DNA of 64,000 nt from Devosia sp. 66-22 (GTDB lineage: Bacteria; Pseudomonadota; Alphaproteobacteria; Rhizobiales; Devosiaceae), in NCBI GenBank assembly GCA_001899065.1, contig MKUZ01000009.1:1-64000 (forward strand), given 5' to 3'. Shown one piece after another: positions 1 to 64,000 of this stretch (positions are counted from its first letter, which is position 1; every line of letters starts with the position of its first letter). The notes beneath the pieces were generated by a model, which saw only the letters and a list, made by a program, of their open reading frames with translations, searched no databases and had not been told where the DNA came from. The position numbers were made by a program, and so were the translations under genes.

Positions 1-92
1 ACCCCAAACATACCTAGAGGCACCCCAAACATACCTAGAGGCGGGTCACTTCTCGGTGGAAATCCCGGGTCAGTTCTCAGCGGAAATCAACA
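1..92. mobile_element. Probable end of an IS21-family insertion sequence (partial)
   Basis: The first 42 bases are two back-to-back copies of a 21-bp unit (1-21 and 22-42, beginning accccaaacatacc). They are followed by two near-identical units of about 22 bp (43-65 and 67-88) that begin gggtca and end ggaaatc. Multiple short direct repeats at the end, with an outer terminus that reads TGTTGATTTCC on the other strand, are typical of IS21/istAB-type elements. Immediately inside position 93 a phage reading frame opens without a start codon, which suggests the element interrupted that gene. The transposase genes would lie left of the window, so the family call is an inference from the end structure only. 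Confidence 0.45.
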
Positions 93-248
93 AACCGCGT
101 CTTCGGCGTTGGCTCGCACCTGCGCGACATCGTGACCGGGCAGGGCAGCCAGAACGACTACCGCAACGCGGCATCGGTCCTGCCTTGGCAGAACGCGATG
201 GGCCTCTCGAACCTATTCAGCGGGATGATTTCGGGCGCTTCCGAGTAG
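93..248 (+). pseudogene. C-terminal stub of a phage virion gene (gp16-like internal virion protein by position)
   Basis: An open frame runs from the inferred IS junction to a TAG at 246-248 with no start codon of its own. It encodes about 51 residues ending in LPWQNAMGLSNLFSGM and a short tail. In T7-like phages the gene directly upstream of the tail fibre is the internal virion protein gp16, so position suggests this is its C-terminus. Sequence alone does not prove it. If the IS reading is right the gene is broken, and the prophage would be unable to make normal virions. Confidence 0.4.
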
Positions 249-271
249 CCCACCTCCCCACCACTCAACCG

Positions 272-320
272 CCCTCGTCACCTCGCCTCGCTGCGCTGGT
301 GGCGGGGGCTTTTCATTTTG
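272..320 (+). terminator. Hairpin before first tail-fibre gene
   Basis: An 11-bp stem (272-282 with 298-308, two G-U pairs) is followed by cttttcatttt. It sits just before the GGAG ribosome-binding site of the first tail fibre. A hairpin of the same size and tail precedes the second tail fibre. It could be a rho-independent terminator or attenuator, or an mRNA-stabilising element. Confidence 0.55.
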
Positions 321-329
321 GAGCCCTGA

Positions 330-2282
330 ATGGCGCTTTCCTTCGCCCACTATCCGGGCAACGGGGCGACGACCAACTTCAACGTGCCCTTCGAGTACCT
401 CTCGAAGTCCCACGTCAAGGTGCTGGTCGATGGCACCCCCGCGACCTTCTCGTGGGTCAGCACCTACACCGTCCAGATCACTCCGGCCCCACCCACTGGG
501 ACGGTCGTGGAGGTCCGGCGCGAGACGCCCAGTGGTGCTCGGCTCGTGAACTTCCACGATGGCTCGACGATGGTTGAGAGCGATCTCAACACCGACAGCC
601 TCCAAGCCTTCTTCCTCGTGCAGGAAGCGTTCGACCAACAGGGCTCCGGCATCGCGCTCGGGGTCGATGGCGACTTTGACGCCGAGGGCCGGCGCATCCG
701 CAACCTCAACACCCCTGAGCTGGACACCGACGCGGCCACCAAGGGCTTCGTCGAGTTCACCCTCGGGGAGCACGTCGCGGCAATTGAAGCGGCCATTGAG
801 GCGGCAAATAACGCTGCCTACGGCTTGCAGGCCGAGCGGCTGCTCGCGCAGCAGGCGAGGGTGGGCGCAGAGGCAGCCGCGCTTATCGCGCAGACGGCAG
901 CCAGCGATTTCACCGAGCAGCTCACGCAGGGCGCAGCCTACCGGGACGCCTCGCAGGCCGCAGCGGCGACCGCCACGGCAGCCAAGAACACGGCGCAGAC
1001 GAAAGCGACCGAGGCATCCACCTCAGCGACTTCCGCCTCGGGCTCGGCAACCTCAGCAGCCTCCTCGGCCGTCACGGCTCACGACGAGCGCATGGCGGCG
1101 GAGGGCTTCGCCACTGATGCCCAGAACGCCGCGTCCACCGCTGACGGCTACGTCACGATGGCGAACAACGCGAAGAACGATGCGAACCTCGCGATGGCAG
1201 GTGCCGAGGCGGCGCGGGACGAAGCCTTCACTTTCCGCGACGATACCCAAGCGGCTCGCGACGCGGCTCTAGCGGCGGTCGCCCCGTTCACCTCCCCCCT
1301 TAGCGACACCGCCAATCCCCACGGCGTGACGAAGGCGCAGGTAGGGCTCGGGAACGCGGACAACACCTCGGACCTCGGCAAGCCAATCTCCACCGCCACC
1401 CAAGCCGCCCTCGACGCGAAGGCGAGCAGCTCCTCGCTCTCGTCGCACGTGGCCAACACATCGAACCCGCACGGCGTCACCAAGGCACAGGTTGGCCTCG
1501 CCAACGTGGACAACACGTCCGACCTCGGCAAGCCGATCTCGACCGCCACGCAGACTGCCCTCAATGGGAAGCAGGCGGCGGCTGGGAGCACAGGCTCGGG
1601 GAACTTTGTCCGGGACAGTGGCCCGACGATTACGCACCCCAAGGTTTCTGGTGTGCTTTCAGCAGGGACGTTCAGCGGCACGGGGGCCACCCTCGGTACT
1701 AACCTCTCCGCTGGCACTGTCGCCAGTTCCACGAACACCACTGGAACTCACTTCCACATGTCGTTCTGGAACCCGAACGGTGTTGTGGCGAACGTCAACA
1801 GCAGCGGCTTCGGGTGCCAGTTCGTCAACGTGTCCGACCGCGAGAAGAAGGTGGACGATGGCCTTGTCAGCCACGAGGTAATGACCGGCATTCTGCGCCT
1901 CATCGAAATCCACAACTTCCGGTGGAAGCGCTTGGCCTCGCCGTCGAGACCGGAGGACATCGGTCTTCCAGATACCCCCGATATTGGCGTGTTTGCCCAG
2001 GACCTCTACCAAGTCTACCCCGACGCCGTGACGCCTGGTGGTTGGGTGGAGCGGGAGCGGTGGGATGAGAAGCTGGACCCAGATACGGGCGAGGTCGTCT
2101 ACACGGTTGACGAGGAGGGTAACAGCGCTCCCGTGATCGAACTCCTGCAATACCTCGAATATGTCCCGTGGGGCGTCAACTACACGAAGCTCATCCCCGT
2201 TCTGGTCGCCGCGTCGCAAGCCCTCCTCGTTCGGCAGGAAGCCCTTGAGGCGCGCGTGGTGGCGCTCGAAGCCGTGGCCTAG
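330..2282 (+). CDS. T7 gp17-like tail fibre with C-terminal S74 chaperone domain
   Basis: This 650-residue protein would form the receptor-binding tail fibre of the podovirus. Residues 1 to about 115 match the T7 gp17 N-terminal anchoring domain (MALSFAHYPGNG, FEYLSK, VEVRRETP). Residues about 140-310 are Ala-rich, with the heptad character of a trimeric coiled coil. Two copies of a fibre repeat starting NPHGVTKAQVGL lie near residues 327 and 379. From about residue 500 the sequence SDREKKVDDG begins a peptidase S74 intramolecular chaperone, which trims itself off by autoproteolysis after folding. GGAG at 320-323 is a good ribosome-binding site for this ATG. It lies immediately after the gp16-like stub, as gene 17 follows gene 16 in T7. 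Confidence 0.9.
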   Translation: MALSFAHYPGNGATTNFNVPFEYLSKSHVKVLVDGTPATFSWVSTYTVQITPAPPTGTVVEVRRETPSGARLVNFHDGSTMVESDLNTDSLQAFFLVQEAFDQQGSGIALGVDGDFDAEGRRIRNLNTPELDTDAATKGFVEFTLGEHVAAIEAAIEAANNAAYGLQAERLLAQQARVGAEAAALIAQTAASDFTEQLTQGAAYRDASQAAAATATAAKNTAQTKATEASTSATSASGSATSAASSAVTAHDERMAAEGFATDAQNAASTADGYVTMANNAKNDANLAMAGAEAARDEAFTFRDDTQAARDAALAAVAPFTSPLSDTANPHGVTKAQVGLGNADNTSDLGKPISTATQAALDAKASSSSLSSHVANTSNPHGVTKAQVGLANVDNTSDLGKPISTATQTALNGKQAAAGSTGSGNFVRDSGPTITHPKVSGVLSAGTFSGTGATLGTNLSAGTVASSTNTTGTHFHMSFWNPNGVVANVNSSGFGCQFVNVSDREKKVDDGLVSHEVMTGILRLIEIHNFRWKRLASPSRPEDIGLPDTPDIGVFAQDLYQVYPDAVTPGGWVERERWDEKLDPDTGEVVYTVDEEGNSAPVIELLQYLEYVPWGVNYTKLIPVLVAASQALLVRQEALEARVVALEAVA

Positions 2283-2309
2283 TCCCACAACACATTCCCC
2301 CATTCACGG

Positions 2310-2347
2310 CCCCCGTTAGCTCACCGCTGGCGGGGGTCTTCTCATTT
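2310..2347 (+). terminator. Hairpin between the two tail-fibre genes
   Basis: An 11-bp stem (2310-2320 with 2326-2336, two G-U pairs) has a 5-nt loop and is followed by tcttctcattt. The stem size, G-U positions and downstream T-rich stretch match the hairpin in front of the first fibre gene. The leader was therefore probably duplicated together with the gene. It may set the ratio of the two fibres by partial termination. Confidence 0.55.
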
Positions 2348-2357
2348 GGAGACCCCA

Positions 2358-3707
2358 ATGGCTCTTTCCTACGGCCAGTATCTTGGTGACGGCTCCACGA
2401 CCAACTTCGAGGCCCCTTTCGAGTACCTGTCCAAGACGCACGTTTCGGTGCGCGTGGACGGCTCGGAGGTGCCCTTTGCGTGGGTCGGGACGTACACCGT
2501 GCAGGTCACCCCGGCACCGGCCAATGGCAAGGTGGTCGAGGTGCGCCGCACTACGCCGCGCGCTGAGCGCCTTGTGACCTTCTCGGACGGCTCTACCCTC
2601 GTGGAGGCCGACCTCAACGTCTCGACGCTCCAGTCGTTTTTCCTCTCGCAGGAGGCATTCGATCAGGGCTCGGCGTCCCTTGGCGTTACCAGCGATGGTT
2701 CTTACTCGGCAGGCTACCGACGAATCTCCCTCGTGGCTGACCCGGTGGCAGACGATGACGTGGCCACGAAGGGCTGGACGACCAACAACGTCAACAGCAA
2801 CGTGGCCGAAGCCATCGCCGCACGGAACGCCGCTTCCTCGTATGCGTCGCAGGCCCAAACCAGCGCGACCTCCGCCAACACGAGCAAGACGCAGGCTGCC
2901 GCCTCGGCTGCCGCTGGCGATGCCGCGAGGGTGTTGGCTCAGCAGCACCGGGATGATGCTGCCGCGAGCGCAACCGCCGCCGCCGCGTCGAAGGGGCAGG
3001 TGGACACCGCCGCTGTGGCCGTGGCCGACAACCTCGCGCTGTCGAACGCCGCGAAGACCGCCGCCGCGAACTCCGCGTCTGCCGCCGCCACCTCGGCCAG
3101 CTCTGCGGCCTACTACGCCGGCCAGCTCAACCCGATGACCAAGATGGACAAGAGCGCCAACTTGTCGGACGTGGCGAACCCCACCACCGCTCGCCAGAAC
3201 ATCGGGGCGCACAACGCGGGCAACCTCACGACCGGGACCGTGCCTGACGCGCGGCTGCCGAGCTACCTCCTCCAGGCCGCGTTGGATGGCCGCTACGTGG
3301 TCCCCGCCAATCTGCCGGGCGCGAGCGTAAACTACGCCAACTCAGCGGGGTGGGCGAGCGGGGCGGGGAACTCTAGCCTGCTTGAGGGGGTTGGCGCGGC
3401 CTTCTTCCGCAACGTCAGCAACATGAACGCGGGCGTCCTCGCTCCCGAACTCCTGTCGCCGCGCCTTACGGGTCACGCCTACATGGAAGAGGGCACGGTC
3501 GGCACCTACGCCTTCATGTCCTATCAGTCGTCGCCCCGCGCCACCTCGTTTGGAACGAACAGGGCAGGCAGCAGTCTCTACCCCACCAACTCCGACGACG
3601 CTCCCTCGTCCTTCGGCCCGTCCCAGAACGGGACGTGGCGCTGCTACGGCAGGCTCACCGAGGGCTCGGGCGACCAGTCAATCACACTCTTTGGAAGGCT
3701 CGTCTAA
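2358..3707 (+). CDS. Second T7 gp17-like tail fibre (paralogue)
   Basis: This 449-residue protein starts MALSYGQYLGDGSTTNFEAP and shares the whole gp17 anchoring domain with the preceding fibre (FEYLSKTHV, VEVRRTTPRAERLV, SFFLSQEAFDQ). A TTG at 2346 is in frame, but the ATG at 2358 matches the family start and is spaced well from GGAG. Residues about 150-255 are Ala-rich coiled coil. The C-terminus carries no S74 chaperone and ends in a different, presumably receptor-contacting domain. Two fibres sharing one anchor but with different tips suggest either mixed fibres or a broadened host range. Confidence 0.87.
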   Translation: MALSYGQYLGDGSTTNFEAPFEYLSKTHVSVRVDGSEVPFAWVGTYTVQVTPAPANGKVVEVRRTTPRAERLVTFSDGSTLVEADLNVSTLQSFFLSQEAFDQGSASLGVTSDGSYSAGYRRISLVADPVADDDVATKGWTTNNVNSNVAEAIAARNAASSYASQAQTSATSANTSKTQAAASAAAGDAARVLAQQHRDDAAASATAAAASKGQVDTAAVAVADNLALSNAAKTAAANSASAAATSASSAAYYAGQLNPMTKMDKSANLSDVANPTTARQNIGAHNAGNLTTGTVPDARLPSYLLQAALDGRYVVPANLPGASVNYANSAGWASGAGNSSLLEGVGAAFFRNVSNMNAGVLAPELLSPRLTGHAYMEEGTVGTYAFMSYQSSPRATSFGTNRAGSSLYPTNSDDAPSSFGPSQNGTWRCYGRLTEGSGDQSITLFGRLV

Positions 3708-4144
3708 TGGCACTCCATGACGTTTATCGCGTGGTCGCCGGCAATCGACTTGAAGACGGTCGCCGCATCGACTTCGAGATCGTTGGCGACCTCGGACACG
3801 GCCCCGAGACGTTCACCTACACGTGGGACCCGGACGAGAGCGGGTGGCCGATGGCGGACGGCATCACAGCCGAACTGTTCTCGGACCCCGCAATCCCCAT
3901 CCACGACTTCGTGTGGACCCCGCCGTCCCGTGACCAGCTCGTGCAGCGCCTCCGCGCAGCCCTCAAGGGCACCCGGCTGGCCGACTACGTGGAACGCGAG
4001 GTGTCCACCGATGGGGCCGAGCCTGTGCCCCAGGAAGTCAAGGATGCCGCCAACTATGCGCGGCGCGTCTACAACGCCTTCAAGGATGCTCTCCCCAACG
4101 TCCCGCAGGACTGGGCCGACGAGCGCCACTGGACCTCCGCATGA
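3707..4144 (+). CDS. Phage protein of unknown function, between tail fibre and holin
   Basis: The protein has 145 residues. The ATG overlaps the stop of the second fibre (TAATG), so translation is probably coupled. The sequence (MALHDVYRVVAGNRLEDGRR, later FTYTWDPDESGWPMADG) is soluble and acidic, with no membrane segment and no motif I recognise. Its place directly after a fibre gene would suit a fibre-assembly chaperone, but that rests on position only. Codon use resembles the neighbouring phage genes. Confidence 0.75.
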   Translation: MALHDVYRVVAGNRLEDGRRIDFEIVGDLGHGPETFTYTWDPDESGWPMADGITAELFSDPAIPIHDFVWTPPSRDQLVQRLRAALKGTRLADYVEREVSTDGAEPVPQEVKDAANYARRVYNAFKDALPNVPQDWADERHWTSA

Positions 4145-4386
4145 ACCCCGAAAGCGAACTCCTGATCTTGGTCGGGCGGATGGAGGGGAAGCTCGATGGC
4201 TTCCTCGCAATCCAGTCGGAGCAGGGTAAGCGCATTCACGGCCTCGACGACCGCCTGGGCGCGGTTGAGACCGATGTCGCCACCCTCAAGGCATCCCGCT
4301 CGACGAACCTCAACTGGCTCACCATCGGCGTGTCGGTGCTTGGCACCCTCATTGCCGGTTTGGCCCTCTACTTCGGAGCGACCTAA
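4141..4386 (+). CDS. Holin-like small membrane protein (T7 gp17.5 position)
   Basis: The protein has 81 residues. Residues 1 to about 55 form an amphipathic, coiled-coil-like helix (GRMEGKLDGFLAIQSEQGKR). A single hydrophobic helix follows (LTIGVSVLGTLIAGLALYFG, about residues 60-79). The layout resembles XhlA-type lysis accessory proteins and occupies the slot of the T7 class II holin, between fibre and small terminase. It would permeabilise the inner membrane at lysis. The start overlaps the preceding stop (ATGA) and the gene ends one base before the next ATG, so all three are one operon. Confidence 0.7.
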   Translation: MNPESELLILVGRMEGKLDGFLAIQSEQGKRIHGLDDRLGAVETDVATLKASRSTNLNWLTIGVSVLGTLIAGLALYFGAT

Positions 4387-4625
4387 TGACCGACCTCAAG
4401 AAGCTCCTCGACGACCTCCATACGGGGCTCGCGCAGGAACTCCTCAGCCGCATCAATAGCGGCGAGGCCACCGCCTCCGACCTCAACGTGGTCCGCCAGT
4501 TCCTCAAGGACAACGGCATTGACAGCGTGCCCAAGGGCAACAACCCGCTGCAACGGCTGACCGCCGCGCTCCCCTTCTCGGGGGCCGATGAGGACGACGC
4601 AGAGGCTACGCCTCTTCCCAACTAA
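4386..4625 (+). CDS. Small terminase subunit (T7 gp18-like)
   Basis: This is a 79-residue protein whose N-terminal half resembles the small DNA-recognition subunits of podoviral terminases: an acidic helix MTDLKKLLDDLHTGLAQELL, then SGEATASDLNVVRQFLKDNG. It ends with an acidic tail (ADEDDAEATPLPN). In T7-like phages gp18 recognises concatemer junctions and feeds DNA to gp19. Its place immediately before a gp19-type large subunit supports the call. The ATG overlaps the previous stop (TAATG). Confidence 0.72.
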   Translation: MTDLKKLLDDLHTGLAQELLSRINSGEATASDLNVVRQFLKDNGIDSVPKGNNPLQRLTAALPFSGADEDDAEATPLPN

Positions 4626-4740
4626 CCAGAACCCTCAGCGCGGCCACAGCGGGCTGCCGTACAGCGCCTTGGAGTGGGTGGGCGGAGCAATCCCCCATTC
4701 GCCAAGAGAGCGGCTGTCCTGAGCGTCCCTAGGGGCCTCT

Positions 4741-6429
4741 ATGACCTCCAAATCAGATCTTCTATCGAGCACCGCCATTGAGACGGTGAGCGACCCGATT
4801 GCGGCCGACTTCCGCAACTTCCTCTGGCTCGTGTGGCAGCACCTCAATCTGCCCGAGCCCACCCCCGTCCAGTACGACATCGCGCGCTACCTCCAGAAGG
4901 GGCCGAAGCGCTGCGTGATCGAGGCGTTCCGAGGTGTCGGCAAGAGCTGGGTCACCTCCGCCTTCGTTTGCTGGCTGCTCTACCGCAACCCTCAGCTCAA
5001 CATCATGGTGGTGTCCGCCGCCAAGGACCGCGCGGACGCCTTCTCAACGTTCACTAAGCGGCTCATCCACGAAATGCCCGAGCTGCAACACCTGCGCCCA
5101 CGACCGGGCCAGCGTGACAGCAACATCGCCTTCGACGTGGGGCCGGCAGGCGCGAGCCAGTCGCCCTCCGTGAAGTCGGTCGGCATCACCGGCCAGCTCA
5201 CCGGCTCCCGCGCGGACGTGATTATCGCGGATGACGTGGAGAGCCTTAACAACGCCATGACGGTCACCATGCGGGACCTCCTGGCCGAACGCATCAAAGA
5301 GTTCGACGCCGTGCTCAAGCCCGGTGGCCGCGTGATCTACCTCGGCACCCCGCAGACGGAAATGTCCATCTACAACCGGCTCCCCGAGCGCGGCTACGAG
5401 ATCAGGATTTGGCCGGCGCGCGTGCCCGAGAACCCGGACAAGTATCACGGGAGGCTTGCGCCCTTCGTCGTGGACATGATCGTCCGTGGCGCGCAGGCCC
5501 GCGACCCAGTGGACCCGTTGCGCTTCCACGACCTCGACCTCATCGAGCGCGAGGCGAGCTATGGGCGCTCCGGCTTTGCCTTGCAGTTCATGCTCGACAC
5601 CTCGCTGTCGGACGCCGACCGCTACCCGCTCAAGTTCCGCGACCTCATCGTGACTTCTGTGGACCCGCGCATGGCCCCCTCCAAGCTCGTGTGGTGCAAC
5701 GACCCCGACCGCATGTACCTCGACCTCCCTATGGTTGGCCTCAACGGCGACCGCTTCTTCCGCGCCATGTGGGCCGCGAAGGAAATGGAGGAGTTCACGG
5801 GGGCGGTCATGGTCATCGACCCATCGGGCCGAGGCAGGGACGAGACGGCCTACGCCGTGGTGAAGAGCCTCAACGGGTTCCTCTACTGCACCGCCTCGGG
5901 CGGCTTCGTGGACGGCTACACTGAGGCGACCCTCAAGGCCCTCTCGGTCGTCGCGGCTCGCGAAAAGGTCAACCACGTGATCGTGGAGGCGAACTTCGGT
6001 GACGGCATGTTCACCCAGCTCCTCAAGCCGGTGATGAACCGCGTCCACCCGGTGACAATCGAGGAGGTGAAGCACTCGGTCCAGAAGGAGCGCCGCATCT
6101 GCGACACCTTAGAGCCGATCATGAACCAGCACCGGTTGGTGATCTCCGAGGCGGTCATCAAGGCAGACGCGGCCTGCGAGGAGCCGACCCGCCAGCTCAT
6201 GTACCAGCTTGCCCGCATCACCCGTGACAAGGGCGCGCTAGGCCACGACGACCGCCTGGACGCTCTGGCCATGGCCGTGGGCTACTGGGCCGAGAGCATG
6301 GCTCGCGACACGGACAAGGCCCACGAAGAGCACTTGGAGAAGCTCCGGGACGAAGAGCTGGAGGCATTCATCAACCTCGCGTGCTTCAACGGCATGCGGG
6401 AGGAGGCTGCCCAGAACTGGGCCGAATGA
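4741..6429 (+). CDS. Large terminase subunit (T7 gp19-like DNA packaging ATPase/nuclease)
   Basis: This 562-residue protein is the DNA-translocating motor of virion packaging. Walker A lies in EAFRGVGKSW (about residues 61-70) and Walker B in DVIIADDVES (about 159-168). The RNase H-like nuclease domain begins with VIDPSGRGRDETAYAV near residue 359 and carries GHDDRLDALAMA near residue 501. The length matches podoviral gp19. It is separated from the small subunit by 115 bases with no obvious gene, and it is the last gene of the late cluster. The nuclease and ATPase residues look intact. Confidence 0.93.
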   Translation: MTSKSDLLSSTAIETVSDPIAADFRNFLWLVWQHLNLPEPTPVQYDIARYLQKGPKRCVIEAFRGVGKSWVTSAFVCWLLYRNPQLNIMVVSAAKDRADAFSTFTKRLIHEMPELQHLRPRPGQRDSNIAFDVGPAGASQSPSVKSVGITGQLTGSRADVIIADDVESLNNAMTVTMRDLLAERIKEFDAVLKPGGRVIYLGTPQTEMSIYNRLPERGYEIRIWPARVPENPDKYHGRLAPFVVDMIVRGAQARDPVDPLRFHDLDLIEREASYGRSGFALQFMLDTSLSDADRYPLKFRDLIVTSVDPRMAPSKLVWCNDPDRMYLDLPMVGLNGDRFFRAMWAAKEMEEFTGAVMVIDPSGRGRDETAYAVVKSLNGFLYCTASGGFVDGYTEATLKALSVVAAREKVNHVIVEANFGDGMFTQLLKPVMNRVHPVTIEEVKHSVQKERRICDTLEPIMNQHRLVISEAVIKADAACEEPTRQLMYQLARITRDKGALGHDDRLDALAMAVGYWAESMARDTDKAHEEHLEKLRDEELEAFINLACFNGMREEAAQNWAE

Positions 6430-6432
6430 ACA

Positions 6433-6505
6433 GGGGAGGGGGCTAGACGGCCCCTTCCCACCCCCAAATCGATTACCCCTCCCCCTAGGAGGGGCTGGGT
6501 TTGAC
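6433..6505 (+). terminator. Hairpins after the large terminase gene
   Basis: Two potential hairpins follow the terminase stop. One is imperfect (6433-6459). The other has a perfect 7-bp stem, CCCCTCC 6476-6482 with GGAGGGG 6488-6494, and a 5-nt loop, followed by ctgggttt. They would end late transcription before the junction with the early region. The T tract is short, so efficiency is uncertain. Confidence 0.45.
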
Positions 6506-6679
6506 ATAGTTATAGGTGGCCTCGGAAAGTGGCCTCTTAGGTGGTCCCATAAAGGGGGCCTGACGTGAGACTGACGTGGTGTTCGATGTGGGCAGGGAGG
6601 GAGACCCCCGCTGCTCACTTCCAACAGCACAGCCCCGTAGCGCCTGACTTCTTCTCGGAGCTGGCGCTCCTCCAAGAAG

Positions 6680-6898
6680 TCAACCCTCAGTGGGTCCCAT
6701 AGAGGAGCCCGCTAGGTCCAGCATCGTCTGGTCGAAGGGCATGCACTGGTAGGTCCAGTCGGGATGCTCCCCCCGCAGCTCCTCCACCTTGGTGGCACAC
6801 TCCGCTGGGGTCATGAAGCCCAACGTCTGGGCAGCCACCTCAATGGTCCCATCGGCCCCCTGCGCGGTGAGCAGGATGAGCAGCAGTGCGGTGGCCAT
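6680..6898 (-). CDS. Small secreted protein of unknown function (antisense, prophage)
   Basis: The protein has 72 residues. The start MATALLLILLTAQGADG looks like a signal peptide; the mature part carries two cysteines (PAECATKVEEL and YQCMPFDQ) that could form a disulphide. The ATG overlaps the TGA of the upstream antisense membrane-protein gene (TGATG), so the two are translationally coupled. It runs against the phage late and early genes, as prophage-expressed 'moron' genes often do. A spanin-like or cell-envelope role is possible but unsupported. I do not recognise the family. Confidence 0.5.
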   Translation of the reverse strand: MATALLLILLTAQGADGTIEVAAQTLGFMTPAECATKVEELRGEHPDWTYQCMPFDQTMLDLAGSSMGPTEG

Positions 6899-7065
6899 CA
6901 ACGGGATGGTCGCAGGGCCACTAGCAGGGCCGTGAGGCCGTAGATCAGCACCAGCCCAAGCCCGATGCCTTGCACGGCCACGGGCCAGCCCCATGGGTTG
7001 CCGAGGAACACGCCGGCACCGAACGGGACCACGAAGAATGCCGAGAAGAGGAACAGAGCGGGCAA
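6898..7065 (-). CDS. Small two-helix membrane protein (antisense, prophage)
   Basis: The protein has 55 residues starting at a TTG (minus strand 7065-7063) that is preceded by a strong AGGAGG at a 9-base spacing. Two hydrophobic helices (LPALFLFSAFFVVPFGAGVF and GIGLGLVLIYGLTALLVAL) flank a short polar turn. It heads a two-gene antisense unit with the secreted protein downstream. It could be a holin-like or superinfection-exclusion membrane protein, but nothing in the sequence settles the role. The near-consensus ribosome-binding site is the main reason to accept it. Confidence 0.5.
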   Translation of the reverse strand: MPALFLFSAFFVVPFGAGVFLGNPWGWPVAVQGIGLGLVLIYGLTALLVALRPSR

Positions 7066-7394
7066 GTGAAGTGGCCTCCTAGGGGACCAGCTTTGTTTAC
7101 CGCAAAAATGCGAGCCGGCACAATCGAACGAGAAGCCGCGCGTTTCCCCCCGTGGGGGTCGTCCTGGGCGGCTCGGGGCACCATCGGGCCTCCTCTCGCC
7201 ACGCCGTACGCCACCGCATTGGGGCAACGCCTAGGGGATGCTGGGGTGGCAACGGATGCTGATAGCATTTGCCCACCTTGTGGTGCGGTCTAGGTGGCCC
7301 GTTACAGCGGCGTGACAGAAGATGAACGCGGCTCGCTTGCTTGCCTGAGAGCTGGGGTGTCTATTCGTTTTCGCCGCCTCGCATGGTGCACCCT

Positions 7395-7589
7395 ATGGCC
7401 ACCCTCACGGGGCACGCTAACGCTGACGCTATGGGGCAGGGCATGCGCAACCTATGGGCCACCATCGGGGCAGTGACATGGCTAGCAGGTCTCGTCATGG
7501 TCGCGGGCCTCATCACGTGGCGCTTGATCGTCGCCGCGCTGGATTGGCTAGGGTGCATGGTCGCGCCTCTTGCGCTGGCATGGTGCTAG
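7395..7589 (+). CDS. Possible small membrane protein (prophage)
   Basis: A 64-residue frame starts MATLTGHANADAMGQG and contains one long or two short hydrophobic helices (IGAVTWLAGLVMVAGLITWR, then MVAPLALAW). No Shine-Dalgarno is visible before the ATG, and upstream in-frame starts are also weak. Composition is consistent with coding. It could be a host-takeover membrane peptide of the kind common at the left end of T7-like genomes, or a chance frame. Confidence 0.3.
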   Translation: MATLTGHANADAMGQGMRNLWATIGAVTWLAGLVMVAGLITWRLIVAALDWLGCMVAPLALAWC

Positions 7590-7636
7590 ACCGGCCCCGA
7601 GCGGGGGAGCGTGTCGCAAATCGCCCAGGCAACGTG

Positions 7637-7701
7637 GCCACCCAAATCAGCACCCAAATCACCCCACTGATTTGCACCTAGCGCCACCCAAATCAGCACC
7701 C
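7637..7701. repeat. Iteron-like cluster of CAAATCA boxes
   Basis: A perfect 19-bp direct repeat beginning GCCACCCAAATC occurs at 7637-7655 and 7683-7701. Inside the cluster the heptamer CAAATCA occurs at 7643-7649, 7654-7660 and 7689-7695, with one inverted copy at 7668-7674. The block lies in the 480-base non-coding leader (7590-8073) before the early genes. It could be a replication-initiation or regulator-binding site. Confidence 0.5.
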
Positions 7702-7840
7702 CAAACACGCCACATCGGGCACGCCACAAGGGCCATTCTCCAATTATTTTTGTGGGGCTCAACACCTGGGGATTGCTGGGGTGAGCGGCGTTCTACTAAC
7801 CACGCCACGCAACGGAATTGCATTTTCCGTGTTGACTGAT

Positions 7841-7858
7841 CTATGCACCATCGCATAG
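7841..7858 (+). promoter_or_regulatory. Early-region 18-bp motif, copy 1
   Basis: CTATGCACCATCGCATAG matches the six-copy consensus at 17 of 18 positions. In this copy the ends form a perfect 6-bp inverted repeat (CTATGC / GCATAG) around ACCATC, and a TTGACT lies 4 bases upstream at 7832-7837. It may be a phage RNA polymerase promoter (ATAG at its end recalls T7-class promoters) or a repressor operator over a sigma-70 promoter. Confidence 0.55.
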
Positions 7859-7991
7859 AACGGTGGCCAAGCAAGACGCTAACGCCTTCGCTGGGACGCC
7901 TGAAACGGGGTCAGTTCTTTGACAGTGTGAAGAGACCTAATCCCCCGCAAAGCGCCGTGAGGCGTGGCTTAGCCGGGCGGGGCAGATAGGC

Positions 7992-8050
7992 GGATAGTCG
8001 CCCAGTGAAGCGCTGGGCCTGATGAGGGGCACGCATGCCCGAAACTATCC
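7992..8050 (+). ncRNA. Hammerhead ribozyme 1 (type III)
   Basis: All conserved core positions are present. The 5' strand of stem III is 7992-7998, the cleavage base C17 is at 7999, stem I is 8000-8005 paired with 8013-8018 (6 bp, 7-nt loop), and CTGATGA is at 8019-8025. Stem II is 8026-8031 paired with 8036-8040 (one bulged G, CGCA loop), GAA is at 8041-8043, and stem III closes with 8044-8050 (7 perfect pairs including A15.1-U16.1). Predicted self-cleavage falls between 7999 and 8000, 74 nt before the start of the conserved phage gene at 8074. The 3' strand of stem III is also the first part of motif copy 2. Confidence 0.9.
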
Positions 8051-8062
8051 ACCATCGCATAG
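8045..8062 (+). promoter_or_regulatory. Early-region 18-bp motif, copy 2
   Basis: CTATCCACCATCGCATAG is the best representative of the six-copy motif. It begins inside stem III of hammerhead 1 and ends 11 bases before the ATG at 8074. If it is a promoter with the start near its final G, it would give a second, very short leader for the 8074 gene that bypasses the ribozyme. Confidence 0.55.
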
Positions 8063-8073
8063 GATACACGCAA

Positions 8074-8967
8074 ATGGCCACGCATGACGAAGTTGCCCAC
8101 AACTGGGCGCACCAGACTGGGCGCAAGCAGAACGGTCCCAACATGCACTATCGGGATACCGTGGTTTTCTCCTACGGGTCGCACTTCCCGATTGCCCGTT
8201 ACGTTCCCGATGCAAGCGGTGCCCGCGTGGTGCTCTTCAACTCGGCGTCCTACTCGGTGAGCACGTCCAAGCATCAGGGCAAGGTGAGGCGCGCAATCCC
8301 TCACGGGGTGACAGTGTTCACGGTGCCGCGCCTCGGGCTCAATGGGTACGGCTGGGACCATGAGCACGCCGCGAACCACGCCCACCTGCTAGCAGAGGCG
8401 GAACAGGCGTTCACCTTGGCGACGAAGGCCCGCAAGTATGGCCCGATGCACCTAGAGCGTGCCGAGCGGTTCATCGGCATGGCCAATGCCTACAGTGACG
8501 CCTTCGGGCTGGGCAAGCCGGTGGCCACCATGCCCGCGAACATGGAAGAGGTGCGGGCCAATGTCGCGGCCCGTGAGGCGGCAGAACGTGAGGCACGCCG
8601 CGCGGCTGATGAGGCACGCGCCAAGCGGGCGGCAGAGGTTGAGGCCCAGCGCACCGAGCAGGCTATGGAATGGGTCAAGGGTGAGCGAGACCACGCGCCC
8701 CACACCTCTCTGCCCTATGTGCGGGTCAAGGGCGACACGCTGGAAACCTCCTACGGGGCCAAGGTGCCGCTAACCGCCGCGCTGGGGGTCTTCCGGCTGG
8801 CCGAGCGGTGCGCCGAGCGGGCCACGGCGTTCACGCCTGATGAGACCATCAAGCTAGGCGACTTCCGGCTGGACCACATCAGCCCCGAAGGCACCATCCG
8901 CGCCGGTTGCCACCTCATTCCGCTGGACCGCGCCCGCATGGCCGCAAGCCTCGCCGGTTTGGCCTGA
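8074..8967 (+). CDS. Conserved phage early protein of unknown function
   Basis: This 297-residue protein begins MATHDEVAHNWAHQTGRKQN. Its N-terminal half (SYGSHFPIARYV, VLFNSASYSVSTSKHQGKVR, AIPHGVTVFTVPR) resembles a phage-wide family of unknown function. Residues about 150-215 are a charged helix (NMEEVRANVAAREAAERE and onwards) that could be a coiled coil. An in-frame ATG at 8035 lies inside stem II of the ribozyme, so 8074 is the better start, with AGGA about 9 bases upstream. It is the first sizeable gene of the early block and the first cistron behind a hammerhead. Confidence 0.8.
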   Translation: MATHDEVAHNWAHQTGRKQNGPNMHYRDTVVFSYGSHFPIARYVPDASGARVVLFNSASYSVSTSKHQGKVRRAIPHGVTVFTVPRLGLNGYGWDHEHAANHAHLLAEAEQAFTLATKARKYGPMHLERAERFIGMANAYSDAFGLGKPVATMPANMEEVRANVAAREAAEREARRAADEARAKRAAEVEAQRTEQAMEWVKGERDHAPHTSLPYVRVKGDTLETSYGAKVPLTAALGVFRLAERCAERATAFTPDETIKLGDFRLDHISPEGTIRAGCHLIPLDRARMAASLAGLA

Positions 8968-8968
8968 T

Positions 8969-8986
8969 CTATCCACCATCGCATGC
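8969..8986 (+). promoter_or_regulatory. Early-region 18-bp motif, copy 3
   Basis: This copy (CTATCCACCATCGC then ATGC) matches the consensus at 16 of 18 bases. It starts one base after the stop of the 8074 gene. Its last three bases are the 5' strand of stem II of hammerhead 2. A transcript started here would therefore begin almost exactly with the ribozyme. Confidence 0.55.
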
Positions 8987-9053
8987 GAAACCTAGGGGGC
9001 CATGAAGGTCCCCGATGGTCGCCCTATGGGTCGCGCCTAGGGCCTGATGAGCA
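8984..9053 (+). ncRNA. Hammerhead ribozyme 2 (type II)
   Basis: This is a circularly permuted hammerhead with open stem II. Stem II pairs TGC 8984-8986 with GCA 9051-9053. GAA is at 8987-8989. Stem III pairs 8990-8992 with 9017-9019 and, beyond an internal loop, 8995-9001 with 9007-9013. C17 is at 9020. Stem I pairs 9021-9026 with 9038-9043 and is extended by GG/CC around a GTCGCG loop. CTGATGA is at 9044-9050. Predicted cleavage is between 9020 and 9021, 55 nt before the ATG at 9076. Confidence 0.88.
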
Positions 9054-9075
9054 GCGCACCAAAAGGAATAGAGCA

Positions 9076-9522
9076 ATGTTCTCCAAAGGCTTTGGCCGCT
9101 ACGTGGTCGAGGGCGACGCTATCGCTTGCGAGGTGGACGGGTTCACGGTCACCGCGACCCTGTACCGCGACGATTGCGGCGATAGGCCCGATGAGCGGCA
9201 GGACGGTTTCTGGCCCAGCCTCGACCCCCAGTCTGCCGGGTACATCGGCCCGAAGAGCAAGCGCACCCTCGCGCGCCACTGGGCCAAGGCGAAGCGTGTC
9301 ATGGATGCTTGGCTGGCCGATGAGTGGCACTACTACGGGGTGAGCCTCACGGTTGAGCGCGAGGACGTTAAACTGGTCCACCGCTATGAGGTGGCCCTGT
9401 GGGGCATTGAGGGCAACTACCCGGACGACGACAACGCCTATCTCGGGGAAGTCGCAAACGAGTTGCTGGACGAAGCGCTGGGCATGGCCCGTGAGCGTAT
9501 CTCCCGCCTGTGCGCCGCGTGA
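9076..9522 (+). CDS. Phage early protein of unknown function
   Basis: The protein has 148 residues, starting MFSKGFGRYVVEGDAIACEV. An in-frame extension upstream would translate the ribozyme, and a good AAGGA precedes this ATG, so 9076 is chosen. It is acidic and mixed alpha/beta, with a conserved-looking segment WLADEWHYYGVSLTVERED and a C-terminal helix (EVANELLDEALGMARERISR). There is no signal peptide or membrane segment. I do not recognise the family; similar small proteins are frequent in phages and may contact DNA or host enzymes. Confidence 0.72.
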   Translation: MFSKGFGRYVVEGDAIACEVDGFTVTATLYRDDCGDRPDERQDGFWPSLDPQSAGYIGPKSKRTLARHWAKAKRVMDAWLADEWHYYGVSLTVEREDVKLVHRYEVALWGIEGNYPDDDNAYLGEVANELLDEALGMARERISRLCAA

Positions 9523-9526
9523 CGCC

Positions 9527-9628
9527 ATGGAGCACATCAGCGCGGAAACCGTGACGTTTGGCGTCCTCGTCATCGGCACCCTCTTGCTCTGCCTCGCGGC
9601 ATGCTTCGTGCCGTTCGACGCCGATTAG
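9527..9628 (+). CDS. Tiny single-pass membrane peptide (prophage)
   Basis: This 33-residue frame starts 4 bases after the preceding stop. After MEHISAETV comes one hydrophobic helix (FGVLVIGTLLLCLAACFVPF) and a short acidic end. It lies in the same transcription unit and fills the space before hammerhead 3. The short length makes it uncertain, but a clean transmembrane segment and tight packing support it. Confidence 0.45.
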   Translation: MEHISAETVTFGVLVIGTLLLCLAACFVPFDAD

Positions 9629-9635
9629 AACAACA

Positions 9636-9693
9636 TTGCGAAACGGTCCAAGGGGCCGTCGCGTGGGGGTCGCGCCTCACGCCTGATGAGCAA
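9636..9693 (+). ncRNA. Hammerhead ribozyme 3 (type II)
   Basis: Stem II pairs TTGC 9636-9639 with GCAA 9690-9693. GAA is at 9640-9642. Stem III pairs 9643-9649 with 9653-9659 (7 bp, 3-nt loop). C17 is at 9660. Stem I pairs 9661-9668 with 9675-9682 (8 bp, one G-U) around the same GTCGCG loop seen in ribozymes 2 and 4. CTGATGA is at 9683-9689. Every core base is canonical. Predicted cleavage is between 9660 and 9661, 59 nt before the ATG at 9720. Confidence 0.92.
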
Positions 9694-9719
9694 GCGTAAA
9701 GCCCGAGAAAGGCACACCC

Positions 9720-9935
9720 ATGTCCCTATCTATCCACCATCGAATTTCTATCGCGGACGGCGCAAAGAACCGCGCCGAGATCGCCCTCGCGGCACTCGAA
9801 GCCCGCGACCCGCATGCCGCCCTCGGGGTGAGCGGACGCCGCCTGCAAAAGGTGATCGAGGACGCCCGCGCCGAACTGCGCTACCTCGGGGACCTCGCCA
9901 TGGTCGCGCGGCACCTCTGGAACGGTGCAGCATGA
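9720..9935 (+). CDS. Small phage protein of unknown function
   Basis: The protein has 71 residues and is largely helical and basic (MSLSIHHRISIADGAKNRAE, then GRRLQKVIEDARAELRYLGD). AGAAAGG lies upstream of the ATG at a usable spacing. Codons 4 to 9 overlap motif copy 4, so the start of the protein and the motif are the same DNA. It overlaps the methyltransferase-like gene by ATGA, so the two are coupled. Confidence 0.6.
   Translation: MSLSIHHRISIADGAKNRAEIALAALEARDPHAALGVSGRRLQKVIEDARAELRYLGDLAMVARHLWNGAA
9730..9747 (+). promoter_or_regulatory. Early-region 18-bp motif, copy 4 (within coding sequence)
   Basis: CTATCCACCATCG is conserved, followed by the divergent end AATTT (15 of 18 matches). 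It lies at codons 4 to 9 of the 71-residue gene. Loss of the ATAG end and the intragenic position suggest a weak or decayed site. Confidence 0.35.
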
Positions 9936-10564
9936 GCCGGTCCCTCCGCGTTCTCGTCGCCTGCGAGTTCTCAGGCACCGTGCGCCGCGAGTTTGCCGCA
10001 CTGGGCCACGACGCATGGTCCTGCGACCTGCTTCCATCGGATGACCGTTCTAATCACCACATCGTCGGTGACGTGCGGGACATTCTCAATGACGGCTGGG
10101 ACCTGTTGATGGTCGCCCACCCGCCGTGCACGCGCCTCTGCAACTCCGGGGTGCGCTGGCTCAACGTGCCGCCTCCGGGTCGCACCCTCGAAAGCATGTG
10201 GGCCGAACTGGACGAAGGCGCGGAGCTTTTCTCCGCGTGCTGGAACGCCCCCATCGAGCGTATCGCGGTCGAGAACCCCGTGATGCACAAGCATGCCAAG
10301 GCGCGTATCCGCAACTACGCCGAGCCCGCGCAGAGCATCCAGCCGTGGCAGTTCGGCCATGGCGAGTGCAAGCGCACCTGCCTGTGGCTCAAGGGCCTGC
10401 CGCCCCTCATCCCTACCAACGTGGTCGCGGGCCGCGAGCAGCGCGTGCACCTCATGCCGCCCGGTCCCGACCGATGGAAAGAGCGGTCCCGCTTCTTCCC
10501 CGGCATTGCCAAGGCGATGGCCGAGCAGTGGGGCGGCTGGGCAGAGGAGTGGATGGCAGCATGA
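9932..10564 (+). CDS. DNA cytosine methyltransferase-like protein (prophage)
   Basis: The protein has 210 residues. The N-terminus RVLVACEFSGTVRREFAALG resembles the AdoMet-binding loop of C5-cytosine methyltransferases, and MVAHPPCTRLCNSGVRWL has the PPC catalytic signature. ERIAVENPVMHKHAK fits the ENV-like motif of the family. It is shorter than restriction-linked methylases and lacks an obvious full target-recognition domain. Phages use such proteins to modify their DNA against restriction, though many short relatives are uncharacterised. It is coupled to its neighbours by ATGA overlaps on both sides. Confidence 0.7.
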   Translation: MSRSLRVLVACEFSGTVRREFAALGHDAWSCDLLPSDDRSNHHIVGDVRDILNDGWDLLMVAHPPCTRLCNSGVRWLNVPPPGRTLESMWAELDEGAELFSACWNAPIERIAVENPVMHKHAKARIRNYAEPAQSIQPWQFGHGECKRTCLWLKGLPPLIPTNVVAGREQRVHLMPPGPDRWKERSRFFPGIAKAMAEQWGGWAEEWMAA

Positions 10565-10995
10565 TCGTCCTCCCAATCCTCCCCTCAGATCACCACAACG
10601 GCCCCAATTGCGGGGTCACTGCGGTGGCCGTTCTCGCGGGCGTGCCCTTCGACCTCGCATGGGAGACCGTGCGCCGCCTCGACCCCAAGCGCTCGCCCCG
10701 GTGGCGCGGCACAACGTGGTGGTACGAGCAGCGGGCCGCGCTGCGCCACCTCGGGGCCAAGGTCGAGGAACTGCCACACAAGGGCATGACGCTCGCCAAG
10801 TTCGCGGACCAGCACACGGTCAAAGGTGCCGCCTATCTCGTCAACGTCACGAGCCACTGCATGGCCCTGATCGACGGTGTTCTGGTGGACCAGCGCGGCC
10901 CCATGCCGGTGGCCGAGCACCCCGCGCGCCGACAGCGGGTCAAGTACTCGGCGCGGGTCACGCCGCCCGTAGGTGGTCCCCCCAACCACGATTAG
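10561..10995 (+). CDS. Papain/C39-like cysteine-protease-fold protein (prophage)
   Basis: The protein has 144 residues. The pattern NGPNCGVTAVAVLAGVPF near residue 15 (nucleophile Cys at the start of a helix), then VTSHCMALIDGVLVDQRG near residue 100 (His, followed by Asp), matches the Cys-His-Asp layout of papain-like and C39-like folds. There is no signal peptide. Such proteins are common in phage accessory regions, where the substrate is rarely known. It overlaps the methyltransferase-like gene by ATGA and is the last cistron before hammerhead 4. Confidence 0.55.
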   Translation: MIVLPILPSDHHNGPNCGVTAVAVLAGVPFDLAWETVRRLDPKRSPRWRGTTWWYEQRAALRHLGAKVEELPHKGMTLAKFADQHTVKGAAYLVNVTSHCMALIDGVLVDQRGPMPVAEHPARRQRVKYSARVTPPVGGPPNHD

Positions 10996-11013
10996 GCAGC
11001 CGCTAGAGCGGCA

Positions 11014-11081
11014 TTGCGAAACGCCTCCCGGCTCCGGCTGGGGGCGTCGTCCACGGGTCGCGCCGTGGGCCTGATGAGCAG
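11014..11081 (+). ncRNA. Hammerhead ribozyme 4 (type II)
   Basis: Stem II pairs 11014-11017 with 11078-11081 (one G-U). GAA is at 11018-11020. Stem III pairs 11021-11028 with 11040-11047 (8 bp, one G-U). C17 is at 11048. Stem I pairs 11049-11056 with 11063-11070 (8 bp) around a GTCGCG loop. CTGATGA is at 11071-11077. Stem sequences differ from copies 2 and 3 but pairing is kept, which is covariation. Predicted cleavage is between 11048 and 11049, 59 nt before the ATG at 11108. GCGAC at 11081-11085 could pair with the loop. Confidence 0.92.
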
Positions 11082-11107
11082 CGACACACCCAACATTGGA
11101 GACGACT

Positions 11108-11332
11108 ATGCACGACCGCATTGAGGCGGGCGACAGCACCTTCGCGCGCCCCTCTACCACCGCCCTCAAGGACCGGCTGGCTGAGCTACAGCTCGACCGC
11201 GCCGTGACCCTCATGGCCGACGACTTCGCCATGACTAACGGCAGCGTCCGCAAGATCGACCGCCAGATGGACGCGATCAGGAACCAGCTCCGCGACATGG
11301 AAGCGGCGGCGAAGGTCGAGGGGAGGGGGTGA
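11108..11332 (+). CDS. Small helical phage protein of unknown function
   Basis: The protein has 74 residues starting MHDRIEAGDSTFARPSTTAL. A TTG at 11096 is in frame, but it forms part of the GGAG-containing ribosome-binding site, so the ATG at 11108 is preferred. The rest is one or two charged helices (LKDRLAELQLDRAVTLMADD; KIDRQMDAIRNQLRDMEAAA), probably a coiled coil. Its stop overlaps the ATG of the next gene (TGATG). Confidence 0.6.
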   Translation: MHDRIEAGDSTFARPSTTALKDRLAELQLDRAVTLMADDFAMTNGSVRKIDRQMDAIRNQLRDMEAAAKVEGRG

Positions 11333-11496
11333 TGGTCATGTCCATCATGGCCGGGTCGCTGGCCGTCCTCTGCCTCTGCATCGGCGCGTGGTCGCAGGGC
11401 AAAGGTGCCGAGGCATTCTTCATCGCCCTGGCCGCGCCGCTCGCCTCCGGGGTCATCCTCGGGGTCACGGCGCTGATCGTAGGGGGCCTCTCGTGA
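11332..11496 (+). CDS. Tiny two-helix membrane protein (prophage)
   Basis: The protein has 54 residues. Two hydrophobic helices (SIMAGSLAVLCLCIGAW and FIALAAPLASGVILGVTALI) flank a short polar loop. The ATG overlaps the preceding stop and the TGA overlaps the GTG of the next gene, so it sits in a chain of coupled cistrons. An inner-membrane role such as interference with host energetics or superinfection exclusion is possible; nothing proves it. Confidence 0.55.
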   Translation: MVMSIMAGSLAVLCLCIGAWSQGKGAEAFFIALAAPLASGVILGVTALIVGGLS

Positions 11497-11738
11497 GCCC
11501 CTTCGGCAACCGCTACCGGGCGCTCCGGCCGCGTCACCGTAAGGGAATGGTGCTGGTCCTGTTCGAGGACCGCATCACCGGGGACAGGTTTGCGTTCCCC
11601 TTGATAGGACAAAATTCCTACGATACAACCTTCGGCACGGAAGAGGAGCCGGGGGTTGAAGGTGTAGGCGAGGGACAATTCTACAGGCGTGCGAAGGGGT
11701 CCCTTTGTCGCACCCTTGATGTATCCGCTATCGCATAG
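11493..11738 (+). CDS. Small phage protein of unknown function
   Basis: The protein has 81 residues and starts at a GTG (11493) whose last bases are the stop of the preceding gene (GTGA). The N-terminus is basic (FGNRYRALRPRHRKGMVLVL), followed by a beta-rich stretch (LFEDRITGDRFAFPLIGQNS) and a Gly/Glu-rich segment. The base composition falls towards the 3' end, and the last codons overlap motif copy 5. Confidence 0.5.
   Translation: MSPFGNRYRALRPRHRKGMVLVLFEDRITGDRFAFPLIGQNSYDTTFGTEEEPGVEGVGEGQFYRRAKGSLCRTLDVSAIA
11721..11738 (+). promoter_or_regulatory. Early-region 18-bp motif, copy 5
   Basis: GTATCCGCTATCGCATAG matches the consensus at 15 of 18 bases and keeps the ATCGCATAG end exactly. 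It overlaps the stop of the 81-residue gene and precedes the frame at 11785. Confidence 0.45.
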
Positions 11739-11784
11739 ATATGCGGAACTGGGACAGACCCTTCCTTGGGACCGGGAGGGTTCG

Positions 11785-12195
11785 TTGATTGCTCGAAAGG
11801 TCGAACGATTGTTCACTTCATACTTTAGGCTACCCTTCCATCTCGGCAGCGTTTTCGTCGAGACCCTCACGGTCAACGTGGGTTTCGGCCTCGAACGGCA
11901 CCCGCAGGACCTCATCATCTACCTTTGGCGGGTCCAGATCACGGCCTCTGATGAGCGGGATAGGGGGAAGCCTTCACCCAACACCTTGCGAGCACTGGAC
12001 GAAGCGGCTACCGTTCCACCCTCGCATAGGTCCGCGAATAGGAAATTTAGCCATGGCCACCAAGAAGGATGGACTGGGGAGCGGTGCTGCGCCGACTGCG
12101 ACTGCTGCCGGAAACCACTCAACGATAACGAGGGCGCTGGCCCTCATCAGAATGTTCCGTCAACTGTCGGGCGAAATGCCCATGCAACAGGCTGA
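11785..12195 (+). CDS. Possible phage gene overlapping the MarR-like gene
   Basis: A frame from TTG 11785, preceded by GGGAGGG, encodes up to 136 residues. The first 60 (LIARKVERLFTSYFRLPFHL, then HPQDLIIYLWRVQITASDE) have the G/C-rich third codon positions of a real gene and a beta-rich pattern. The last 48 codons overlap the MarR-like gene in another frame and look non-coding there, with many Cys. The real product may end earlier through a frameshift, or this may be a decayed gene. Function unknown. Confidence 0.4.
   Translation: MIARKVERLFTSYFRLPFHLGSVFVETLTVNVGFGLERHPQDLIIYLWRVQITASDERDRGKPSPNTLRALDEAATVPPSHRSANRKFSHGHQEGWTGERCCADCDCCRKPLNDNEGAGPHQNVPSTVGRNAHATG
12012..12029 (+). promoter_or_regulatory. 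Early-region 18-bp motif, copy 6
   Basis: The copy matches the consensus at 15 of 18 bases, with CCACC and TCGCATAG intact. It ends 23 bases before the ATG of the MarR-like regulator gene, a spacing that suits a promoter or an autoregulatory operator. Confidence 0.5.
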
Positions 12196-12559
12196 CATTC
12201 TGCTCACCATCGCGGGCTCTCCCGGACTGACGATGGGGGACGTGTCGAAGGCCACCGGCCTTTCGCAGTCGTCCGTGTCGCGGAATGTCGCCGCGCTCTC
12301 GACCTTCCATCGCCTCGGGCAGCCCGGCATGGGATTGGTCACGGCGGAGGTTGACCCGCGCGAGCCGCGCCGCCGCGTGCTCTTCCTCACTACCACGGGG
12401 CAAGTGCTCGTGACACGGCTCATGCGCACCTACGACCCCAACTTCTCCCTCGGGGCGGACATTGATGCCCGCCTCGGAATGAGCGTCGTTCGGGTCGGTG
12501 AGGAAGCTGGTCGGCGTGGGCCTGGGGCCAACGTGAAGGTCCCTAAAATCACCCCCTAG
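12053..12559 (+). CDS. MarR-like winged-helix regulator (prophage)
   Basis: The protein has 168 residues, starting MATKKDGLGSGAAPTATAAG. Residues about 30-115 form a winged helix: ITRALALIRMFRQLSGEMPM, QQADILLTIAGSPGLTMGDV, KATGLSQSSVSRNVAALS (recognition helix), and a wing with EPRRRVLFLTTTG. This is the MarR/IclR-like DNA-binding layout. It lies next to the tRNA and integrase, where lysogeny regulators are usual, and copy 6 of the early motif is directly upstream. It is therefore a candidate repressor for the six motif copies. AGGA lies about 10 bases before the ATG. Confidence 0.75.
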   Translation: MATKKDGLGSGAAPTATAAGNHSTITRALALIRMFRQLSGEMPMQQADILLTIAGSPGLTMGDVSKATGLSQSSVSRNVAALSTFHRLGQPGMGLVTAEVDPREPRRRVLFLTTTGQVLVTRLMRTYDPNFSLGADIDARLGMSVVRVGEEAGRRGPGANVKVPKITP

Positions 12560-12561
12560 GG

Positions 12562-12645
12562 TGGTGCGCGTGGAGGGACTTGAACCCCCACGCCTTACGG
12601 CGGCAGGACCTAAACCTGCTGCGTCTACCATTTCGCCACACGCGC
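12562..12645 (-). tRNA. Phage-encoded tRNA-Leu (anticodon UAG)
   Basis: Read on the minus strand, GCGCGTG (12645-12639) pairs with CACGCGC before discriminator A (12565) and an encoded CCA (12564-12562). The anticodon stem-loop has TAG in a TTTAGGT loop, a long variable arm CGCCGTAAGGCG marks tRNA-Leu, and the T-loop reads TTCAAGT. It sits between the MarR-like gene and the integrase, on the strand opposite to both. The same anticodon occurs in the host tRNA-Leu fragment used as attachment site. Confidence 0.92.
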
Positions 12646-12660
12646 AACGATGGAGGGACT

Positions 12661-13857
12661 ATGACAGTCGTCCAGCGTGGTCAATCATTTCAGGCCACGG
12701 TCTACTACTCGAAGATCAAGCCCGGTCGGTGGAGGCGGCAGTTCCCCACCGAGATCGAGGCGAAGCGCTGGGAGCTGGACAGCACCGAGGCGCTACAAGC
12801 TGGCCGCTTGCCCGACATGGGCGAGGGGTCGAACACGCTCGGCCACAGCTTCCGCCCCACCACGGTGGGCGACCTCATGGAATACAAGTGCCGGCACCAC
12901 TGGGGCAACATGAAGGGCGGCAAGTCGGCCTGCGCCAACGCCCGCCACATGGCCAAGATACTCGGCCCCGAGACGCCGCTCGGCAAGGTGGACAAGATCG
13001 CCATTGACCTCGCGGTCGAGGAACTGCGCAAGCAGGGATACCCCGAGAGCACCATTAACAAGAAGCTCTCGACGGTACGCTTTGCCTTTGACGAGGCGGT
13101 CAAGGACGGCTGGCTGGCGAAGGCCCCATCTGTGCCGTTTTTCAAGCAGGGCGAGGGGCGCATGAAGGTGTTCACGCCGGCCGAGGAAAGGGCTCAGCTC
13201 GACTGGTGCCGGGCGACCGGGGACATGGAGCTGGAGGACTACATCGTCACCAGCTACGACCTCGGATGGAGGCAGGCGGAGGCCCTCACGTGCAAGCCAC
13301 GCAACCTGGAAACGGATACCTACGTGGTCACCCTCTGGGGGCAGACTACGGACGTGGACAACGGGACCAAGGCCGGCAACACGCGGCGCATCCCGCCGAC
13401 CCCGAGGGTGAGGGCCATCCTCGAACGCCGCGCCGAGGGCAGGGGTCCCAACGCCCCCATCTTTGACATGGACCAAGACGAGTTGCAGCGGCGCTGGGGC
13501 CGCATGCGGACGGCGCTAGGCTTCGCCCTCGACCCCGAGTGGGTGCCGCACGCCATGCGCCACACGTTCTGCTCGCGGCTGGTCAACGACCACAACGTGA
13601 ACGTCGCCGTTGTCCAGAAGCTCGCCGGCCACCTCCGCATCGAGACGACGCTCAAGTACGTCCACGTCGATGAGCGCGCCATGGAGAAGGCCATCGCAGC
13701 CCTTGCGGGACAACGGAATAGCGTCTATTCCCCCACGCCACAAAGCAACCCGGCTGCGCCACACGCCACTGTGGCTAGCCACATCACCCAAGTGGCGGAT
13801 ACTATAGATCAGGAGACGGCAGCTAACGGTATGGAATTGCAGGGAAAAGCGGCCTGA
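12661..13857 (+). CDS. int: Tyrosine-recombinase integrase
   Basis: The protein has 398 residues. An N-terminal arm-binding and SAM-like core-binding region (to about residue 165; FRPTTVGDLMEYKCRHHWGN) precedes the catalytic domain. Catalytic residues are visible: R204 (DLGWRQAEAL), H297 and R300 (HAMRHTFCSRL), H324 (AGHLRI) and Y333 (TLKYVHVDER). A C-terminal tail of about 50 residues follows. GGAGG lies 7 bases before the ATG. It ends only about 20 bases from the tRNA-Leu fragment, as expected for an integrase beside attR, and would catalyse integration and excision at tRNA-Leu. Confidence 0.95.
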   Translation: MTVVQRGQSFQATVYYSKIKPGRWRRQFPTEIEAKRWELDSTEALQAGRLPDMGEGSNTLGHSFRPTTVGDLMEYKCRHHWGNMKGGKSACANARHMAKILGPETPLGKVDKIAIDLAVEELRKQGYPESTINKKLSTVRFAFDEAVKDGWLAKAPSVPFFKQGEGRMKVFTPAEERAQLDWCRATGDMELEDYIVTSYDLGWRQAEALTCKPRNLETDTYVVTLWGQTTDVDNGTKAGNTRRIPPTPRVRAILERRAEGRGPNAPIFDMDQDELQRRWGRMRTALGFALDPEWVPHAMRHTFCSRLVNDHNVNVAVVQKLAGHLRIETTLKYVHVDERAMEKAIAALAGQRNSVYSPTPQSNPAAPHATVASHITQVADTIDQETAANGMELQGKAA

Positions 13858-13875
13858 GTTTTCGAGCCCCTTTAC

Positions 13876-13929
13876 CTTTAGGTTCCGTCGCCGCAAGGCG
13901 TGTAGGTTCAAGTCCTATCACCCGCACCA
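13876..13929 (+). other. attR: 3' half of host tRNA-Leu (anticodon loop to CCA)
   Basis: From CTTTAGGT the sequence continues as the distal half of a tRNA-Leu: anticodon loop with TAG, variable arm CGCCGCAAGGCG, T-loop TTCAAGT, acceptor strand CACCCGC, then ACCA. No matching 5' half precedes it; the integrase 3' end does. This is the usual scar of integration into a tRNA gene. The reconstituted gene should lie at attL left of the window. The tRNA fragment sits directly before tig. Confidence 0.88.
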
Positions 13930-13983
13930 GCTCGCCGGTTTCCCGTCCGCCTCGGCACCACGAAACACAAACGGAATGTCTCT

Positions 13984-15369
13984 ATGCAGGTCACCGAAAC
14001 CCTCAATGAAGGCCTGAAGCGCAAGCTGAGCGTGGTCATCCCCAAGAACGACCTTAGCACCCGGCTCGACGCTCGCCTCGGTGAGCTCAAGGACCGCGCC
14101 AACATCAAGGGCTTCCGGCCCGGCAAGGTGCCGACCACCTACCTCAAGAAGGTCTATGGCAAATCGGCCATGGCCGAAGTGATGCAGGACGCCATCAACG
14201 CCACCGTCTCGAATGCGCTGACCGAGCGCTCCGAGCGCGCCGCGGCGCAGCCCAAGGTCGACCTGCCGGAAGACCAGAGCGTCCTCAACCAGGTGCTCGA
14301 TGGCGAATCCGATCTGAGCTTCGACGTCTCCTACGAAGTCCTGCCGGCTGTCGAGCTGATGGACTTCCATGGCCTCAAGCTCGACCGTCCGGTGGTTGAG
14401 ATCGCCGACGCCGATGTCGACAAGGAAATGCAGCGCGTGTTCCGCCAGAACCGCGGCTACGAGCCCAAGGGCGAAGACGGCGTCGTCGAGACCGGCGACA
14501 ATCTCGGCCTGAGCTTTGTGGGCAAGATCGATGGCAAGCCCTTCGCGGGCGGCTCGTCGGACCACGCCCACCTGATCGTCGGCTCGGGCGACTTCATCCC
14601 CGGCTTCGAAGAGCAGCTCGTGGGCATGAAGAAGGCAGAGACCCGTCAGGTCAGCGTGACCTTCCCGGGCGACTACCAGAATGAGGAGCTGCGCAACAAG
14701 GCAGCGGTCTTCGACGTAACCATCCTCCACATCGATGCTCCCAATGCCGGCGAGCTCAACGACGATTTCGCCAAGCGCCTGGGCCTTGAGAGCCTCGAAT
14801 CCCTGCGCTCGACGGTGAAGGACCAGATGACCGCCGCGCTCGCGTCGATGAGCCGCCAGGCCATCAAGCGGCAGATCCTTGATGCACTCGACGAAGGCCA
14901 CAAATTCGACGTGCCGCAGCAGCTCGTCGAAGCTGAGTTCAACACCATCTGGGAGCGCGTGAAGCACGAGGTCGAGCATCACGGCAAGAGCTTCGAGGAC
15001 GAGGGCACGACCGAAGAGGAAGCCCGCGCCCAGTACCAGAAGATCGCTGAGCGCCGCGTGCGCCTCGGGCTGGTGGTTGCCGAGATCGGCAACAAGAACA
15101 ATGTCGAGGTGACCGAGGACGAGCACCAGCAGGCGCTCATCGCCGAAGTCCGCCGCTTCCCCGGCCAGGAACAGCAGGTCTACGACTACTACCGCAAGAA
15201 CCCGCAGGCTCTCGCCGGCCTCCGCGCTCCGGTGTTCGAGAACAAGGTCGTCGACTACGTCGCTGAACTCGCGACCCAGACCGACAAGGCCATGACCCGC
15301 GAAGAACTGGCCGCCATCATCCAGGACGAGGGCGACGCCGTCCCCGAGGAGCATCACCACGATCATTGA
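13984..15369 (+). CDS. tig: Trigger factor (ribosome-associated chaperone / PPIase)
   Basis: The protein has 461 residues. The ribosome-binding N domain carries the signature GFRPGKVP (about residues 41-48), followed by the FKBP-type PPIase domain (GDNLGLSFVGKIDGKPFAGG, about 165-250) and the long helical C-terminal chaperone domain. The His-rich end (EEHHHDH) is typical of alphaproteobacterial forms. It binds nascent chains at the ribosomal exit tunnel. It is the first host gene right of the prophage. A strong terminator follows, so it is monocistronic. Confidence 0.97.
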   Translation: MQVTETLNEGLKRKLSVVIPKNDLSTRLDARLGELKDRANIKGFRPGKVPTTYLKKVYGKSAMAEVMQDAINATVSNALTERSERAAAQPKVDLPEDQSVLNQVLDGESDLSFDVSYEVLPAVELMDFHGLKLDRPVVEIADADVDKEMQRVFRQNRGYEPKGEDGVVETGDNLGLSFVGKIDGKPFAGGSSDHAHLIVGSGDFIPGFEEQLVGMKKAETRQVSVTFPGDYQNEELRNKAAVFDVTILHIDAPNAGELNDDFAKRLGLESLESLRSTVKDQMTAALASMSRQAIKRQILDALDEGHKFDVPQQLVEAEFNTIWERVKHEVEHHGKSFEDEGTTEEEARAQYQKIAERRVRLGLVVAEIGNKNNVEVTEDEHQQALIAEVRRFPGQEQQVYDYYRKNPQALAGLRAPVFENKVVDYVAELATQTDKAMTREELAAIIQDEGDAVPEEHHHDH

Positions 15370-15392
15370 TCGGGTGGCGCGAGCTCAATCCA

Positions 15393-15420
15393 AAGGCCGC
15401 CTCCGGGCGGCCTTTTCGTT
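15393..15420 (+). terminator. Terminator after tig
   Basis: A perfect 9-bp stem, AAGGCCGCC 15393-15401 with GGCGGCCTT 15406-15414, closes a TCCG tetraloop and is followed by ttcgttt. Confidence 0.85.
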
Positions 15421-15477
15421 TCATGCGGGCCATGAGGGAGGGCAGCACTCGCCCGCGCCCTCGTGTTACACTCTCCC

Positions 15478-16917
15478 ATGCATGAGCTTCTCGCTCCCGC
15501 CGAAATGTCCCGCGCCGACCAACTGTCCGGCGTCCCCTTGCCTGCGCTGATGGAGACGGCGGGCCGAGCGGTAACCGACGAGATATTGCGCCGCTACGGC
15601 AAGCGGCAGGTCATCGTCTATTGCGGCCCCGGCAACAATGGCGGCGACGGCTTCGTCGTCGCACGGCAGCTTCGCGACGCCGGCTGGCGGGTGGAGACGA
15701 GGCTCGTCGGTGAGCGGTCGAAGCTGAAGGGTGACGCTGCTGCCAACGCCGCTCGCTGGGGCGACATGGAGGGGGACCTCGATGACATCGGCCTCATCGT
15801 CGACGCCCTGCTCGGGGCCGGTCTCGACCGTGACGTGACCGGCGAGATGGGGCACATCATCGCGCAGATCAATGCGAGCGGCGTTCCAGTTGTCGCGATC
15901 GACGTTCCATCCGGTATCGACGGCGGCACTGGACAGGTGCGCGGCACCGCTGTCCGCGCCGATCTCACCGTAACCTTCTTCCGCAGGAAGCCGGGACACC
16001 TGCTGCTGCCCGGTCGAGAGCATTGCGGCGAGCTCGTCGTCGCCGACATCGGCATCGCACCCCGGGTGCTCGATGAGATTGGGCCGGCGGTCTTCGAGAA
16101 CACGACCGCCCTGTGGTCGCTGCCTCGGCCCGGGCTCGACGCGCATAAATATGCGCGCGGCCACTGCGTCGTCGTCTCCGGCGGTCCACTGCAGACCGGG
16201 GCGGCCCGGCTCAGCGCCACGGCGGCGCTGCGCGCCGGGGCAGGGGCCGTCACCCTCGCGGGCAGCGAGGACGCCCTGCGCGTTCACGCCGCGCACGTCA
16301 CGGCGATCATGCTCAAGCCTCTTGGCACCGACGACGAGTTCCGCGACCTGGTCTCGGGCAAGCTCGATGCGGTTGTCATCGGCCCGGCTGCCGGCGTCAC
16401 CGATGCTACGCGCTGGCGCACGCTCGCGATCCTCGCCCATGCTCCAGCCGCCGTTCTCGATGCCGACGCGATGACCGTGTTCAAGGACGATCCGGATGCG
16501 CTGTTCACCGCCATCAAGGCGAGGACCGACCGTCCCGTGATCCTCACACCGCATGAAGGCGAGTTCGCGCGCCTGTTCGGCACGCTCGAGGGATCGAAGC
16601 TCGACCGCGCCCGCGCCGCCGCTGCCCGCTCCGGCGCCGTCGTCATCCTCAAGGGAGCCGACACCGTCATTGCCGCCCTGGACGGTCGGGCCGCGATCAA
16701 TGCCAATGCCCCGCCCGGCCTCGGCACCGCCGGTTCCGGCGACATCCTCGCCGGCATTGCCGGATCGTTCCTCGCGCAGCAGATGCCGGGCTTCGACGCC
16801 GCCTGCGCCGCCGTCTGGATTCACGCCGAGGCAGCCAACCAGTTTGGAGAGCAGGGCCTGATCAGCGAAGACCTGTCGGACCTGATCCCGCTCGCCCTCG
16901 ACGCCGCCCTGTCATGA
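15478..16917 (+). CDS. nnr: Bifunctional NAD(P)H-hydrate epimerase / ADP-dependent dehydratase
   Basis: The 479-residue protein repairs hydrated NADH and NADPH. The N-terminal epimerase half (YjeF_N) shows [16 protein letters not shown]. The C-terminal dehydratase half (carbohydrate-kinase-like) shows [13 protein letters not shown] and the ATP-site motif [17 protein letters not shown]. Both halves look complete. An in-frame GTG at 15463 is possible, but the ATG at 15478 fits the family start [18 protein letters not shown]. Confidence 0.93.
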
Positions 16918-16944
16918 GGCGCGAGCGCAGCGAGCCTTGAAGGA

Positions 16945-18180
16945 TCACCAGCTCACATCCAGCCGCTCCAGCCCGTGGAAGTGGTACACATTGTTGTAAC
17001 GCGGTTCTGATGCGAGCTTGAGACCGGGCAGGCGCCGGAACAGCGTCGCCATGGCGACCTGCAGTTCGATGCGCGCCAGCGGGGCGCCGATGCAGAAGTG
17101 GATGCCGGCGCCGAAGCTGACATTCTGTCCGTCGGTGCGGAACGGATCGAACCGGTCGGCATCCTTGAAGCGCACCGGGTCGCGATTGGCCGCGCCCAGC
17201 ATCAGGCCGATCACCTCGCCCTGCTTGAAGTGCATGCCGTCGTAGTCGAGATCGCTGAGCGCATAGCGCGTGAACATGTGGAGCGGCGCGTCGTAGCGCA
17301 GGCATTCCTCCACCGTCGCCGCGGTCTGCGTGTCATCCGCGAACAGCGCTGCGGAATCGAGCCCGCTCTCGAGGATCGTCTTCACGCCATTGCCGGTGGT
17401 GTGCACCGTCGCCTCGTGTCCGGCATTGAGCAGCAGGATCGCGGTCGAGACGACCTCCTCCTCGTTCAGCTTCTGCCCGTCCACTTCCGAGGTCAGCATG
17501 TGGGTGAGGAGGTCCTCGCGCGGCGCGCGCTTGCGCTCGGCGATCACCTCACGGAGATAGGCCATGAAGTCCTCGGACGCCTGGTTGGCGTCGAGCTCGG
17601 TGTCACGCGTGACGCCGAACATGTACATCTGGACCATGCGGTTGGACCAGGCGAGCAGCTGTGGCGCCATCTCGGCGGGCAGGCCGATCATCTCGGCGAT
17701 CACGATCGCCGGGATCGGCGCGGCGAAGGCCTTGATCAGTTCCACGCCGCCATCGGCCTGGAACCCGTCGATCACCTCATTGGCCAGTCTCTCGATGCGT
17801 GGCCGAAGCTGTTCGACGTTGCGCGACACGAAGGCGCGGTTGACGAGAGTGCGCAGCCGGGTATGCGCCGGCGGCTCGAGCGCCAGCAGCGAGTACTTTT
17901 CGGTCAGGTCGAATGCCGCGGTGTGATCCTTGGGTGGTGGCCAGCCGAGGTCCTCACGGCTCGCCACATGCAGGATCTGCCGGCCGAACCGCTTGTCGCG
18001 GAGCAGGGCATTCACCTCCTTGAAGCCAGTGAAACACCAGTGGCCATAATCCTCCCACACGAAGGTGGGCGTGCCATCGTGGAGGGCAGCATAGAAGGCG
18101 TAGGGGTTCTGGTAGAAAGCGGCGTCGCGCGGCTTGGCGGTGGCGCGGCGGGTGGAGGCGTCGATGCTGAAGGCGGTCAT
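16945..18180 (-). CDS. Cytochrome P450
   Basis: This is a 411-residue soluble bacterial P450. The I-helix motif is LLNAGHEATVHTTGNG, the ExxR motif is ECLRYDAP, and the heme-binding loop is FGAGIHFCIGAPLAR, with the thiolate at Cys363. Substrate cannot be told; no ferredoxin or reductase partner is adjacent. The frame extends 20 codons upstream, but MTAFSIDASTRRATAK matches usual P450 starts. It is convergent with nnr (27 bases apart) and divergent from the small gene at 18284. Confidence 0.93.
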   Translation of the reverse strand: MTAFSIDASTRRATAKPRDAAFYQNPYAFYAALHDGTPTFVWEDYGHWCFTGFKEVNALLRDKRFGRQILHVASREDLGWPPPKDHTAAFDLTEKYSLLALEPPAHTRLRTLVNRAFVSRNVEQLRPRIERLANEVIDGFQADGGVELIKAFAAPIPAIVIAEMIGLPAEMAPQLLAWSNRMVQMYMFGVTRDTELDANQASEDFMAYLREVIAERKRAPREDLLTHMLTSEVDGQKLNEEEVVSTAILLLNAGHEATVHTTGNGVKTILESGLDSAALFADDTQTAATVEECLRYDAPLHMFTRYALSDLDYDGMHFKQGEVIGLMLGAANRDPVRFKDADRFDPFRTDGQNVSFGAGIHFCIGAPLARIELQVAMATLFRRLPGLKLASEPRYNNVYHFHGLERLDVSW

Positions 18181-18283
18181 GGCGCCTATCTGCGCCTGGC
18201 ATGAAATGCAGTGCAAGAGCCGCCTTGCCTCGGCGCGCAAAATCGCTAGGAGGGGCGGGGCGAACAGTTAAGTGGAGCCGCCC

Positions 18284-18511
18284 ATGAGCGATCTCACGCT
18301 GGCCGAGGCGACGGCCAACATCTACACCTCGATCAAGAACGACAATGCCGACCTCGACCTCCACATCGCGGCGCTCAAGGCGGCGATGCAGCGCGAGGGA
18401 CAGAAGGAAGCGGTGTTCGAGGTCGCGCGGCTCGCCCAGCCCAACCGGGCTGGCCGCAAGTTGTTCGAGGCCTATTTCCGCAAGAAGGGCGTGCCGGTCA
18501 AGTTTGCCTAG
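18284..18511 (+). CDS. Small conserved hypothetical protein
   Basis: This 75-residue protein is helical: MSDLTLAEATANIYTSIKND, then DLHIAALKAAMQREGQKEAV, ending FEAYFRKKGVPVKFA. It has no signal peptide or membrane segment and no motif I recognise. It starts 103 bases from the P450 start on the opposite strand, so the two share a divergent promoter region. An in-frame GTG lies 12 bases upstream. Confidence 0.7.
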   Translation: MSDLTLAEATANIYTSIKNDNADLDLHIAALKAAMQREGQKEAVFEVARLAQPNRAGRKLFEAYFRKKGVPVKFA

Positions 18512-18517
18512 CCGGCG

Positions 18518-18997
18518 TCAGAAGTCGAAGAAGTCTTTCACCTCGCCGACCTTGCGGTCCCACTGCTTGAGGTTCTGCTCGAACACCTGCTGTGACACGC
18601 CCTGGTAGGTCGAGAACGTGTAGTCGAGCGCCGGATCGCGGTCGCGGTCGAGCGAGACGCGGCCGCTGATCTCCTTGGCGTTCCACTCATTGGCTTTTTC
18701 GAGTGTCGTGCCGTCGGTCAGGTCCATCGCGTAGACGAAAAGCAGCGTGTAGCATTCCGTCATGTCGTTGGCGCAGTCGTAGAAGTCGATATAGGTCGGT
18801 GATCCCGAGAGTTGCACCTTGATCGAGCTGCGGCCGGTGTCGGTCTTGCTCAGTTCGGCGCCCTGGTAGCCGGCCGCCGTAAGCGCATCGATGATGCTCT
18901 GCGGGTCCATTGCCGTTACCAGTTTGTCCTGCGCCAGCGCAGGCGCTGCGCAAAGGGCCGCGATGACCGCGGCGGCGGCAAATACGGTGCGTTTCAT
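18518..18997 (-). CDS. YbjN-domain periplasmic protein
   Basis: The protein has 159 residues. A signal peptide (MKRTVFAAAAVIAALCAAPA, cleavage likely after ALA-Q) precedes a YbjN-like domain: DPQSIIDALTAAGYQGAELS, a central beta-sheet (SGSPTYIDFYDCANDMTECY) and the family-typical FSTYQGVSQQVFEQNL near the C-terminus. Two cysteines could form a disulphide. YbjN proteins are linked to stress and surface phenotypes but lack an assigned biochemical role. It is convergent with the 75-residue gene. Confidence 0.8.
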   Translation of the reverse strand: MKRTVFAAAAVIAALCAAPALAQDKLVTAMDPQSIIDALTAAGYQGAELSKTDTGRSSIKVQLSGSPTYIDFYDCANDMTECYTLLFVYAMDLTDGTTLEKANEWNAKEISGRVSLDRDRDPALDYTFSTYQGVSQQVFEQNLKQWDRKVGEVKDFFDF

Positions 18998-19165
18998 GAC
19001 AATCCCCAGTTAGCCCCCACGCTAGGTTTTGCTGCGCCCGTGCGGCGCCGTCAAGGCGGGCGCGGAGCAGTCTGGCGAGGCTCCGTGTCTCTCAGTTTGC
19101 GCCAGCGCAAGGAGTCCCCACCGACGCGGCGCTAGGCCTCGTATGGGCAATGCGGGGGCGCGTGG

Positions 19166-20038
19166 GTGATGCAGAGAATTCGGGCACGGATGCGGTCCCG
19201 GCCGCTGGAGGCGTTCGGGCCGGCCCTTGCGGCCGTGCTGCAGCCCATGCTCGACCGCATCGAGGTGGTGTGCTCCAAGCGTATCCCCTTCTTCGACGTG
19301 ACCTCGGTGCAAACCGCGCTCGAACGGGCCGGCAAGAAGGTTGTCCTGTCGACACTCTCTGAGGTCACCGTTGCCGCCGATCGACGGGCCGTCCGCGACG
19401 CTTGCGGCGTGCCCGACTGCGAGATCGAGGTCAACGACGCGGCGGCCTTCGAGAGCCTGGCCGGCCGCCCCTTCCGCATCGGCCAACTGCTCAACTGCTA
19501 CAATGAGGAAGTGCTGCGCTTCCTCGCCGGTCGCGGCGCCACCCATGTCTGCCTGCCGCCCGAAATGCCGCTCGCTGCGGTGGAGGTCATGGCGCGCACG
19601 GCCGAGAGTCTCGGCATCACCACCGAGGTCCAGGTGTTCGGTCGCGCCTCGCTGGCCCTGTCGGCGCGCTGCTACCACGCTCGCGCGCATGGCCGGGTGA
19701 AGGACAATTGCCAGTTCGTCTGCGAGCGCGATCCTGACGGGCTCGACCTCAGGACCGTCGACGGCGACGACTTCCTCGCCATCAACGGCATCCAGACCCT
19801 GTCCTGGCGCTACCTGAACCTCAGCCGCGAGGTGGGTCGGCTGCGCGATGTCGGCGTGACCCATCTGCGCCTGTCGCCCCACAGCTTCGACATGGCGGGC
19901 ATCGCCGGGGTGTTCGCCGGCCTGTGTTCCGGCCGGCTGGCAGCGGATGTGGCGGACGAGCAGCTCGCGGCGCTCGCGCCGTCCGCCGTGTTCGCCAATG
20001 GTTTCGCCCACCGGCAGCCGGGCTATCTCCGGGTCTAG
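19166..20038 (+). CDS. ubiV: UbiV-like U32-family Fe-S protein (O2-independent ubiquinone hydroxylation)
   Basis: The protein has 290 residues. VVCSKRIPFFDVTS (C36), and a C-x12-C-x3-C cluster at C169, C182 and C186, give the four-cysteine 4Fe-4S set of UbiV. C-terminal PHSFDMAGI is also family-like. In characterised systems UbiV works with UbiU and UbiT to hydroxylate ubiquinone precursors without oxygen, but neither partner is adjacent. The first 30 residues (QRIRARMRSRPLEAF) do not resemble the usual UbiV start, so the N-terminus may be rearranged. GTG 19166 or ATG 19169 may be the start. Confidence 0.72.
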   Translation: MMQRIRARMRSRPLEAFGPALAAVLQPMLDRIEVVCSKRIPFFDVTSVQTALERAGKKVVLSTLSEVTVAADRRAVRDACGVPDCEIEVNDAAAFESLAGRPFRIGQLLNCYNEEVLRFLAGRGATHVCLPPEMPLAAVEVMARTAESLGITTEVQVFGRASLALSARCYHARAHGRVKDNCQFVCERDPDGLDLRTVDGDDFLAINGIQTLSWRYLNLSREVGRLRDVGVTHLRLSPHSFDMAGIAGVFAGLCSGRLAADVADEQLAALAPSAVFANGFAHRQPGYLRV

Positions 20039-20214
20039 CTCGCAGCGGGTTGGGCGGCGCCCGGCCGGGCGTTAGCCACAACCCTGTGCCCGCCTTGTTG
20101 GACGCCACAGTCCCGCCTATCTCTGCCTTTACCGGGCCTTAACGCGGCCTCGTCTCACCTCGGCCATGCGGGCCGGCGATTCGGCAAAATCCACAGCTCA
20201 GGGGCATCAGGACC

Positions 20215-20847
20215 ATGCGTGATCCTATCGACACCTTCACCAACTACCTCGTGCCCACGGTGGTCGAGCAGACCAACCGCGGCGAGCGCGCCTTCGACAT
20301 CTATTCGCGCCTCCTCAAGGAGCGCATCATCTTCGTGACCGGGCAGGTCGAGGACGGCATGGCCTCCCTGATCGTCGCCCAGCTTCTCTTCCTCGAGTCC
20401 GAGAACCCGAAGAAGGAGATCAACATGTACATCAACAGTCCCGGCGGCGTGGTGACCTCGGGCCTGGCGATCTACGACACCATGCAGTTCATCCGCCCGC
20501 CGGTGGCGACCCTGTGCACCGGGCAGGCGGCCTCGATGGGCTCGCTCTTGCTCGCGGGCGGCGCCGCGGGCATGCGCGGCTCACTGCCCAATTCGTCGGT
20601 CATGGTCCACCAGCCCTCGGGCGGCTATCAGGGGCAGGCGACCGACATCCTGATCCACGCCCAGTTCACCGAGAAGCTGAAGCGCCGGCTCAACGAAATC
20701 TACGTCAAGCACACCGGCAAGGACTACGAGACGGTCCACAATGCTCTCGAACGCGACCGCTTCATGAGCCCCGAAGAGGCCAAGGAGTTCGGCATCATCG
20801 ACCAGATCTTCGAAAAGCGCGCCGTTCCCGAAGGCGCGACTGCCTAA
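20215..20847 (+). CDS. clpP: ClpP, proteolytic subunit of the Clp protease
   Basis: This 210-residue serine peptidase forms tetradecameric chambers capped by ClpX or ClpA. The catalytic triad is S107 ([11 protein letters not shown]), H132 (VMVHQPSGG) and D181 ([11 protein letters not shown]). [15 protein letters not shown] is the oxyanion and strand motif. Length and all core motifs are normal. clpX follows 172 bases downstream, and the pair is the usual alphaproteobacterial arrangement. Confidence 0.97.
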
Positions 20848-20882
20848 AATTCGGCGCGTTAAGGTTGCCGAGAAGGGCCTAT

Positions 20883-20897
20883 GGAGTGTGACACTCC
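20883..20897. promoter_or_regulatory. Palindrome in the clpP-clpX intergenic region
   Basis: GGAGTG, TGA, CACTCC forms a perfect 6-bp inverted repeat with a 3-base centre, in the 172-base gap that must hold the clpX promoter. It could be an operator or a small hairpin; there is no further support. Confidence 0.3.
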
Positions 20898-21019
20898 TGT
20901 CATTGTGACCTGCCGGACCCCTCGCTAAGGTCGGCCCGGCAACATATTCTTTAAGTCTCGCGCGTTAGCCTTGATGAATGCGCGGGTAGGCGGGGCGGGT
21001 GGCCCCGATGGAGTGACGG

Positions 21020-22297
21020 ATGTCCAAAGAATCTTCCACCGGCGAAAGCAAGAACACGCTGTATTGCTCGTTCTGCGGCAAGTCTCAGCACGAAGTTCGC
21101 AAGTTGATCGCCGGTCCGACTGTGTTCATCTGCGATGAATGCGTCGAACTCTGCATGGACATCATCCGCGAGGAAAACAAAACCTCGATGGTGAAGTCGA
21201 CCGAGGGCGTTCCGACGCCCCTCGAAATCTTCAAGGTGCTGGACGATTACGTGATCGGCCAGGCGCGCGCCAAGCGGAATCTCTCGGTCGCCGTGCACAA
21301 CCACTACAAGCGGCTGCAGCACGCCACCAAGAATCAGGACGTCGAGCTCGCCAAGTCCAACATCCTGCTGGTCGGCCCCACGGGCACCGGCAAGACGCTG
21401 CTGGCGCAGACGCTGGCGCGCATCCTCGATGTGCCGTTCACGATGGCGGACGCGACCACCCTCACCGAAGCCGGCTATGTCGGCGAGGACGTCGAGAACA
21501 TCATCCTCAAGCTGCTCCAGGCCGCCGACTACAATGTCGAAAAGGCCCAGCGCGGCATCGTCTATATCGACGAAGTCGACAAGATCAGCCGCAAGTCGGA
21601 CAACCCGTCCATAACCCGCGACGTGTCGGGCGAGGGCGTGCAGCAGGCCCTGCTCAAGATCATGGAAGGCACCGTTGCCTCCGTGCCCCCGCAGGGCGGC
21701 CGCAAGCATCCGCAGCAGGAATTCCTGCAGGTGGACACGACCAACATCCTGTTCATCTGCGGCGGCGCCTTCGCCGGCCTCGAAAAGATCATCGCCGCCC
21801 GCGGCGAGGGTTCGGGCATCGGCTTCTCCGCCGTGGTCAAGGACCCGCGCGATCGCCGCGTCGGCGATCTGCTCAAGGACGTGCAGCCCGAAGACCTCGT
21901 GAAGTTCGGCCTCATCCCCGAATTCATCGGCCGCCTGCCGGTCATCGCGACCCTCGAGGACCTCGACGAGCCCGCGCTCATCCAGATCCTCACCGAGCCC
22001 AAGAACGCGCTGGTGCGCCAGTACCAGCGGCTGTTCGCAATGGAAGACACCGAGCTCACCTTCCACGAAGACGCGCTCAAGGCGATCGCCAAGCATGCCA
22101 TCGAGCGCAAGACCGGCGCCCGCGGCCTCCGCTCGATCATGGAAGGCATCCTGCTCGATACCATGTTCGATCTCCCCTCGCTCGAAGGCGTCGAGGAAGT
22201 AGTGATCTCCGAGGAAGTGGTGAACAACAAGGACGCGCGCCCACTCTACATCTACAGCGAGCGCAAGAAGGAAGAGCTCCCCGCCGCCAGCGCGTAA
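21020..22297 (+). CDS. clpX: ClpX, AAA+ unfoldase of the Clp protease
   Basis: The protein has 425 residues. The N-terminal zinc-binding domain starts [12 protein letters not shown] (Cys16, Cys19) and closes with [10 protein letters not shown]. Walker A is [16 protein letters not shown] (near residue 119), Walker B is [10 protein letters not shown], and the pore-loop, sensor and arginine-finger regions are complete ([30 protein letters not shown]). It recognises tagged substrates, including SsrA-tagged and cell-cycle proteins, and feeds them to ClpP. Confidence 0.98.
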
Positions 22298-22323
22298 GGG
22301 ACCTTTGACCGACCGAAATGCAG

Positions 22324-22352
22324 AACGCCGGGCTCGCTGAGAGCCCGGCGTT
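22324..22352 (+). terminator. Terminator hairpin after clpX
   Basis: A perfect 12-bp stem (22324-22335 with 22341-22352) encloses the loop GCTGA. There is no good T run on either strand, so it may act bidirectionally or as a 3'-end stabiliser between the convergent clpX and isomerase genes. Confidence 0.6.
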
Positions 22353-22412
22353 CGCACTTTGGGGGAAGGTTTGGGAGGCCGCTCCTCCGCCCCAAGCCGC
22401 TCGGCTCCCGGG

Positions 22413-23276
22413 CTAGCCGAGTTCGGCCAGTTCGGCCAGTTCGGCCCTGAGCCAGGCCAGCGACGCCTCGATCATCGGCCCGCCGGCCCCCTCGCATTCG
22501 ATGCTGAGCACACCCGCGTAGCCGGCCGCCTTGAGCAGCTTAAGGCATTCGCGGATGCTGCCCGCGTTGACGCCGCCGCCCAGGCTGCAGGCGCTCACCG
22601 CGATGCCCGTCTGGCCGCCCAGCTTGGCCGCCGCCAGCGATTTTGACACGTCCTTGAGGTGGACGTGGCTCACCTTGTCGAGGAAGCGGCGCAGGAAGGC
22701 GACCGGGTCGCGCCCGGAGATGAAGGTGTTGCCGGTGTCCATGTTCATGCGCAGATAGTCGCTGCGCACGAACTCCAGCATGTGCGCCATCATCTCGGGC
22801 CGCGTGGTGAAGTGGCCGTGCGGCTCGATGTTGACGATGATTCTGTGGGCTTCGGCGACCTCGATGATCTGCTCGTAGCTGCGTTTCATCAGCGCCAGCG
22901 ACTCGTCCTCGGTGAGGCCGGCCGGCATGTGGAGGCCATCCGTGGTGTCGACGCAGGGACTGCCGGCGTGGGCCGCCCAGGCGATCGACTTCTGCACATA
23001 GGGCACGCCCCGCAATGGGCCGTCGCTGCCCGACAGTGGGAACGCCGCGTCGACCTGGCTGAACGACACGCCATAGCGCTCCATTTTGCGGCGCAGCACG
23101 GCCGGGTCTTCGTAGAGCGCCACATGCGGCTGGTAGCCCAGCCCGTGGATCCAGCTTACCCCGTCGATCAGGCCGCATTCGATGAAATGGACATCGTTGG
23201 CTTCGGCCCATTGCAGGCACTGCTCGAACGACCAGTATGCAGAATTGAACGCATCGGTATGAAATCCGATCTGCAT
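22413..23276 (-). CDS. Sugar phosphate isomerase/epimerase-like TIM-barrel protein
   Basis: This 287-residue protein is of the xylose-isomerase-like TIM-barrel (AP endonuclease 2) superfamily. Metal-site segments are visible: FIECGLIDGVSW, IIVNIEPHGHF, LRMNMDTGNTF, VSHVHLKDVSKS and LSIECEGAGG. The frame opens far upstream, but MQIGFHTDAFNSAYW with GGGAG 10 bases before it is the credible start. The substrate is unknown; relatives act on keto-sugars or inositol derivatives. It is divergent from an AraC-type regulator that probably controls it. Confidence 0.85.
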   Translation of the reverse strand: MQIGFHTDAFNSAYWSFEQCLQWAEANDVHFIECGLIDGVSWIHGLGYQPHVALYEDPAVLRRKMERYGVSFSQVDAAFPLSGSDGPLRGVPYVQKSIAWAAHAGSPCVDTTDGLHMPAGLTEDESLALMKRSYEQIIEVAEAHRIIVNIEPHGHFTTRPEMMAHMLEFVRSDYLRMNMDTGNTFISGRDPVAFLRRFLDKVSHVHLKDVSKSLAAAKLGGQTGIAVSACSLGGGVNAGSIRECLKLLKAAGYAGVLSIECEGAGGPMIEASLAWLRAELAELAELG

Positions 23277-23404
23277 GAAGAGAGGCTCCCAACCATCTGG
23301 CTGTGCATCGTAATCTCGGATACACTTGCCCGTTTCGATGGCACCGACTATCGTTCGGGAGCAGGCTCGGCGCGTTCGAGTTTGCCGAGTGGGAGAAATC
23401 GAAC

Positions 23405-24439
23405 ATGCCGCTGGATGCCCGTCGCCGGGCCGAACGGCCCGCCGTCTTTCGCCGGCCCGGCGCGCTGCTCTACGCTGGCAACTGCCTCGATCTGCTGGCG
23501 GCTTCGGACCGCGGCGAGGTGGCGCTCGAGGCGTTCGCGCGCCGCGGCTATCCGGGCAAGGACCTCGGCAACGCGCTGCCCCAGGTCTGCTCCACCGGCT
23601 ACTGGGACAGTACACGGCCGCAGGGCTGGGGCCTGCGCGAGCACTGCAACGAGGGCGTCAAGATCGGCGTGGTGGCGCGCGGCAGCCTCGACGTCCGCTT
23701 CGGCGCGCGCACCCACACGCTGACCGCCGGCGACATCCTCGTGGTCCGCCCGTGGGAACTGCACGCTATCGGCGCGCCGCATGTGGGACCCAGCCGTTAT
23801 GTCTGGCTGCTGCTCGATGTCGGCGTGCGCCGGCCGCACGAGACGTGGACGTGGCCGGACTGGCTGGGCTGGACGCCCGGGGATCTCGCCGAGCTGACGC
23901 GGCTGCTGTCGCAATCGGGCAGCGCGATCTTTCGCGGCAACCGTGCGGTGATCGACGCCTTCGAGCGCATCGCGGCGCATGTCGAGGCGCCCACGCTCGA
24001 GCGGCGCGAGACGGCACTGCGACTGGCGCTGAGCGGTATGCTGCTCGAGGTCCGCGATGCGCTGGGCGAGGTGGAGCTGACGCTCGACCGCTCGCTGACC
24101 AGCTCGTACCGGACCGTCAGCATCTTCGTCGAGCGGCTGCGGGCCTCGCTCGCCGAGGACTGGACGCTGGACAGCATGGCCGCCGAATGCGCGCTCTCCA
24201 GAACGCAGTTCGCCAAGCACTTCCAGAAGATCACCAACATGACGCCGGCCCGCTATCTGCGCGAGATGCGACTCGAGTGCGCCCTCGATGTGCTCGCCAC
24301 CGACCGCTCGCGGTCGATCACCGATGTCGCCTACGAGTTCGGCTTCGGGTCGAGCCAATACTTCGCGACGCAGGTACTGCGCTCGCGTGGTCATTCGCCC
24401 AGCGATCTGCGCCGCCGCGCTGTGACGCCGGCTGCCTGA
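23405..24439 (+). CDS. AraC-family transcriptional regulator
   Basis: The protein has 344 residues. The N-terminal cupin sensor domain (VVARGSLDVRFGARTHTLTA, ILVVRPWELHAIGAP) precedes a C-terminal double helix-turn-helix: DSMAAECALSRTQFAKHFQK and SITDVAYEFGFGSSQYFATQ. Its divergent partner is the sugar-isomerase-like gene, so a sugar-type effector and regulation of that gene are likely. The ATG at 23405 is chosen over an upstream in-frame start that would read into the divergent promoter region. Confidence 0.88.
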   Translation: MPLDARRRAERPAVFRRPGALLYAGNCLDLLAASDRGEVALEAFARRGYPGKDLGNALPQVCSTGYWDSTRPQGWGLREHCNEGVKIGVVARGSLDVRFGARTHTLTAGDILVVRPWELHAIGAPHVGPSRYVWLLLDVGVRRPHETWTWPDWLGWTPGDLAELTRLLSQSGSAIFRGNRAVIDAFERIAAHVEAPTLERRETALRLALSGMLLEVRDALGEVELTLDRSLTSSYRTVSIFVERLRASLAEDWTLDSMAAECALSRTQFAKHFQKITNMTPARYLREMRLECALDVLATDRSRSITDVAYEFGFGSSQYFATQVLRSRGHSPSDLRRRAVTPAA

Positions 24440-24590
24440 GCGCCGGACCCGCCGCCATCACGATCGCGCGAGTCCGGCCGCTGCCCCGCCGCGCTTAACG
24501 CAACCTTAAGTTGATTGGGCAAAATGCCAGATGTGGCGCGCCGATGGGGCTCAGCGTCGCCACGCGTTGTGTATCGAGTACGAGGCCGTC

Positions 24591-25790
24591 ATGTATCGCG
24601 TCGCCCCCTCCCGTCGTCATTTCATCCTGGGCGCCACCGCGCTCGTTGCTTCCGCAGCAATCGGTCCCGCCTTCGGCGCCAAGCTGTCGGACTTCGTCGA
24701 TGCCACCTGGCAGACCGCGAAGTCGCGCGGCGTCTCGCGGAAGACGTTCGAGACGGCCATGGGCGGCTTCAAGCCGCTCAACTCGGTGCTCAAGCTCACC
24801 GGCAAGCAGCCCGAGTTCGTCAGCACCGCCGCCGATTACGTCGGCAAGCGCGTCGACGGGGCCAAGGCCGCGCAGGGGCAGGGGATGCGGGCCGAGTGGA
24901 CGCAGACTCTAGCGGCCGTCTCCGAGCGCTACGGCGTGCAGCCGGAGGTTGTGCTTGCCATCTGGGGCATCGAAACCAATTTCGGCGGCTATATGGGGTC
25001 GACCAACACGGTCCATGGCCTCGCTACGCTCGCGCATGCCGGCTACCGCGCCGACTTCTTCGGGCAGGAGCTCATCACCGCGCTCGAGATCCTCGAGGCC
25101 GGCCATGTTGCGCCGAGGAACATGGTCGGTTCCTGGGCCGGCGCCATGGGCCATCCGCAGTTCATGCCGTCGAGCTTCATGAAGTACGCTGTCGACTTCA
25201 AGGGCGATGGCCACAAGGACATCTGGGGCTCAATCCCCGATGCACTCGCCTCGACCGCCAACTACCTCAAGTCCTTCGGTTGGCGGTCGGGCGAGACCTG
25301 GGGCTACGAGGTCGCGCTGCCGGCCAATTTCAACTACAACAATGTCTGGAACGACGCTTCAGCCAAACTGAGCGACTGGTCCGCCATCGGCGTCAAACGC
25401 GCCAATGGCAAGGCCTTCCCGCGTGGCGACGACGTGGCGAACCTCTATATGCCCATGGGCGGCAATGGCCCAGTCTTCGCCGTGCTGCCCAATTTCGGCG
25501 TCATCAAGCGCTACAACAATTCGTCGAGCTACGCGCTCGCCGTCGGCCATCTCGCCGACCGCATCCTGGGCAGCACCGGCTTCGTCAATGCGTGGCCGTC
25601 CGACACCGCCCTCAACAAGGCGCAGCGGGTCGAGTTGCAGGCCCGCCTGGGCAAGCGCGGCTACGATCTGGGGACGCCCGACGGCGTCATCGGCCCCAAG
25701 ACCCGCGCCGCGCTCATGGACTTCCAGTCCCGGGCCGGCCTCACGGCGGACGGCTTCCCTTCGGGCAACGCGCTCAAGGCGCTGGGCTGA
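24591..25790 (+). CDS. MltB-type lytic murein transglycosylase with peptidoglycan-binding domain
   Basis: The protein has 399 residues. The N-terminus PSRRHFILGATALVASAAIG is a Tat-type signal (SRRxF). The transglycosylase domain has the catalytic Glu in AIWGIETNFGGYMG and the substrate-groove motif SWAGAMGHPQFMPSSF. A C-terminal PG_binding_1 domain (GYDLGTPDGVIGPKTRAALM) anchors it to the wall. It cleaves glycan strands to 1,6-anhydro ends during wall remodelling. It is monocistronic. Confidence 0.93.
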   Translation: MYRVAPSRRHFILGATALVASAAIGPAFGAKLSDFVDATWQTAKSRGVSRKTFETAMGGFKPLNSVLKLTGKQPEFVSTAADYVGKRVDGAKAAQGQGMRAEWTQTLAAVSERYGVQPEVVLAIWGIETNFGGYMGSTNTVHGLATLAHAGYRADFFGQELITALEILEAGHVAPRNMVGSWAGAMGHPQFMPSSFMKYAVDFKGDGHKDIWGSIPDALASTANYLKSFGWRSGETWGYEVALPANFNYNNVWNDASAKLSDWSAIGVKRANGKAFPRGDDVANLYMPMGGNGPVFAVLPNFGVIKRYNNSSSYALAVGHLADRILGSTGFVNAWPSDTALNKAQRVELQARLGKRGYDLGTPDGVIGPKTRAALMDFQSRAGLTADGFPSGNALKALG

Positions 25791-25848
25791 CATCTTGGCG
25801 TGAGCCCGCCGGCCTGCCAATCTCGCCCCGTTCGAGGGCGAGGGGACG

Positions 25849-26664
25849 ATGATGGCAAGTCTGGGTGTGGCGTTGGGCAGCGGCGGTGCGCGGGGCATTG
25901 CCCACATCGCCTATATCGAGGCCATCGAGGAAATGGGGCTGGCGCCGGCGCGCATTGCCGGCACCTCGATGGGCGCGCTGATCGGCGCGGGCTGGGCCAG
26001 CGGCATGAGCGGGCGCGACCTGCGCGACTATGTCTCGCGCGTCACCACAGTCGGCGAAACCATGAGCCGGTTGTGGTCGAGCGGCCAGCTCGGCGCACGC
26101 ATTCAGGGCGATCCGCTGGCGGTCGTGGCGGCCTATCTGCCCGATGCCTTCCCCGCGGAATTCGCGCAGCTCAAGATCGCGTTCACGGCGGTATCGACGG
26201 ACTATTTCCGCGGCGAGCAGCGGGCCTTCACCGATGGGCAATTGCACGCCGCTATTGCCGCGTCCATGGCGATCCCGGGACTGTTCACGCCCGTGCGGAT
26301 CGAGGAACGGCTCTATATCGATGGCGGTACGGTCAACCCGCTGCCGGTCGATCACGTCAGGGCGGGCGCGGACATTGTTATCGCCATCGACGTCAACGGC
26401 CATGTCAACGAGCCGCCCGAAGGCGGGGTGGTCCCCACCGCCTTCGACATCGGCTTCGGCGCCACGCAGATCATGAGCCGCACGCTGGCGCGCAACGGCA
26501 TCGCCAACTATCCGCCCGACGTCTTCGTCGAAGCGCCGGTCGCCGGTTTCCGCGTGCTCGAATTCTGGCGCGCGCCGGAGATTCTCGCCCGCGCCGACGC
26601 GGACAAAGACCGGTTCAAGCAAGAGCTCGCGGCTGCGGTCGAGCGGTTCGAAGCGCGCCGCTGA
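25849..26664 (+). CDS. Patatin-like phospholipase family protein
   Basis: This 271-residue protein resembles bacterial RssA/patatin-type hydrolases. The oxyanion loop is GSGGARGIAH, the nucleophile elbow is GTSMG with Ser40, and the dyad Asp lies in YIDGGTVNPLPV near residue 165. There is no signal peptide, so it should act on inner-leaflet lipids or in the cytoplasm. Its last 50 bases overlap the convergent ornithine cyclodeaminase gene. Confidence 0.9.
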   Translation: MMASLGVALGSGGARGIAHIAYIEAIEEMGLAPARIAGTSMGALIGAGWASGMSGRDLRDYVSRVTTVGETMSRLWSSGQLGARIQGDPLAVVAAYLPDAFPAEFAQLKIAFTAVSTDYFRGEQRAFTDGQLHAAIAASMAIPGLFTPVRIEERLYIDGGTVNPLPVDHVRAGADIVIAIDVNGHVNEPPEGGVVPTAFDIGFGATQIMSRTLARNGIANYPPDVFVEAPVAGFRVLEFWRAPEILARADADKDRFKQELAAAVERFEARR

Positions 26665-27673
26665 GCGGCCCCAGCACCTCGCCGAACAGGTCCTTGGGAT
26701 CGTCGGCCGCGGGGATGAGGTCGACCTCGTGTGCTCCCGCTTCGAGCAGGCTCGCCACATAGCGCAGGGCGGAGAAGTCCTCGACCGCAAAGCCGACGCT
26801 ATCGAACACGGTGATCGCGTCGCGCGAGCGGCGCCCGGCCGTGCTTCCGGCCAGCACCTGCCAGAGCTCGGTGACGGGGAAGTCCGGTTCCATCTGCTGG
26901 ATGTCGCCCTCGATCCGGGTCTGCGGCGGATACTCGACGAACACCGTTCCAATCCGCAACACGTCGGGGTGCAGCTCGGTCTTGCCCGGGCAGTCGCCGC
27001 CGATGGCGTTGATGTGCATGCCGGGCTCGAGCATGTCGGGCGTGATCACCGCGGCGCGGCCTTTCACCGCCGTTGCCACCGTCACGATGTCGGCGCCGCG
27101 CACGGCGTCGCGCACCGAGCCGGCGACGACGATCTCGAGTCCTGCGCCCGCCATGTTGCGCATGAATTTGGCGACAGCGTCGGCGTCGGGGTCGAACACG
27201 CGCACCGTCTCGATGCCCAGCAGCGCTTTCATTGCCAGCGCCTGGAACTCGCTCTGGGCGCCGGCGCCCACCAGCGCGAGCACGGCTGCGTCGGGCCGCG
27301 CCAGCGCCTTTGCCGCCATCGCCGATGTGGCGGCCGTGCGGATCGCGGTCAGCAGCGTCATTTCGCTCACCAGCAGGGGGGTGCCGGTCGCCACGTCCGA
27401 AAGCACGCCGAACGCCATGACGGTGGGCTTGCCCAGTGCCGGGTTGCCGGGGTGACCATTGACGTATTTGAAGCCGTAGAGCGCGGCGTCGGACGCCGGC
27501 ATCAGTTCGATCACACCATCGGCCGAGTGCGTGGCGATGCGCGCCATCTTCTCGAATTCGGGCCAGCGGATGAAGTCGGCGCGGATCTCGTCCGCGAGCT
27601 CACACAGAAACGTCTCGATCCCGATGGTCCGGACCAGTTTCGCCATCTCAGCGACGCCGATGAACTGGGTCAT
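26615..27673 (-). CDS. Ornithine cyclodeaminase
   Basis: The 352-residue enzyme turns ornithine into proline and ammonia using NAD+. Family motifs are TAIRTAATSAMAAKALARPD, the Rossmann loop LVGAGAQSEFQALAM, and HINAIGGDCPGKTELH. It lies 15 bases downstream of arginase in the same operon, giving an arginine - ornithine - proline route. Its 3' end overlaps the patatin-like gene by 50 bases. Confidence 0.93.
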   Translation of the reverse strand: MTQFIGVAEMAKLVRTIGIETFLCELADEIRADFIRWPEFEKMARIATHSADGVIELMPASDAALYGFKYVNGHPGNPALGKPTVMAFGVLSDVATGTPLLVSEMTLLTAIRTAATSAMAAKALARPDAAVLALVGAGAQSEFQALAMKALLGIETVRVFDPDADAVAKFMRNMAGAGLEIVVAGSVRDAVRGADIVTVATAVKGRAAVITPDMLEPGMHINAIGGDCPGKTELHPDVLRIGTVFVEYPPQTRIEGDIQQMEPDFPVTELWQVLAGSTAGRRSRDAITVFDSVGFAVEDFSALRYVASLLEAGAHEVDLIPAADDPKDLFGEVLGPLSGALRTARPQPRALA

Positions 27674-27688
27674 TTCAAGTCTCCTGGG

Positions 27689-28675
27689 TCATGCCCTCAC
27701 AGGTGGGCGGGGTTTGGCGCTCGTGGCGCCGGTTTCGGGTTGGTCGAACACGCTGCCGCGCGCCATGATCTTGCGGCCGAACAGCGAGGAGATCAGCGCG
27801 ACGGCGAGCCGTGCGGTCTCGCCCGAGCGGTCGAGATAGGGGTTCACCTCCACCACATCGAGCGAGCCCACCAGGTCGCTGTCGTGCAGCATCTCCATGA
27901 TCAGGTGCCCCTCGCGGTAGGTGAGGCCGCCGGGCACCGGCGTGCCGGTGCCGGGCGCGATCGAGGGGTCCATCGAATCCACGTCGAAGCTCACATGCAG
28001 GTGCGCGCCCTCGGCGCGTTCGATCACCTGGCGCATGTGGGCCACCACGCCCATCTCGTCGATCTCGCGCATGTCGACCACCTCGATGCCACGGTCGGTG
28101 AGCAGGCTTCGCTCGTCGCGGTCGATCGAGCGCGCGCCGAAAATGGTGACGTTGCGCGGGTCGACGGTGCCGCGCCACGGGCCGCCGAAGGCGTCGTCGA
28201 ATTCGTCCTCGCCGCACAGCAGGGCCAGCGGCATGCCGTGGAGATTGCCCGACGGCGAAATCCCTGGCGTGTTGAAATCGGTATGGGCGTCGACCCAGAG
28301 CACGTGCACGTCCTTGCCAGCCTTGGCCCCATGCCGCGCCACGCCCGACACGGTGCCCATCGACAGGCTGTGGTCGCCGCCCAGAAACACCGGCATACCG
28401 CCGGTCTGGAGGCTCCCGAATGCCTTGGCGCTCGTCTCCGCCGCCAGTCCCAGCACTTCGGCCTTGCGTGCCGCCGCGATCTCCCAGGCATCCCTGCCGG
28501 CCTTCGGGCGGGGAATGCGGATGTCGCCATGGTCGACAAAGGTGCGGTCGAGCTCGGCCAGCATTTCGGGCATCCCGGCGATGCGCAGGGCTTCTGGGCC
28601 CATGCCAACGCCCCGGGTGCCGGCGCCGGCATCGGTCGCTACGCCAAACAGATCGACGCGCTGGGCAGTGTTCAT
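27689..28675 (-). CDS. rocF: Arginase
   Basis: The 328-residue manganese enzyme hydrolyses arginine to ornithine and urea. Metal ligands lie in LGGDHSLSMG, VDAHTDFNTP and SFDVDSMDPSIAPG. It is the first gene of the operon with ornithine cyclodeaminase and is divergent from an Lrp-type regulator, so induction by arginine or ornithine is likely. Confidence 0.94.
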   Translation of the reverse strand: MNTAQRVDLFGVATDAGAGTRGVGMGPEALRIAGMPEMLAELDRTFVDHGDIRIPRPKAGRDAWEIAAARKAEVLGLAAETSAKAFGSLQTGGMPVFLGGDHSLSMGTVSGVARHGAKAGKDVHVLWVDAHTDFNTPGISPSGNLHGMPLALLCGEDEFDDAFGGPWRGTVDPRNVTIFGARSIDRDERSLLTDRGIEVVDMREIDEMGVVAHMRQVIERAEGAHLHVSFDVDSMDPSIAPGTGTPVPGGLTYREGHLIMEMLHDSDLVGSLDVVEVNPYLDRSGETARLAVALISSLFGRKIMARGSVFDQPETGATSAKPRPPVRA

Positions 28676-28754
28676 CGTTCTTCCTCTCAGGTTCAGGATC
28701 GCCGGGTCGGGCGTCGACGGATAGTTGGAATAGTGCTAGATGTGCATGACAAAT

Positions 28755-28769
28755 TGAGCACAATGCTCA
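28755..28769. promoter_or_regulatory. Palindromic Lrp-type operator between arginase and its regulator
   Basis: TGAGCA, CAA, TGCTCA is a perfect inverted repeat within the 116-base divergent region, with A/T-rich flanks and a second smaller palindrome (TTGTGCAA) next to the regulator ATG. Lrp/AsnC proteins bind 15-bp palindromes of this form. It is the probable site for arginase induction and autoregulation. Confidence 0.6.
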
Positions 28770-28791
28770 GTCGGATTGATGGAATTGTGCA

Positions 28792-29226
28792 ATGGCCCTC
28801 GATGACATCGACCAGCGGCTCATCCAGCTTCTCCGGACCGATGCGCGCATGCCTGTCGCCAAGCTGGCGGCGCGAGCCGAAATCTCGCGCGCCACGGCGA
28901 CGGCGCGCATCGAGCGTCTGCGCCGCGACGGCATCATTGCGGGCTTCACCGTTGTCCTCCAGTCCAATGTCGAAACCTCCGGGGTCCGCGCGATCACTAT
29001 GATCGAGATCGAAGGCAAGCAGGAGGAAGCCGTGACCCGCCGTCTGATGGGAATGCCCGAGGTACGCCAGCTCCACGCCACCAATGGGCGCTGGGACGTC
29101 GTCGCCGAAATCGAAGCGGGCAGCATCGCTGATCTCGACGATCTGCTGCGTGCCATCCGCCAGGTCGACGGCATCGCCAACACCGACACCTCGATCCTGC
29201 TCAAGGCCAGGAAGACTGTGCGCTGA
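28792..29226 (+). CDS. Lrp/AsnC-family regulator of the arginase operon
   Basis: The protein has 144 residues. The N-terminal helix-turn-helix (LDDIDQRLIQLLRTDARMPV, then LAARAEISRATATARIERLR) is followed by the ligand-binding RAM domain (GVRAITMIEIEGKQEEAVTR, WDVVAEIEAGSIADLDDLLR). By position it senses arginine or ornithine and controls the divergent arginase and ornithine cyclodeaminase genes. Its stop overlaps the start of the alpha/beta hydrolase. Confidence 0.92.
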   Translation: MALDDIDQRLIQLLRTDARMPVAKLAARAEISRATATARIERLRRDGIIAGFTVVLQSNVETSGVRAITMIEIEGKQEEAVTRRLMGMPEVRQLHATNGRWDVVAEIEAGSIADLDDLLRAIRQVDGIANTDTSILLKARKTVR

Positions 29227-30038
29227 TGCCCTTCCGCGACGACGATCTCCGCCTGTTCGAGGCACAGGGCACACCGGCGCTGCCGCCCGCCGACCGGAGC
29301 GGCACGGTCGACATCATGGGCGCCCGCATCTGGTACGCCAGCATGGGGCAGGGGCCTGCCGTGGTGCTGCTGCATGGCGGCATGGGCAATGGCAACCAGT
29401 GGGGCTTCCAGGTGCCCGCCCTCATCGCCGCGGGCTATCGCGCCATCGTCATCGACAGCCGTGGGCAGGGTCGTTCGACCAGTGACGGTCGCCCGCTGAG
29501 CTACGCGCGGATGGCAGACGACACGCTTGCCGTCCTCGACTCCTTGGGTGTGGACCGGGCCGCCTTCGTGGGCTGGTCCGACGGCGCCGTGACCTCGATG
29601 ATCCTCGCCGACAACCGGCCCGAACGCTCCGCCGGGGTGCTCTTCTTTGCCTGCAACGTCGACGCGAGCGGGACAAAGCCCTTCGTCTACACCGATGTGA
29701 TCGGCCGCTGCCTCAACCGTCACAAGCAGGATTTTGCCGCCCTGTCGCCGACGCCCGGCGCGTTCGACGCCACCTTCGAAGCTGTCGGCGAGATGCAGCG
29801 CAGCCAGCCCAATTACACCGCCGCCGACCTAGCGCGGCTCGCTGTTCCGTTCTGGTCCGTCATCGGCGAGCATGACGAGTTCATCACCCAGGAACATGCC
29901 GCCTATCTGGCGCGCACCATCCCCGGCGCGTCGCTCCACGTCCTTGCGGGCGTCAGCCATTTCGCGCCGGTGCAGCGTCCCGAGATCTTCAATGCCGCCA
30001 TGCTCACCTTCCTCGCCAATGTCATGCCGGTAGGCTAA
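29226..30038 (+). CDS. Alpha/beta-fold hydrolase
   Basis: The protein has 270 residues. The oxyanion loop is VVLLHGGMGNGNQWG. The nucleophile elbow FVGWSDGAVTS has Ser118, the acid lies in IGEHDEFITQE, and the catalytic His in GVSHFAPVQRP. The substrate is unknown. The ATG shares a base with the stop of the Lrp-type gene (TGATG), so it is probably coregulated with it, although a role in arginine use is only a guess. Confidence 0.88.
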   Translation: MPFRDDDLRLFEAQGTPALPPADRSGTVDIMGARIWYASMGQGPAVVLLHGGMGNGNQWGFQVPALIAAGYRAIVIDSRGQGRSTSDGRPLSYARMADDTLAVLDSLGVDRAAFVGWSDGAVTSMILADNRPERSAGVLFFACNVDASGTKPFVYTDVIGRCLNRHKQDFAALSPTPGAFDATFEAVGEMQRSQPNYTAADLARLAVPFWSVIGEHDEFITQEHAAYLARTIPGASLHVLAGVSHFAPVQRPEIFNAAMLTFLANVMPVG

Positions 30039-30069
30039 GCTCGGCGGGCGTCAAGCGGCGGAGATCAAG

Positions 30070-31122
30070 ATGAAATTCGACTCGATCCTGGGCACGGTGG
30101 GCAACACCCCGGCCGTCAAGATCAACAAGCTCGCTCCGAAGGGCATCAACCTTTACGTCAAGGTCGAAGCCTTCAACCCGATGAGCTCCGTAAAGGACCG
30201 TCTGGCGCTCGGCGTCATCGAGGCGGCCGAACAGGACGGTTCGCTCAAGCCCGGCCAGACCGTGGTCGAAGCGACCTCGGGCAATACCGGCATCGGCCTC
30301 GCCATGGTGTGCGCCGCCAAGGGCTATCCGCTCGTCGTCACCATGTCGGAGAGTTTTTCGGTCGAGCGCCGCAAGCTGATGCGCTTCCTCGGCGCCAAGG
30401 TGGTGATCACGCCGGCGCCGCTGGGCGCCTCGGGCATGGTCGACAAGGCACGCGAGCTGGCGGCGGCCAATGGCTGGTTCATGACCCGCCAGTTCGAGAA
30501 CGACGCCAATCCCGCCTATCATGCTCGGACCACCGCGCAGGAAATCGTGCGCGATTTCCCCGAGGGTCTCGACTACTGGGTCACCGGCTTCGGTACCGGC
30601 GGCACGCTCAAGGGCGTCGCCGGCGTGCTGCGCGAGAAGTCGCCCAAGACGAAGATCGTCGTCGCCGAGCCGGAAACCGCGCCGATGCTCACCTCGCACG
30701 AACCGCAGTCCCGCCGCGACGACGGCTCGCCTGCCGGGCGACACGCCGCGTGGAAACCGCATCCGTTCCAGGGCTGGAGCCCCGATTTCATCCCCAAGAT
30801 CCTCGGCGATGCGGTGGATGCCAAGCTGATCGATGAAATCCTCCTCATTCCCGGGCCGGACGGCCTCAAGATGAGCCAGCAACTCGCCCAGAAGGAGGGC
30901 ATCTTCGTCGGCATCAGCTCGGGCGGCACCTTCGCCGCCGCCCTCAGGGTCGCCGAAAAGGCCGCGCCCGGCTCGACGATCCTGTGCATGCTGCCCGACA
31001 CCGGCGAGCGCTACCTCTCGACCCCGCTGTTTGCCGATGTCCCCGCCGACATGACCGAGGACGAGCTCAAGATCTCGCTCTCGACCCCCGGCCAGCAGCT
31101 TCCGCCCAAGCCCGCGGCCTGA
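30070..31122 (+). CDS. cysK: Cysteine synthase (O-acetylserine sulfhydrylase)
   Basis: This 350-residue PLP enzyme makes cysteine from O-acetylserine and sulfide. The PLP lysine is K42 in NPMSSVKDRLALG. The substrate loop is EATSGNTGIGLAMV, the phosphate-binding loop is GFGTGGTLKG, and the PLP-ring serine motif is GISSGGTFAAAL. It is about 30 residues longer than enterobacterial CysK because of an insertion near residues 215-232 and a C-terminal tail, as in many alphaproteobacteria. Confidence 0.94.
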   Translation: MKFDSILGTVGNTPAVKINKLAPKGINLYVKVEAFNPMSSVKDRLALGVIEAAEQDGSLKPGQTVVEATSGNTGIGLAMVCAAKGYPLVVTMSESFSVERRKLMRFLGAKVVITPAPLGASGMVDKARELAAANGWFMTRQFENDANPAYHARTTAQEIVRDFPEGLDYWVTGFGTGGTLKGVAGVLREKSPKTKIVVAEPETAPMLTSHEPQSRRDDGSPAGRHAAWKPHPFQGWSPDFIPKILGDAVDAKLIDEILLIPGPDGLKMSQQLAQKEGIFVGISSGGTFAAALRVAEKAAPGSTILCMLPDTGERYLSTPLFADVPADMTEDELKISLSTPGQQLPPKPAA

Positions 31123-31124
31123 TC

Positions 31125-32021
31125 TCAGGCCGGTTCCCCGCGGCCGATGAGGTAGCGCACCATCGCCTCGCTCATCGCGCCGCCGGCGGCCTTGTCATAG
31201 GCCAGGAACATCGGGCTGCTGTTGAGTTCGAGAAAGAGCAGCGCCCCCGAACCCGGGTCGGTCTTCATGTCGACCGCGCAGAAGTCGCAGCCGATCTCGT
31301 CGGTGAGTCTCGCGAGACCGCCCAGCACCGTTGGATCGAGGGTCTCGGTGCCCAGCGGCGTGATCTGCATGTCGCCGTCGAGGCGGGAATCCAGCGTGCG
31401 CGAGGCAATGTCGAACACGAAGAACTGCGTTCCCACGCGGTAGATGCGGCGCTCCGGGTAGGCCAGCATTGGCTGCACGATTGCCGGGCTCGGCGCCCGG
31501 CCGCTCTCCCATTTGGTGCCGCCGATCGCCTCGTCGAGCGACACGACATAGCTGCCGCCCGCCACCGGCTTGGCGATCCCCGGGCCTGTCGCGAAGGTCC
31601 GCGCGTCGGCCTCCGAATTGGTGACCAGCGTCGCCGGAATGGCGAGTCCGCACGCGGCGGCCTTGCGCAGCATTGCCGGCTTGCTCGCCGAAATCGGCGA
31701 GATGCCGCGGTTGAGCGTGAAGACGCCTTCGGCATCGCAGAAGGCCGTGACCGCCGCGTACCACGCCATGGCGCTGGCGATCGCGCCGGCCGTCCCGCCC
31801 TTGAGCTGGGGGAAAACATCGTAGCGCACGAAGGCCGCCCGTGCCTCGAGCGGGCGGCCGTCGAGCCGCGCCCGGCCCGTCGCGAGGTCCCAGGCGAAGC
31901 CGGGCGGCGTGTCGGCGTCGACGAGCAGCGTCTCGACGGCATATCCCAGCCGGCTCGCGGTCGAAGCGAGCCAGCCCAGATTGCCGTCAGCCGCGCCGCC
32001 TGCAATCAGCAGGTCAGCCAT
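31125..32021 (-). CDS. ATP-grasp enzyme of unknown substrate (RimK/peptide-ligase-like)
   Basis: The protein has 298 residues. Residues 1 to about 95 form a pre-ATP-grasp domain. KPAMLRKAAACGLAIPATLV, then GPGIAKPVAGGSYVVSL, give the ATP-grasp Lys sites. DEIGCDFCAVDMKTD followed by LFLELNSSPMFLAYD carries the Mg-binding Asp, Glu and Asn. RimK-type and RiPP-maturing ligases share this pattern. It starts 3 bases after the stop of the Gly-rich protein gene, so that protein is its likely partner or substrate. Convergent with cysK. Confidence 0.82.
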   Translation of the reverse strand: MADLLIAGGAADGNLGWLASTASRLGYAVETLLVDADTPPGFAWDLATGRARLDGRPLEARAAFVRYDVFPQLKGGTAGAIASAMAWYAAVTAFCDAEGVFTLNRGISPISASKPAMLRKAAACGLAIPATLVTNSEADARTFATGPGIAKPVAGGSYVVSLDEAIGGTKWESGRAPSPAIVQPMLAYPERRIYRVGTQFFVFDIASRTLDSRLDGDMQITPLGTETLDPTVLGGLARLTDEIGCDFCAVDMKTDPGSGALLFLELNSSPMFLAYDKAAGGAMSEAMVRYLIGRGEPA

Positions 32022-32024
32022 GGA

Positions 32025-32756
32025 TCAGCGCTGGCCGAAGGGGTAGCCGAACATGCCTCCCGCCGCCGTGTCGGCGTAGGGATTGGTCGTGCCCTTGGCC
32101 ATGATCTCCACGTCCCACGGATAGGGCGGGGTCTCGGCGCCATACTGCCAGAAGGTCGGCGGCACTTCCTCGCCGATGGCGAGTGTCTTGATTTCCTCGT
32201 GCCAGATGGCGGTCTTGCCGTCCTCGCCGAGGTCGTAGGTGGGCATGACCCGCGCCGCGCGGGGCCCCGACGGGCCGCCGAAACGCGGCGCCGGGGACAG
32301 TCCGCCGCCGAACCCGCCCATGCCGGGACCGAAGCCGCCGGCGGCGCCGCGCAGCGCCGTCGACTGGGCGATCAGTTCCTGGACGTAAGGCGAGATGTCG
32401 CCCCAGCCGAGCTTCATGTAGGCCATCAAATCCTTGGGATCGATATGCACCACCGCCGACTTCTCCTTGTTGGTCCGGGCGTGAACCAGGATCGCCCGGA
32501 TGGAGAGCACGTCGGCATCGGTCCAGTAATGCGCCGAGGCCGGCGCGAGGCCGGGCGGCACGAGCTTGGTGGGCGGATCGCCCACGAAGTTGAGGTCCAG
32601 CACGCCATCGGGCGACAGGACCGTCTCGAGCGGCACCAGCGTCACATTGGTCCAGCCCACGCTGGCTGCCAGTCCAGTAACGTCGACAGAGATGCTTGGA
32701 ACAGTCCCGCTGTGAAATCGCACACTGACGGTATCTACCTGATAAATATTGATCAT
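32025..32756 (-). CDS. Gly-rich protein of unknown function, partner of the ATP-grasp gene
   Basis: The protein has 243 residues. The N-terminal 85 residues are beta-rich (MINIYQVDTVSVRFHSGTVP), then HIDPKDLMAYMKLGWGDISP. A Gly/Pro-rich linker (GAAGGFGPGMGGFGGG) follows near residues 140-165, and the C-terminus ends GGMFGYPFGQR. AAGGGGG precedes the chosen ATG at good spacing; a longer upstream frame lacks a site. It has no signal peptide. Its position makes it a candidate substrate for the ATP-grasp enzyme, but no family is recognised. Confidence 0.65.
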   Translation of the reverse strand: MINIYQVDTVSVRFHSGTVPSISVDVTGLAASVGWTNVTLVPLETVLSPDGVLDLNFVGDPPTKLVPPGLAPASAHYWTDADVLSIRAILVHARTNKEKSAVVHIDPKDLMAYMKLGWGDISPYVQELIAQSTALRGAAGGFGPGMGGFGGGLSPAPRFGGPSGPRAARVMPTYDLGEDGKTAIWHEEIKTLAIGEEVPPTFWQYGAETPPYPWDVEIMAKGTTNPYADTAAGGMFGYPFGQR

Positions 32757-32908
32757 CGGCAACCCCCTTGAAGTAATGGCGAGGATCGTATCAGTCGCCC
32801 GGAAGCTTTGGAACTCTCTCCCCGAGACAGCCTCCCTCCAGCCGTCACAAAACGGTAACCGTTGCCGCAAATGCACACCTGCCTCCCGGGAACCAATCGG
32901 GGCGCAGG

Positions 32909-32940
32909 TTGACTTGTCTCCGGGCTGTGCGACCCTATTT
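32909..32940 (+). promoter_or_regulatory. Candidate heat-shock-type promoter of lon
   Basis: TTGACT (32909-32914), about 18 bases, then CCCTAT / CCTATTT (32933-32940) resembles the alphaproteobacterial RpoH pattern (CTTG or TTGA, then CYTATNT). It lies 106 bases before the lon ATG. Heat induction of lon would be expected. Confidence 0.45.
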
Positions 32941-33045
32941 AACTAAGCAGAATCAGGCGGACGGCCTGCTGCAGGCGTCAAACTGATTGCTGTTTGGGCA
33001 CGTTACTCTTCCACTCCCTCCCACGTGCCCTGGAAAGGACAAGAC

Positions 33046-35484
33046 ATGTCGGACGCTCCCTCGCACGGCGCCGAATTCGGTCGGGACCGGGTCTATCCGG
33101 TCCTGCCGCTCCGCGACATCGTGGTTTTCCCCGGGATGATCGTGCCCCTCTTCGTCGGCCGCGAGAAATCCGTGAAGGCGCTCGAAGAGGTCATGCGCGA
33201 CGACAAGCACATTCTCGTCGTCACCCAGAAGAATGCGCAGGACGATGATCCCAAGCCCGGCGACATCTTCGCCACCGGCACCATCGCCTCCGTGCTGCAG
33301 CTCCTCAAGCTCCCCGACGGCACCGTGAAGGTGCTGGTCGAAGGGCTCAACCGCGCAACGATCGACCATTATCTCCAGACCGAGGACTATTTCGAGGCCC
33401 AGGCCACGGTGCTCGAGGAGCCCGAGGGCGATGCCGTCGAGGTCGAGGCGCTGGCGCGCTCGGCACAGACGGAGTTCGAGAACTACGTCAAGCTCAACAA
33501 GAAGATCTCGGCCGAGGTCGTGAACGCGGTCAACCAGATCGAGAACGCTTCAAAGCTCGCCGACACGATCGCCTCGCACCTCGTCATCAAGATCACCGAG
33601 AAGGAAGACCTGCTCTCGACCGTTTCGGTCGCGGAGCGTCTGCAGAAGATCCTCGGCCTCATGGAGGGCGAGATCGGCGTGCTGCAGGTCGAAAAGCGCA
33701 TCCGCTCCCGCGTCAAGCGGCAGATGGAGAAGACGCAGCGCGAGTACTATCTCAACGAGCAGATGAAGGCGATCCAGCGCGAGCTGGGCGATGGCGAGGA
33801 GGGCTCCAACGAGCTCACCGAGCTCGAAGAGCGCATCAAGAAGACCAAGCTGTCGAAGGAAGCGCGGACAAAGGCCGACGCCGAGCTCAAGAAGCTCAAG
33901 TCGATGTCGCCGATGTCGGCCGAAGCCACGGTGGTGCGCAACTATCTCGACTGGCTGCTTTCGCTCCCTTGGGGCAAGAAGTCCAAGGTCAAGCGCGACC
34001 TCAACTACGCCCAGGACGTGCTCGACGCCGATCACTATGGCCTCGAGAAGGTCAAGGAGCGGATTGTCGAGTATCTCGCCGTGCAGTCCCGCACCGGCAA
34101 GCTCAAGGGGCCGATCCTCTGCCTCGTCGGCCCTCCGGGCGTCGGCAAGACCTCGCTCGGCAAGTCGATCGCCAAGGCGACCGGCCGCGAGTTCATCCGC
34201 ATGGCGCTGGGCGGCGTACGCGACGAAGCCGAGATCCGCGGCCACCGCCGCACCTATATCGGCTCCATGCCCGGCAAGGTCATCCAGTCGCTGAAGAAAG
34301 CCGGCAAGTCCAACCCGCTCTTCCTGCTCGACGAGATCGACAAGATGGGCCAGGACTTCCGCGGCGACCCGTCCTCGGCGTTGCTCGAAGTGCTCGATCC
34401 GGAGCAGAACCACACGTTTGCCGACCACTATCTCGAGGTCGACTACGACCTGAGCGACGTGATGTTCGTGACGACCTCGAACACGCTCAACATTCCCGGC
34501 CCGCTGATGGACCGCATGGAGATCATTCGCCTCTCCGGCTACACCGAGGAGGAGAAGTTCGAGATCGCCCGGCGCCATCTGCTGCCCGAGACGGCCAAGG
34601 AAAACGGCCTCGCGGACAGGGAGTTCATCCTGCCCGACGAGATGCTCATGAAGGTGGTCCGCGACTACACCCGCGAAGCCGGCGTGCGTAACCTCAAGCG
34701 CGAGATCAGCAAGCTGATGCGCAAATCGGTGCGCAAGATCCTCACGTCCAAGGACAAGAAGATCACGATCACGCCCGAGCTGCTCGAGGAGTTCCTGGGG
34801 CCGGCCTATTTCCGGACCGAGATGCAGGACGCCGAGCCGTCAATCGGCGCCGTCACGGGGCTGGCCTGGACGTCGGTGGGCGGCGAGACGCTGACCATCG
34901 AAGCCATCATGACCCACGGCAAGGGGCGCATGACCGTCACCGGCAACCTCAAGGAAGTGATGAAGGAGTCGATCTCGGCGGCGAACGGCTATGTCCGCTC
35001 GCGGGCGGTGGACCTCGGCATCAAGCCGCCGCTGTTCGACACGCGCGACATTCACGTCCACGTGCCCGAGGGAGCCACGCCCAAGGACGGCCCGTCTGCC
35101 GGCATCGGCATGGCCACGGCGATCGTCTCGGTGATGACCGGCATTCCGGTCCGCCACGACGTCGCCATGACCGGCGAGATCACGCTGCGGGGCAGGGTCC
35201 TGCCCATCGGCGGCCTCAAGGAGAAGCTGCTGGCGGCGCTGCGCTACGGCATCAAGAAGGTCATCATCCCGATCGACAATGTCCGCGACCTCAAGGAGAT
35301 CCCGGACATCGTCACCAAGGGCATGGAGATCGTTCCGGTCAGCCGCATGGACGAGGTGCTCAACCACGCCCTGGTCCGGCAGCCCGAGCCGATAGAGTGG
35401 AAGTATGACGAGGAAGCCAAGCCGGCTGCCCCCGTTCCCGACCTCTCCCTCGACGGGGACGAAGCGGGCTCGGTCGCCCACTGA
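33046..35484 (+). CDS. lon: Lon ATP-dependent protease
   Basis: The 812-residue AAA+ serine protease degrades misfolded and regulatory proteins. The N-terminal LON domain begins [19 protein letters not shown]. Walker A is [18 protein letters not shown] and Walker B is [13 protein letters not shown]. The catalytic dyad is S684 ([13 protein letters not shown]) and K727 ([11 protein letters not shown]). [11 protein letters not shown] is chosen as start because GGAAAGGA lies at the right distance; an in-frame ATG-like start 21 bases upstream lacks this. HU lies further downstream. Confidence 0.97.
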
Positions 35485-35501
35485 CGACGCCACAATTGCG
35501 G

Positions 35502-35535
35502 AAAACGGCGCCTCCGGGGCGCCGTTTTCTTTTTG
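35502..35535 (+). terminator. Terminator after lon
   Basis: A perfect 11-bp stem (35502-35512 with 35518-35528) encloses the loop TCCGG and is followed by cttttt, a strong rho-independent terminator. Confidence 0.9.
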
Positions 35536-35600
35536 CATCAACGCCTTGCGGGCGTCGCGATCCCCTGTCTAGCTAGTGCTGTTGTTTTTGGGGGACGATT

Positions 35601-36188
35601 ATGAAGCGTCAGTCTATCACCGCCGCCGCGGCCTTGTTGCTCTTCGCGGCGCCTGCCTATGCTCTGGAAGATCAGTGGGGCTTTGGCGAGTATGGCGGCA
35701 CGTACTATGCCGAATACACCACGGCCCAGCGCTCGGTCACGCTCTACTGCCGCGACAAGCAGAATGAGTTCATCTACGGCATGCCGGCCAGCCATTTGGA
35801 TGCGGTCTATGCTCAGCTCGACTATGTCGATCTTGTCCTCGATGTCGACAACAAGGACGACACCTACGACCGCATCGAGACGGCCGTCGCCAAGGTCGAG
35901 GTCACGGCCGACATGATCGTCTTCAAAGTCGTCGGACAGCGTGCCTGGGAACTGCAGGCGGCGATCGGCTATGCCGACGTGATCACGGTCGGCGTCTCGC
36001 AGCGCTACCTGCCGGACAATCCGGACGTGGACGGCAAGATGGTCTATCTGGGCAACACCGGCGCCTCGCAGCAGGCCACCTCCTACGTCATGGGCCCGTG
36101 TGTCCCCGAGGACCACAACCAGGAACCCTCCTCCGAACCCGAACCGCCCACCGACGACGACAATGAGGGTGTGAGTCCGAAAAACTAG
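35601..36188 (+). CDS. Secreted hypothetical protein
   Basis: The protein has 195 residues. A signal peptide (MKRQSITAAAALLLFAAPAY, cleavage near ALA-L) leads into an acidic, beta-rich mature part (YTTAQRSVTLYCRDKQNEFI, VAKVEVTADMIVFKVVGQRA) with two cysteines about 115 residues apart. The tail is rich in Glu, Pro and Asp. No family is recognised. It has its own leader between the lon terminator and a long repeat-bearing gap. Confidence 0.75.
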   Translation: MKRQSITAAAALLLFAAPAYALEDQWGFGEYGGTYYAEYTTAQRSVTLYCRDKQNEFIYGMPASHLDAVYAQLDYVDLVLDVDNKDDTYDRIETAVAKVEVTADMIVFKVVGQRAWELQAAIGYADVITVGVSQRYLPDNPDVDGKMVYLGNTGASQQATSYVMGPCVPEDHNQEPSSEPEPPTDDDNEGVSPKN

Positions 36189-36239
36189 AACAGAAATCTG
36201 GAACGGGCATTCATAAAGGGCGGGTGGCCGGCCGAGCCC

Positions 36240-36372
36240 CACCCACCGGCTGTCGCCCCCGCGCAGGCGGGGACCAACCCTCACCGCCCGCCCGTCATGG
36301 CCGGGCGAAGACCCGGCCACCCAGCCGGATGCGGCGCGTGCCGGGTCCCCGGGTCAAGCCTCGGGGATGACG
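36240..36372. repeat. Palindromic intergenic repeat element 1
   Basis: This G/C-rich dyad region contains cgtcatggccgggcgaagac and, about 60 bases on, its imperfect inverse ending tcggggatgacga. It has the look of the short interspersed palindromes found in many copies in alphaproteobacterial genomes. No open frame here is credible. Confidence 0.55.
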
Positions 36373-36448
36373 ACTGATAGGTGGACGCAAGCGCGCAGCT
36401 GGGGACTGCTCGCACCCTCCTGCAACGGGCACCATCGCGCCCACCCAC

Positions 36449-36537
36449 CGGCTGTCATCCCAGCGAAAGCTGGGACCCAGCTCTCACCTTGCGCCAGCGG
36501 ATGAATGGGTCCGAGCTTTCGCTGGGATGACAGCCGG
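36449..36537. repeat. Palindromic intergenic repeat element 2 (REP-like)
   Basis: Two inverted arms of about 30 bases at 36449-36478 and 36507-36537 share the core tgtcatcccagcgaaagct and its complement, separated by 28 bases. This is a classic REP/BIME-like unit. From 36540 to 37219 I see no further gene or clear signal. Confidence 0.75.
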
Positions 36538-37219
36538 GGTGGGACGGCATTGCGGATCGAACAGCAACCCGCAACTGCGTCGCACCCTGTGCAAAAAACC
36601 CATCAGTTTGACTCGCGGAGTCACCAGCATTCCCAGGCCTCACACCCCGATTTCGGCGCAACTTACGCACGGTCCCCGGCACCGGGCGTATACTCCCTCC
36701 CACTGCGTCCTCATCGAGCGACTCGAGACGAACGGGCGGGGGCGCAGGGCCGGGTGGTGCGGGGGTCGCCTCGCACCCGGCGGGATAGAGCGGATCGTGC
36801 GGGCATTCCCTGGCCCGGGGTCCGGCGCAGGTGATGGTCATGATCGACCATCATCGCGGAGCGGATAGGCGGATCGTCGCCCCATCCCTCCAGAGCGGCG
36901 CCGCGCCAGCACTCAAGGCAGCCACCTCTCCCCTCTGACCGTCCGAGCGCCCGGATCGCGAGGCGGGACCAAAGGTCCCTTACTTCGCCGGACTAACCGG
37001 CTGGACCCATGGTCCCGCCTCGCCGCTCCCTTGCCCGCAGGGCGAAGGAGCATCCCCCAAACCCGGGAGCCGCATGGCCGCCCGGCGGGTGCGCTCGTCC
37101 GGTTGAAAGCGCGCCGGCGCAACCGGCATTGATCGCACCCATCAGCGTTTTGCATTTGCCAGCCCCACCGTGAACGAATAGGAAACGCGCCCCACACGTT
37201 CCTTCGCCCGAGGTCAATC

Positions 37220-38413
37220 GTGAATCGCCCGCTCATCATCATTCTCGCCGCCGTCATGCTCGACTCCATCGGCATCGGCCTGATCTTCCCGATCCTGCCC
37301 AAGCTGCTCGAGGAGGTGACCCATGTCGCCAACATCGCCCCCTATGTCGGGGTGATGTTCGCGCTCTACGCGGCGATCCAGTTCATCTTCTCGCCCGTCC
37401 TCGGCGTCCTGAGCGATCGCTTCGGCCGACGGCCGGTGCTCCTGATCTCGCTGGCCGGCGCCGCGGTCGACTACCTGTTCATGGCGTTCGCGCCGGAGCT
37501 GTGGATGCTGGTGCTCGGCCGCGCCATCGCCGGCTTCACCAGCGCCAACATGGCAGTCGCCACCGCCTACATCACCGACATCACGCCCGAGGAGCAGCGC
37601 GCGCAGCGCTTCGGCCTGTTCCACGCCATGTTCGGCATCGGCTTCGTCATCGGCCCGGTGCTGGGCGGCCTGCTGGGCGACGTGTGGGTGCGGGCGCCGT
37701 TCATCGCCGCCGCGGTCCTCAATGGCCTCAACTTCGCCCTCGCTCTGTTCATGCTGCCGGAGTCCCGGCCGGGCCGGCGCGACACGCGCTTCGACCTCAA
37801 GGCGCTCAACCCGCTGGTGCCGCTCGCCTGGGCGTTCACGCTCAAGGGGCTGGTGCCGCTGCTGCTGGTGTTCTTCATCCTCAACTTCGTCGGCAACATG
37901 TACGGCACCGTGTGGGCGCTCTATGGCTACGATGCGTTCCAGTGGAACGGCCTTATGGTGGGCATCTCGCTGGCCGGCTACGGCATCTTCCATGCCATCG
38001 TGCAGGCCGTGCTGCCCGGGCCGGCGTCGAAACGCTTCGGCGAGCGGAACGCCCTTCTAATCGGGCTCGCCTGCGAATGCGCCGGGCTCCTGCTGATGGG
38101 CTTTGCAACGCAGGGCTGGGTGGTGTTCGCCGCGCTGCCGCTGTTCGCCCTGGGCGGTATCGGCATCCCCGCCTTCCAGTCGCTGGCAACGCGGCAGGCC
38201 GACGCCGACAAGCAGGGACAGCTGCAGGGCGTGATGGCCTCGATCGTCTCGCTCGCCTCGATTTTCGGGCCGCTCTACTTCGCCGGCTTCTACTTCGGCA
38301 TCAAGGATTGGTGGCCCGGACTCATCTGGATCATCGGTGTCGGCACCTACCTGCTGGCGATTCCGCTGATTTTGGCGATGCGGACCCGCGCGGCCGCTCC
38401 CGCGCCCGCTTGA
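37220..38413 (+). CDS. MFS transporter of the TetA-like drug:H+ antiporter group
   Basis: This 397-residue inner-membrane protein has 12 predicted helices. It starts at GTG with PLIIILAAVMLDSIGIGLIF, typical of TetA. The loop 2-3 motif is GVLSDRFGRRPVLLISLAG. GRAIAGFTSANMAVATAYIT and RFGLFHAMFGIGFVIGPVLG are the helix 4 and 5 signatures. It should export a drug or metabolite in exchange for protons. The substrate is not predictable, and there is no adjacent TetR. It is isolated by a 1-kb gap upstream. Confidence 0.9.
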   Translation: MNRPLIIILAAVMLDSIGIGLIFPILPKLLEEVTHVANIAPYVGVMFALYAAIQFIFSPVLGVLSDRFGRRPVLLISLAGAAVDYLFMAFAPELWMLVLGRAIAGFTSANMAVATAYITDITPEEQRAQRFGLFHAMFGIGFVIGPVLGGLLGDVWVRAPFIAAAVLNGLNFALALFMLPESRPGRRDTRFDLKALNPLVPLAWAFTLKGLVPLLLVFFILNFVGNMYGTVWALYGYDAFQWNGLMVGISLAGYGIFHAIVQAVLPGPASKRFGERNALLIGLACECAGLLLMGFATQGWVVFAALPLFALGGIGIPAFQSLATRQADADKQGQLQGVMASIVSLASIFGPLYFAGFYFGIKDWWPGLIWIIGVGTYLLAIPLILAMRTRAAAPAPA

Positions 38414-38425
38414 ACTGGTGGAAAA

Positions 38426-38445
38426 CCCCGGATTTCCGGGGGTTG
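38426..38445 (+). terminator. Hairpin after the MFS gene
   Basis: CCCCGG 38426-38431 pairs with CCGGGG 38436-38441 around ATTT and is flanked by AA and TT that extend the stem. The following T run is short. Confidence 0.5.
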
Positions 38446-38470
38446 CGGCACCACGCACGGGTGATTTCGA

Positions 38471-38499
38471 TTGACCCCCTTCCTTGGAGGCCCCATTAA
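38471..38499 (+). promoter_or_regulatory. Candidate promoter of the HU gene
   Basis: TTGACC (38471-38476), a 17-base spacer and CATTAA (38494-38499) form a reasonable sigma-70-type promoter 126 bases before the HU start. Confidence 0.45.
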
Positions 38500-38624
38500 C
38501 GAGCCTGCGGCGCTGACGCGGGCAAAACGCCCGGAATTCCTTGCGTTTCGTGAGGAATCGTCAAATGGATGTCCGCGGTTTTCGGTTCGCCGCGAGGGCG
38601 GGCTTTTCACTGTGAGGAAACGCT

Positions 38625-38897
38625 ATGAACAAGAACGATCTGATCGGCGTCGTCGCTGATGGGGCGGGGATCACCAAGGCGCAGGCCGGCGAAGCCGTCG
38701 ACGCCGTCTTCGACGCAATCACCAAGTCCCTCAAGAAGGGCGATGAAGTCCGGCTCGTCGGCTTCGGCACCTTCTCAACCTCCAAGCGCAAGGCATCGAT
38801 CGGCCGCAATCCGGCCACCGGCGCCGAGATCAAGATCCCGGCCTCCATGCAGGCCAAGTTCAAGCCCGGCAAGGGCCTCAAAGACGCGATCAACTGA
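38625..38897 (+). CDS. hupB: DNA-binding protein HU
   Basis: The protein has 90 residues and is a complete HU-type histone-like protein: MNKNDLIGVVADGAGITKAQ, VRLVGFGTFSTSKRKASIGR and the arm signature GRNPATGAEIKIPASMQAKF. The dimer bends DNA and compacts the nucleoid. Its place after lon and before tRNA-Val, tRNA-Asp and nuo is a familiar alphaproteobacterial order. Confidence 0.97.
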   Translation: MNKNDLIGVVADGAGITKAQAGEAVDAVFDAITKSLKKGDEVRLVGFGTFSTSKRKASIGRNPATGAEIKIPASMQAKFKPGKGLKDAIN

Positions 38898-38922
38898 TCG
38901 GTCGACGCGTTTCGATTTCGAG

Positions 38923-38956
38923 CGGCCCCGCGCACCTCGTGCCGGGGCCGTTTGCT
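38923..38956 (+). terminator. Terminator after HU
   Basis: The stem pairs CGGCCCCG (38923-38930) with CGGGGCCG (38943-38950), is extended by GCAC/GTGC, and is followed by tttgctt. Confidence 0.75.
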
Positions 38957-39011
38957 TGACGGGGCAGGGGCGAGCCCCTAGGTACACGCCCACCTGCGCC
39001 CCGATGCGCAT

Positions 39012-39086
39012 GGGCGGTTAGCTCAGCGGTAGAGCATCTCGTTTACACCGAGAGGGTCGGCGGTTCGAAACCGTCACCGCCCACCA
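39012..39086 (+). tRNA. tRNA-Val (anticodon UAC)
   Basis: Acceptor GGGCGGT pairs with ACCGCCC. The D-loop is AGCTCAGCGGTAGAGC, the anticodon loop TTTACAC, the T-arm GGCGGTTCGAAACCGTC, and CCA is encoded at 39084-39086. Confidence 0.97.
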
Positions 39087-39180
39087 AATTTACCTCACAG
39101 GATCGGCGTTTGGCGTGTTGACTCGCCCACGAGGCGTCGCTACACGGACGCCACGTTGCGCGGGGCACTGCTTCGCTGCT

Positions 39181-39257
39181 GCGGGAGTAGCTCAGTTGGT
39201 TAGAGCGTCGGCCTGTCACGCCGAAGGTCGCGGGTTCGAGCCCCGTCTCTCGCGCCA
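39181..39257 (+). tRNA. tRNA-Asp (anticodon GUC)
   Basis: Acceptor GCGGGAG pairs with CTCTCGC (one G-U). The anticodon loop is CTGTCAC, the T-loop TTCGAGC, the discriminator G, and CCA is encoded at 39255-39257. Confidence 0.97.
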
Positions 39258-39433
39258 CCCCTCTTCATGAAGGTCAGGCGTCAGGACTGTGGCTCTCGCG
39301 TCACAGCTTGGGCATCGCCACATTCCCGCCTTTTCCGCGACCCGTTCAGCCCACATTCAAGCCCGATCTTGCATCGCGTGCCGGAACGAATCCGGTCCGC
39401 GTGACGTTCTGAGCGTCGGGCAAGGGCATATCG

Positions 39434-39973
39434 ATGAAACTCCTTCGTGGCTTGGCCATCGCAGCGCTGATTGCTGCCGCACCTGCGGCAGCGCACGCGG
39501 CCGACCCGCTGGCCGTAGCCCTCTCCACCGAGCATGCGCTGCCCGTCACCGACACCGCTTTTGACTGGAACGGCTTTTACGCCGGCGTCTATGGCGTCGC
39601 CCAGACGAGCCTGGCCGGCGGCATGCAGTTGGGTCTGGGCGTCGACCTGGGCGTCAATGCCCGCTTCGAATTCGTCCTCGTGGGCGCCGAGGTCGCGATC
39701 CAGGGACTGGGCGGCGGGGCAGGGGCCAGCGCCTACGTGCAGGGCCTGGGCCGCGCCGGCGTGGTGGCGACCGAAGATCTCATCCTCTACGCCGCCGGTG
39801 GCGTCGGGACCGACATCGGTCCGGTGGGCGGCACGGACGCGCTCCTGGGCGGCGGCGTTGAGCTGGCATTAACCGACGCAGTGTCACTGCGCGGGCAGTA
39901 TCTGCATGGATTCGCGATCACTGGAGGGAATCCGAAGAACCAGGTTTCGGTCGGCGCCAATTTCCATTTCTAG
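39434..39973 (+). CDS. Small outer-membrane beta-barrel protein 1 of a tandem array
   Basis: The protein has 179 residues. A signal peptide (MKLLRGLAIAALIAAAPAAA, cleavage after AHA) precedes FDWNGFYAGVYGVAQTSLAG, the start typical of Omp25/RopB-like barrels. Alternating beta-strands end in VSVGANFHF, with a terminal Phe that BAM recognises. It is shorter than the classic 8-strand family members. The four such genes in a row (to 42069) share this plan, each with its own leader. Confidence 0.82.
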   Translation: MKLLRGLAIAALIAAAPAAAHAADPLAVALSTEHALPVTDTAFDWNGFYAGVYGVAQTSLAGGMQLGLGVDLGVNARFEFVLVGAEVAIQGLGGGAGASAYVQGLGRAGVVATEDLILYAAGGVGTDIGPVGGTDALLGGGVELALTDAVSLRGQYLHGFAITGGNPKNQVSVGANFHF

Positions 39974-40204
39974 AGGCGTCGATCACATTTTCGAGCACAT
40001 CGCGGAGCCGCTCGGTTTGCGGGTGATTTGCTATGTGTTTTCAAGTGGATACCCCAGTTCGCCGGGTGTGGCGAATGGGGCACAGAGGTGACGAAAAGGG
40101 GGCGAGGGCAATACTCCCATCAACCTTTACGCGTTACATAGGCGCCATCGGGACTCGCGCCTCCCAAGCGGTTCCCTGACTGTACACTTACGAAGGACTA
40201 CAAA

Positions 40205-40717
40205 ATGCGTTCTCTCAAGCTTGCCTTGCTGGCTACCGCGGCCGTCGCCGCGTTCTCGTCGGCGGCTGCCGCTGCCGACCTCATCGTTGACGTTCCGATC
40301 GAAGAGCCGGTCATCGACAACAGCTTCTCCTTCGACGGTGCGTACATCGGTGCGTTCCTTCAGGGACAGACCAACCCGGCGGCGTTCGGCCTGGGCGTGA
40401 ACTTCGGCGTGAACGCGCTGATGGACAGCCTGCTCGTCGGTGCGGAAATCGAAGGCGTCGTCGCCACCGGTCCGAACTTCTCGGGTCAGATCACTGGCAA
40501 GGTCGGCGGCCTGATCTCCGACAACGCCATCATCTACGCCTACTCCGGTCTCGGTTCGCGGACCCCGACCAGCTTCTACGTCCCGATCGGCGTGGGTGCT
40601 GAAGTCGCCGTGGCCGACAATGTCGGTATCAAGGGCGAACTCCAGTACAACTGGGATCTGACCTCGGCGGCCCAGAATTCGGTCGCTGCCAAGATCGGTC
40701 TGAACTTCCACTTCTGA
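40205..40717 (+). CDS. Small outer-membrane beta-barrel protein 2 of a tandem array
   Basis: The protein has 170 residues. Signal peptide MRSLKLALLATAAVAAFSSA is followed by FSFDGAYIGAFLQGQTNPAA. The strand pairs include GVNFGVNALMDSLLVGAEIE and VPIGVGAEVAVADNVGIKGE, and the C-terminus is KIGLNFHF. It shares plan and end motif with its neighbours, so duplication is likely. A terminator follows directly. Confidence 0.82.
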   Translation: MRSLKLALLATAAVAAFSSAAAAADLIVDVPIEEPVIDNSFSFDGAYIGAFLQGQTNPAAFGLGVNFGVNALMDSLLVGAEIEGVVATGPNFSGQITGKVGGLISDNAIIYAYSGLGSRTPTSFYVPIGVGAEVAVADNVGIKGELQYNWDLTSAAQNSVAAKIGLNFHF

Positions 40718-40750
40718 GTTTTCACCCCCGCAAGGGGAGAGGGCTTGGCC

Positions 40751-40784
40751 AGGGGCTCCGCATTAGCGGGGCCCCTTCGCTTTT
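40751..40784 (+). terminator. Terminator after barrel gene 2
   Basis: An 11-bp stem (40751-40761 with 40766-40776, one T-G) closes an ATTA loop and is followed by tcgctttt. Confidence 0.85.
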
Positions 40785-40906
40785 CAGCGGCCGGTAACGA
40801 GTCGTTAGGCCTATGGAACAATTAAAGTTTTCGGCTAATTGCAGGCAATTTCGCGCGCAGGCAAAATCCGGGAAGTCTCATGCAAAGACCTCCAAGGACG
40901 ACTCCA

Positions 40907-41428
40907 ATGAAACTCGCGCACACTCTGCTGGCCGGCGCCGCCCTGGCGGTCCTGACGGCATCTGCTGCTTCGGCGGCTGACCTGCTCACGCCGGTCGATC
41001 CCATCTACGAAAGCCCGCTGTTCGATTTCGAGGGCCTCTACATCGGCGCCACCGGCGGCGGTGCCTTCACCGGCACGGGCTACGGTACGCTCGGCGTCGT
41101 GGTCGGCGCCAATTTCGCCGTCACCGACGGCATCATCGCCGGCGTCGAATTCCAGGGCGACACCTACTGGAACGGCGGCGGCTACGCCGCCTATGACGCC
41201 CTCGCGCTCGGCCGCATCGGCGGCTTCGTCTCCGAAAACGCGATGCTCTATGGCGATCTGGGTGCCGGTGTTCTCAACGGCACGCCGGTCTATGCCTTCG
41301 GTGGCGGTGTGGAGCTGGCCATGACGGAGCAGCTCAGCGTGCGCGGCGATCTCCAGGGCCTTGGCGCTTTTGGCGCCACGCCGTCCGTGGCCAAGGCCAC
41401 TGTCGGCCTGCTCTGGCACCTCAACTAA
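40907..41428 (+). CDS. Small outer-membrane beta-barrel protein 3 of a tandem array
   Basis: The protein has 173 residues. Signal peptide MKLAHTLLAGAALAVLTASA (cleavage after SAA/ASA) precedes FDFEGLYIGATGGGAFTGTG. Strand segments VVVGANFAVTDGIIAGVEFQ and VYAFGGGVELAMTEQLSVRG align with the other three genes. It ends TVGLLWHLN, so the terminal aromatic residue usual for BAM substrates is missing here. The ATG at 40907 is preferred over an in-frame upstream start because it begins the signal peptide. Confidence 0.8.
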   Translation: MKLAHTLLAGAALAVLTASAASAADLLTPVDPIYESPLFDFEGLYIGATGGGAFTGTGYGTLGVVVGANFAVTDGIIAGVEFQGDTYWNGGGYAAYDALALGRIGGFVSENAMLYGDLGAGVLNGTPVYAFGGGVELAMTEQLSVRGDLQGLGAFGATPSVAKATVGLLWHLN

Positions 41429-41568
41429 GCCGAGCAACGCCGGTACTGTTGCGACACAGCAACGGGCCGGGCCCGACTTGCCTGAACCTGGGCAGGATTG
41501 TGCCATTCCGGTGGCGCGTCCTGCCTTTTTCGTCGTAGTTAGGGGCAACGACACATCAGGGGTTTGGA

Positions 41569-42069
41569 ATGATCAAGACACTTTTCGCCGCCGGCGCGCT
41601 TTCGATTCTGATGGTTGGCGGTGCGGCCGCGGCTGATCTCATCATCGAGCCCCCCGCGGTCGACGACCCGGTCGTCTCCAACTGGGATGGCCTCTATGCC
41701 GGTCTGACCGGTGCCCTGTGGCTCGAAGGCGGCGTGGTCTTCCCGGCCCTGGGCGTCGAGCTCGGCGGCAACTTCGTTTCGGGCGACCTGCTGCTCGGCG
41801 CGGAAATCGATCTGGCCTATTACCTCACCAGCGGCAACTTCGACGTTGGCGTGACCGGTCGCGCCGGTGCGGTCCTCGATTCGGCGGTCATCTACGGCAG
41901 CCTTGGTATCGCGACGCTCTCGAATGGCAGCGCCTATGTGCCGGTCGGCGCGGGCGTGGAATTCATGGTCACCGATTCGATGTCGATCGACCTGCAGGGC
42001 GAGTACCTGATCGGCCTGAACGGCTTCAACGCCGTGCGCGCGAGCACCTCGCTTAACTTCCACTTCTAA
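41569..42069 (+). CDS. Small outer-membrane beta-barrel protein 4 of a tandem array
   Basis: The protein has 166 residues. Signal peptide MIKTLFAAGALSILMVGGAA is followed by NWDGLYAGLTGALWLEGGVV. Strands include GVELGGNFVSGDLLLGAEID and VPVGAGVEFMVTDSMSIDLQ, and the end is STSLNFHF. It is closest in plan to barrel 2. It is followed by a strong terminator that separates the array from the nuo operon. Confidence 0.82.
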   Translation: MIKTLFAAGALSILMVGGAAAADLIIEPPAVDDPVVSNWDGLYAGLTGALWLEGGVVFPALGVELGGNFVSGDLLLGAEIDLAYYLTSGNFDVGVTGRAGAVLDSAVIYGSLGIATLSNGSAYVPVGAGVEFMVTDSMSIDLQGEYLIGLNGFNAVRASTSLNFHF

Positions 42070-42091
42070 GCCCTACGACATAGTTCTCTGA

Positions 42092-42117
42092 GGGCCCCGC
42101 GAGGGGCCCTTCTTGTT
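42092..42117 (+). terminator. Terminator after the barrel-gene array
   Basis: GGGCCCC (42092-42098) pairs with GGGGCCC (42103-42109) around GCGA and is followed by ttcttgtt. The 190 bases from here to nuoA must carry the nuo promoter; I see no clear consensus. Confidence 0.88.
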
Positions 42118-42309
42118 GCGGTGCAGGTTGGACACAGGCGTGTCGCCACCCTTACCTGAATATGCGGGTCAGGTTTTGTTTTCCTTGAATCGCCCCGGGG
42201 CGTGGGCTAATCCCGGTGCATCAAATTGCGCCGTCCGGAAGGCCCTTCATTGCCCTCCGGCCCACGCATTTAGGCCGGGTTACTCGCCGGCCCTAACATA
42301 GGCCGCAGA

Positions 42310-42675
42310 ATGAACGATCTGCTCAGCAACTACCTGCCGATTGTGGTTTTCATCGGCATTGCCGGCGTTATCGGTCTGGCGCTCCTCCTCGCTCCGTTCA
42401 TCGTCGCCGTGAAGAAGCCGGACCCCGAAAAGGTCTCCGCCTATGAGTGCGGATTCGACGCCTTCGACGACGCGCGCATGAAGTTCGACGCGCGATTCTA
42501 CCTCGTGGCGATTCTGTTCATCATCTTCGACCTCGAAGTGGCATTCCTCTTCCCCTGGGCCGTCGCGTTCCAGGATGTGGGCTGGTTCGGCTTCTGGTCG
42601 ATGATGATCTTCCTCGGCGTGCTGACCGTCGGGTTCATCTATGAGTGGCGGAAAGGTGCGCTCGAATGGGATTGA
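42310..42675 (+). CDS. nuoA: NADH-quinone oxidoreductase subunit A
   Basis: The 121-residue membrane subunit of complex I has three helices ([59 protein letters not shown]). The conserved loop is [20 protein letters not shown]. It is the first gene of a full nuo operon and overlaps nuoB by 10 bases. Confidence 0.97.
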
Positions 42676-43238
42676 CCGAGACGCTCATCGCGCCGCAGCC
42701 CAAGGGCATCCTGGACCCGCGTACCGGCAAGCCCATCGGTGCCGACGATCCGTACTTCGTGGAGATCAACAATGAGCTCGCCGACAAGGGCTTCCTCGTC
42801 ACTGCTACCGACGAGCTGATCAACTGGGCTCGCACGGGCTCGTTGATGTGGATGACCTTCGGCCTCGCCTGCTGCGCGGTCGAGATGATCCAGATGTCGA
42901 TGCCGCGCTACGACGTCGAGCGCTTCGGTCTCGCGCCGCGCGCGTCGCCGCGCCAGTCCGACGTGATGATCGTCGCCGGCACGCTAACCAACAAGATGGC
43001 CCCGGCCCTGCGCAAGGTCTACGACCAGATGCCCGGGCCGCGTTATGTCGTCTCGATGGGGTCGTGCGCCAATGGCGGCGGCTACTACCACTATTCCTAC
43101 TCGGTCGTGCGCGGCTGCGACCGTGTGGTTCCCGTAGACATTTACGTGCCCGGCTGTCCTCCGACGGCCGAGGCGCTGCTCTACGGTCTGCTTCTCCTGC
43201 AGAAGAAGATTCGCCGCACCGGCACGATCGAACGGTAG
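42666..43238 (+). CDS. nuoB: NADH-quinone oxidoreductase subunit B
   Basis: The protein has 190 residues and holds the N2 4Fe-4S cluster next to the quinone site. Cluster cysteines lie in [29 protein letters not shown] and [14 protein letters not shown]. The ATG lies within the last codons of nuoA; an upstream in-frame GTG-type start is less likely. Confidence 0.97.
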
Positions 43239-43247
43239 GGCAGGGAT

Positions 43248-43865
43248 ATGGGGGACGTAACCAGCCTTACGCCGCTTCAGGCACTTGAGCAGCGCGCCAG
43301 GGCGCTGCTAGGCGACCGGATCGAGGAATCGGCGATCGCCCATGGCGAGTTGACGCTGACCGTGCACCGCGAGACGATCGTGGATTCGGTGCGGATGCTG
43401 CACGACGATCCGGAGCTGCGCTTCGTGTCGTTCATTGATGTGTGCGGTGTCGACTATCCCGAGCGCGAAGAGCGTTTCGAGGTCGTCTACCACCTGCTGA
43501 GCCCCTACAAGAACCAGCGCATCCGCCTCAAGGTCCATACTGACGACGAGGTCCCTGTGCCTTCGATCACCCCAGTATTCCCCGGCGCCGACTGGTTCGA
43601 GCGCGAGGCCTACGACTTCTACGGCATCCTGTTCTCCGGGCATCCGGACCTGCGCCGCATTCTCACCGATTACGGCTTCGACGGGCATCCGCTGCGCAAG
43701 GATTTCCCGACCACCGGCTATGTGGAGGTTCGCTACGACGAGGAGCGCAAGCGCGTCGTCTACGAGCCGGTCAAGCTGGCGCAGGAGTTCCGGCAGTTCG
43801 ACTATTTGTCACCCTGGGAGGGCACCGATTACGTGCTCCCCGGCGACGAGAAGAAGAGTCAGTGA
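43248..43865 (+). CDS. nuoC: NADH-quinone oxidoreductase subunit C
   Basis: The protein has 205 residues and is a peripheral-arm subunit of complex I. The 30-kDa signature is [20 protein letters not shown] and the hallmark is [20 protein letters not shown]. nuoC and nuoD are separate genes here, unlike the fused nuoCD of E. coli. The stop overlaps the nuoD ATG. Confidence 0.97.
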
Positions 43866-45055
43866 TGGCTGAGGCAGACGTCAGAAACTTCACCATCAAC
43901 TTCGGACCACAGCATCCGGCGGCGCACGGTGTGCTCCGTCTGGTGCTCGAGCTCGACGGCGAAGTCGTCGAGCGCGTCGATCCGCATATCGGACTGCTGC
44001 ACCGCGGCACCGAGAAGCTGATCGAGACCAAGACCTATCTGCAGGCCGTGCCGTATTTCGACCGCCTCGACTACGTCGCGCCGATGAACCAGGAGCACGC
44101 CTTCTGCCTTGCGGTCGAACGGCTGCTGGGCATCGAGGTGCCGTTCCGAGGGCAGTTGATCCGCGTGCTCTATGCCGAGATCGGACGGTTGCTTTCGCAC
44201 ATCCTCAACACCACTACGCAGGCCATGGACGTCGGCGCGCTGACGCCGCCGCTCTGGGGGTTCGACGAGCGCGAGAAGCTGATGATCTTCTACGAGCGCG
44301 CGTCGGGCAGCCGCATGCATGCGGCCTATTTCCGTCCGGGCGGGGTGCACCAGGACCTGCCGCCGGAGCTGATCGAGGACATCGGCGCGTTCTGCGATCC
44401 CTTCCTCAAGGTCTGCGACGACCTCGAGGGGCTGCTCACGGGCAACCGCATTTTCATGCAGCGCAACGCTGACATCGGCGTGGTGTCGCTCGAGGATGCG
44501 TGGAAGTGGGGATTTTCCGGTGTGATGATCCGCGGGTCGGGCGCTGCCTGGGATTTACGCAAGTCGCAGCCTTATGAGTGCTACGACCGGCTAGATTTCG
44601 ATATTCCGGTTGGCAAGAATGGCGATTGCTACGACCGTTACCTCGTCCGCATGGACGAGATGCGCCAGTCGATCCGCATCATGAAGCAGTGCGTGGCGCT
44701 GCTGCAGTCGGCCGAAGGGCAGGGACCGGTGTCGTCGTCCGACGGCAAGGTCGTTCCACCCAAGCGCGCCGAGATGAAGCAGTCGATGGAAGCGCTCATC
44801 CATCACTTCAAGCTCTACACCGAGGGCTACAAGGTCCCGGCCGGCGAGGTCTATGCCGCCGTCGAAGCCCCGAAGGGTGAGTTCGGCGTCTACCTCGTCG
44901 CCGACGGCACCAACAAGCCGTATCGCTGCAAGATTCGTGCGCCGGGCTTTGCGCATCTGAGCGCCATGGACTTCATGACCCGCGGCCATATGCTCGCCGA
45001 CGTCTCCGCCGTCCTGGGCTCCCTCGATATCGTGTTCGGCGAGGTTGACCGCTGA
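43865..45055 (+). CDS. nuoD: NADH-quinone oxidoreductase subunit D
   Basis: The 396-residue (49-kDa) subunit lines the quinone-binding cavity. [20 protein letters not shown] and [20 protein letters not shown] are signatures, and the C-terminus is DIVFGEVDR. The ATG at 43865 is taken because it overlaps the nuoC stop; the GTG one codon earlier is also possible. The stop overlaps the nuoE ATG. Confidence 0.97.
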
Positions 45056-46266
45056 TGTCTGTTCGCCGTCTCGCCGATGATGCCATCCAGCCGGCCGCCT
45101 TCGCGTTCTCGTCCGAGAACCAGGCCTGGGCCAACAAGGTCATCGCCCGCTATCCCGCCGGTCGCCAGCAGTCGGCGGTAATCCCGATCCTGTGGCGCGC
45201 GCAGGAACAGGAAGGCTGGGTCACCCGCGCGGCGATCGAAGCCGTCGCGAAGATGCTGGGCATGGCCTACATCCGCGTCCTCGAAGTCGCGACCTTCTAC
45301 ACCCAGTTCCTGCTCAAGCCCGTCGGCGGCCAGGCCCACATCATTGTGTGTGGCACAACGCCATGCATGCTGCGCGGTGCCGGCGATCTGATCGAAGTGT
45401 GCAAGCACAAGATTGCCCACGATCCGCTCGAAGTTTCCGCCGACGGCACGTTGAGCTGGGAAGAAGCCGAATGCATGGGCGCATGCGTCAATGCACCGAT
45501 GATCGGTATCGCCAACGACACTTACGAAGACCTCACGGTCGAGCGCTTCGAGGAGATCATCGAGGCGTTCCGTTCGGGCAATGGCAAGTCGATCCCCGTC
45601 GGTACGCAGGCCGCCCGCCGTACCTCGGCGGCCGAAGGTGGTCAGACGACGCTGCTCGAGGCGCCGACTGCAGAGCGCACCTACAAGGCATTCCCTCCGC
45701 CTCCGCCGCCAGCCCCCGCGGCGGCGCCTGCCGCTCCAACTCCTGCCGCGCCGCCGGCGCCCACGCCGACCGCAAAGGGCAAGGGCAGCGAGGTGGTCGA
45801 GGAGAACGCCCCCGCCGTAAAGGGCACGCCCGCGGACGCGAAGGTCTCGGAAGGCAAGGCTGAAGCCGAGCGCGCCAAGGCCGATGCGGCCGCAAAGGCA
45901 AATGGCGAGCCCAACCGCGCGATGCGCGAGGATGCCACCGGTGCTGAATCCCCTGCCGGCAAGGTCGACGGCGGCAAGTCCACCAAGAAGGCGCCGCGCC
46001 GGCTGTTCGACGCGCCGGTCGGTCCTGCCGATGACCTCAAGCTTATCGCCGGCGTTGGTCCGGTGCTCGAGCAGACCCTCAATGCCATCGGTATCACGAC
46101 GTACCGTCAGGTCGCCGCGCTGACGCCTGAGCAGATCGATGCGGTCGAGGCGGAAGCCGGCTTCAAGGGCCGCATTGCCCGCAACAACTGGCTGCAGCAG
46201 GCCGAAGTGCTGGCGCGCGGCGGGGTCGAGGAATACCGCAAGGTGTTCGGAAAGGATCCGAAATGA
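45055..46266 (+). CDS. nuoE: NADH-quinone oxidoreductase subunit E with long C-terminal extension
   Basis: The protein has 403 residues. The first 200 or so are the normal 24-kDa subunit with its 2Fe-2S cysteines (VCGTTPCMLRGAGDLIEVC, EAECMGACVNAPM). The rest is extra: a Pro/Ala- then Lys/Glu/Ala-rich linker, followed by a helix-hairpin-helix-like end (DDLKLIAGVGPVLEQTLNAI, GRIARNNWLQQAEVL). Such extended NuoE forms occur in Hyphomicrobiales; the tail's role is unknown. It overlaps the next gene by ATGA. Confidence 0.95.
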   Translation: MSVRRLADDAIQPAAFAFSSENQAWANKVIARYPAGRQQSAVIPILWRAQEQEGWVTRAAIEAVAKMLGMAYIRVLEVATFYTQFLLKPVGGQAHIIVCGTTPCMLRGAGDLIEVCKHKIAHDPLEVSADGTLSWEEAECMGACVNAPMIGIANDTYEDLTVERFEEIIEAFRSGNGKSIPVGTQAARRTSAAEGGQTTLLEAPTAERTYKAFPPPPPPAPAAAPAAPTPAAPPAPTPTAKGKGSEVVEENAPAVKGTPADAKVSEGKAEAERAKADAAAKANGEPNRAMREDATGAESPAGKVDGGKSTKKAPRRLFDAPVGPADDLKLIAGVGPVLEQTLNAIGITTYRQVAALTPEQIDAVEAEAGFKGRIARNNWLQQAEVLARGGVEEYRKVFGKDPK

Positions 46267-46463
46267 CCACCGAACGCCGTCGCATGACCGGCCGGGAGAT
46301 CGTTATCGGGCTCGTCGTCCTGATCCCGGTCTTCGTCATTGCCTATCTCGGCGCCGGCGCACTGAACCTGCCCATCCCGCAATGGGGTATCAGCGCTATC
46401 GCCGCACTGGTGGGCATCCTCATCTGGTTTGCGATCATCGGCCGGCTCGGCGGAAAGAAATAG
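46263..46463 (+). CDS. Small two-helix membrane protein inserted between nuoE and nuoF
   Basis: The protein has 66 residues: a basic start ([13 protein letters not shown]), two helices ([20 protein letters not shown] and [20 protein letters not shown]) and a basic end. It overlaps nuoE by ATGA and ends one base before nuoF, so it is cotranscribed and probably coupled. It is not a standard complex I subunit. An assembly or supernumerary role is an inference from position only. Confidence 0.8.
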
Positions 46464-46464
46464 A

Positions 46465-47772
46465 ATGCTCGCTGACAAAGACCGCATCTTCACCAATCTC
46501 TACGGCCAGCACGACTGGAAGCTCGCCGGTGCGCGCGCCCGCGGCGGTTGGCAGGACACCGCGACGTTTATCGAGCGCGGCCGTGACTGGATCACCAATG
46601 AGGTCAAGGGATCGGGTCTGCGCGGCCGCGGCGGCGCCGGCTTCCCGACGGCGCTCAAATGGACGTTCATGCCCAAGGTGTCGGACGGCCGTCCGCACTA
46701 CCTCGTCGTCAATGCCGACGAGTCCGAGCCCGGCACGTGCAAGGACCGAGAAATTCTCCGCCACGACCCGCACCATCTTGTCGAGGGTTGCCTGCTCGCC
46801 GGCCGCGCCATGGATGCGCACACCGCCATCATCTATGTGCGCGGCGAGTTCATCCGTGAGCGGCACCACCTCGAGCACGCCGTGCAGGAGGCCTACGACG
46901 CCCGGCTGATCGGCAAGGACAACATCCATGGCTGGGACTTCGACATCATCGTCCACCATGGCGCCGGCGCCTACATCTGCGGCGAAGAAACCGCGCTGCT
47001 CGAGAGCCTCGAAGGCAAGAAGGGGCAGCCGCGCCTGAAGCCGCCGTTCCCGGCAGCGATGGGTGTTTATGGCTGCCCGACCACCGTCAACAACGTGGAA
47101 TCGATCGCCGTCGTCCCGGAAATCCTGCGCCGCGGCGGCGCCTGGTTCGCGGGCATCGGCCGTGCCAACAATACCGGCACCAAGCTGATGTGCGTGTCCG
47201 GCCATGTGAACAAGCCGGCGACCTTCGAAGAAGCTATGGGCATCACCTTCGAGGAGATGATCGAGAAGCACTGCGGCGGCATCCGCGGCGGCTGGGACAA
47301 TCTGCTCGCCGTGATCCCCGGTGGCGCCTCGGTTCCGTGCGTGCCCGGCGAGAAGATCCGCAATGCGGTGATGGATTTCGATGGCCTAAAGGAAGTCGGC
47401 TCGTCGCTTGGCACTGCGGCCGTCATTGTCATGGACAAGTCCACCGACATCATCCGCGCCATCTGGCGCCTCTCGGCCTTCTACAAGCACGAGAGCTGCG
47501 GCCAGTGCACGCCGTGCCGCGAAGGCACCGGCTGGATGATGCGCGTCATGGAGCGCATGGTCGAGGGGCGCGCCCAGAAGCGCGAGATCGACATGCTGTT
47601 CGAGGTCACCAAGCAGGTCGAAGGCCACACCATCTGCGCCCTCGGCGACGCCGCTGCGTGGCCGATCCAGGGCCTTATCCGGAACTTCCGCCACGTGATG
47701 GAAGAGCGGATCGACAGCTACACCTATCGTTCCGACAATGACGACGCCGTGCCGTCGATTGCGGCGGAGTAA
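46465..47772 (+). CDS. nuoF: NADH-quinone oxidoreductase subunit F
   Basis: The protein has 435 residues and carries FMN, the NADH site and cluster N3. The NADH/FMN motifs are [16 protein letters not shown] and [20 protein letters not shown]. The 4Fe-4S ligands are in [16 protein letters not shown] with a distal Cys in [28 protein letters not shown] is the natural start; a longer frame upstream lies in the preceding gene. Confidence 0.97.
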
Positions 47773-47778
47773 GCGGAC

Positions 47779-49887
47779 ATGGCCAATATCAAAGTCGACG
47801 GCAAGCTGGTCGAGGTTCCCGACTACTTCACGCTGATGCAGGCGGCGGAAGCGGCGGGCGCCGAGATTCCGCGCTTCTGCTACCACGAGCGCCTGTCGGT
47901 CGCCGGCAACTGCCGGATGTGCCTCGTCGAAGTGAAGGGCGGGCCGCCCAAGCCGCAGGCCTCCTGCGCCATGTCGGTCAAGGACCTCCGTCCCGGCCCG
48001 AACGGCGAGCCACCCGAAATGTTCACCAACACGCCGATGGTCAAGAAGGCCCGCGAAGGCGTGATGGAATTCCTGCTCATCAACCATCCGCTCGACTGCC
48101 CGATCTGCGACCAGGGCGGCGAGTGCGATTTGCAGGACCAGGCGATGGCCTACGGCGTCGACACGTCACGCTATGCCGAGAACAAGCGGGCGGTCGAGGA
48201 CAAATATCTCGGGCCGATCGTCAAGACGTCGATGAACCGCTGCATCCATTGCACGCGCTGCGTTCGTTTCACCACGGAAGTCGCGGGCGTCGCGCAGATG
48301 GGCCTGATCGGCCGCGGCGAGGATGCCGAGATCACCACCTATCTCGAGCAGGCGCTGACCAGCGAGCTGTCGGGCAATGTCGTCGACCTCTGCCCCGTCG
48401 GCGCGCTGACCAGCAAGCCCTACGCCTTCCAGGCCCGCCCGTGGGAGCTCAATAAGACCGAGTCCATCGACGTCATGGACGCCGTCGGCTCCAACATCCG
48501 CGTCGACAGCCGTGGCCGCGAGGTCATGCGCATTCTGCCGCGCGTTAACGACGCGGTGAACGAGGAGTGGATCTCCGACAAGACCCGTCACGTCTGGGAC
48601 GGCCTCAAGTCGCAACGTCTCGACCGCCCCTATGTGCGCAAGAACGGCAAGCTGCAGGCGGCGAGCTGGGAAGAAGCCTTCGCTGCCGTCGCCAAGGCCA
48701 TCAAGGCCTCCGGCATGGGCAACAAGGTGGGCGCCATCGCAGGCGATCTTGCTGCCGTCGAGGACATGTACGCACTCAAGGCGCTGATGACCGCGCTCGG
48801 CTCGGGCATGACCGACGTCCGCCCGCCGATGTCGGGCATCGATCCGTCGATGCCGCGCTCGGCCTACATCTTCAACCCGACCATTGCCGGGATCGAGGAT
48901 GCCGACGCGATCCTGATCGTGGGCTCCAACCCGCGCAAGGAAGCGCCGGTGCTCAACGCTCGTATCCGCAAGGCCTGGCGCGCCCGCGGCCTGCCCATCG
49001 CGGTCATCGGCGACCACGCCGACCTGACTTACGGCTACGAATATCTGGGCGACGACATCTCCGTCCTCGCCAAGGTCGCCAATGGCGCGGGCTTCGGCGA
49101 AAGGCTCAGGGCCGCCAAGAAGCCGCTGGTTATCGTGGGCGAAGGCGCTGTCTCGCACGGTGCCGCCTGGAACAAGCAGATCGGCCGCGACGTCATCGCG
49201 CTCGCGAGCAAAGCCGCGACGATGGGCGACGTCGCCGAAGGCTGGAATGGTTTTGCGCTGCTGCACAACGCGGCGTCGCGGGTCGGCGGCATCGACATCG
49301 GCTTTGTGCCGCATAATGGCGGCGTGTGCTCGGCCGACCAGATCAAGCTTGCCGGCAAGGACGAACTGTCGGTCCTGTTCCTCCTGGGGGCGGATGAGTA
49401 CGACACCAAGGCGATGGGCAAGGCGTTCGTGGTCTATGTTGGCACGCATGGCGACGCCGGCGCCCACCGCGCCGACGTGATCCTGCCGTCCGCGGCTTAC
49501 ACCGAGAAGTCGGGCACCTATGTCAACACCGAGGGCAGGGTGCAGGTCGCCGAGCGTGCCGTGTTCCCGCCGGGCGAGGCCAAGGAAGACTGGGCGATCT
49601 TCCGCGCGCTCAGCGCCGTGCTTGACATGCCGCTGCCGTTCAACTCGCTGCGCGCCCTGCGGACCGCGATGTACGCCGAGTTTCCGCATCTGGCGCAGAT
49701 CGACCAGATCGTGCCGGCCGGCGTCGACGGCACGCGCGAGCTGGCGGGCCGGGCCATCAAGACCGACAGCGCGAAACTCACTTCGCCGATCGGCGACTTC
49801 TACATGACCAACCCCATCGCCCGCGCCTCGGCCATCATGGCCGAGTGCTCGCAGATGCAGGCTGGCCTCAAGCAGGCGGCGGAGTAA
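47779..49887 (+). CDS. nuoG: NADH-quinone oxidoreductase subunit G
   Basis: The 702-residue (75-kDa) subunit has an N-terminal 2Fe-2S ferredoxin-like domain ([20 protein letters not shown]). Two 4Fe-4S sites follow ([39 protein letters not shown]), then a molybdopterin-oxidoreductase-like domain without cofactor. It passes electrons from NuoF toward NuoI. The stop lies three bases before nuoH. Confidence 0.97.
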
Positions 49888-49890
49888 GCA

Positions 49891-50988
49891 ATGGAATTCA
49901 TCGCCGCAGCCCTCAACTACCTGCTTGGCATCCCGATCCTGGGATGGGGCACCGAAGTCGGCTTTGTCTACAAAGCCGTGCTGTTCCTGCTCGCGCTGCT
50001 GATCTTCACCGCCTACATCCTCCTCGCCGACCGCAAGATCTGGGCGGCCGTCCAGGTGCGCCGCGGCCCGAACGTTGTGGGTCCCTTCGGCCTGCTGCAG
50101 TCGTTCGCCGACCTCCTGAAATTCGTCTTCAAGGAGCCGGTGATCCCGGCGAGTTCCGACAAGGTCGTCTTCTTCATCGCGCCACTGGTGACGTCGGTGC
50201 TCGCGCTCTCGGCCTGGGTCGTGATCCCGATCAACCCGGGCTGGGCTCTCGCCAACATCAATGTGGGCATCCTCTACATCTTTGCCATCAGCTCGCTGGG
50301 CGTCTACGGCATCATCATGGCCGGATGGGCGTCCAACTCGAAATACGCCTTTCTCGGCGCGCTGCGCTCTGCCGCGCAGATGGTGAGCTATGAAGTCTCG
50401 ATCGGCTTCGTCATCATCACCGTGCTGCTCTGTGTGGGCTCCCTGAACCTCACCGACATCGTCAATGCGCAGTACGAAATGGGCCTTGCCCATGTGCTGG
50501 GCGTGCCGTGGCTGACCTTCCTCAACTGGTTCTGGCTGCCGCTCTTTCCGATGTTCGTCATCTTCTTCATCTCGGCCCTCGCCGAGACGAACCGGCCGCC
50601 CTTCGACCTCCCCGAAGCCGAGTCCGAGCTGGTGGCCGGCTTCATGGTCGAATACTCGTCGACGCCCTATTTGCTGTTCATGCTGGGCGAGTACATCTCG
50701 ATCCAGCTCATGTGCGCGATGACTGTCATCCTGTTCATGGGCGGTTGGGCCGCACCGGTCGACCTGCCACCGTTCACCTGGATCCCAGGCGTCATCTGGT
50801 TCATCCTCAAGCTCTGCCTGGTGTTCTTCATGTTCGCCATGGTGAAGGCATTCGTGCCGCGCTACCGCTATGACCAGCTCATGCGGATCGGCTGGAAGAC
50901 CTTCCTTCCTATCTCGCTGATCATGGTGGTCGTCGTTGCGGGCATCCTCCAGTACACGGGCTGGGGTTGGCACGGGGGGACCATGTGA
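49891..50988 (+). CDS. nuoH: NADH-quinone oxidoreductase subunit H
   Basis: The 365-residue membrane subunit has eight or more helices and forms the floor of the quinone chamber. Signatures are [20 protein letters not shown] and [20 protein letters not shown]. It overlaps the nuoI ATG by one base (TGATG). Confidence 0.97.
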
Positions 50989-51476
50989 TGCGGATCGGTC
51001 ACGTTCTCAACGGTCTCCTGCTGCGCGAGTTCGTCGGCGCCTTCTGGCTGTCGATGCGCTATTTCTTCGCGCCCAAGAAGACCATCAACTATCCGTTCGA
51101 GAAGATGCCGTATTCGCCGCGCTTCCGCGGTGAGCACGCGCTGCGTCGCTACCCGAACGGCGAAGAACGCTGCATCGCCTGCAAGCTGTGCGAAGCGATC
51201 TGCCCCGCGCAGGCCATTACCATCGAAGCGGGCCCGCGCCAGAACGACGGCACGCGCCGCACCGTGCGGTACGACATCGATATGGTGAAATGCATCTATT
51301 GCGGCATGTGCCAGGAGGCCTGCCCGGTCGATGCGATCGTCGAGGGACCGAACTTCGAGTTCGCGACCGAGACGCGTGAAGAGCTCTATTTCAGCAAGGA
51401 ACGTCTCCTTGCCAATGGTGACCGGTGGGAGCGCGAAATCGCTCGCTCCATGGCGCAAGATGCCCCTTACAGGTGA
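50988..51476 (+). CDS. nuoI: NADH-quinone oxidoreductase subunit I
   Basis: The 162-residue ferredoxin-like subunit has two 4Fe-4S clusters: [17 protein letters not shown] and [17 protein letters not shown]. It carries electrons to N2 in NuoB. The start overlaps nuoH. Confidence 0.97.
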
Positions 51477-51482
51477 GATGAC

Positions 51483-52091
51483 ATGACCCTTGCTCTGTTC
51501 TTCTTCTACCTGTTCTCGATCGTCGTTGTGGCGTCGGCCTTCATGGTCATTGCCTCGCGCAATCCCGTGCACTCGGTGCTCTTCCTGATCCTGACCTTCG
51601 TGAATGCTGCGGGGCTGTTCATGCTGGCCGGCGCCGAGTTCCTCGCGCTGATTTTGATCGTGGTCTATGTCGGCGCGGTCGCGGTGCTGTTCCTGTTCGT
51701 GACGATGATGCTCGACGTCGATTTCGCGTCGCTCAGGACGGGCATGCTGCAATACGCGCCGATCGGCGTGGTCATCGGCGGGATACTGTTCCTCGAGCTG
51801 CTGCTCGTGGGCGGCAGCTACCTGATGGCGCCAACGATCAGCGGTGCGCCGGTAGTGCCCATCGACCAGACCATCGACAACACCCGTGCTCTCGGCCAGG
51901 TGATCTACACGCGCTACGTGTTCCTGTTCCAGGGCGCCGGTGCGGTGCTGCTCGTCGCCATGGTGGGCGCCATCGTGCTGACGCTCCAGCACAAGCCCAA
52001 CGTCAAGCGGCAGGATGCGCTCAAGCAGTCGACGCGCACCCGCACCGAGGCGACCGAACTGGTCAAAGTCAAAACGGGGCAGGGGCTCTAG
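51483..52091 (+). CDS. nuoJ: NADH-quinone oxidoreductase subunit J
   Basis: The 202-residue membrane subunit has five helices, including the NuoJ signature [20 protein letters not shown] with its conserved pi-bulge region in helix 3. It has a basic C-terminal tail. Adjacent to nuoK. Confidence 0.96.
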
Positions 52092-52092
52092 C

Positions 52093-52413
52093 ATGCTTGA
52101 AGCAGCCGGCATTGGCCTCGGCCACTATCTCACTGTCGGGGCGATCCTGTTCACGCTGGGCGTGTTCGGCATTTTCCTCAACCGCAAGAACATCATCATC
52201 ATCCTGATGTCGGTCGAGCTCATCCTGCTCGCGGTCAACGTCAACTTCGTGGCGTTCTCGGCGCAGTTGGGCGATCTCGCCGGGCAGGTCTTCGCGCTGC
52301 TGATCCTCACGGTCGCGGCCGCCGAAGCGGCGATCGGCCTTGCCATCCTCGTCATCTTCTACCGCAACCGCGGCTCCATCGCGGTTGAGGACGTCAACTC
52401 GCTGAAGGGCTGA
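52093..52413 (+). CDS. nuoK: NADH-quinone oxidoreductase subunit K
   Basis: The 106-residue, three-helix membrane subunit is homologous to Mrp[21 protein letters not shown] carries the conserved membrane Glu of the proton path, and a second Glu is in [39 protein letters not shown] is the true start; longer frames run inside nuoJ. Confidence 0.96.
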
Positions 52414-52418
52414 GCCAC

Positions 52419-54449
52419 GTGATCCAGGCGATCGTCTTTTTTCCGCTGATCGGCGCGCTCATCGCTGGGCTGCTCGGACGCGTCATCGGCCACCGTACCG
52501 CCGAGTTCGTGACGACCGGCCTGCTGATCGTTGCCGCCGTGCTGAGCTGGGTCGTCTTCGTCGGCTACTGGTTCGCGCCCGAGGCGACCGAGGGGGCAGG
52601 GCATGCGGAGGCGACCAAGGTGGTCGTGCTCGAGTGGATCCACTCCGGCCCGCTGGCGCTCGACTGGGTGCTGCGCGTCGACACGCTGACCGCCGTCATG
52701 CTGGTCGTCGTTACCACCGTGTCGAGCCTCGTCCACGTCTATTCGATCGGCTACATGGCCGATGATCCACACCGGGCGCGCTTTTTCGCCTATCTGTCGC
52801 TGTTCACGTTCGCCATGCTCATGCTGGTGACGGCGGACAACTTCCTCCAGATGTTCTTTGGCTGGGAAGGCGTCGGTCTCGCCTCCTATCTGCTGATCGG
52901 CTTCTGGTACAAGAAGCCCTCGGCAAATGCCGCCGCCATCAAGGCGTTCGTCGTCAACCGTGTCGGCGATTTCGGCTTCGCGCTCGGCATCTTCGCCGCG
53001 CTTATGATCCTGGGTTCGATCGACTTCGACACGGCGTTCCACAATGTCGAGGGCGTCGCGGGCCAGACCATGCGGTTCCTGAGCTGGGACCTCGACGCGA
53101 TGACCGTTGTCTGCCTGCTACTGTTCATGGGCGCCATGGGCAAGTCGGCGCAGTTCCTGCTCCACACCTGGTTGCCGGACGCGATGGAAGGCCCAACCCC
53201 CGTCTCCGCCCTCATCCACGCCGCCACCATGGTCACCGCCGGCGTCTTCATGGTCGCGCGCCTGTCGCCGATGTTTGAGGCAGCGCCCATCGCCATGAAC
53301 GTCGTCTTCGTCGTCGGCGCCATCACCGCTTTCTTCGCGGCGACCGTGGGTCTCGTCCAGAACGACATCAAGCGCGTCATCGCGTATTCGACCTGTTCGC
53401 AGCTCGGCTACATGTTCGTGGCGCTAGGCGCCGGGATGTTCTCGGCCGGCATCTTCCATTTGTTCACCCACGCCTTCTTCAAGGCGCTGCTGTTCCTGGG
53501 CGCCGGTTCGGTCATCCATGCGATGCACCATGAGCAGGACATGCGGAACATGGGCGGGCTCGCCAAGAAGATCCCGATTACGTACTGGATGATGCTCATC
53601 GGCACGCTGGCGCTCACCGGTGTCGGCATTCCGGGATTGCCGATCGGCTTTGCCGGCTTCTTCTCCAAGGATGCGATCATCGAGACGGCCTACGCGGTCG
53701 GCGGTAACCTCGGTACGTTCGGCTTCTGGACGCTGGTGATCGCCGCCATGTTCACGAGCTTCTACTCGTGGCGCCTGATCCACCTGACCTTCCACGGTAC
53801 GCCGCGTCCGGCCACCCATGGCCACGACGATCACGCCCACGACGCGCATGGTCACGAACACGGCTCGGCCTATGACAACGCGCATGAAAGCCCCAATGTT
53901 ATGCTCGTGCCGCTCTACATCCTCGCGGCCGGCGCCATCCTCGCCGGTTTCGTGTGGCATGAGGAGTTCATCGGTCACGCCGAGCACATCGCGCATTTCT
54001 TCGCCGGCTCGCTCGTCGTCGACGAGCATCTGGTGGAAGCGGTGCACTCGGTGCCGTTCTGGGTTCGTGCGTCCTCGACCGTCGCCATGATCCTCGGCTT
54101 CGCCGCCGCCTGGTACATGTACATGGTCGACAAGACGGCGCCGGCGCGCCTCGCTGCGGCGAATTCCGGGCTCTACAAGTTCCTGCTCAACAAGTGGTAC
54201 TTCGACGAGCTCTACAACTTCATCTTCGTGCGCCCCGCGTTCTGGCTCGGCCGCGCGCTGTGGAAGGGTTTCGATGACTGGCTCGTCGACCAGACCATCG
54301 TTGAAGGCCTCGGCAATCGCGTGAAGGACGTCACCGCACGCGTCGTCCGCCTGCAGTCGGGCTACCTCTATCACTACGCCTTTGTCATGCTGATCGGCAT
54401 CGCCGCGCTGCTCACCTGGGCCATCACCGCCGGGGGGCTGCTCGGATGA
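52419..54449 (+). CDS. nuoL: NADH-quinone oxidoreductase subunit L
   Basis: The 676-residue antiporter-like proton-pumping subunit has the lateral helix. [40 protein letters not shown] and [19 protein letters not shown] are typical. A His-rich loop ([16 protein letters not shown], near residue 465) could bind metal or simply be a flexible loop. GTG start. The stop overlaps nuoM by ATGA. Confidence 0.97.
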
Positions 54450-55966
54450 CCTTCCTCACCGACAACATCCTGACGGTTGTCACCTTCCTGCCGCTCGTCG
54501 GCGCGCTGCTGCTCACCTTCGTGGGTGGCGGCGAGGACGAGAACTCCAAGACCCTGGCCCGCTGGATCGCGCTTGCGACCTCGCTCATCACCTTCGGGCT
54601 CTCGCTGTGGATGTGGTCGCGCTTCGATCCCGCCAATGCCGGCTTCCAGTTCGTCGAGAATTACGACTGGATCGGTACCTCCATCGGTTACCGCATGGGC
54701 GTCGACGGCGTCTCGATCCTGTTCGTCGTGCTCACGGCGTTGCTGATCCCGGCCTGCATCCTCTCGAGCTGGAGCTCGATCAGCACTCGCGTCCGCGAAT
54801 ACATGCTGGTGTTCCTCATCCTCGAGACGCTCTGCATCGGCGTGTTCACCGCGCTCGACCTTGCGATGTTCTACGTCTTCTTCGAAGGCAGCCTGATCCC
54901 GATGTTCCTCATCATCGGCATCTGGGGCGGCAAGCGACGCATCCAGGCGGCCTACAAGTTCTTCTTCTACACCTTCACCGGCTCGGTACTGATGCTGCTC
55001 GCCATCATGTACATGTACTGGCAGGCTGGCACGCTCGATATCCGCAAGCTCCTTGCCTTCCAGTTCGATCCGGCCGCGCAGACCTGGCTGTGGCTTGCCT
55101 TCTTCGCCTCGTTCGCGGTGAAGATGCCGATGTGGCCGTTCCACCGCTGGCTGCCCGAGGCGCACGTCGAGGCGCCCACCGCCGGTTCGGTGATCCTTGC
55201 CGCGATCCTCTTGAAGCTGGGCGGCTACGGCTTCATCCGCTTCTCGCTCGCAATGTTCCCGGTCGCCTCCGAGATGTTCGCGCCGTTCGTGTTCACGCTT
55301 TCGATCGCGGCGATCATCATCACCTCGCTCATCGCGCTGGTGCAGACCGACATCAAGAAGCTAATCGCCTATTCGTCCGTCGCCCATATGGGCTTTGTCA
55401 CCATGGGGATCTTTTCGGGCAACGTCATGGGTATCCATGGCGCGGTGTTCCAGATGATCTCGCACGGCATCGTGTCGGGCGCCCTGTTTCTGTGCGTGGG
55501 CGTCATCTACGACCGCCTCCACACCCGCGAGATCGAGGCCTTTGGCGGCCTCGTCGAACGCATGCCGCGCTACGCCTTCGCCTTCATGGTGTTCACCATG
55601 GCCAATGTCGGGTTGCCGGGAACGTCGGGCTTTGTGGGCGAATTCCTCACCATGATCGGCACGTTCCAGGTCAACACCTGGGTGGCGTTCTTTGCCGCCT
55701 TCGGCGTCATCCTCTCGGCGGCCTATGCGCTCTGGCTCTACCGTCGGGTGATCTTCGGTGGGCTCACCAAGGAATCGCTGATGGGCATGCTCGACCTCGA
55801 CCGCCGCGAGATCGCGGTGCTCGCGCCGCTCATCGTGCTGACCATCCTCTTCGGCTTCTGGCCCGCCCCCATCCTCGACGCGACGGCCGCGTCGGTGAAC
55901 CTCGTGGCGGAAAACTTCGGCAAGGCGATCGGGGCGACTGGCCCGCTGGTCGCCGCGGCGCACTAG
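54446..55966 (+). CDS. nuoM: NADH-quinone oxidoreductase subunit M
   Basis: The 506-residue antiporter-like proton-pumping subunit. [20 protein letters not shown] carries the conserved membrane Glu, and [20 protein letters not shown] and [17 protein letters not shown] are signatures. It is coupled to nuoL by ATGA. Confidence 0.97.
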
Positions 55967-55976
55967 GAGAGACTTG

Positions 55977-57422
55977 ATGAATTCCGACCTCTCCAGTTTC
56001 GCCTCGCTCGCGCCGGCCTATCCCGAGCTGCTGCTCGCGGTGGGTGTCGTCGTGTTGCTCCTGGGCGGCGTGATCTTCTCCAAGGACCGCTCGACCGGCA
56101 TCGCCTTCCTCGCCATCCTGCTGCTGATCGCCGTCGCCGGTGTCGCGATCTGGCCGCCGGCCGAGGGCATCCTGTTCAATGGCGGGTTCATCGTCGACGG
56201 TTTCGCCCGCTACATGAAGTTCCTCGTGCTGGGCGGCTCGGCCTTCGCGCTCGTCCTTTCGACCTCCACAGCCAAGCCGATGGGGCTCGACAAGTTCGAG
56301 TATTCGATCCTCGTCCTGCTTGCGACGCTTGGCATGATGGTCATGGTCTCGGCCAATGACCTCATGAGCCTCTATGTCGGGCTCGAGCTACAGTCGTTGG
56401 CGCTCTATGTTGTTGCGGCGATGAAGCGCGAGGACAGCAAGGCGACCGAAGCCGGCCTCAAATACTTCGTCCTCGGCGCGCTGAGCTCGGGTATGCTGCT
56501 CTACGGCGCGTCGCTGATCTACGGCTTCACCGGCATGACGCAGCTCGACCAGATCGTCACTGCCGTCGCCGGCGCGCAGCGCTCCATCGGCCTCATCTTC
56601 GGCATGGTCTTCCTCATTGCCGGCATTGCCTTCAAGATCTCGGCCGTGCCCTTCCACATGTGGACGCCCGACGTCTACGAGGGGGCGCCGACGCCGGTCA
56701 CCGCGTTCTTCGCCGCCGCTCCGAAGGTCGCTGCCATGGCGCTCATCATCCGTGTCGTCACCGTCCCGTTCGGCGGCGTCACGCATGACTGGCAGCAGAT
56801 CGTGATCTTCCTGTCGATTGCCTCGATGGTGCTCGCCGCCTTTGCCGCCATCGGCCAGAACAACCTCAAGCGGCTCCTCGCGTACTCGTCGATCGGCCAT
56901 GTCGGCTTCGCCCTTGTCGGCCTCAGCGCTGGCACGTCGGTGGGCGTCGAAGGCGTTGCAGTCTACATGGCGATCTATGTCGCCATGACCATCTGCATGT
57001 TTGCCGCGCTTCTCTCGCTGCGCACCTCGAACGGCTACGTCGAGACCATCCCGCAGCTTGCGGGCCTTGCGCAGAAGCGGCCGTTCATCGCTGCGATCAT
57101 CGCCATCGTGATGTTCTCGTTCATCGGCCTGCCGCCGCTCGCCGGGTTTTTCGCCAAGTGGCAGGTGTTCCTCGCGGCCATCGATGCGCATCTGTTCGCG
57201 CTCGCCATCATCGGCGTACTGGCAAGCGCGGTGAGCGCCTTCTACTACCTGCGCATCGTCAAGGTCATGTATTTCGACGAACCGCAGAGCGAGTTCGCCG
57301 CTGCGCCCGCCGAGCTCACTGCCGTCATGGCGGTCGCCGGCTTCCTCATCGTCACCTACTTCGTCACCGTCGCGTCGCCGCTCTACAATGCGGCTCACGC
57401 GGCGGCGGGAAGCCTGTTCTAG
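55977..57422 (+). CDS. nuoN: NADH-quinone oxidoreductase subunit N
   Basis: The 481-residue antiporter-like subunit is the last nuo gene. [40 protein letters not shown] and [20 protein letters not shown] are family motifs. The ATG at 55977 is preferred to the preceding TTG. Its TAG shares bases with the GTG of birA, so biotin ligase is translated from the same transcript. Confidence 0.97.
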
Positions 57423-58234
57423 TGGCCAACTTCTGGCTCGGCCCGATCGCCAGTGGCCGCGGCTACAGGCTTCACGGTTTTGACGAGATCGGCTCGACCA
57501 GCACCGAAGCATCCAGCGCAGCCGCGTCTGGCGATGTCGGGGAGGTCTGGTACGCTGCGCTCAGGCAGACGGCGGGCAGAGGGCGGCGCGGTCGCGCCTG
57601 GGAAACGCCCTCGGGCAATCTTGCCGCCAGCCTCATGATCGTTCCCGATTGCGATCCCGCCATCGCCGCGACGCTGGGCTTCGTTGCCGGCGTGGCGCTC
57701 AACCGGGCGCTCGCGGCCACGCTCCCGGCCGGCCTCGTCAAGCACGGTATCGATGGCGCCAATCGTGTCGCCCTCAAATGGCCGAATGACGTCCTGGCCG
57801 ACGGCGCCAAGCTCGCCGGCATCCTGCTCGAAGCGCAGAAGCTGCCCGACGGCCGCCATGCGGTGGTCATCGGCTTCGGCGTCAACATTGTATCTGCACC
57901 CTCCGGGTTGCCTTATCCCGCCACCTCGCTCAACGACCTGGGGGCCGGTGTCTCCGCCGAAACTATCTTCGCCGCGCTCGCCGAGGAGTGGGTGGTCGCC
58001 TATGAGCTGTGGGACCACGGGCAGAATGTCGGCGACATCCTGCGCCTGTGGCGTGCTTCGGCCGCCGGCATTGGCGCGGAGGTTGCCGTCGCCCGCGATG
58101 GCGATGTCATTCGCGGCATTTTCGAGAGTATCGACGACGCGGGCCGACTGATCGTGCGCGGCAACGACAATTCACGCATCGCCATCACGGCGGGCGATGT
58201 CCATTTCGGCGTTACAGCCACAGCGAGGGCCTGA
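57422..58234 (+). CDS. birA: Biotin--[acetyl-CoA-carboxylase] ligase
   Basis: The 270-residue protein lacks the N-terminal DNA-binding domain of E. coli BirA, so it is a ligase only. The biotin/ATP site is AGRGRRGRAWETPSGNL, the catalytic Lys region VALKWPNDVLADGAKLAGIL, followed by a C-terminal SH3-like cap. It starts at GTG 57422, overlapping the nuoN stop (TAGTG), and its own stop overlaps the rnj ATG. Confidence 0.93.
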   Translation: MANFWLGPIASGRGYRLHGFDEIGSTSTEASSAAASGDVGEVWYAALRQTAGRGRRGRAWETPSGNLAASLMIVPDCDPAIAATLGFVAGVALNRALAATLPAGLVKHGIDGANRVALKWPNDVLADGAKLAGILLEAQKLPDGRHAVVIGFGVNIVSAPSGLPYPATSLNDLGAGVSAETIFAALAEEWVVAYELWDHGQNVGDILRLWRASAAGIGAEVAVARDGDVIRGIFESIDDAGRLIVRGNDNSRIAITAGDVHFGVTATARA

Positions 58235-59910
58235 TGCCACAGCCACACCCCGACGAACTGGTCTTTGTTCCGCTCGGCGGGGTCGGCGAGATCGGCATGA
58301 ACATGGCCGCCTATGGCTTCGGCCCGGTCAATGCGCGCAAGTGGATCGTCGTGGACTGCGGCGTGACGTTCGCCGGTCCATCGCAGCCGGGGATCGAGCT
58401 CATCATGGCCGATCCGACCTTTCTCGAAGACAACGCCGACGACGTCCTGGCGCTGATCCTCACGCATAGCCACGAGGATCACTACGGCGCCGTGCTCGAC
58501 CTGTGGCCGGCTTTCGATCGGCCAGTCTATGCCACCGACTTCACCGCCGCGATGCTGTCGGCCAAGCGCGCGGCCGACGATATCGTCGACAATGTTGCGC
58601 TGCGTCGGATGGTTGTCGGCCAGCCCTTCACCGTCGGCCCGTTCACCATCGAGGCGGTTAACGTCGCGCACTCCATTCCCGAAAGTTGCGCGCTCGCCAT
58701 TACGACGAAAGCGGGCAGGGTGATCCACACCGGCGACTGGAAGCTCGATCCGAGCCCGATCGGTGCGGCCCCAACCGACGAGAAGCGTTTCCGCCAACTC
58801 GGTGCCGAGGGCATTCCGCTGGCGCTGGTCTGCGACAGCACCAACGCCCTCAAGGATGGCACCAGTCCCAGCGAGGACGAGGTTGCGGCAACGCTAGCCG
58901 CACTCATCGCCGACGCGCCGCATCGCGTGGCGCTCACGACGTTCGCCTCCAATGTCGGCCGCGTCATCTCCATTGCCCGTGCCGCTGAGAAGGCGGGCCG
59001 CCAGGTGGTCATGTCGGGCAGGGCGCTGCACCGCATTTCGACCATCGCGCGCGAACTGGGCATGCTTGAGGGCGTTGCACCGTTCCTCGACCAGGACGCG
59101 TTCAAGACACTACCGCGCAACAAGATCGTTGTGCTGTGCACCGGCTCGCAGGGCGAGCCGCGCGCCGCGATTGCCCGCATTGCCCGAGGCGAGCATCCGG
59201 CCATCGACCTCAATGCCGGCGACCGGGTGATCTTCTCGTCCTGGGCGATCCCGGGCAACGAACGCGAGGTCATCGACATCCAGAACCTGCTGATTGATCG
59301 GGGCATCGAGGTCATCACGCAGCAGGACGGTCTGGTTCACACCACCGGCCACCCGCGTCGCGAGGAGCTCAAGCGTCTTTACGACTGGTTGAAGCCGCAG
59401 ACGCTCGTGCCGGTGCATGGCGAGGCGGCACATCTTGAGGCCCACGCGGCGCTCGGCCGGCAGCATGGCATCGCCAATGTCGTCCACGCGCGCAATGGCG
59501 ACATGGTCCGTCTTTTCCCCGACGTACTGCACTTCCCAGGCGAGGTGCGGACGGGCGAGCTTTATCTCGATGGCAATATCCTCTGCACGCCCGAGGAATC
59601 GGGCGTCAAGGAACGCCGGCGCCTGAGCTTTGGCGGGCACATCGTCGTCAGCGTCTGTGTCGACAGCCGCGGCGCGGTCGTGTCGGGCCCGGACATGAGC
59701 ATCGAGGGGTTGCCCGAAGTCGAGGACGACGAGGAATCGTTGACCCATCTAGTGCGCAACGTCGTCAACGGGACGCTCAAATCGATCCCGCCCAAGCGCC
59801 GCTCCGATCCCGATGTCGTCGAGGCGGCGCTGCAGCGTTCGGTTCGCGGCGAGGTGAATGCGTGGTGGGGCAAAAAGCCTAATGTGACGGTGTTCGTCCA
59901 CCGCATATAG
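58234..59910 (+). CDS. rnj: Ribonuclease J
   Basis: This 558-residue metallo-beta-lactamase/beta-CASP nuclease has the metal motif THSHEDHYGA (H78, H80, D82, H83), HTGDWKLDPSPIG and the beta-CASP segments VMSGRALHRISTIARELG and LVPVHGEAAHLEAHAALG. It provides 5'-3' exonuclease and endonuclease activity in RNA maturation. Because RNase J degrades from 5' ends, it is relevant to the fate of RNAs with ribozyme-made 5' hydroxyl ends from the prophage. Confidence 0.95.
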   Translation: MPQPHPDELVFVPLGGVGEIGMNMAAYGFGPVNARKWIVVDCGVTFAGPSQPGIELIMADPTFLEDNADDVLALILTHSHEDHYGAVLDLWPAFDRPVYATDFTAAMLSAKRAADDIVDNVALRRMVVGQPFTVGPFTIEAVNVAHSIPESCALAITTKAGRVIHTGDWKLDPSPIGAAPTDEKRFRQLGAEGIPLALVCDSTNALKDGTSPSEDEVAATLAALIADAPHRVALTTFASNVGRVISIARAAEKAGRQVVMSGRALHRISTIARELGMLEGVAPFLDQDAFKTLPRNKIVVLCTGSQGEPRAAIARIARGEHPAIDLNAGDRVIFSSWAIPGNEREVIDIQNLLIDRGIEVITQQDGLVHTTGHPRREELKRLYDWLKPQTLVPVHGEAAHLEAHAALGRQHGIANVVHARNGDMVRLFPDVLHFPGEVRTGELYLDGNILCTPEESGVKERRRLSFGGHIVVSVCVDSRGAVVSGPDMSIEGLPEVEDDEESLTHLVRNVVNGTLKSIPPKRRSDPDVVEAALQRSVRGEVNAWWGKKPNVTVFVHRI

Positions 59911-59919
59911 GAACGGCCC

Positions 59920-60168
59920 ATGTTAGCTCCGGCCACCTTCATCGCCATCTACGCCATCGTCTGGTGGATCTGCCTGTTCATCGTGCTGCCGTTCGGCGTC
60001 CGCAACCAGGTCGACACCGGCGACATCGTGCCTGGCACCGAGCCGGGCGCACCCGTTGCGCCCCGCTGGTGGCAGCGCGTGCTCTACACCACTCTGCTCT
60101 CGATCCCGATGACGGCCCTGCTGATCTGGGCGCTCTCGAATCCGTGGCTACAGGAATATTGGAGCTAG
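59920..60168 (+). CDS. DUF1467 family small membrane protein
   Basis: The protein has 82 residues and two helices (FIAIYAIVWWICLFIVLPFG and LYTTLLSIPMTALLIWALS) joined by a loop RNQVDTGDIVPGTEPGAPVA, the DUF1467 pattern. The family is confined mainly to alphaproteobacteria and often lies near rnj and proS. It is probably cotranscribed with rnj. Function unknown. Confidence 0.88.
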   Translation: MLAPATFIAIYAIVWWICLFIVLPFGVRNQVDTGDIVPGTEPGAPVAPRWWQRVLYTTLLSIPMTALLIWALSNPWLQEYWS

Positions 60169-60180
60169 GTTCGTCCGGGC

Positions 60181-60498
60181 TCAGGCCTTCTTGGCCCGGC
60201 CGTGCTCCCAGGCCATCTCCAGTGCCGTCTTGAGCTCGGCCTTGCCGATGGCTTTCAGATCGACCGTCGTCCAGCCCGAAGTGCCCCATTTATTGGGGAT
60301 CGGTGTGAATACCTCGGGCGCCAGCATCGTCTTGAACTCCTGCTCCTCGGGGGTGAGGTTGAGGTTCACCGACTTTCCGTCGGCGGCGAGCGTGGCGTAG
60401 ATGCGGCGCACCTTGAAGGCCGTCCGCTCGAAATGCGGATGTTCGGTCGTTCCCTCGAGGCTCATGGCCAGCTTTCGGACGTCGGCGGCGGTCGCCAT
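60181..60498 (-). CDS. MmcQ/YjbR family protein
   Basis: The protein has 105 residues, with the CyaY-like fold family pattern: EGTTEHPHFERTAFKVRRIY, FTPIPNKWGTSGWTTVDLKA, and a C-terminal helix LKTALEMAWEHGRAKKA. Members are called DNA-binding on structural grounds; the role is unproven. Convergent with the DUF1467 gene. Confidence 0.88.
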   Translation of the reverse strand: MATAADVRKLAMSLEGTTEHPHFERTAFKVRRIYATLAADGKSVNLNLTPEEQEFKTMLAPEVFTPIPNKWGTSGWTTVDLKAIGKAELKTALEMAWEHGRAKKA

Positions 60499-60518
60499 TA
60501 CTCTCCTCCGAAAGAAAA

Positions 60519-60538
60519 GGCAGGGCGCGAGCCCTGCC
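60519..60538 (-). terminator. Terminator for a small minus-strand gene
   Basis: Read on the minus strand, GGCAGGGC, TCGC, GCCCTGCC forms an 8-bp perfect stem followed by ttttctttc, a good rho-independent terminator. It lies 42 bases after the stop of the 31-residue frame and just upstream of the YjbR-family gene. Confidence 0.7.
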
Positions 60539-60579
60539 GAATTAGTTTGATCGACAATACGCTGGTCTTAGGCACGCAG

Positions 60580-60675
60580 TTACGCGGCGGCCAACGCTCC
60601 TCCCTTGACGTTGTCGACGTCCGGCAGCTTGGTCGCTGCCTGTAATTTATTGCGGGGGACCGTAACAACTCGCAT
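60580..60675 (-). CDS. Candidate 31-residue peptide gene
   Basis: A short minus-strand frame, starting MRVVTVPRNKLQAATKLPDV and ending VKGGALAAA, has AGGTG about 10 bases before its ATG. A clear rho-independent terminator follows 42 bases beyond its stop. The 300-base gap between the YjbR-family gene and proS is otherwise empty. Having a terminator of its own implies that a transcript ends here; whether the peptide or the RNA is functional is open. Confidence 0.4.
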   Translation of the reverse strand: MRVVTVPRNKLQAATKLPDVDNVKGGALAAA

Positions 60676-60799
60676 TAGGGCTGTCACCTAGATTCTGCGA
60701 CCTTTTTGCGGCGCCACCGAGGCTGGACAGGGCTTGACTGATGCGCTTTGAGTACACCCGCCGAAGGCCCAGATTCGTGCGGCTTTCCGAGGAGTTTCC

Positions 60800-62149
60800 A
60801 TGCGTCTCAGCCGCTACTTCCTGCCCGTTCTGAAGGAGTCTCCCAAGGAGGCCGAGATCGTCTCGCACAAGCTGATGCTGCGTGCGGGCATGATCAAGCA
60901 GCAGGCCGCGGGGTCCTACTCCTGGCTGCCGCTGGGCTACCGGGTGCTCGAGAAGGTCAAGAAGATCATCGAGCAGGAGCAGGATCGCTCTGGCGCCGTC
61001 GAGTTGCTGATGCCGACGCTGCAATCGGCGGACCTCTGGCGCGAGTCCGGGCGCTACGACGCCTACGGCGAAGAAATGCTGCGCGTCAAAGACCGGCACA
61101 AGCGCGATATGCTCTACGGTCCGACCAATGAGGAGATGATCACCGACATCTTCCGGACCTATGTGAAGTCCTACAGGGATTTGCCGCTCAACCTCTACCA
61201 CATCCAGTGGAAGTTCCGCGACGAGGTCCGGCCGCGCTTTGGGACCATGCGCAGCCGCGAGTTCCTGATGAAGGACGCCTATTCCTTCGATCTCGACAAG
61301 GACGGCGCGACGCAGGCCTTCTACCGCATGTTCGTGGCCTACCTCCGTACCTTCCACCGCATGGGGCTGGTGGGTATTCCGATGCGCGCCGACAGCGGCC
61401 CGATCGGCGGCGATATGAGCTACGAGTTCCACGTGCTCGCCGATACCGGCGAGAGCGCGGTGTTTCTGCATGCCGACCTCGTCAACAAGCCCATTCCGCC
61501 CATCGACACCGACTTCCGCAGCGATCTGTCGGCGATCTTCAAGGACTGGACATCGCTCTATGCGGCGACCGACGAGATGCTGGACGAGGCCAAGTTCAAG
61601 ACCGACGTACCCGAGGACAAGCGGCTTAGCGCGCGGGGCATCGAGGTCGGCCATATTTTCTACTTCGGGACCAAGTATTCCGATCCCATGAAGGCGACCG
61701 TGACCGGCCCGGACGGCAAGGAAATCACCGTGCATGGGGGCAGCTACGGCATCGGTCCCTCGCGACTCGTGCCGGCCGTGATCGAAGCCAGTCATGACGA
61801 TGCCGGCATTGTCTGGCCCGTCCCCGTCGCGCCGTTCGAGGTGACGCTGATCAACCTCAAGGCCGGCGACGCCGATACGGACGCCGCCTGCGAGAAGCTG
61901 TACGCGGAACTCGGCAATGCCGGCCTCGACGCGCTGTACGACGATCGCGACGCGCCGGCGGGGCAGAAGTTCGCGACCGCGGACCTGATCGGCATCCCGT
62001 ACCAAATCATCCTCGGGCCGCGCGGGCTCAAGGAGGGGCAGGCCGAGATCAAGCACCGCAAGACGGGCGAGCGCGAGACGCTGCCGCTCGCCGATGCGGT
62101 CGAGCGGGTGCGCTCGCTGGTCGAGCCGCAGAGGCGGGACAAGGTTTGA
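60800..62149 (+). CDS. proS: Prolyl-tRNA synthetase (short alphaproteobacterial type)
   Basis: This 449-residue class II synthetase charges tRNA-Pro. It lacks the INS editing domain of the longer bacterial enzyme, as is usual in alphaproteobacteria. Motif 2 is [20 protein letters not shown] and motif 3 is [20 protein letters not shown]. The anticodon-binding domain occupies the last 100 residues ([20 protein letters not shown]). Its stop overlaps the TTG start of lolC. Confidence 0.96.
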
Positions 62150-63510
62150 GCGACACCACGGCCGCTTCCGCCGACACGGCCGGCCCGTTCTCGCGCTTCG
62201 AGTGGATGCTGGCGGGACGGTACCTGCGCGCCCGCCGGCGCGAGACCTTCATCTCGGTCATCTCCTGGCTGACGCTGATCGGCGTCGCTATCGGCGTTGC
62301 CACGCTGATCGTGGTGATGAGTGTGATGAATGGCTTCCGCGCCGAGTTGCTGACCAAGATCCTGGGGCTCAACGGACACTTCACCGCCTATCCGATCGAC
62401 GCCAAGTTCACCGACTACGACCAGACGGCGATCAAGCTCGAGACGGTCGACGGCGTGCTGTTCGCCATCCCTTACGTTGAAGGACAGGCGCTTGCTTCCG
62501 GCCAGCAGGATTCGACCGGCGTGTCGGTGCGCGGCATCGAGGCGGCCTCGATCGACAAGCTGACGCTGCTCAAGAACGGCAACATCCTCGGTGGCTGGGA
62601 CCAGTGGGACCAGTCGATGGGCGTCGCCATCGGACAGCGTCTCGCCGAAAAGCTCGGACTGACGATCGGCGATCCCATCACCATCATCAACCCCAACGGC
62701 GCCAACACGCCCTTTGGCAAGACCGCGCAGATCCGCTCCTTCCCGGTGAACGTGATCTTCAATCTGGGGATGGTCGAGTTCGACAGCTTCTTCGTCTACA
62801 TGCCGATGCAGGCGGCGCAGAGCTACTTCAAGATGTATGAAGACGTGCTGCGCCCCGGCTTCACGGAGCCGGCGCCCGACGCCACGGACGAGGAGATCGA
62901 CGCCGCCTATGAGCGCCAGTACCAGGCGACGGCGGTCGAGGTGTTCATCGACGACCCCGACAACGTCAACGTCGTCCGCAACCGCATCCAGACCGACGTC
63001 GACCGGTCGCTGATCCTCTATGACTGGCAGCAGCGCAACGAGACGTTCTTCTCGGCGCTGCAGGTCGAGCGCGTGGTGATGTTCACGATCCTGTCGATGA
63101 TCATTCTGGTCGCTGCGTTCAACATCATTTCGAGCCTCGTCATGCTGGTGAAGGACAAGGCCAGCGACATCGCGATCCTGCGCACGATGGGCGCGACGCG
63201 CGGCTCGATCATGCGGATATTCTCCATGACGGGATTTGCGATCGGGCTTGCGGGCACGGCGATCGGGCTGATCCTGGGCGTTGTCGTCGCGTCGAATGCC
63301 GAGCCGCTGCGCGCCTTCATTTCCAGCCTCACCAACATCCCAATCTTCCCGCCGGAAGTGTTCCTCCTGTCGAGCCTGCCGTCCAAGATCGATGCCAGCG
63401 AGGTGACGGTGGTCGCCCTGCTGGCGCTCGGGCTGAGCTTCCTCGCAACGCTCTATCCGGCCTGGCGCGCGGCGCAGTACGACCCGGTCGAGGCGCTGCG
63501 GTATGAGTAA
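62146..63510 (+). CDS. lolC: Lipoprotein-releasing ABC transporter permease LolC/E
   Basis: The 454-residue inner-membrane permease has four helices: one near residue 45 ([20 protein letters not shown]) and three at the C-terminus ([20 protein letters not shown] and onward). A large periplasmic MacB-like domain lies between them. [20 protein letters not shown] is the coupling-helix motif that contacts LolD. It releases lipoproteins to LolA. A TTG start overlaps the proS stop, and its end overlaps lolD by 8 bases. Confidence 0.94.
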
Positions 63511-64000
63511 GCCACATCTGAGGCTGAGCGGCGTCCACCGGCATTTCGGCGAGGGCGAGACGCTGGTGCGCGTGCTGGAAGCGGCCGACCTCACGGTGGC
63601 GAGCGGCGAACTGGTGGCGATCGTCGCGCCGTCCGGGGCCGGCAAGTCGACGCTGCTCCACATGTGCGGACTGCTCGAGCGGCCGCAGGGCGGCGAGATC
63701 GAGATCACCGGCACGCCCACGACAAAGCTCTCCGAGCGCGGGCGCACGCTGCTCAGGCGGTCGACCATCGGGTATGTGTACCAGTTCCACCATCTGCTTC
63801 CCGAGTTCTCGGCCGTCGAGAACGTTTCCGTACCGCAACTGATCGCCGGCAAGGCGCCGGCGGCGGCGAACAAGCGGAGCATGGAGCTGCTCGAGCTGCT
63901 CGGGGTCGCGCACCGCGCCTCGCACCGCCCGGCGGAGCTGTCGGGGGGCGAGCAGCAGCGCGTGGCGATTGCGCGGGCGGCGGCAAACCATCCCAAGGTC
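63503..64000 (+). CDS. lolD: Lipoprotein-releasing ABC transporter ATPase LolD (partial, cut by window end)
   Basis: The first 166 codons are in view. Walker A is [20 protein letters not shown], the Q-loop [16 protein letters not shown], and the ABC signature [14 protein letters not shown]. The sequence ends before Walker B. It starts with ATG inside the last codons of lolC and powers lipoprotein release together with LolC/E. Confidence 0.94.

Follow-up and report, generated by a model that had tools for sequence, protein, structure and literature searches.

Serial hammerhead motifs at gene boundaries in the early region of a T7-like Devosia prophage

The window analyzed here, the first 64,000 nt of contig MKUZ01000009.1 of Devosia sp. 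66-22, contains a T7-like prophage with a terminase gene, a run of early genes and a MarR-like regulator, tRNA-Leu and integrase (Table 1). Four hammerhead motifs lie at its gene boundaries, at sites that are conserved and covary in related phages, and they can be regarded as clustered prophage hammerheads, being close together and flanking prophage genes. The sequence-only reading had placed four hammerheads with intact cores at these positions in a T7-like prophage, and this was borne out: each has CTGATGA and GAA, C17 is at 7999, 9020, 9660, and 11048 within a GTC triplet, and the distances from the predicted cut to the next ATG (8074, 9076, 9720, and 11108) are indeed 74, 55, 59, and 59 nt.

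Table 1. Hammerhead motifs, genes, and leader elements of the prophage early region
Feature	Position	Strand	Evidence or remark
T7-type terminase large subunit	4741..6429	+	Family match
18-nt repeat copy, palindromic arms CTATGC-N6-GCATAG	7841..7858	+	Possible operator or promoter
boxA-like 11-mer GTTCTTTGACA	7914..7924	+	66 nt 5' of HHR1; only copy in own genome as searched
HHR1, type III hammerhead, stem III open	7991..8050	+	Cleavage 7999/8000 predicted; descriptor, model R1, fold
18-nt repeat, probable phage RNA polymerase promoter	8045..8062	+	Overlaps 3' edge of HHR1
Gene A, behind HHR1	8074..8967	+	phrog_7247, function unknown; 33% identical to RHEph01 gp004 (family and identity search with longer frame 8035-8967)
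18-nt repeat ending in first bases of HHR2	8969..8986	+	Repeat search
HHR2, type II hammerhead	8983..9060	+	Cleavage 9020/9021 predicted; RF02276 34.9 bits, below cut-off 37; genome E 4.1e-5; descriptor
Gene B, behind HHR2	9076..9522	+	Homologue behind HHR1 in relative L346, 36% identity
HHR3, type II hammerhead	9636..9700	+	Cleavage 9660/9661 predicted; RF02276 44.8 bits (cut-off 37); genome E 1.0e-7
Small gene behind HHR3, 71 aa	9720..9935	+	Read from sequence
DNA methyltransferase gene	9932..10564	+	phrog_757 match
Unknown-function gene	10561..10995	+	phrog_3754
HHR4, type II hammerhead	11014..11087	+	Cleavage 11048/11049 predicted; RF02276 52.7 bits (cut-off 37); genome E 8.5e-10
Small gene behind HHR4	11108..11332	+	No family in protein-family scans
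MarR-like phage regulator	12053..12559	+	phrog_9665; searched as longer frame 11789-12559
tRNA-Leu at integrase, likely attachment site	12562..12645	-	tRNA detection
Tyrosine integrase	12661..13857	+	Family match; frame 12580-13857

The topologies, absent from the earlier reading, are type III for HHR1 (core present, stems I and II closed, stem III open) and type II for HHR2, HHR3, and HHR4, which have CUGANGA, GAA, A15.1-U16.1, and H17 with stems I and III closed and stem II open. A relaxed descriptor returned exactly these four sites from both strands of the 64 kb, with scores of 18-22, and four matches in total from 40 dinucleotide shuffles, with scores of 9-15; the motifs occur far above chance. 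We wrote our own descriptor because Rfam at its cut-off misses HHR1, HHR2, and the sites of phage relatives; as a sole detector it was dropped, having also missed all hammerheads of phages RHEph01, TRX32-1, and RHEph21. A stricter first version of the descriptor overlooked HHR2 and the type I sites, and both versions overlooked variant type II sites that RF02276 detected.

The Rfam search suggested in the sequence-only reading succeeded in part. The type II model RF02276 matches HHR2-4, two of them above the cut-off and one below it (34.9 against 37 bits), but HHR1 had no match to any Rfam hammerhead model and falls outside the type III family RF00008 at its cut-off; the HHR1 counterpart in relative L344 scored 30.3 bits against a cut-off of 48.5. 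Model R1, built from seven relatives with the window excluded, recovered HHR1 with 34.9 bits (E 1.3e-8 over 95.7 kb). This motif is irregular by one base: either its stem II has 3 pairs, or stem II is longer and separated from A9 by an extra G. The minimum-energy folds of the isolated segments contain all three helices in each of the four motifs, with a few core bases additionally paired in HHR1 and HHR2. In a 91-nt piece HHR3 adopts a competing fold and the stem II pairing of HHR4 is altered.

Related temperate T7-like phages, RHEph01 and TRX32-1 among them, also carry hammerhead arrays in their early region, and the arrays stay in that region while the cargo genes change. RHEph01, TRX32-1, and RHEph21 (Paadamvirus) share with the window the layout of terminase, MarR, tRNA-Leu, and integrase, an 11-nt box, and early-operon hammerheads. 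The annotations shown for these records name none of the hammerheads. TRX32-1, obtained through induction of a lysogen, has its MarR and integrase genes annotated merely as hypothetical. The related phage LUZ100, likewise T7-like and showing temperate features, also has MarR, tRNA-Leu, and integrase, and its transcriptome and phage promoters have been mapped, as described in the parts of PMC10134795 consulted; unlike in the window, hammerhead scans found none. The tRNA-Leu precedes the integrase in all four of these phages. RF02276 was also unmatched in four further records (L045, L050, L054, and L357), and the arrays are therefore not essential to this type of phage. Matches to this model are rare: at E up to 0.001 they occur in 5 of the 397 genomes of the order, and at E up to 0.01 in 2 of the 19 of the genus, own genome included.

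Base pairing is maintained across the relatives. In the type III sites of seven relatives, 84 of 84 pair cells were formed, against at most 57% in slid controls, and four of the 12 pairs had changed on both sides. Pairs 1-4 of stem I and 1-3 of stem III were formed in every one of ten type II sites (window plus four relatives), five of these seven pairs occurring as two or more pair types; a type I site in relatives also varies in its stem III (12 rows, of which three or more are duplicates). All three type II copies of the window have the same loop I as six type II sites in L344, L346, and L347, which makes an origin by copying likely. The covariation noted in the sequence-only reading is clearest across relatives. 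At eight of the nine sites read, including all three in the window, a pseudoknot of about 3-4 pairs might form between UCGCGCC of this loop and a GCG of the 3' tail, as judged by eye.

The topologies follow an order in related phages, type III being first in seven of seven records and type I last in eight of eight. RHEph01 has the order III-II-I, TRX32-1 has II-I preceded by a different element at the first position, and type III alone was found in RHEph21, all unlike the window. No closing type I motif was detected in the window, L344, L346, or L347 even under very relaxed settings. Among the matches listed for viral contigs, a stop codon lay -30 to 40 nt from the 5' edge in 73/107 type I, 53/144 type II, and 6/17 type III sites, and a start codon within 60 nt of the 3' edge in 64/107, 66/144, and 12/17, respectively; these counts rest on crude gene calls and exclude sites inside genes or lacking both neighbors. 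The direction of this polarity fits the topology order, yet type I sites are also found near start codons.

The early transcript of T7 has RNase III processing sites between its early cistrons, where a host protein enzyme cuts a hairpin. The predicted cuts of the window fall likewise between early cistrons of a T7-like phage, but here the RNA is predicted to cut itself, leaving 5'-OH ends, with no host protein enzyme; the array would in this respect stand in for RNase III. Intercistronic self-processing is the best reading of the locus. The cuts would be made as the RNA is synthesized. HHR1 would remove a leader with the boxA-like element, so that the first mRNA would start with a 5' hairpin (stem I), and HHR2-4 would each cut between two closed hairpins, such that the upstream mRNA would end in stem III and the downstream one would have a 5'-OH and stem I at its start. 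Separate, hairpin-ended messages, made without a host nuclease, would be the likely gain.

We put at roughly four in five the probability that the four motifs are working hammerheads cutting the early polycistronic transcript of this temperate T7-like (autographivirus) prophage at gene boundaries, because they occur far above chance, have full cores and all helices in the fold, covary, and recur in relatives, and because similar arrays are active in vitro and in Escherichia coli according to the portions of PMC3088659 available to us. Weighing against it are the failure of Rfam to match HHR1, the irregularity of that motif, the sub-cut-off score of HHR2, and the competing fold of HHR3, together with the array-less LUZ100 and four other records, the absence of a sigma-70 promoter at scan threshold, and the rarity of RF02276 matches in the order.

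The sequence-only reading took a serial intercistronic set to be undescribed, which was mistaken: clusters of hammerheads in prophages had been described, and the same processing role proposed, by Perreault et al. (2011; PMC3088659). In the portions of that article we draw on, cleavage is shown in vitro for three arrays, one of which, in a tail/ardA/marR/integrase context, is also active in E. coli. Its arrays, especially the triple array of Agrobacterium tumefaciens, resemble the present one in having serial hammerheads, commonly type II, that flank small phage genes in the neighborhood of tail, marR, and integrase. The window differs in having four motifs and a type III opener, and ardA was not named among the ten slot-gene proteins scanned.

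The 5'-OH and cyclic-phosphate ends of cleaved RNA could mark it for decay. Active ribozymes could then serve mainly to lower early expression, either keeping early genes low in the lysogen or timing their shut-off, and it would suit this that the phage is temperate and that the operon lies immediately before its MarR and integrase genes. However, cutting at type II and III sites would give the downstream message a closed hairpin at its 5' end, and type I sites, standing last in arrays, would keep their hairpins on the upstream side, a layout that looks protective, and we consider this explanation unlikely. Somewhat less likely still, the motifs may be kept as recombination points or hitchhikers at the borders of modular cassettes for swapping small genes, with cleavage of minor importance. 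Equivalent slots of close relatives do hold different cargo, homologous genes occupy different slots, and the common loop I is in keeping with such exchange, but compensatory stem changes point to selection on the RNA fold, and the core bases are conserved in all four motifs. Decayed or inactive hammerhead-like sequences, of which PMC3088659 in the parts seen also lists examples and which the low Rfam standing of HHR1 and HHR2 and the irregularity of HHR1 might suggest, are highly improbable given the cores, the minimum-energy helices, and the conservation in relatives.

Self-processing may be part of a broader scheme, in which type III opens the array, type II separates cistrons, and type I closes it, and in which the early operon resembles host rRNA operons in its layout, with a boxA-like leader followed by cutting, ribozymes replacing RNase III. 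We hold this tentatively, at somewhat less than even odds. Under the III-II-I order every coding piece would be hairpinned at each cut end, with only leader and trailer bare. The 11-nt boxA-like box, which might act in antitermination, stands ahead of the first array position both in the window and in 12 distinct relatives; an identical 11-mer lies upstream of a 16S gene in G045, a genome of the same order and the only one of the five genomes searched in which a 16S gene was found. None of 30 chromosomal matches to the 11-mer had a 16S start behind it, four of them reaching a contig end within 100 nt. The arguments from the box and from the ordering are suggestive only. Neither the ordered topology nor a boxA-like leader is mentioned in the main text of PMC3088659 as far as consulted; the fixed order of different motif shapes may be new, the serial array itself having been known since 2011.

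The role of prokaryotic hammerheads was called an open question in a 2017 review (PMC6155905, seen in part), and the consulted parts of a 2023 study (PMC10085705) describe bacterial hammerheads as enriched near Mu-like phage genes and other self-cleaving ribozymes, for reasons termed unknown. This question becomes testable through the occurrence of arrays in a defined group of phages, of which RHEph01 and TRX32-1 are named members, and through the predicted rule that ties the topology of a ribozyme to its place in the operon. Recurrence in related T7-like phages, the topology order, and the boxA-like box at the array start are what the present analysis adds to earlier literature.

A sigma-70 consensus scan upstream of the array gave no promoter at the scan threshold; TTGACT shortly 5' of 7841 is a weak candidate only. 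In L344 the conserved GACGATACAGG stretch was not itself matched by any Rfam family. The 18-nt repeat at 8045, overlapped by the 3' strand of HHR1 stem III, is probably a phage RNA polymerase promoter, judging from its layout and a weak likeness to LUZ100 promoters.

The sequence-only reading had placed four complete hammerhead ribozymes in the early region of the prophage, and a hammerhead core was found at all four sites (HHR1 to HHR4, 5' to 3'). A relaxed descriptor run on the window returned exactly these four (scores 18-22), and 40 whole-window shuffles gave 4 matches altogether, scoring 9-15. The search with Rfam models that this reading had proposed succeeded only in part. HHR2, HHR3 and HHR4 are type II and were matched by the Rfam type II model RF02276 at 34.9, 44.8 and 52.7 bits (whole-genome E-values 4.1e-5, 1.0e-7 and 8.5e-10), two of the three passing the 37-bit cut-off, but HHR1, which is type III, was matched by no Rfam hammerhead model. 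It was found at 34.9 bits (E 1.3e-8, 95.7 kb searched) by model R1, built from the type III sites of seven relatives with the window excluded; the sole other match there with E ≤1 had an E-value of 0.36. Folded in isolation, each segment has all three helices in its minimum-energy structure, with some core bases additionally paired in HHR1 and HHR2; in longer pieces HHR3 favours a competing fold and stem II of HHR4 is paired differently. HHR1 is irregular by one base, stem II having either three pairs or a greater length with an extra G after A9.

Conservation of the stems was assessed in relatives. Across the type III sites of the seven relatives all 84 pair cells are formed, with both-sided changes in 4 of 12 pairs, and sliding the structure by 1-3 columns kept at most 57% of pairs. 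Stem I pairs 1-4 and stem III pairs 1-3 are formed in all ten type II sites compared (three from the window, seven from loci L344, L346, L347 and L098), five of these seven pairs showing at least two pair types. The same seven are formed in 156-158 of the 158 distinct viral-contig type II sites among the matches listed, a set whose selection by pattern and descriptor favours pairing. The hammerhead array is real and is conserved in relatives.

Such a serial set had been thought undescribed, which is not so: PMC3088659 describes arrays of this kind, puts forward an identical function and demonstrates that they are active, making the window array a further case of an already known type. This was the sole paper describing such arrays in the open-access literature searched (subscription papers lay outside the search, and the ordering rule was not a query). 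PMC10085705 reports bacterial hammerheads enriched near Mu-like phage genes and other self-cleaving ribozymes; the words ribozyme and hammerhead are absent from the main text of PMC10134795, on the T7-like phage LUZ100, and of PMC10783043.

The window opens contig C9 in a genome of 4.36 Mb, and its first 14 kb hold a partial T7-like prophage with tail fibres and a T7-type terminase, the early region, a MarR-like regulator, a tRNA-Leu and a tyrosine integrase. The terminase is related to those of Rhizobium phages RHEph01, TRX32-1 and RHEph21 (70-72% identity). A single-subunit RNA polymerase gene is carried by contig C8 some 26 kb short of the contig end, so the ends of C8 and C9 probably adjoin. 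An 18-nt repeat has six plus-strand copies in the early region (≤3 mismatches; 0.02 in shuffles), one overlapping the 3' edge of HHR1 and another ending at HHR2; a pattern close to it has 12 matches in the whole genome, of which the two prophage contigs account for 10 (three on C8). This layout suggests putative phage RNA polymerase promoters, and there is a weak likeness to the mapped LUZ100 promoter motif. A leader palindrome, CTATGC-N6-GCATAG, overlaps the promoter-like repeat and is a possible regulator site. Elsewhere in the window a long inverted repeat, matching the mir-M7 model far under its cut-off, may represent a terminator or a mobile element of small size.

Coordinates of window features and of side observations in compared loci
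Feature	Record	Position
HHR1 cleavage	window	7999/8000
HHR2 cleavage	window	9020/9021
HHR3 cleavage	window	9660/9661
HHR4 cleavage	window	11048/11049
11-mer	window	7914-7924 (+)
Leader palindrome	window	7841-7858
Long inverted repeat	window	36450-36535
Possible structured RNA after 11-mer	L351	13889-14016
	L350	15338-15475
	L035	6243
	L049	5385
	TRX32-1 (L025)	38563-38700
	L352	3410
Extra-U type II variant	L344	15060-15127
CCGGAA...CCGACGATACAGG stretch	L344	13640-13730
	L346	14067-14150
	L347	12804-12890
	L098	8583-8670
Three type II hammerheads	L097	9250-9882

Array compositions in relatives were obtained with the descriptor and RF02276, after which the sequences were read.

Array composition (5' to 3') and leader 11-mer in the window and its relatives
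Record	Types	11-mer
Window	III-II-II-II	66 nt before HHR1
L344	III-II-II-II (last II with one extra U after core)	two mismatches, corresponding place
L346	III-II-II-II (last II likewise)	none recognisable there
L347	III-II-II-II (last II likewise)	7 nt before III
RHEph01, L349	III-II-I	7 nt before III
L353	III-I	7 nt before III
RHEph21	III only found	7 nt before III
TRX32-1, L042	II-I	present, no III
L350, L351, L049	II-II-I	present, no III
L352	II-II	present, no III
L035	I	present, no III
L098	one II	

RF02276 matched 11 of 20 records at E ≤0.01, 7 passing the cut-off, under which many variant type II sites fall. Among these records it found nothing in LUZ100, L045, L050, L054 or L357, in RHEph21 and L353, which have only type III or type I sites, in L372, which has one descriptor match, or in the large genome containing L035 (150 of 3128 candidates scored). 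Matches are rare in the genus (2 of 19 genomes at E ≤0.01) and the order (5 of 397 at E ≤0.001), own genome counted in both. The genes between array ribozymes differ from one relative to another: a homologue of the gene behind HHR2 occurs behind HHR1 in L346, and the window's first such gene matches RHEph01 gp004.

The extra-U type II variant of L344 has like sites in L346, L347, L349-L352, L042, L049, L024 and L025 (15 sites, the U lying between core and stem II); its loop I UUGGCA could pair with the tail UGCCA, with a compensating change seen by eye in L042. The CCGGAA...CCGACGATACAGG stretch lies immediately after the first type II hammerhead and ahead of a small ORF, and similar stretches occur without a hammerhead in L353, L053 and L314. 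Locus L128 (IMG/VR 3300017605_000570) has at least 11 type II matches on one strand within 7 kb, and L107, L210 and L257 have at least seven hammerhead matches each. The hammerheads of L097 (G292, a genome of the same order) are consecutive, and none of the T7-like reference proteins tried matched this locus.

Two features deserve further work, the ordered topology and the leader. Type III, alongside another type, comes first in 7/7 clade records (window, L344, L346, L347, RHEph01, L349, L353) and type I last in 8/8 (RHEph01, L349, L353, TRX32-1, L350, L351, L049, L042), counts that are not independent since the records are related. Two pattern scans of viral contigs gave, among the matches listed, 62 locus strands with at least two hammerhead sites, six of them mixing types; among those matches type III is first in L107, L302, L317, L318 and L337 and second in L327. 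L107 was removed from the order test because its type III site overlaps the type II site that follows. When the window and RHEph clades are counted as one lineage each, type III is first in 6/7 (chance 0.015), a test still generous because the terminases of L318 and L337 and the RNA polymerase of L302 are related. As the topologies are defined, cutting at a type III site leaves hairpins solely downstream and at a type I site solely upstream, while a type II site gives either piece one; from the order one would therefore expect every coding block to retain a hairpin at both cut ends. A closing type I site was not found in the window, L344, L346 or L347.

The 11-mer GTTCTTTGACA, which we take to be a boxA-like element and candidate for antitermination, precedes the opening position of the array both in the window and in 12 distinct relatives (duplicates collapsed); the exact sequence is absent from 125 of 144 integrase/terminase-scan loci, many of them distant or short. 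It is single copy in its own genome's contigs, which contain no 16S gene. In G045, another genome from this order, it starts 201 nt upstream of a 16S match, inside a 22-nt stretch, GGTTCTTTGACAATCGAATAGG, identical in RHEph01. The 11-mer alone is not specific, since it occurs in 24 of 31 genomes, none of the 30 loci retrieved for it has a 16S start nearby (four end ≤100 nt away at a contig end) and a backward control pattern is likewise present in many genomes; the identity over 22 nt carries more weight. Where the type III hammerhead is absent, the tabulated records have a different possible structured RNA after the 11-mer, with a conserved GTGGRTAGCA behind a short hairpin; that of L351 has no Rfam match, and the element may be a further ribozyme or may serve antitermination.
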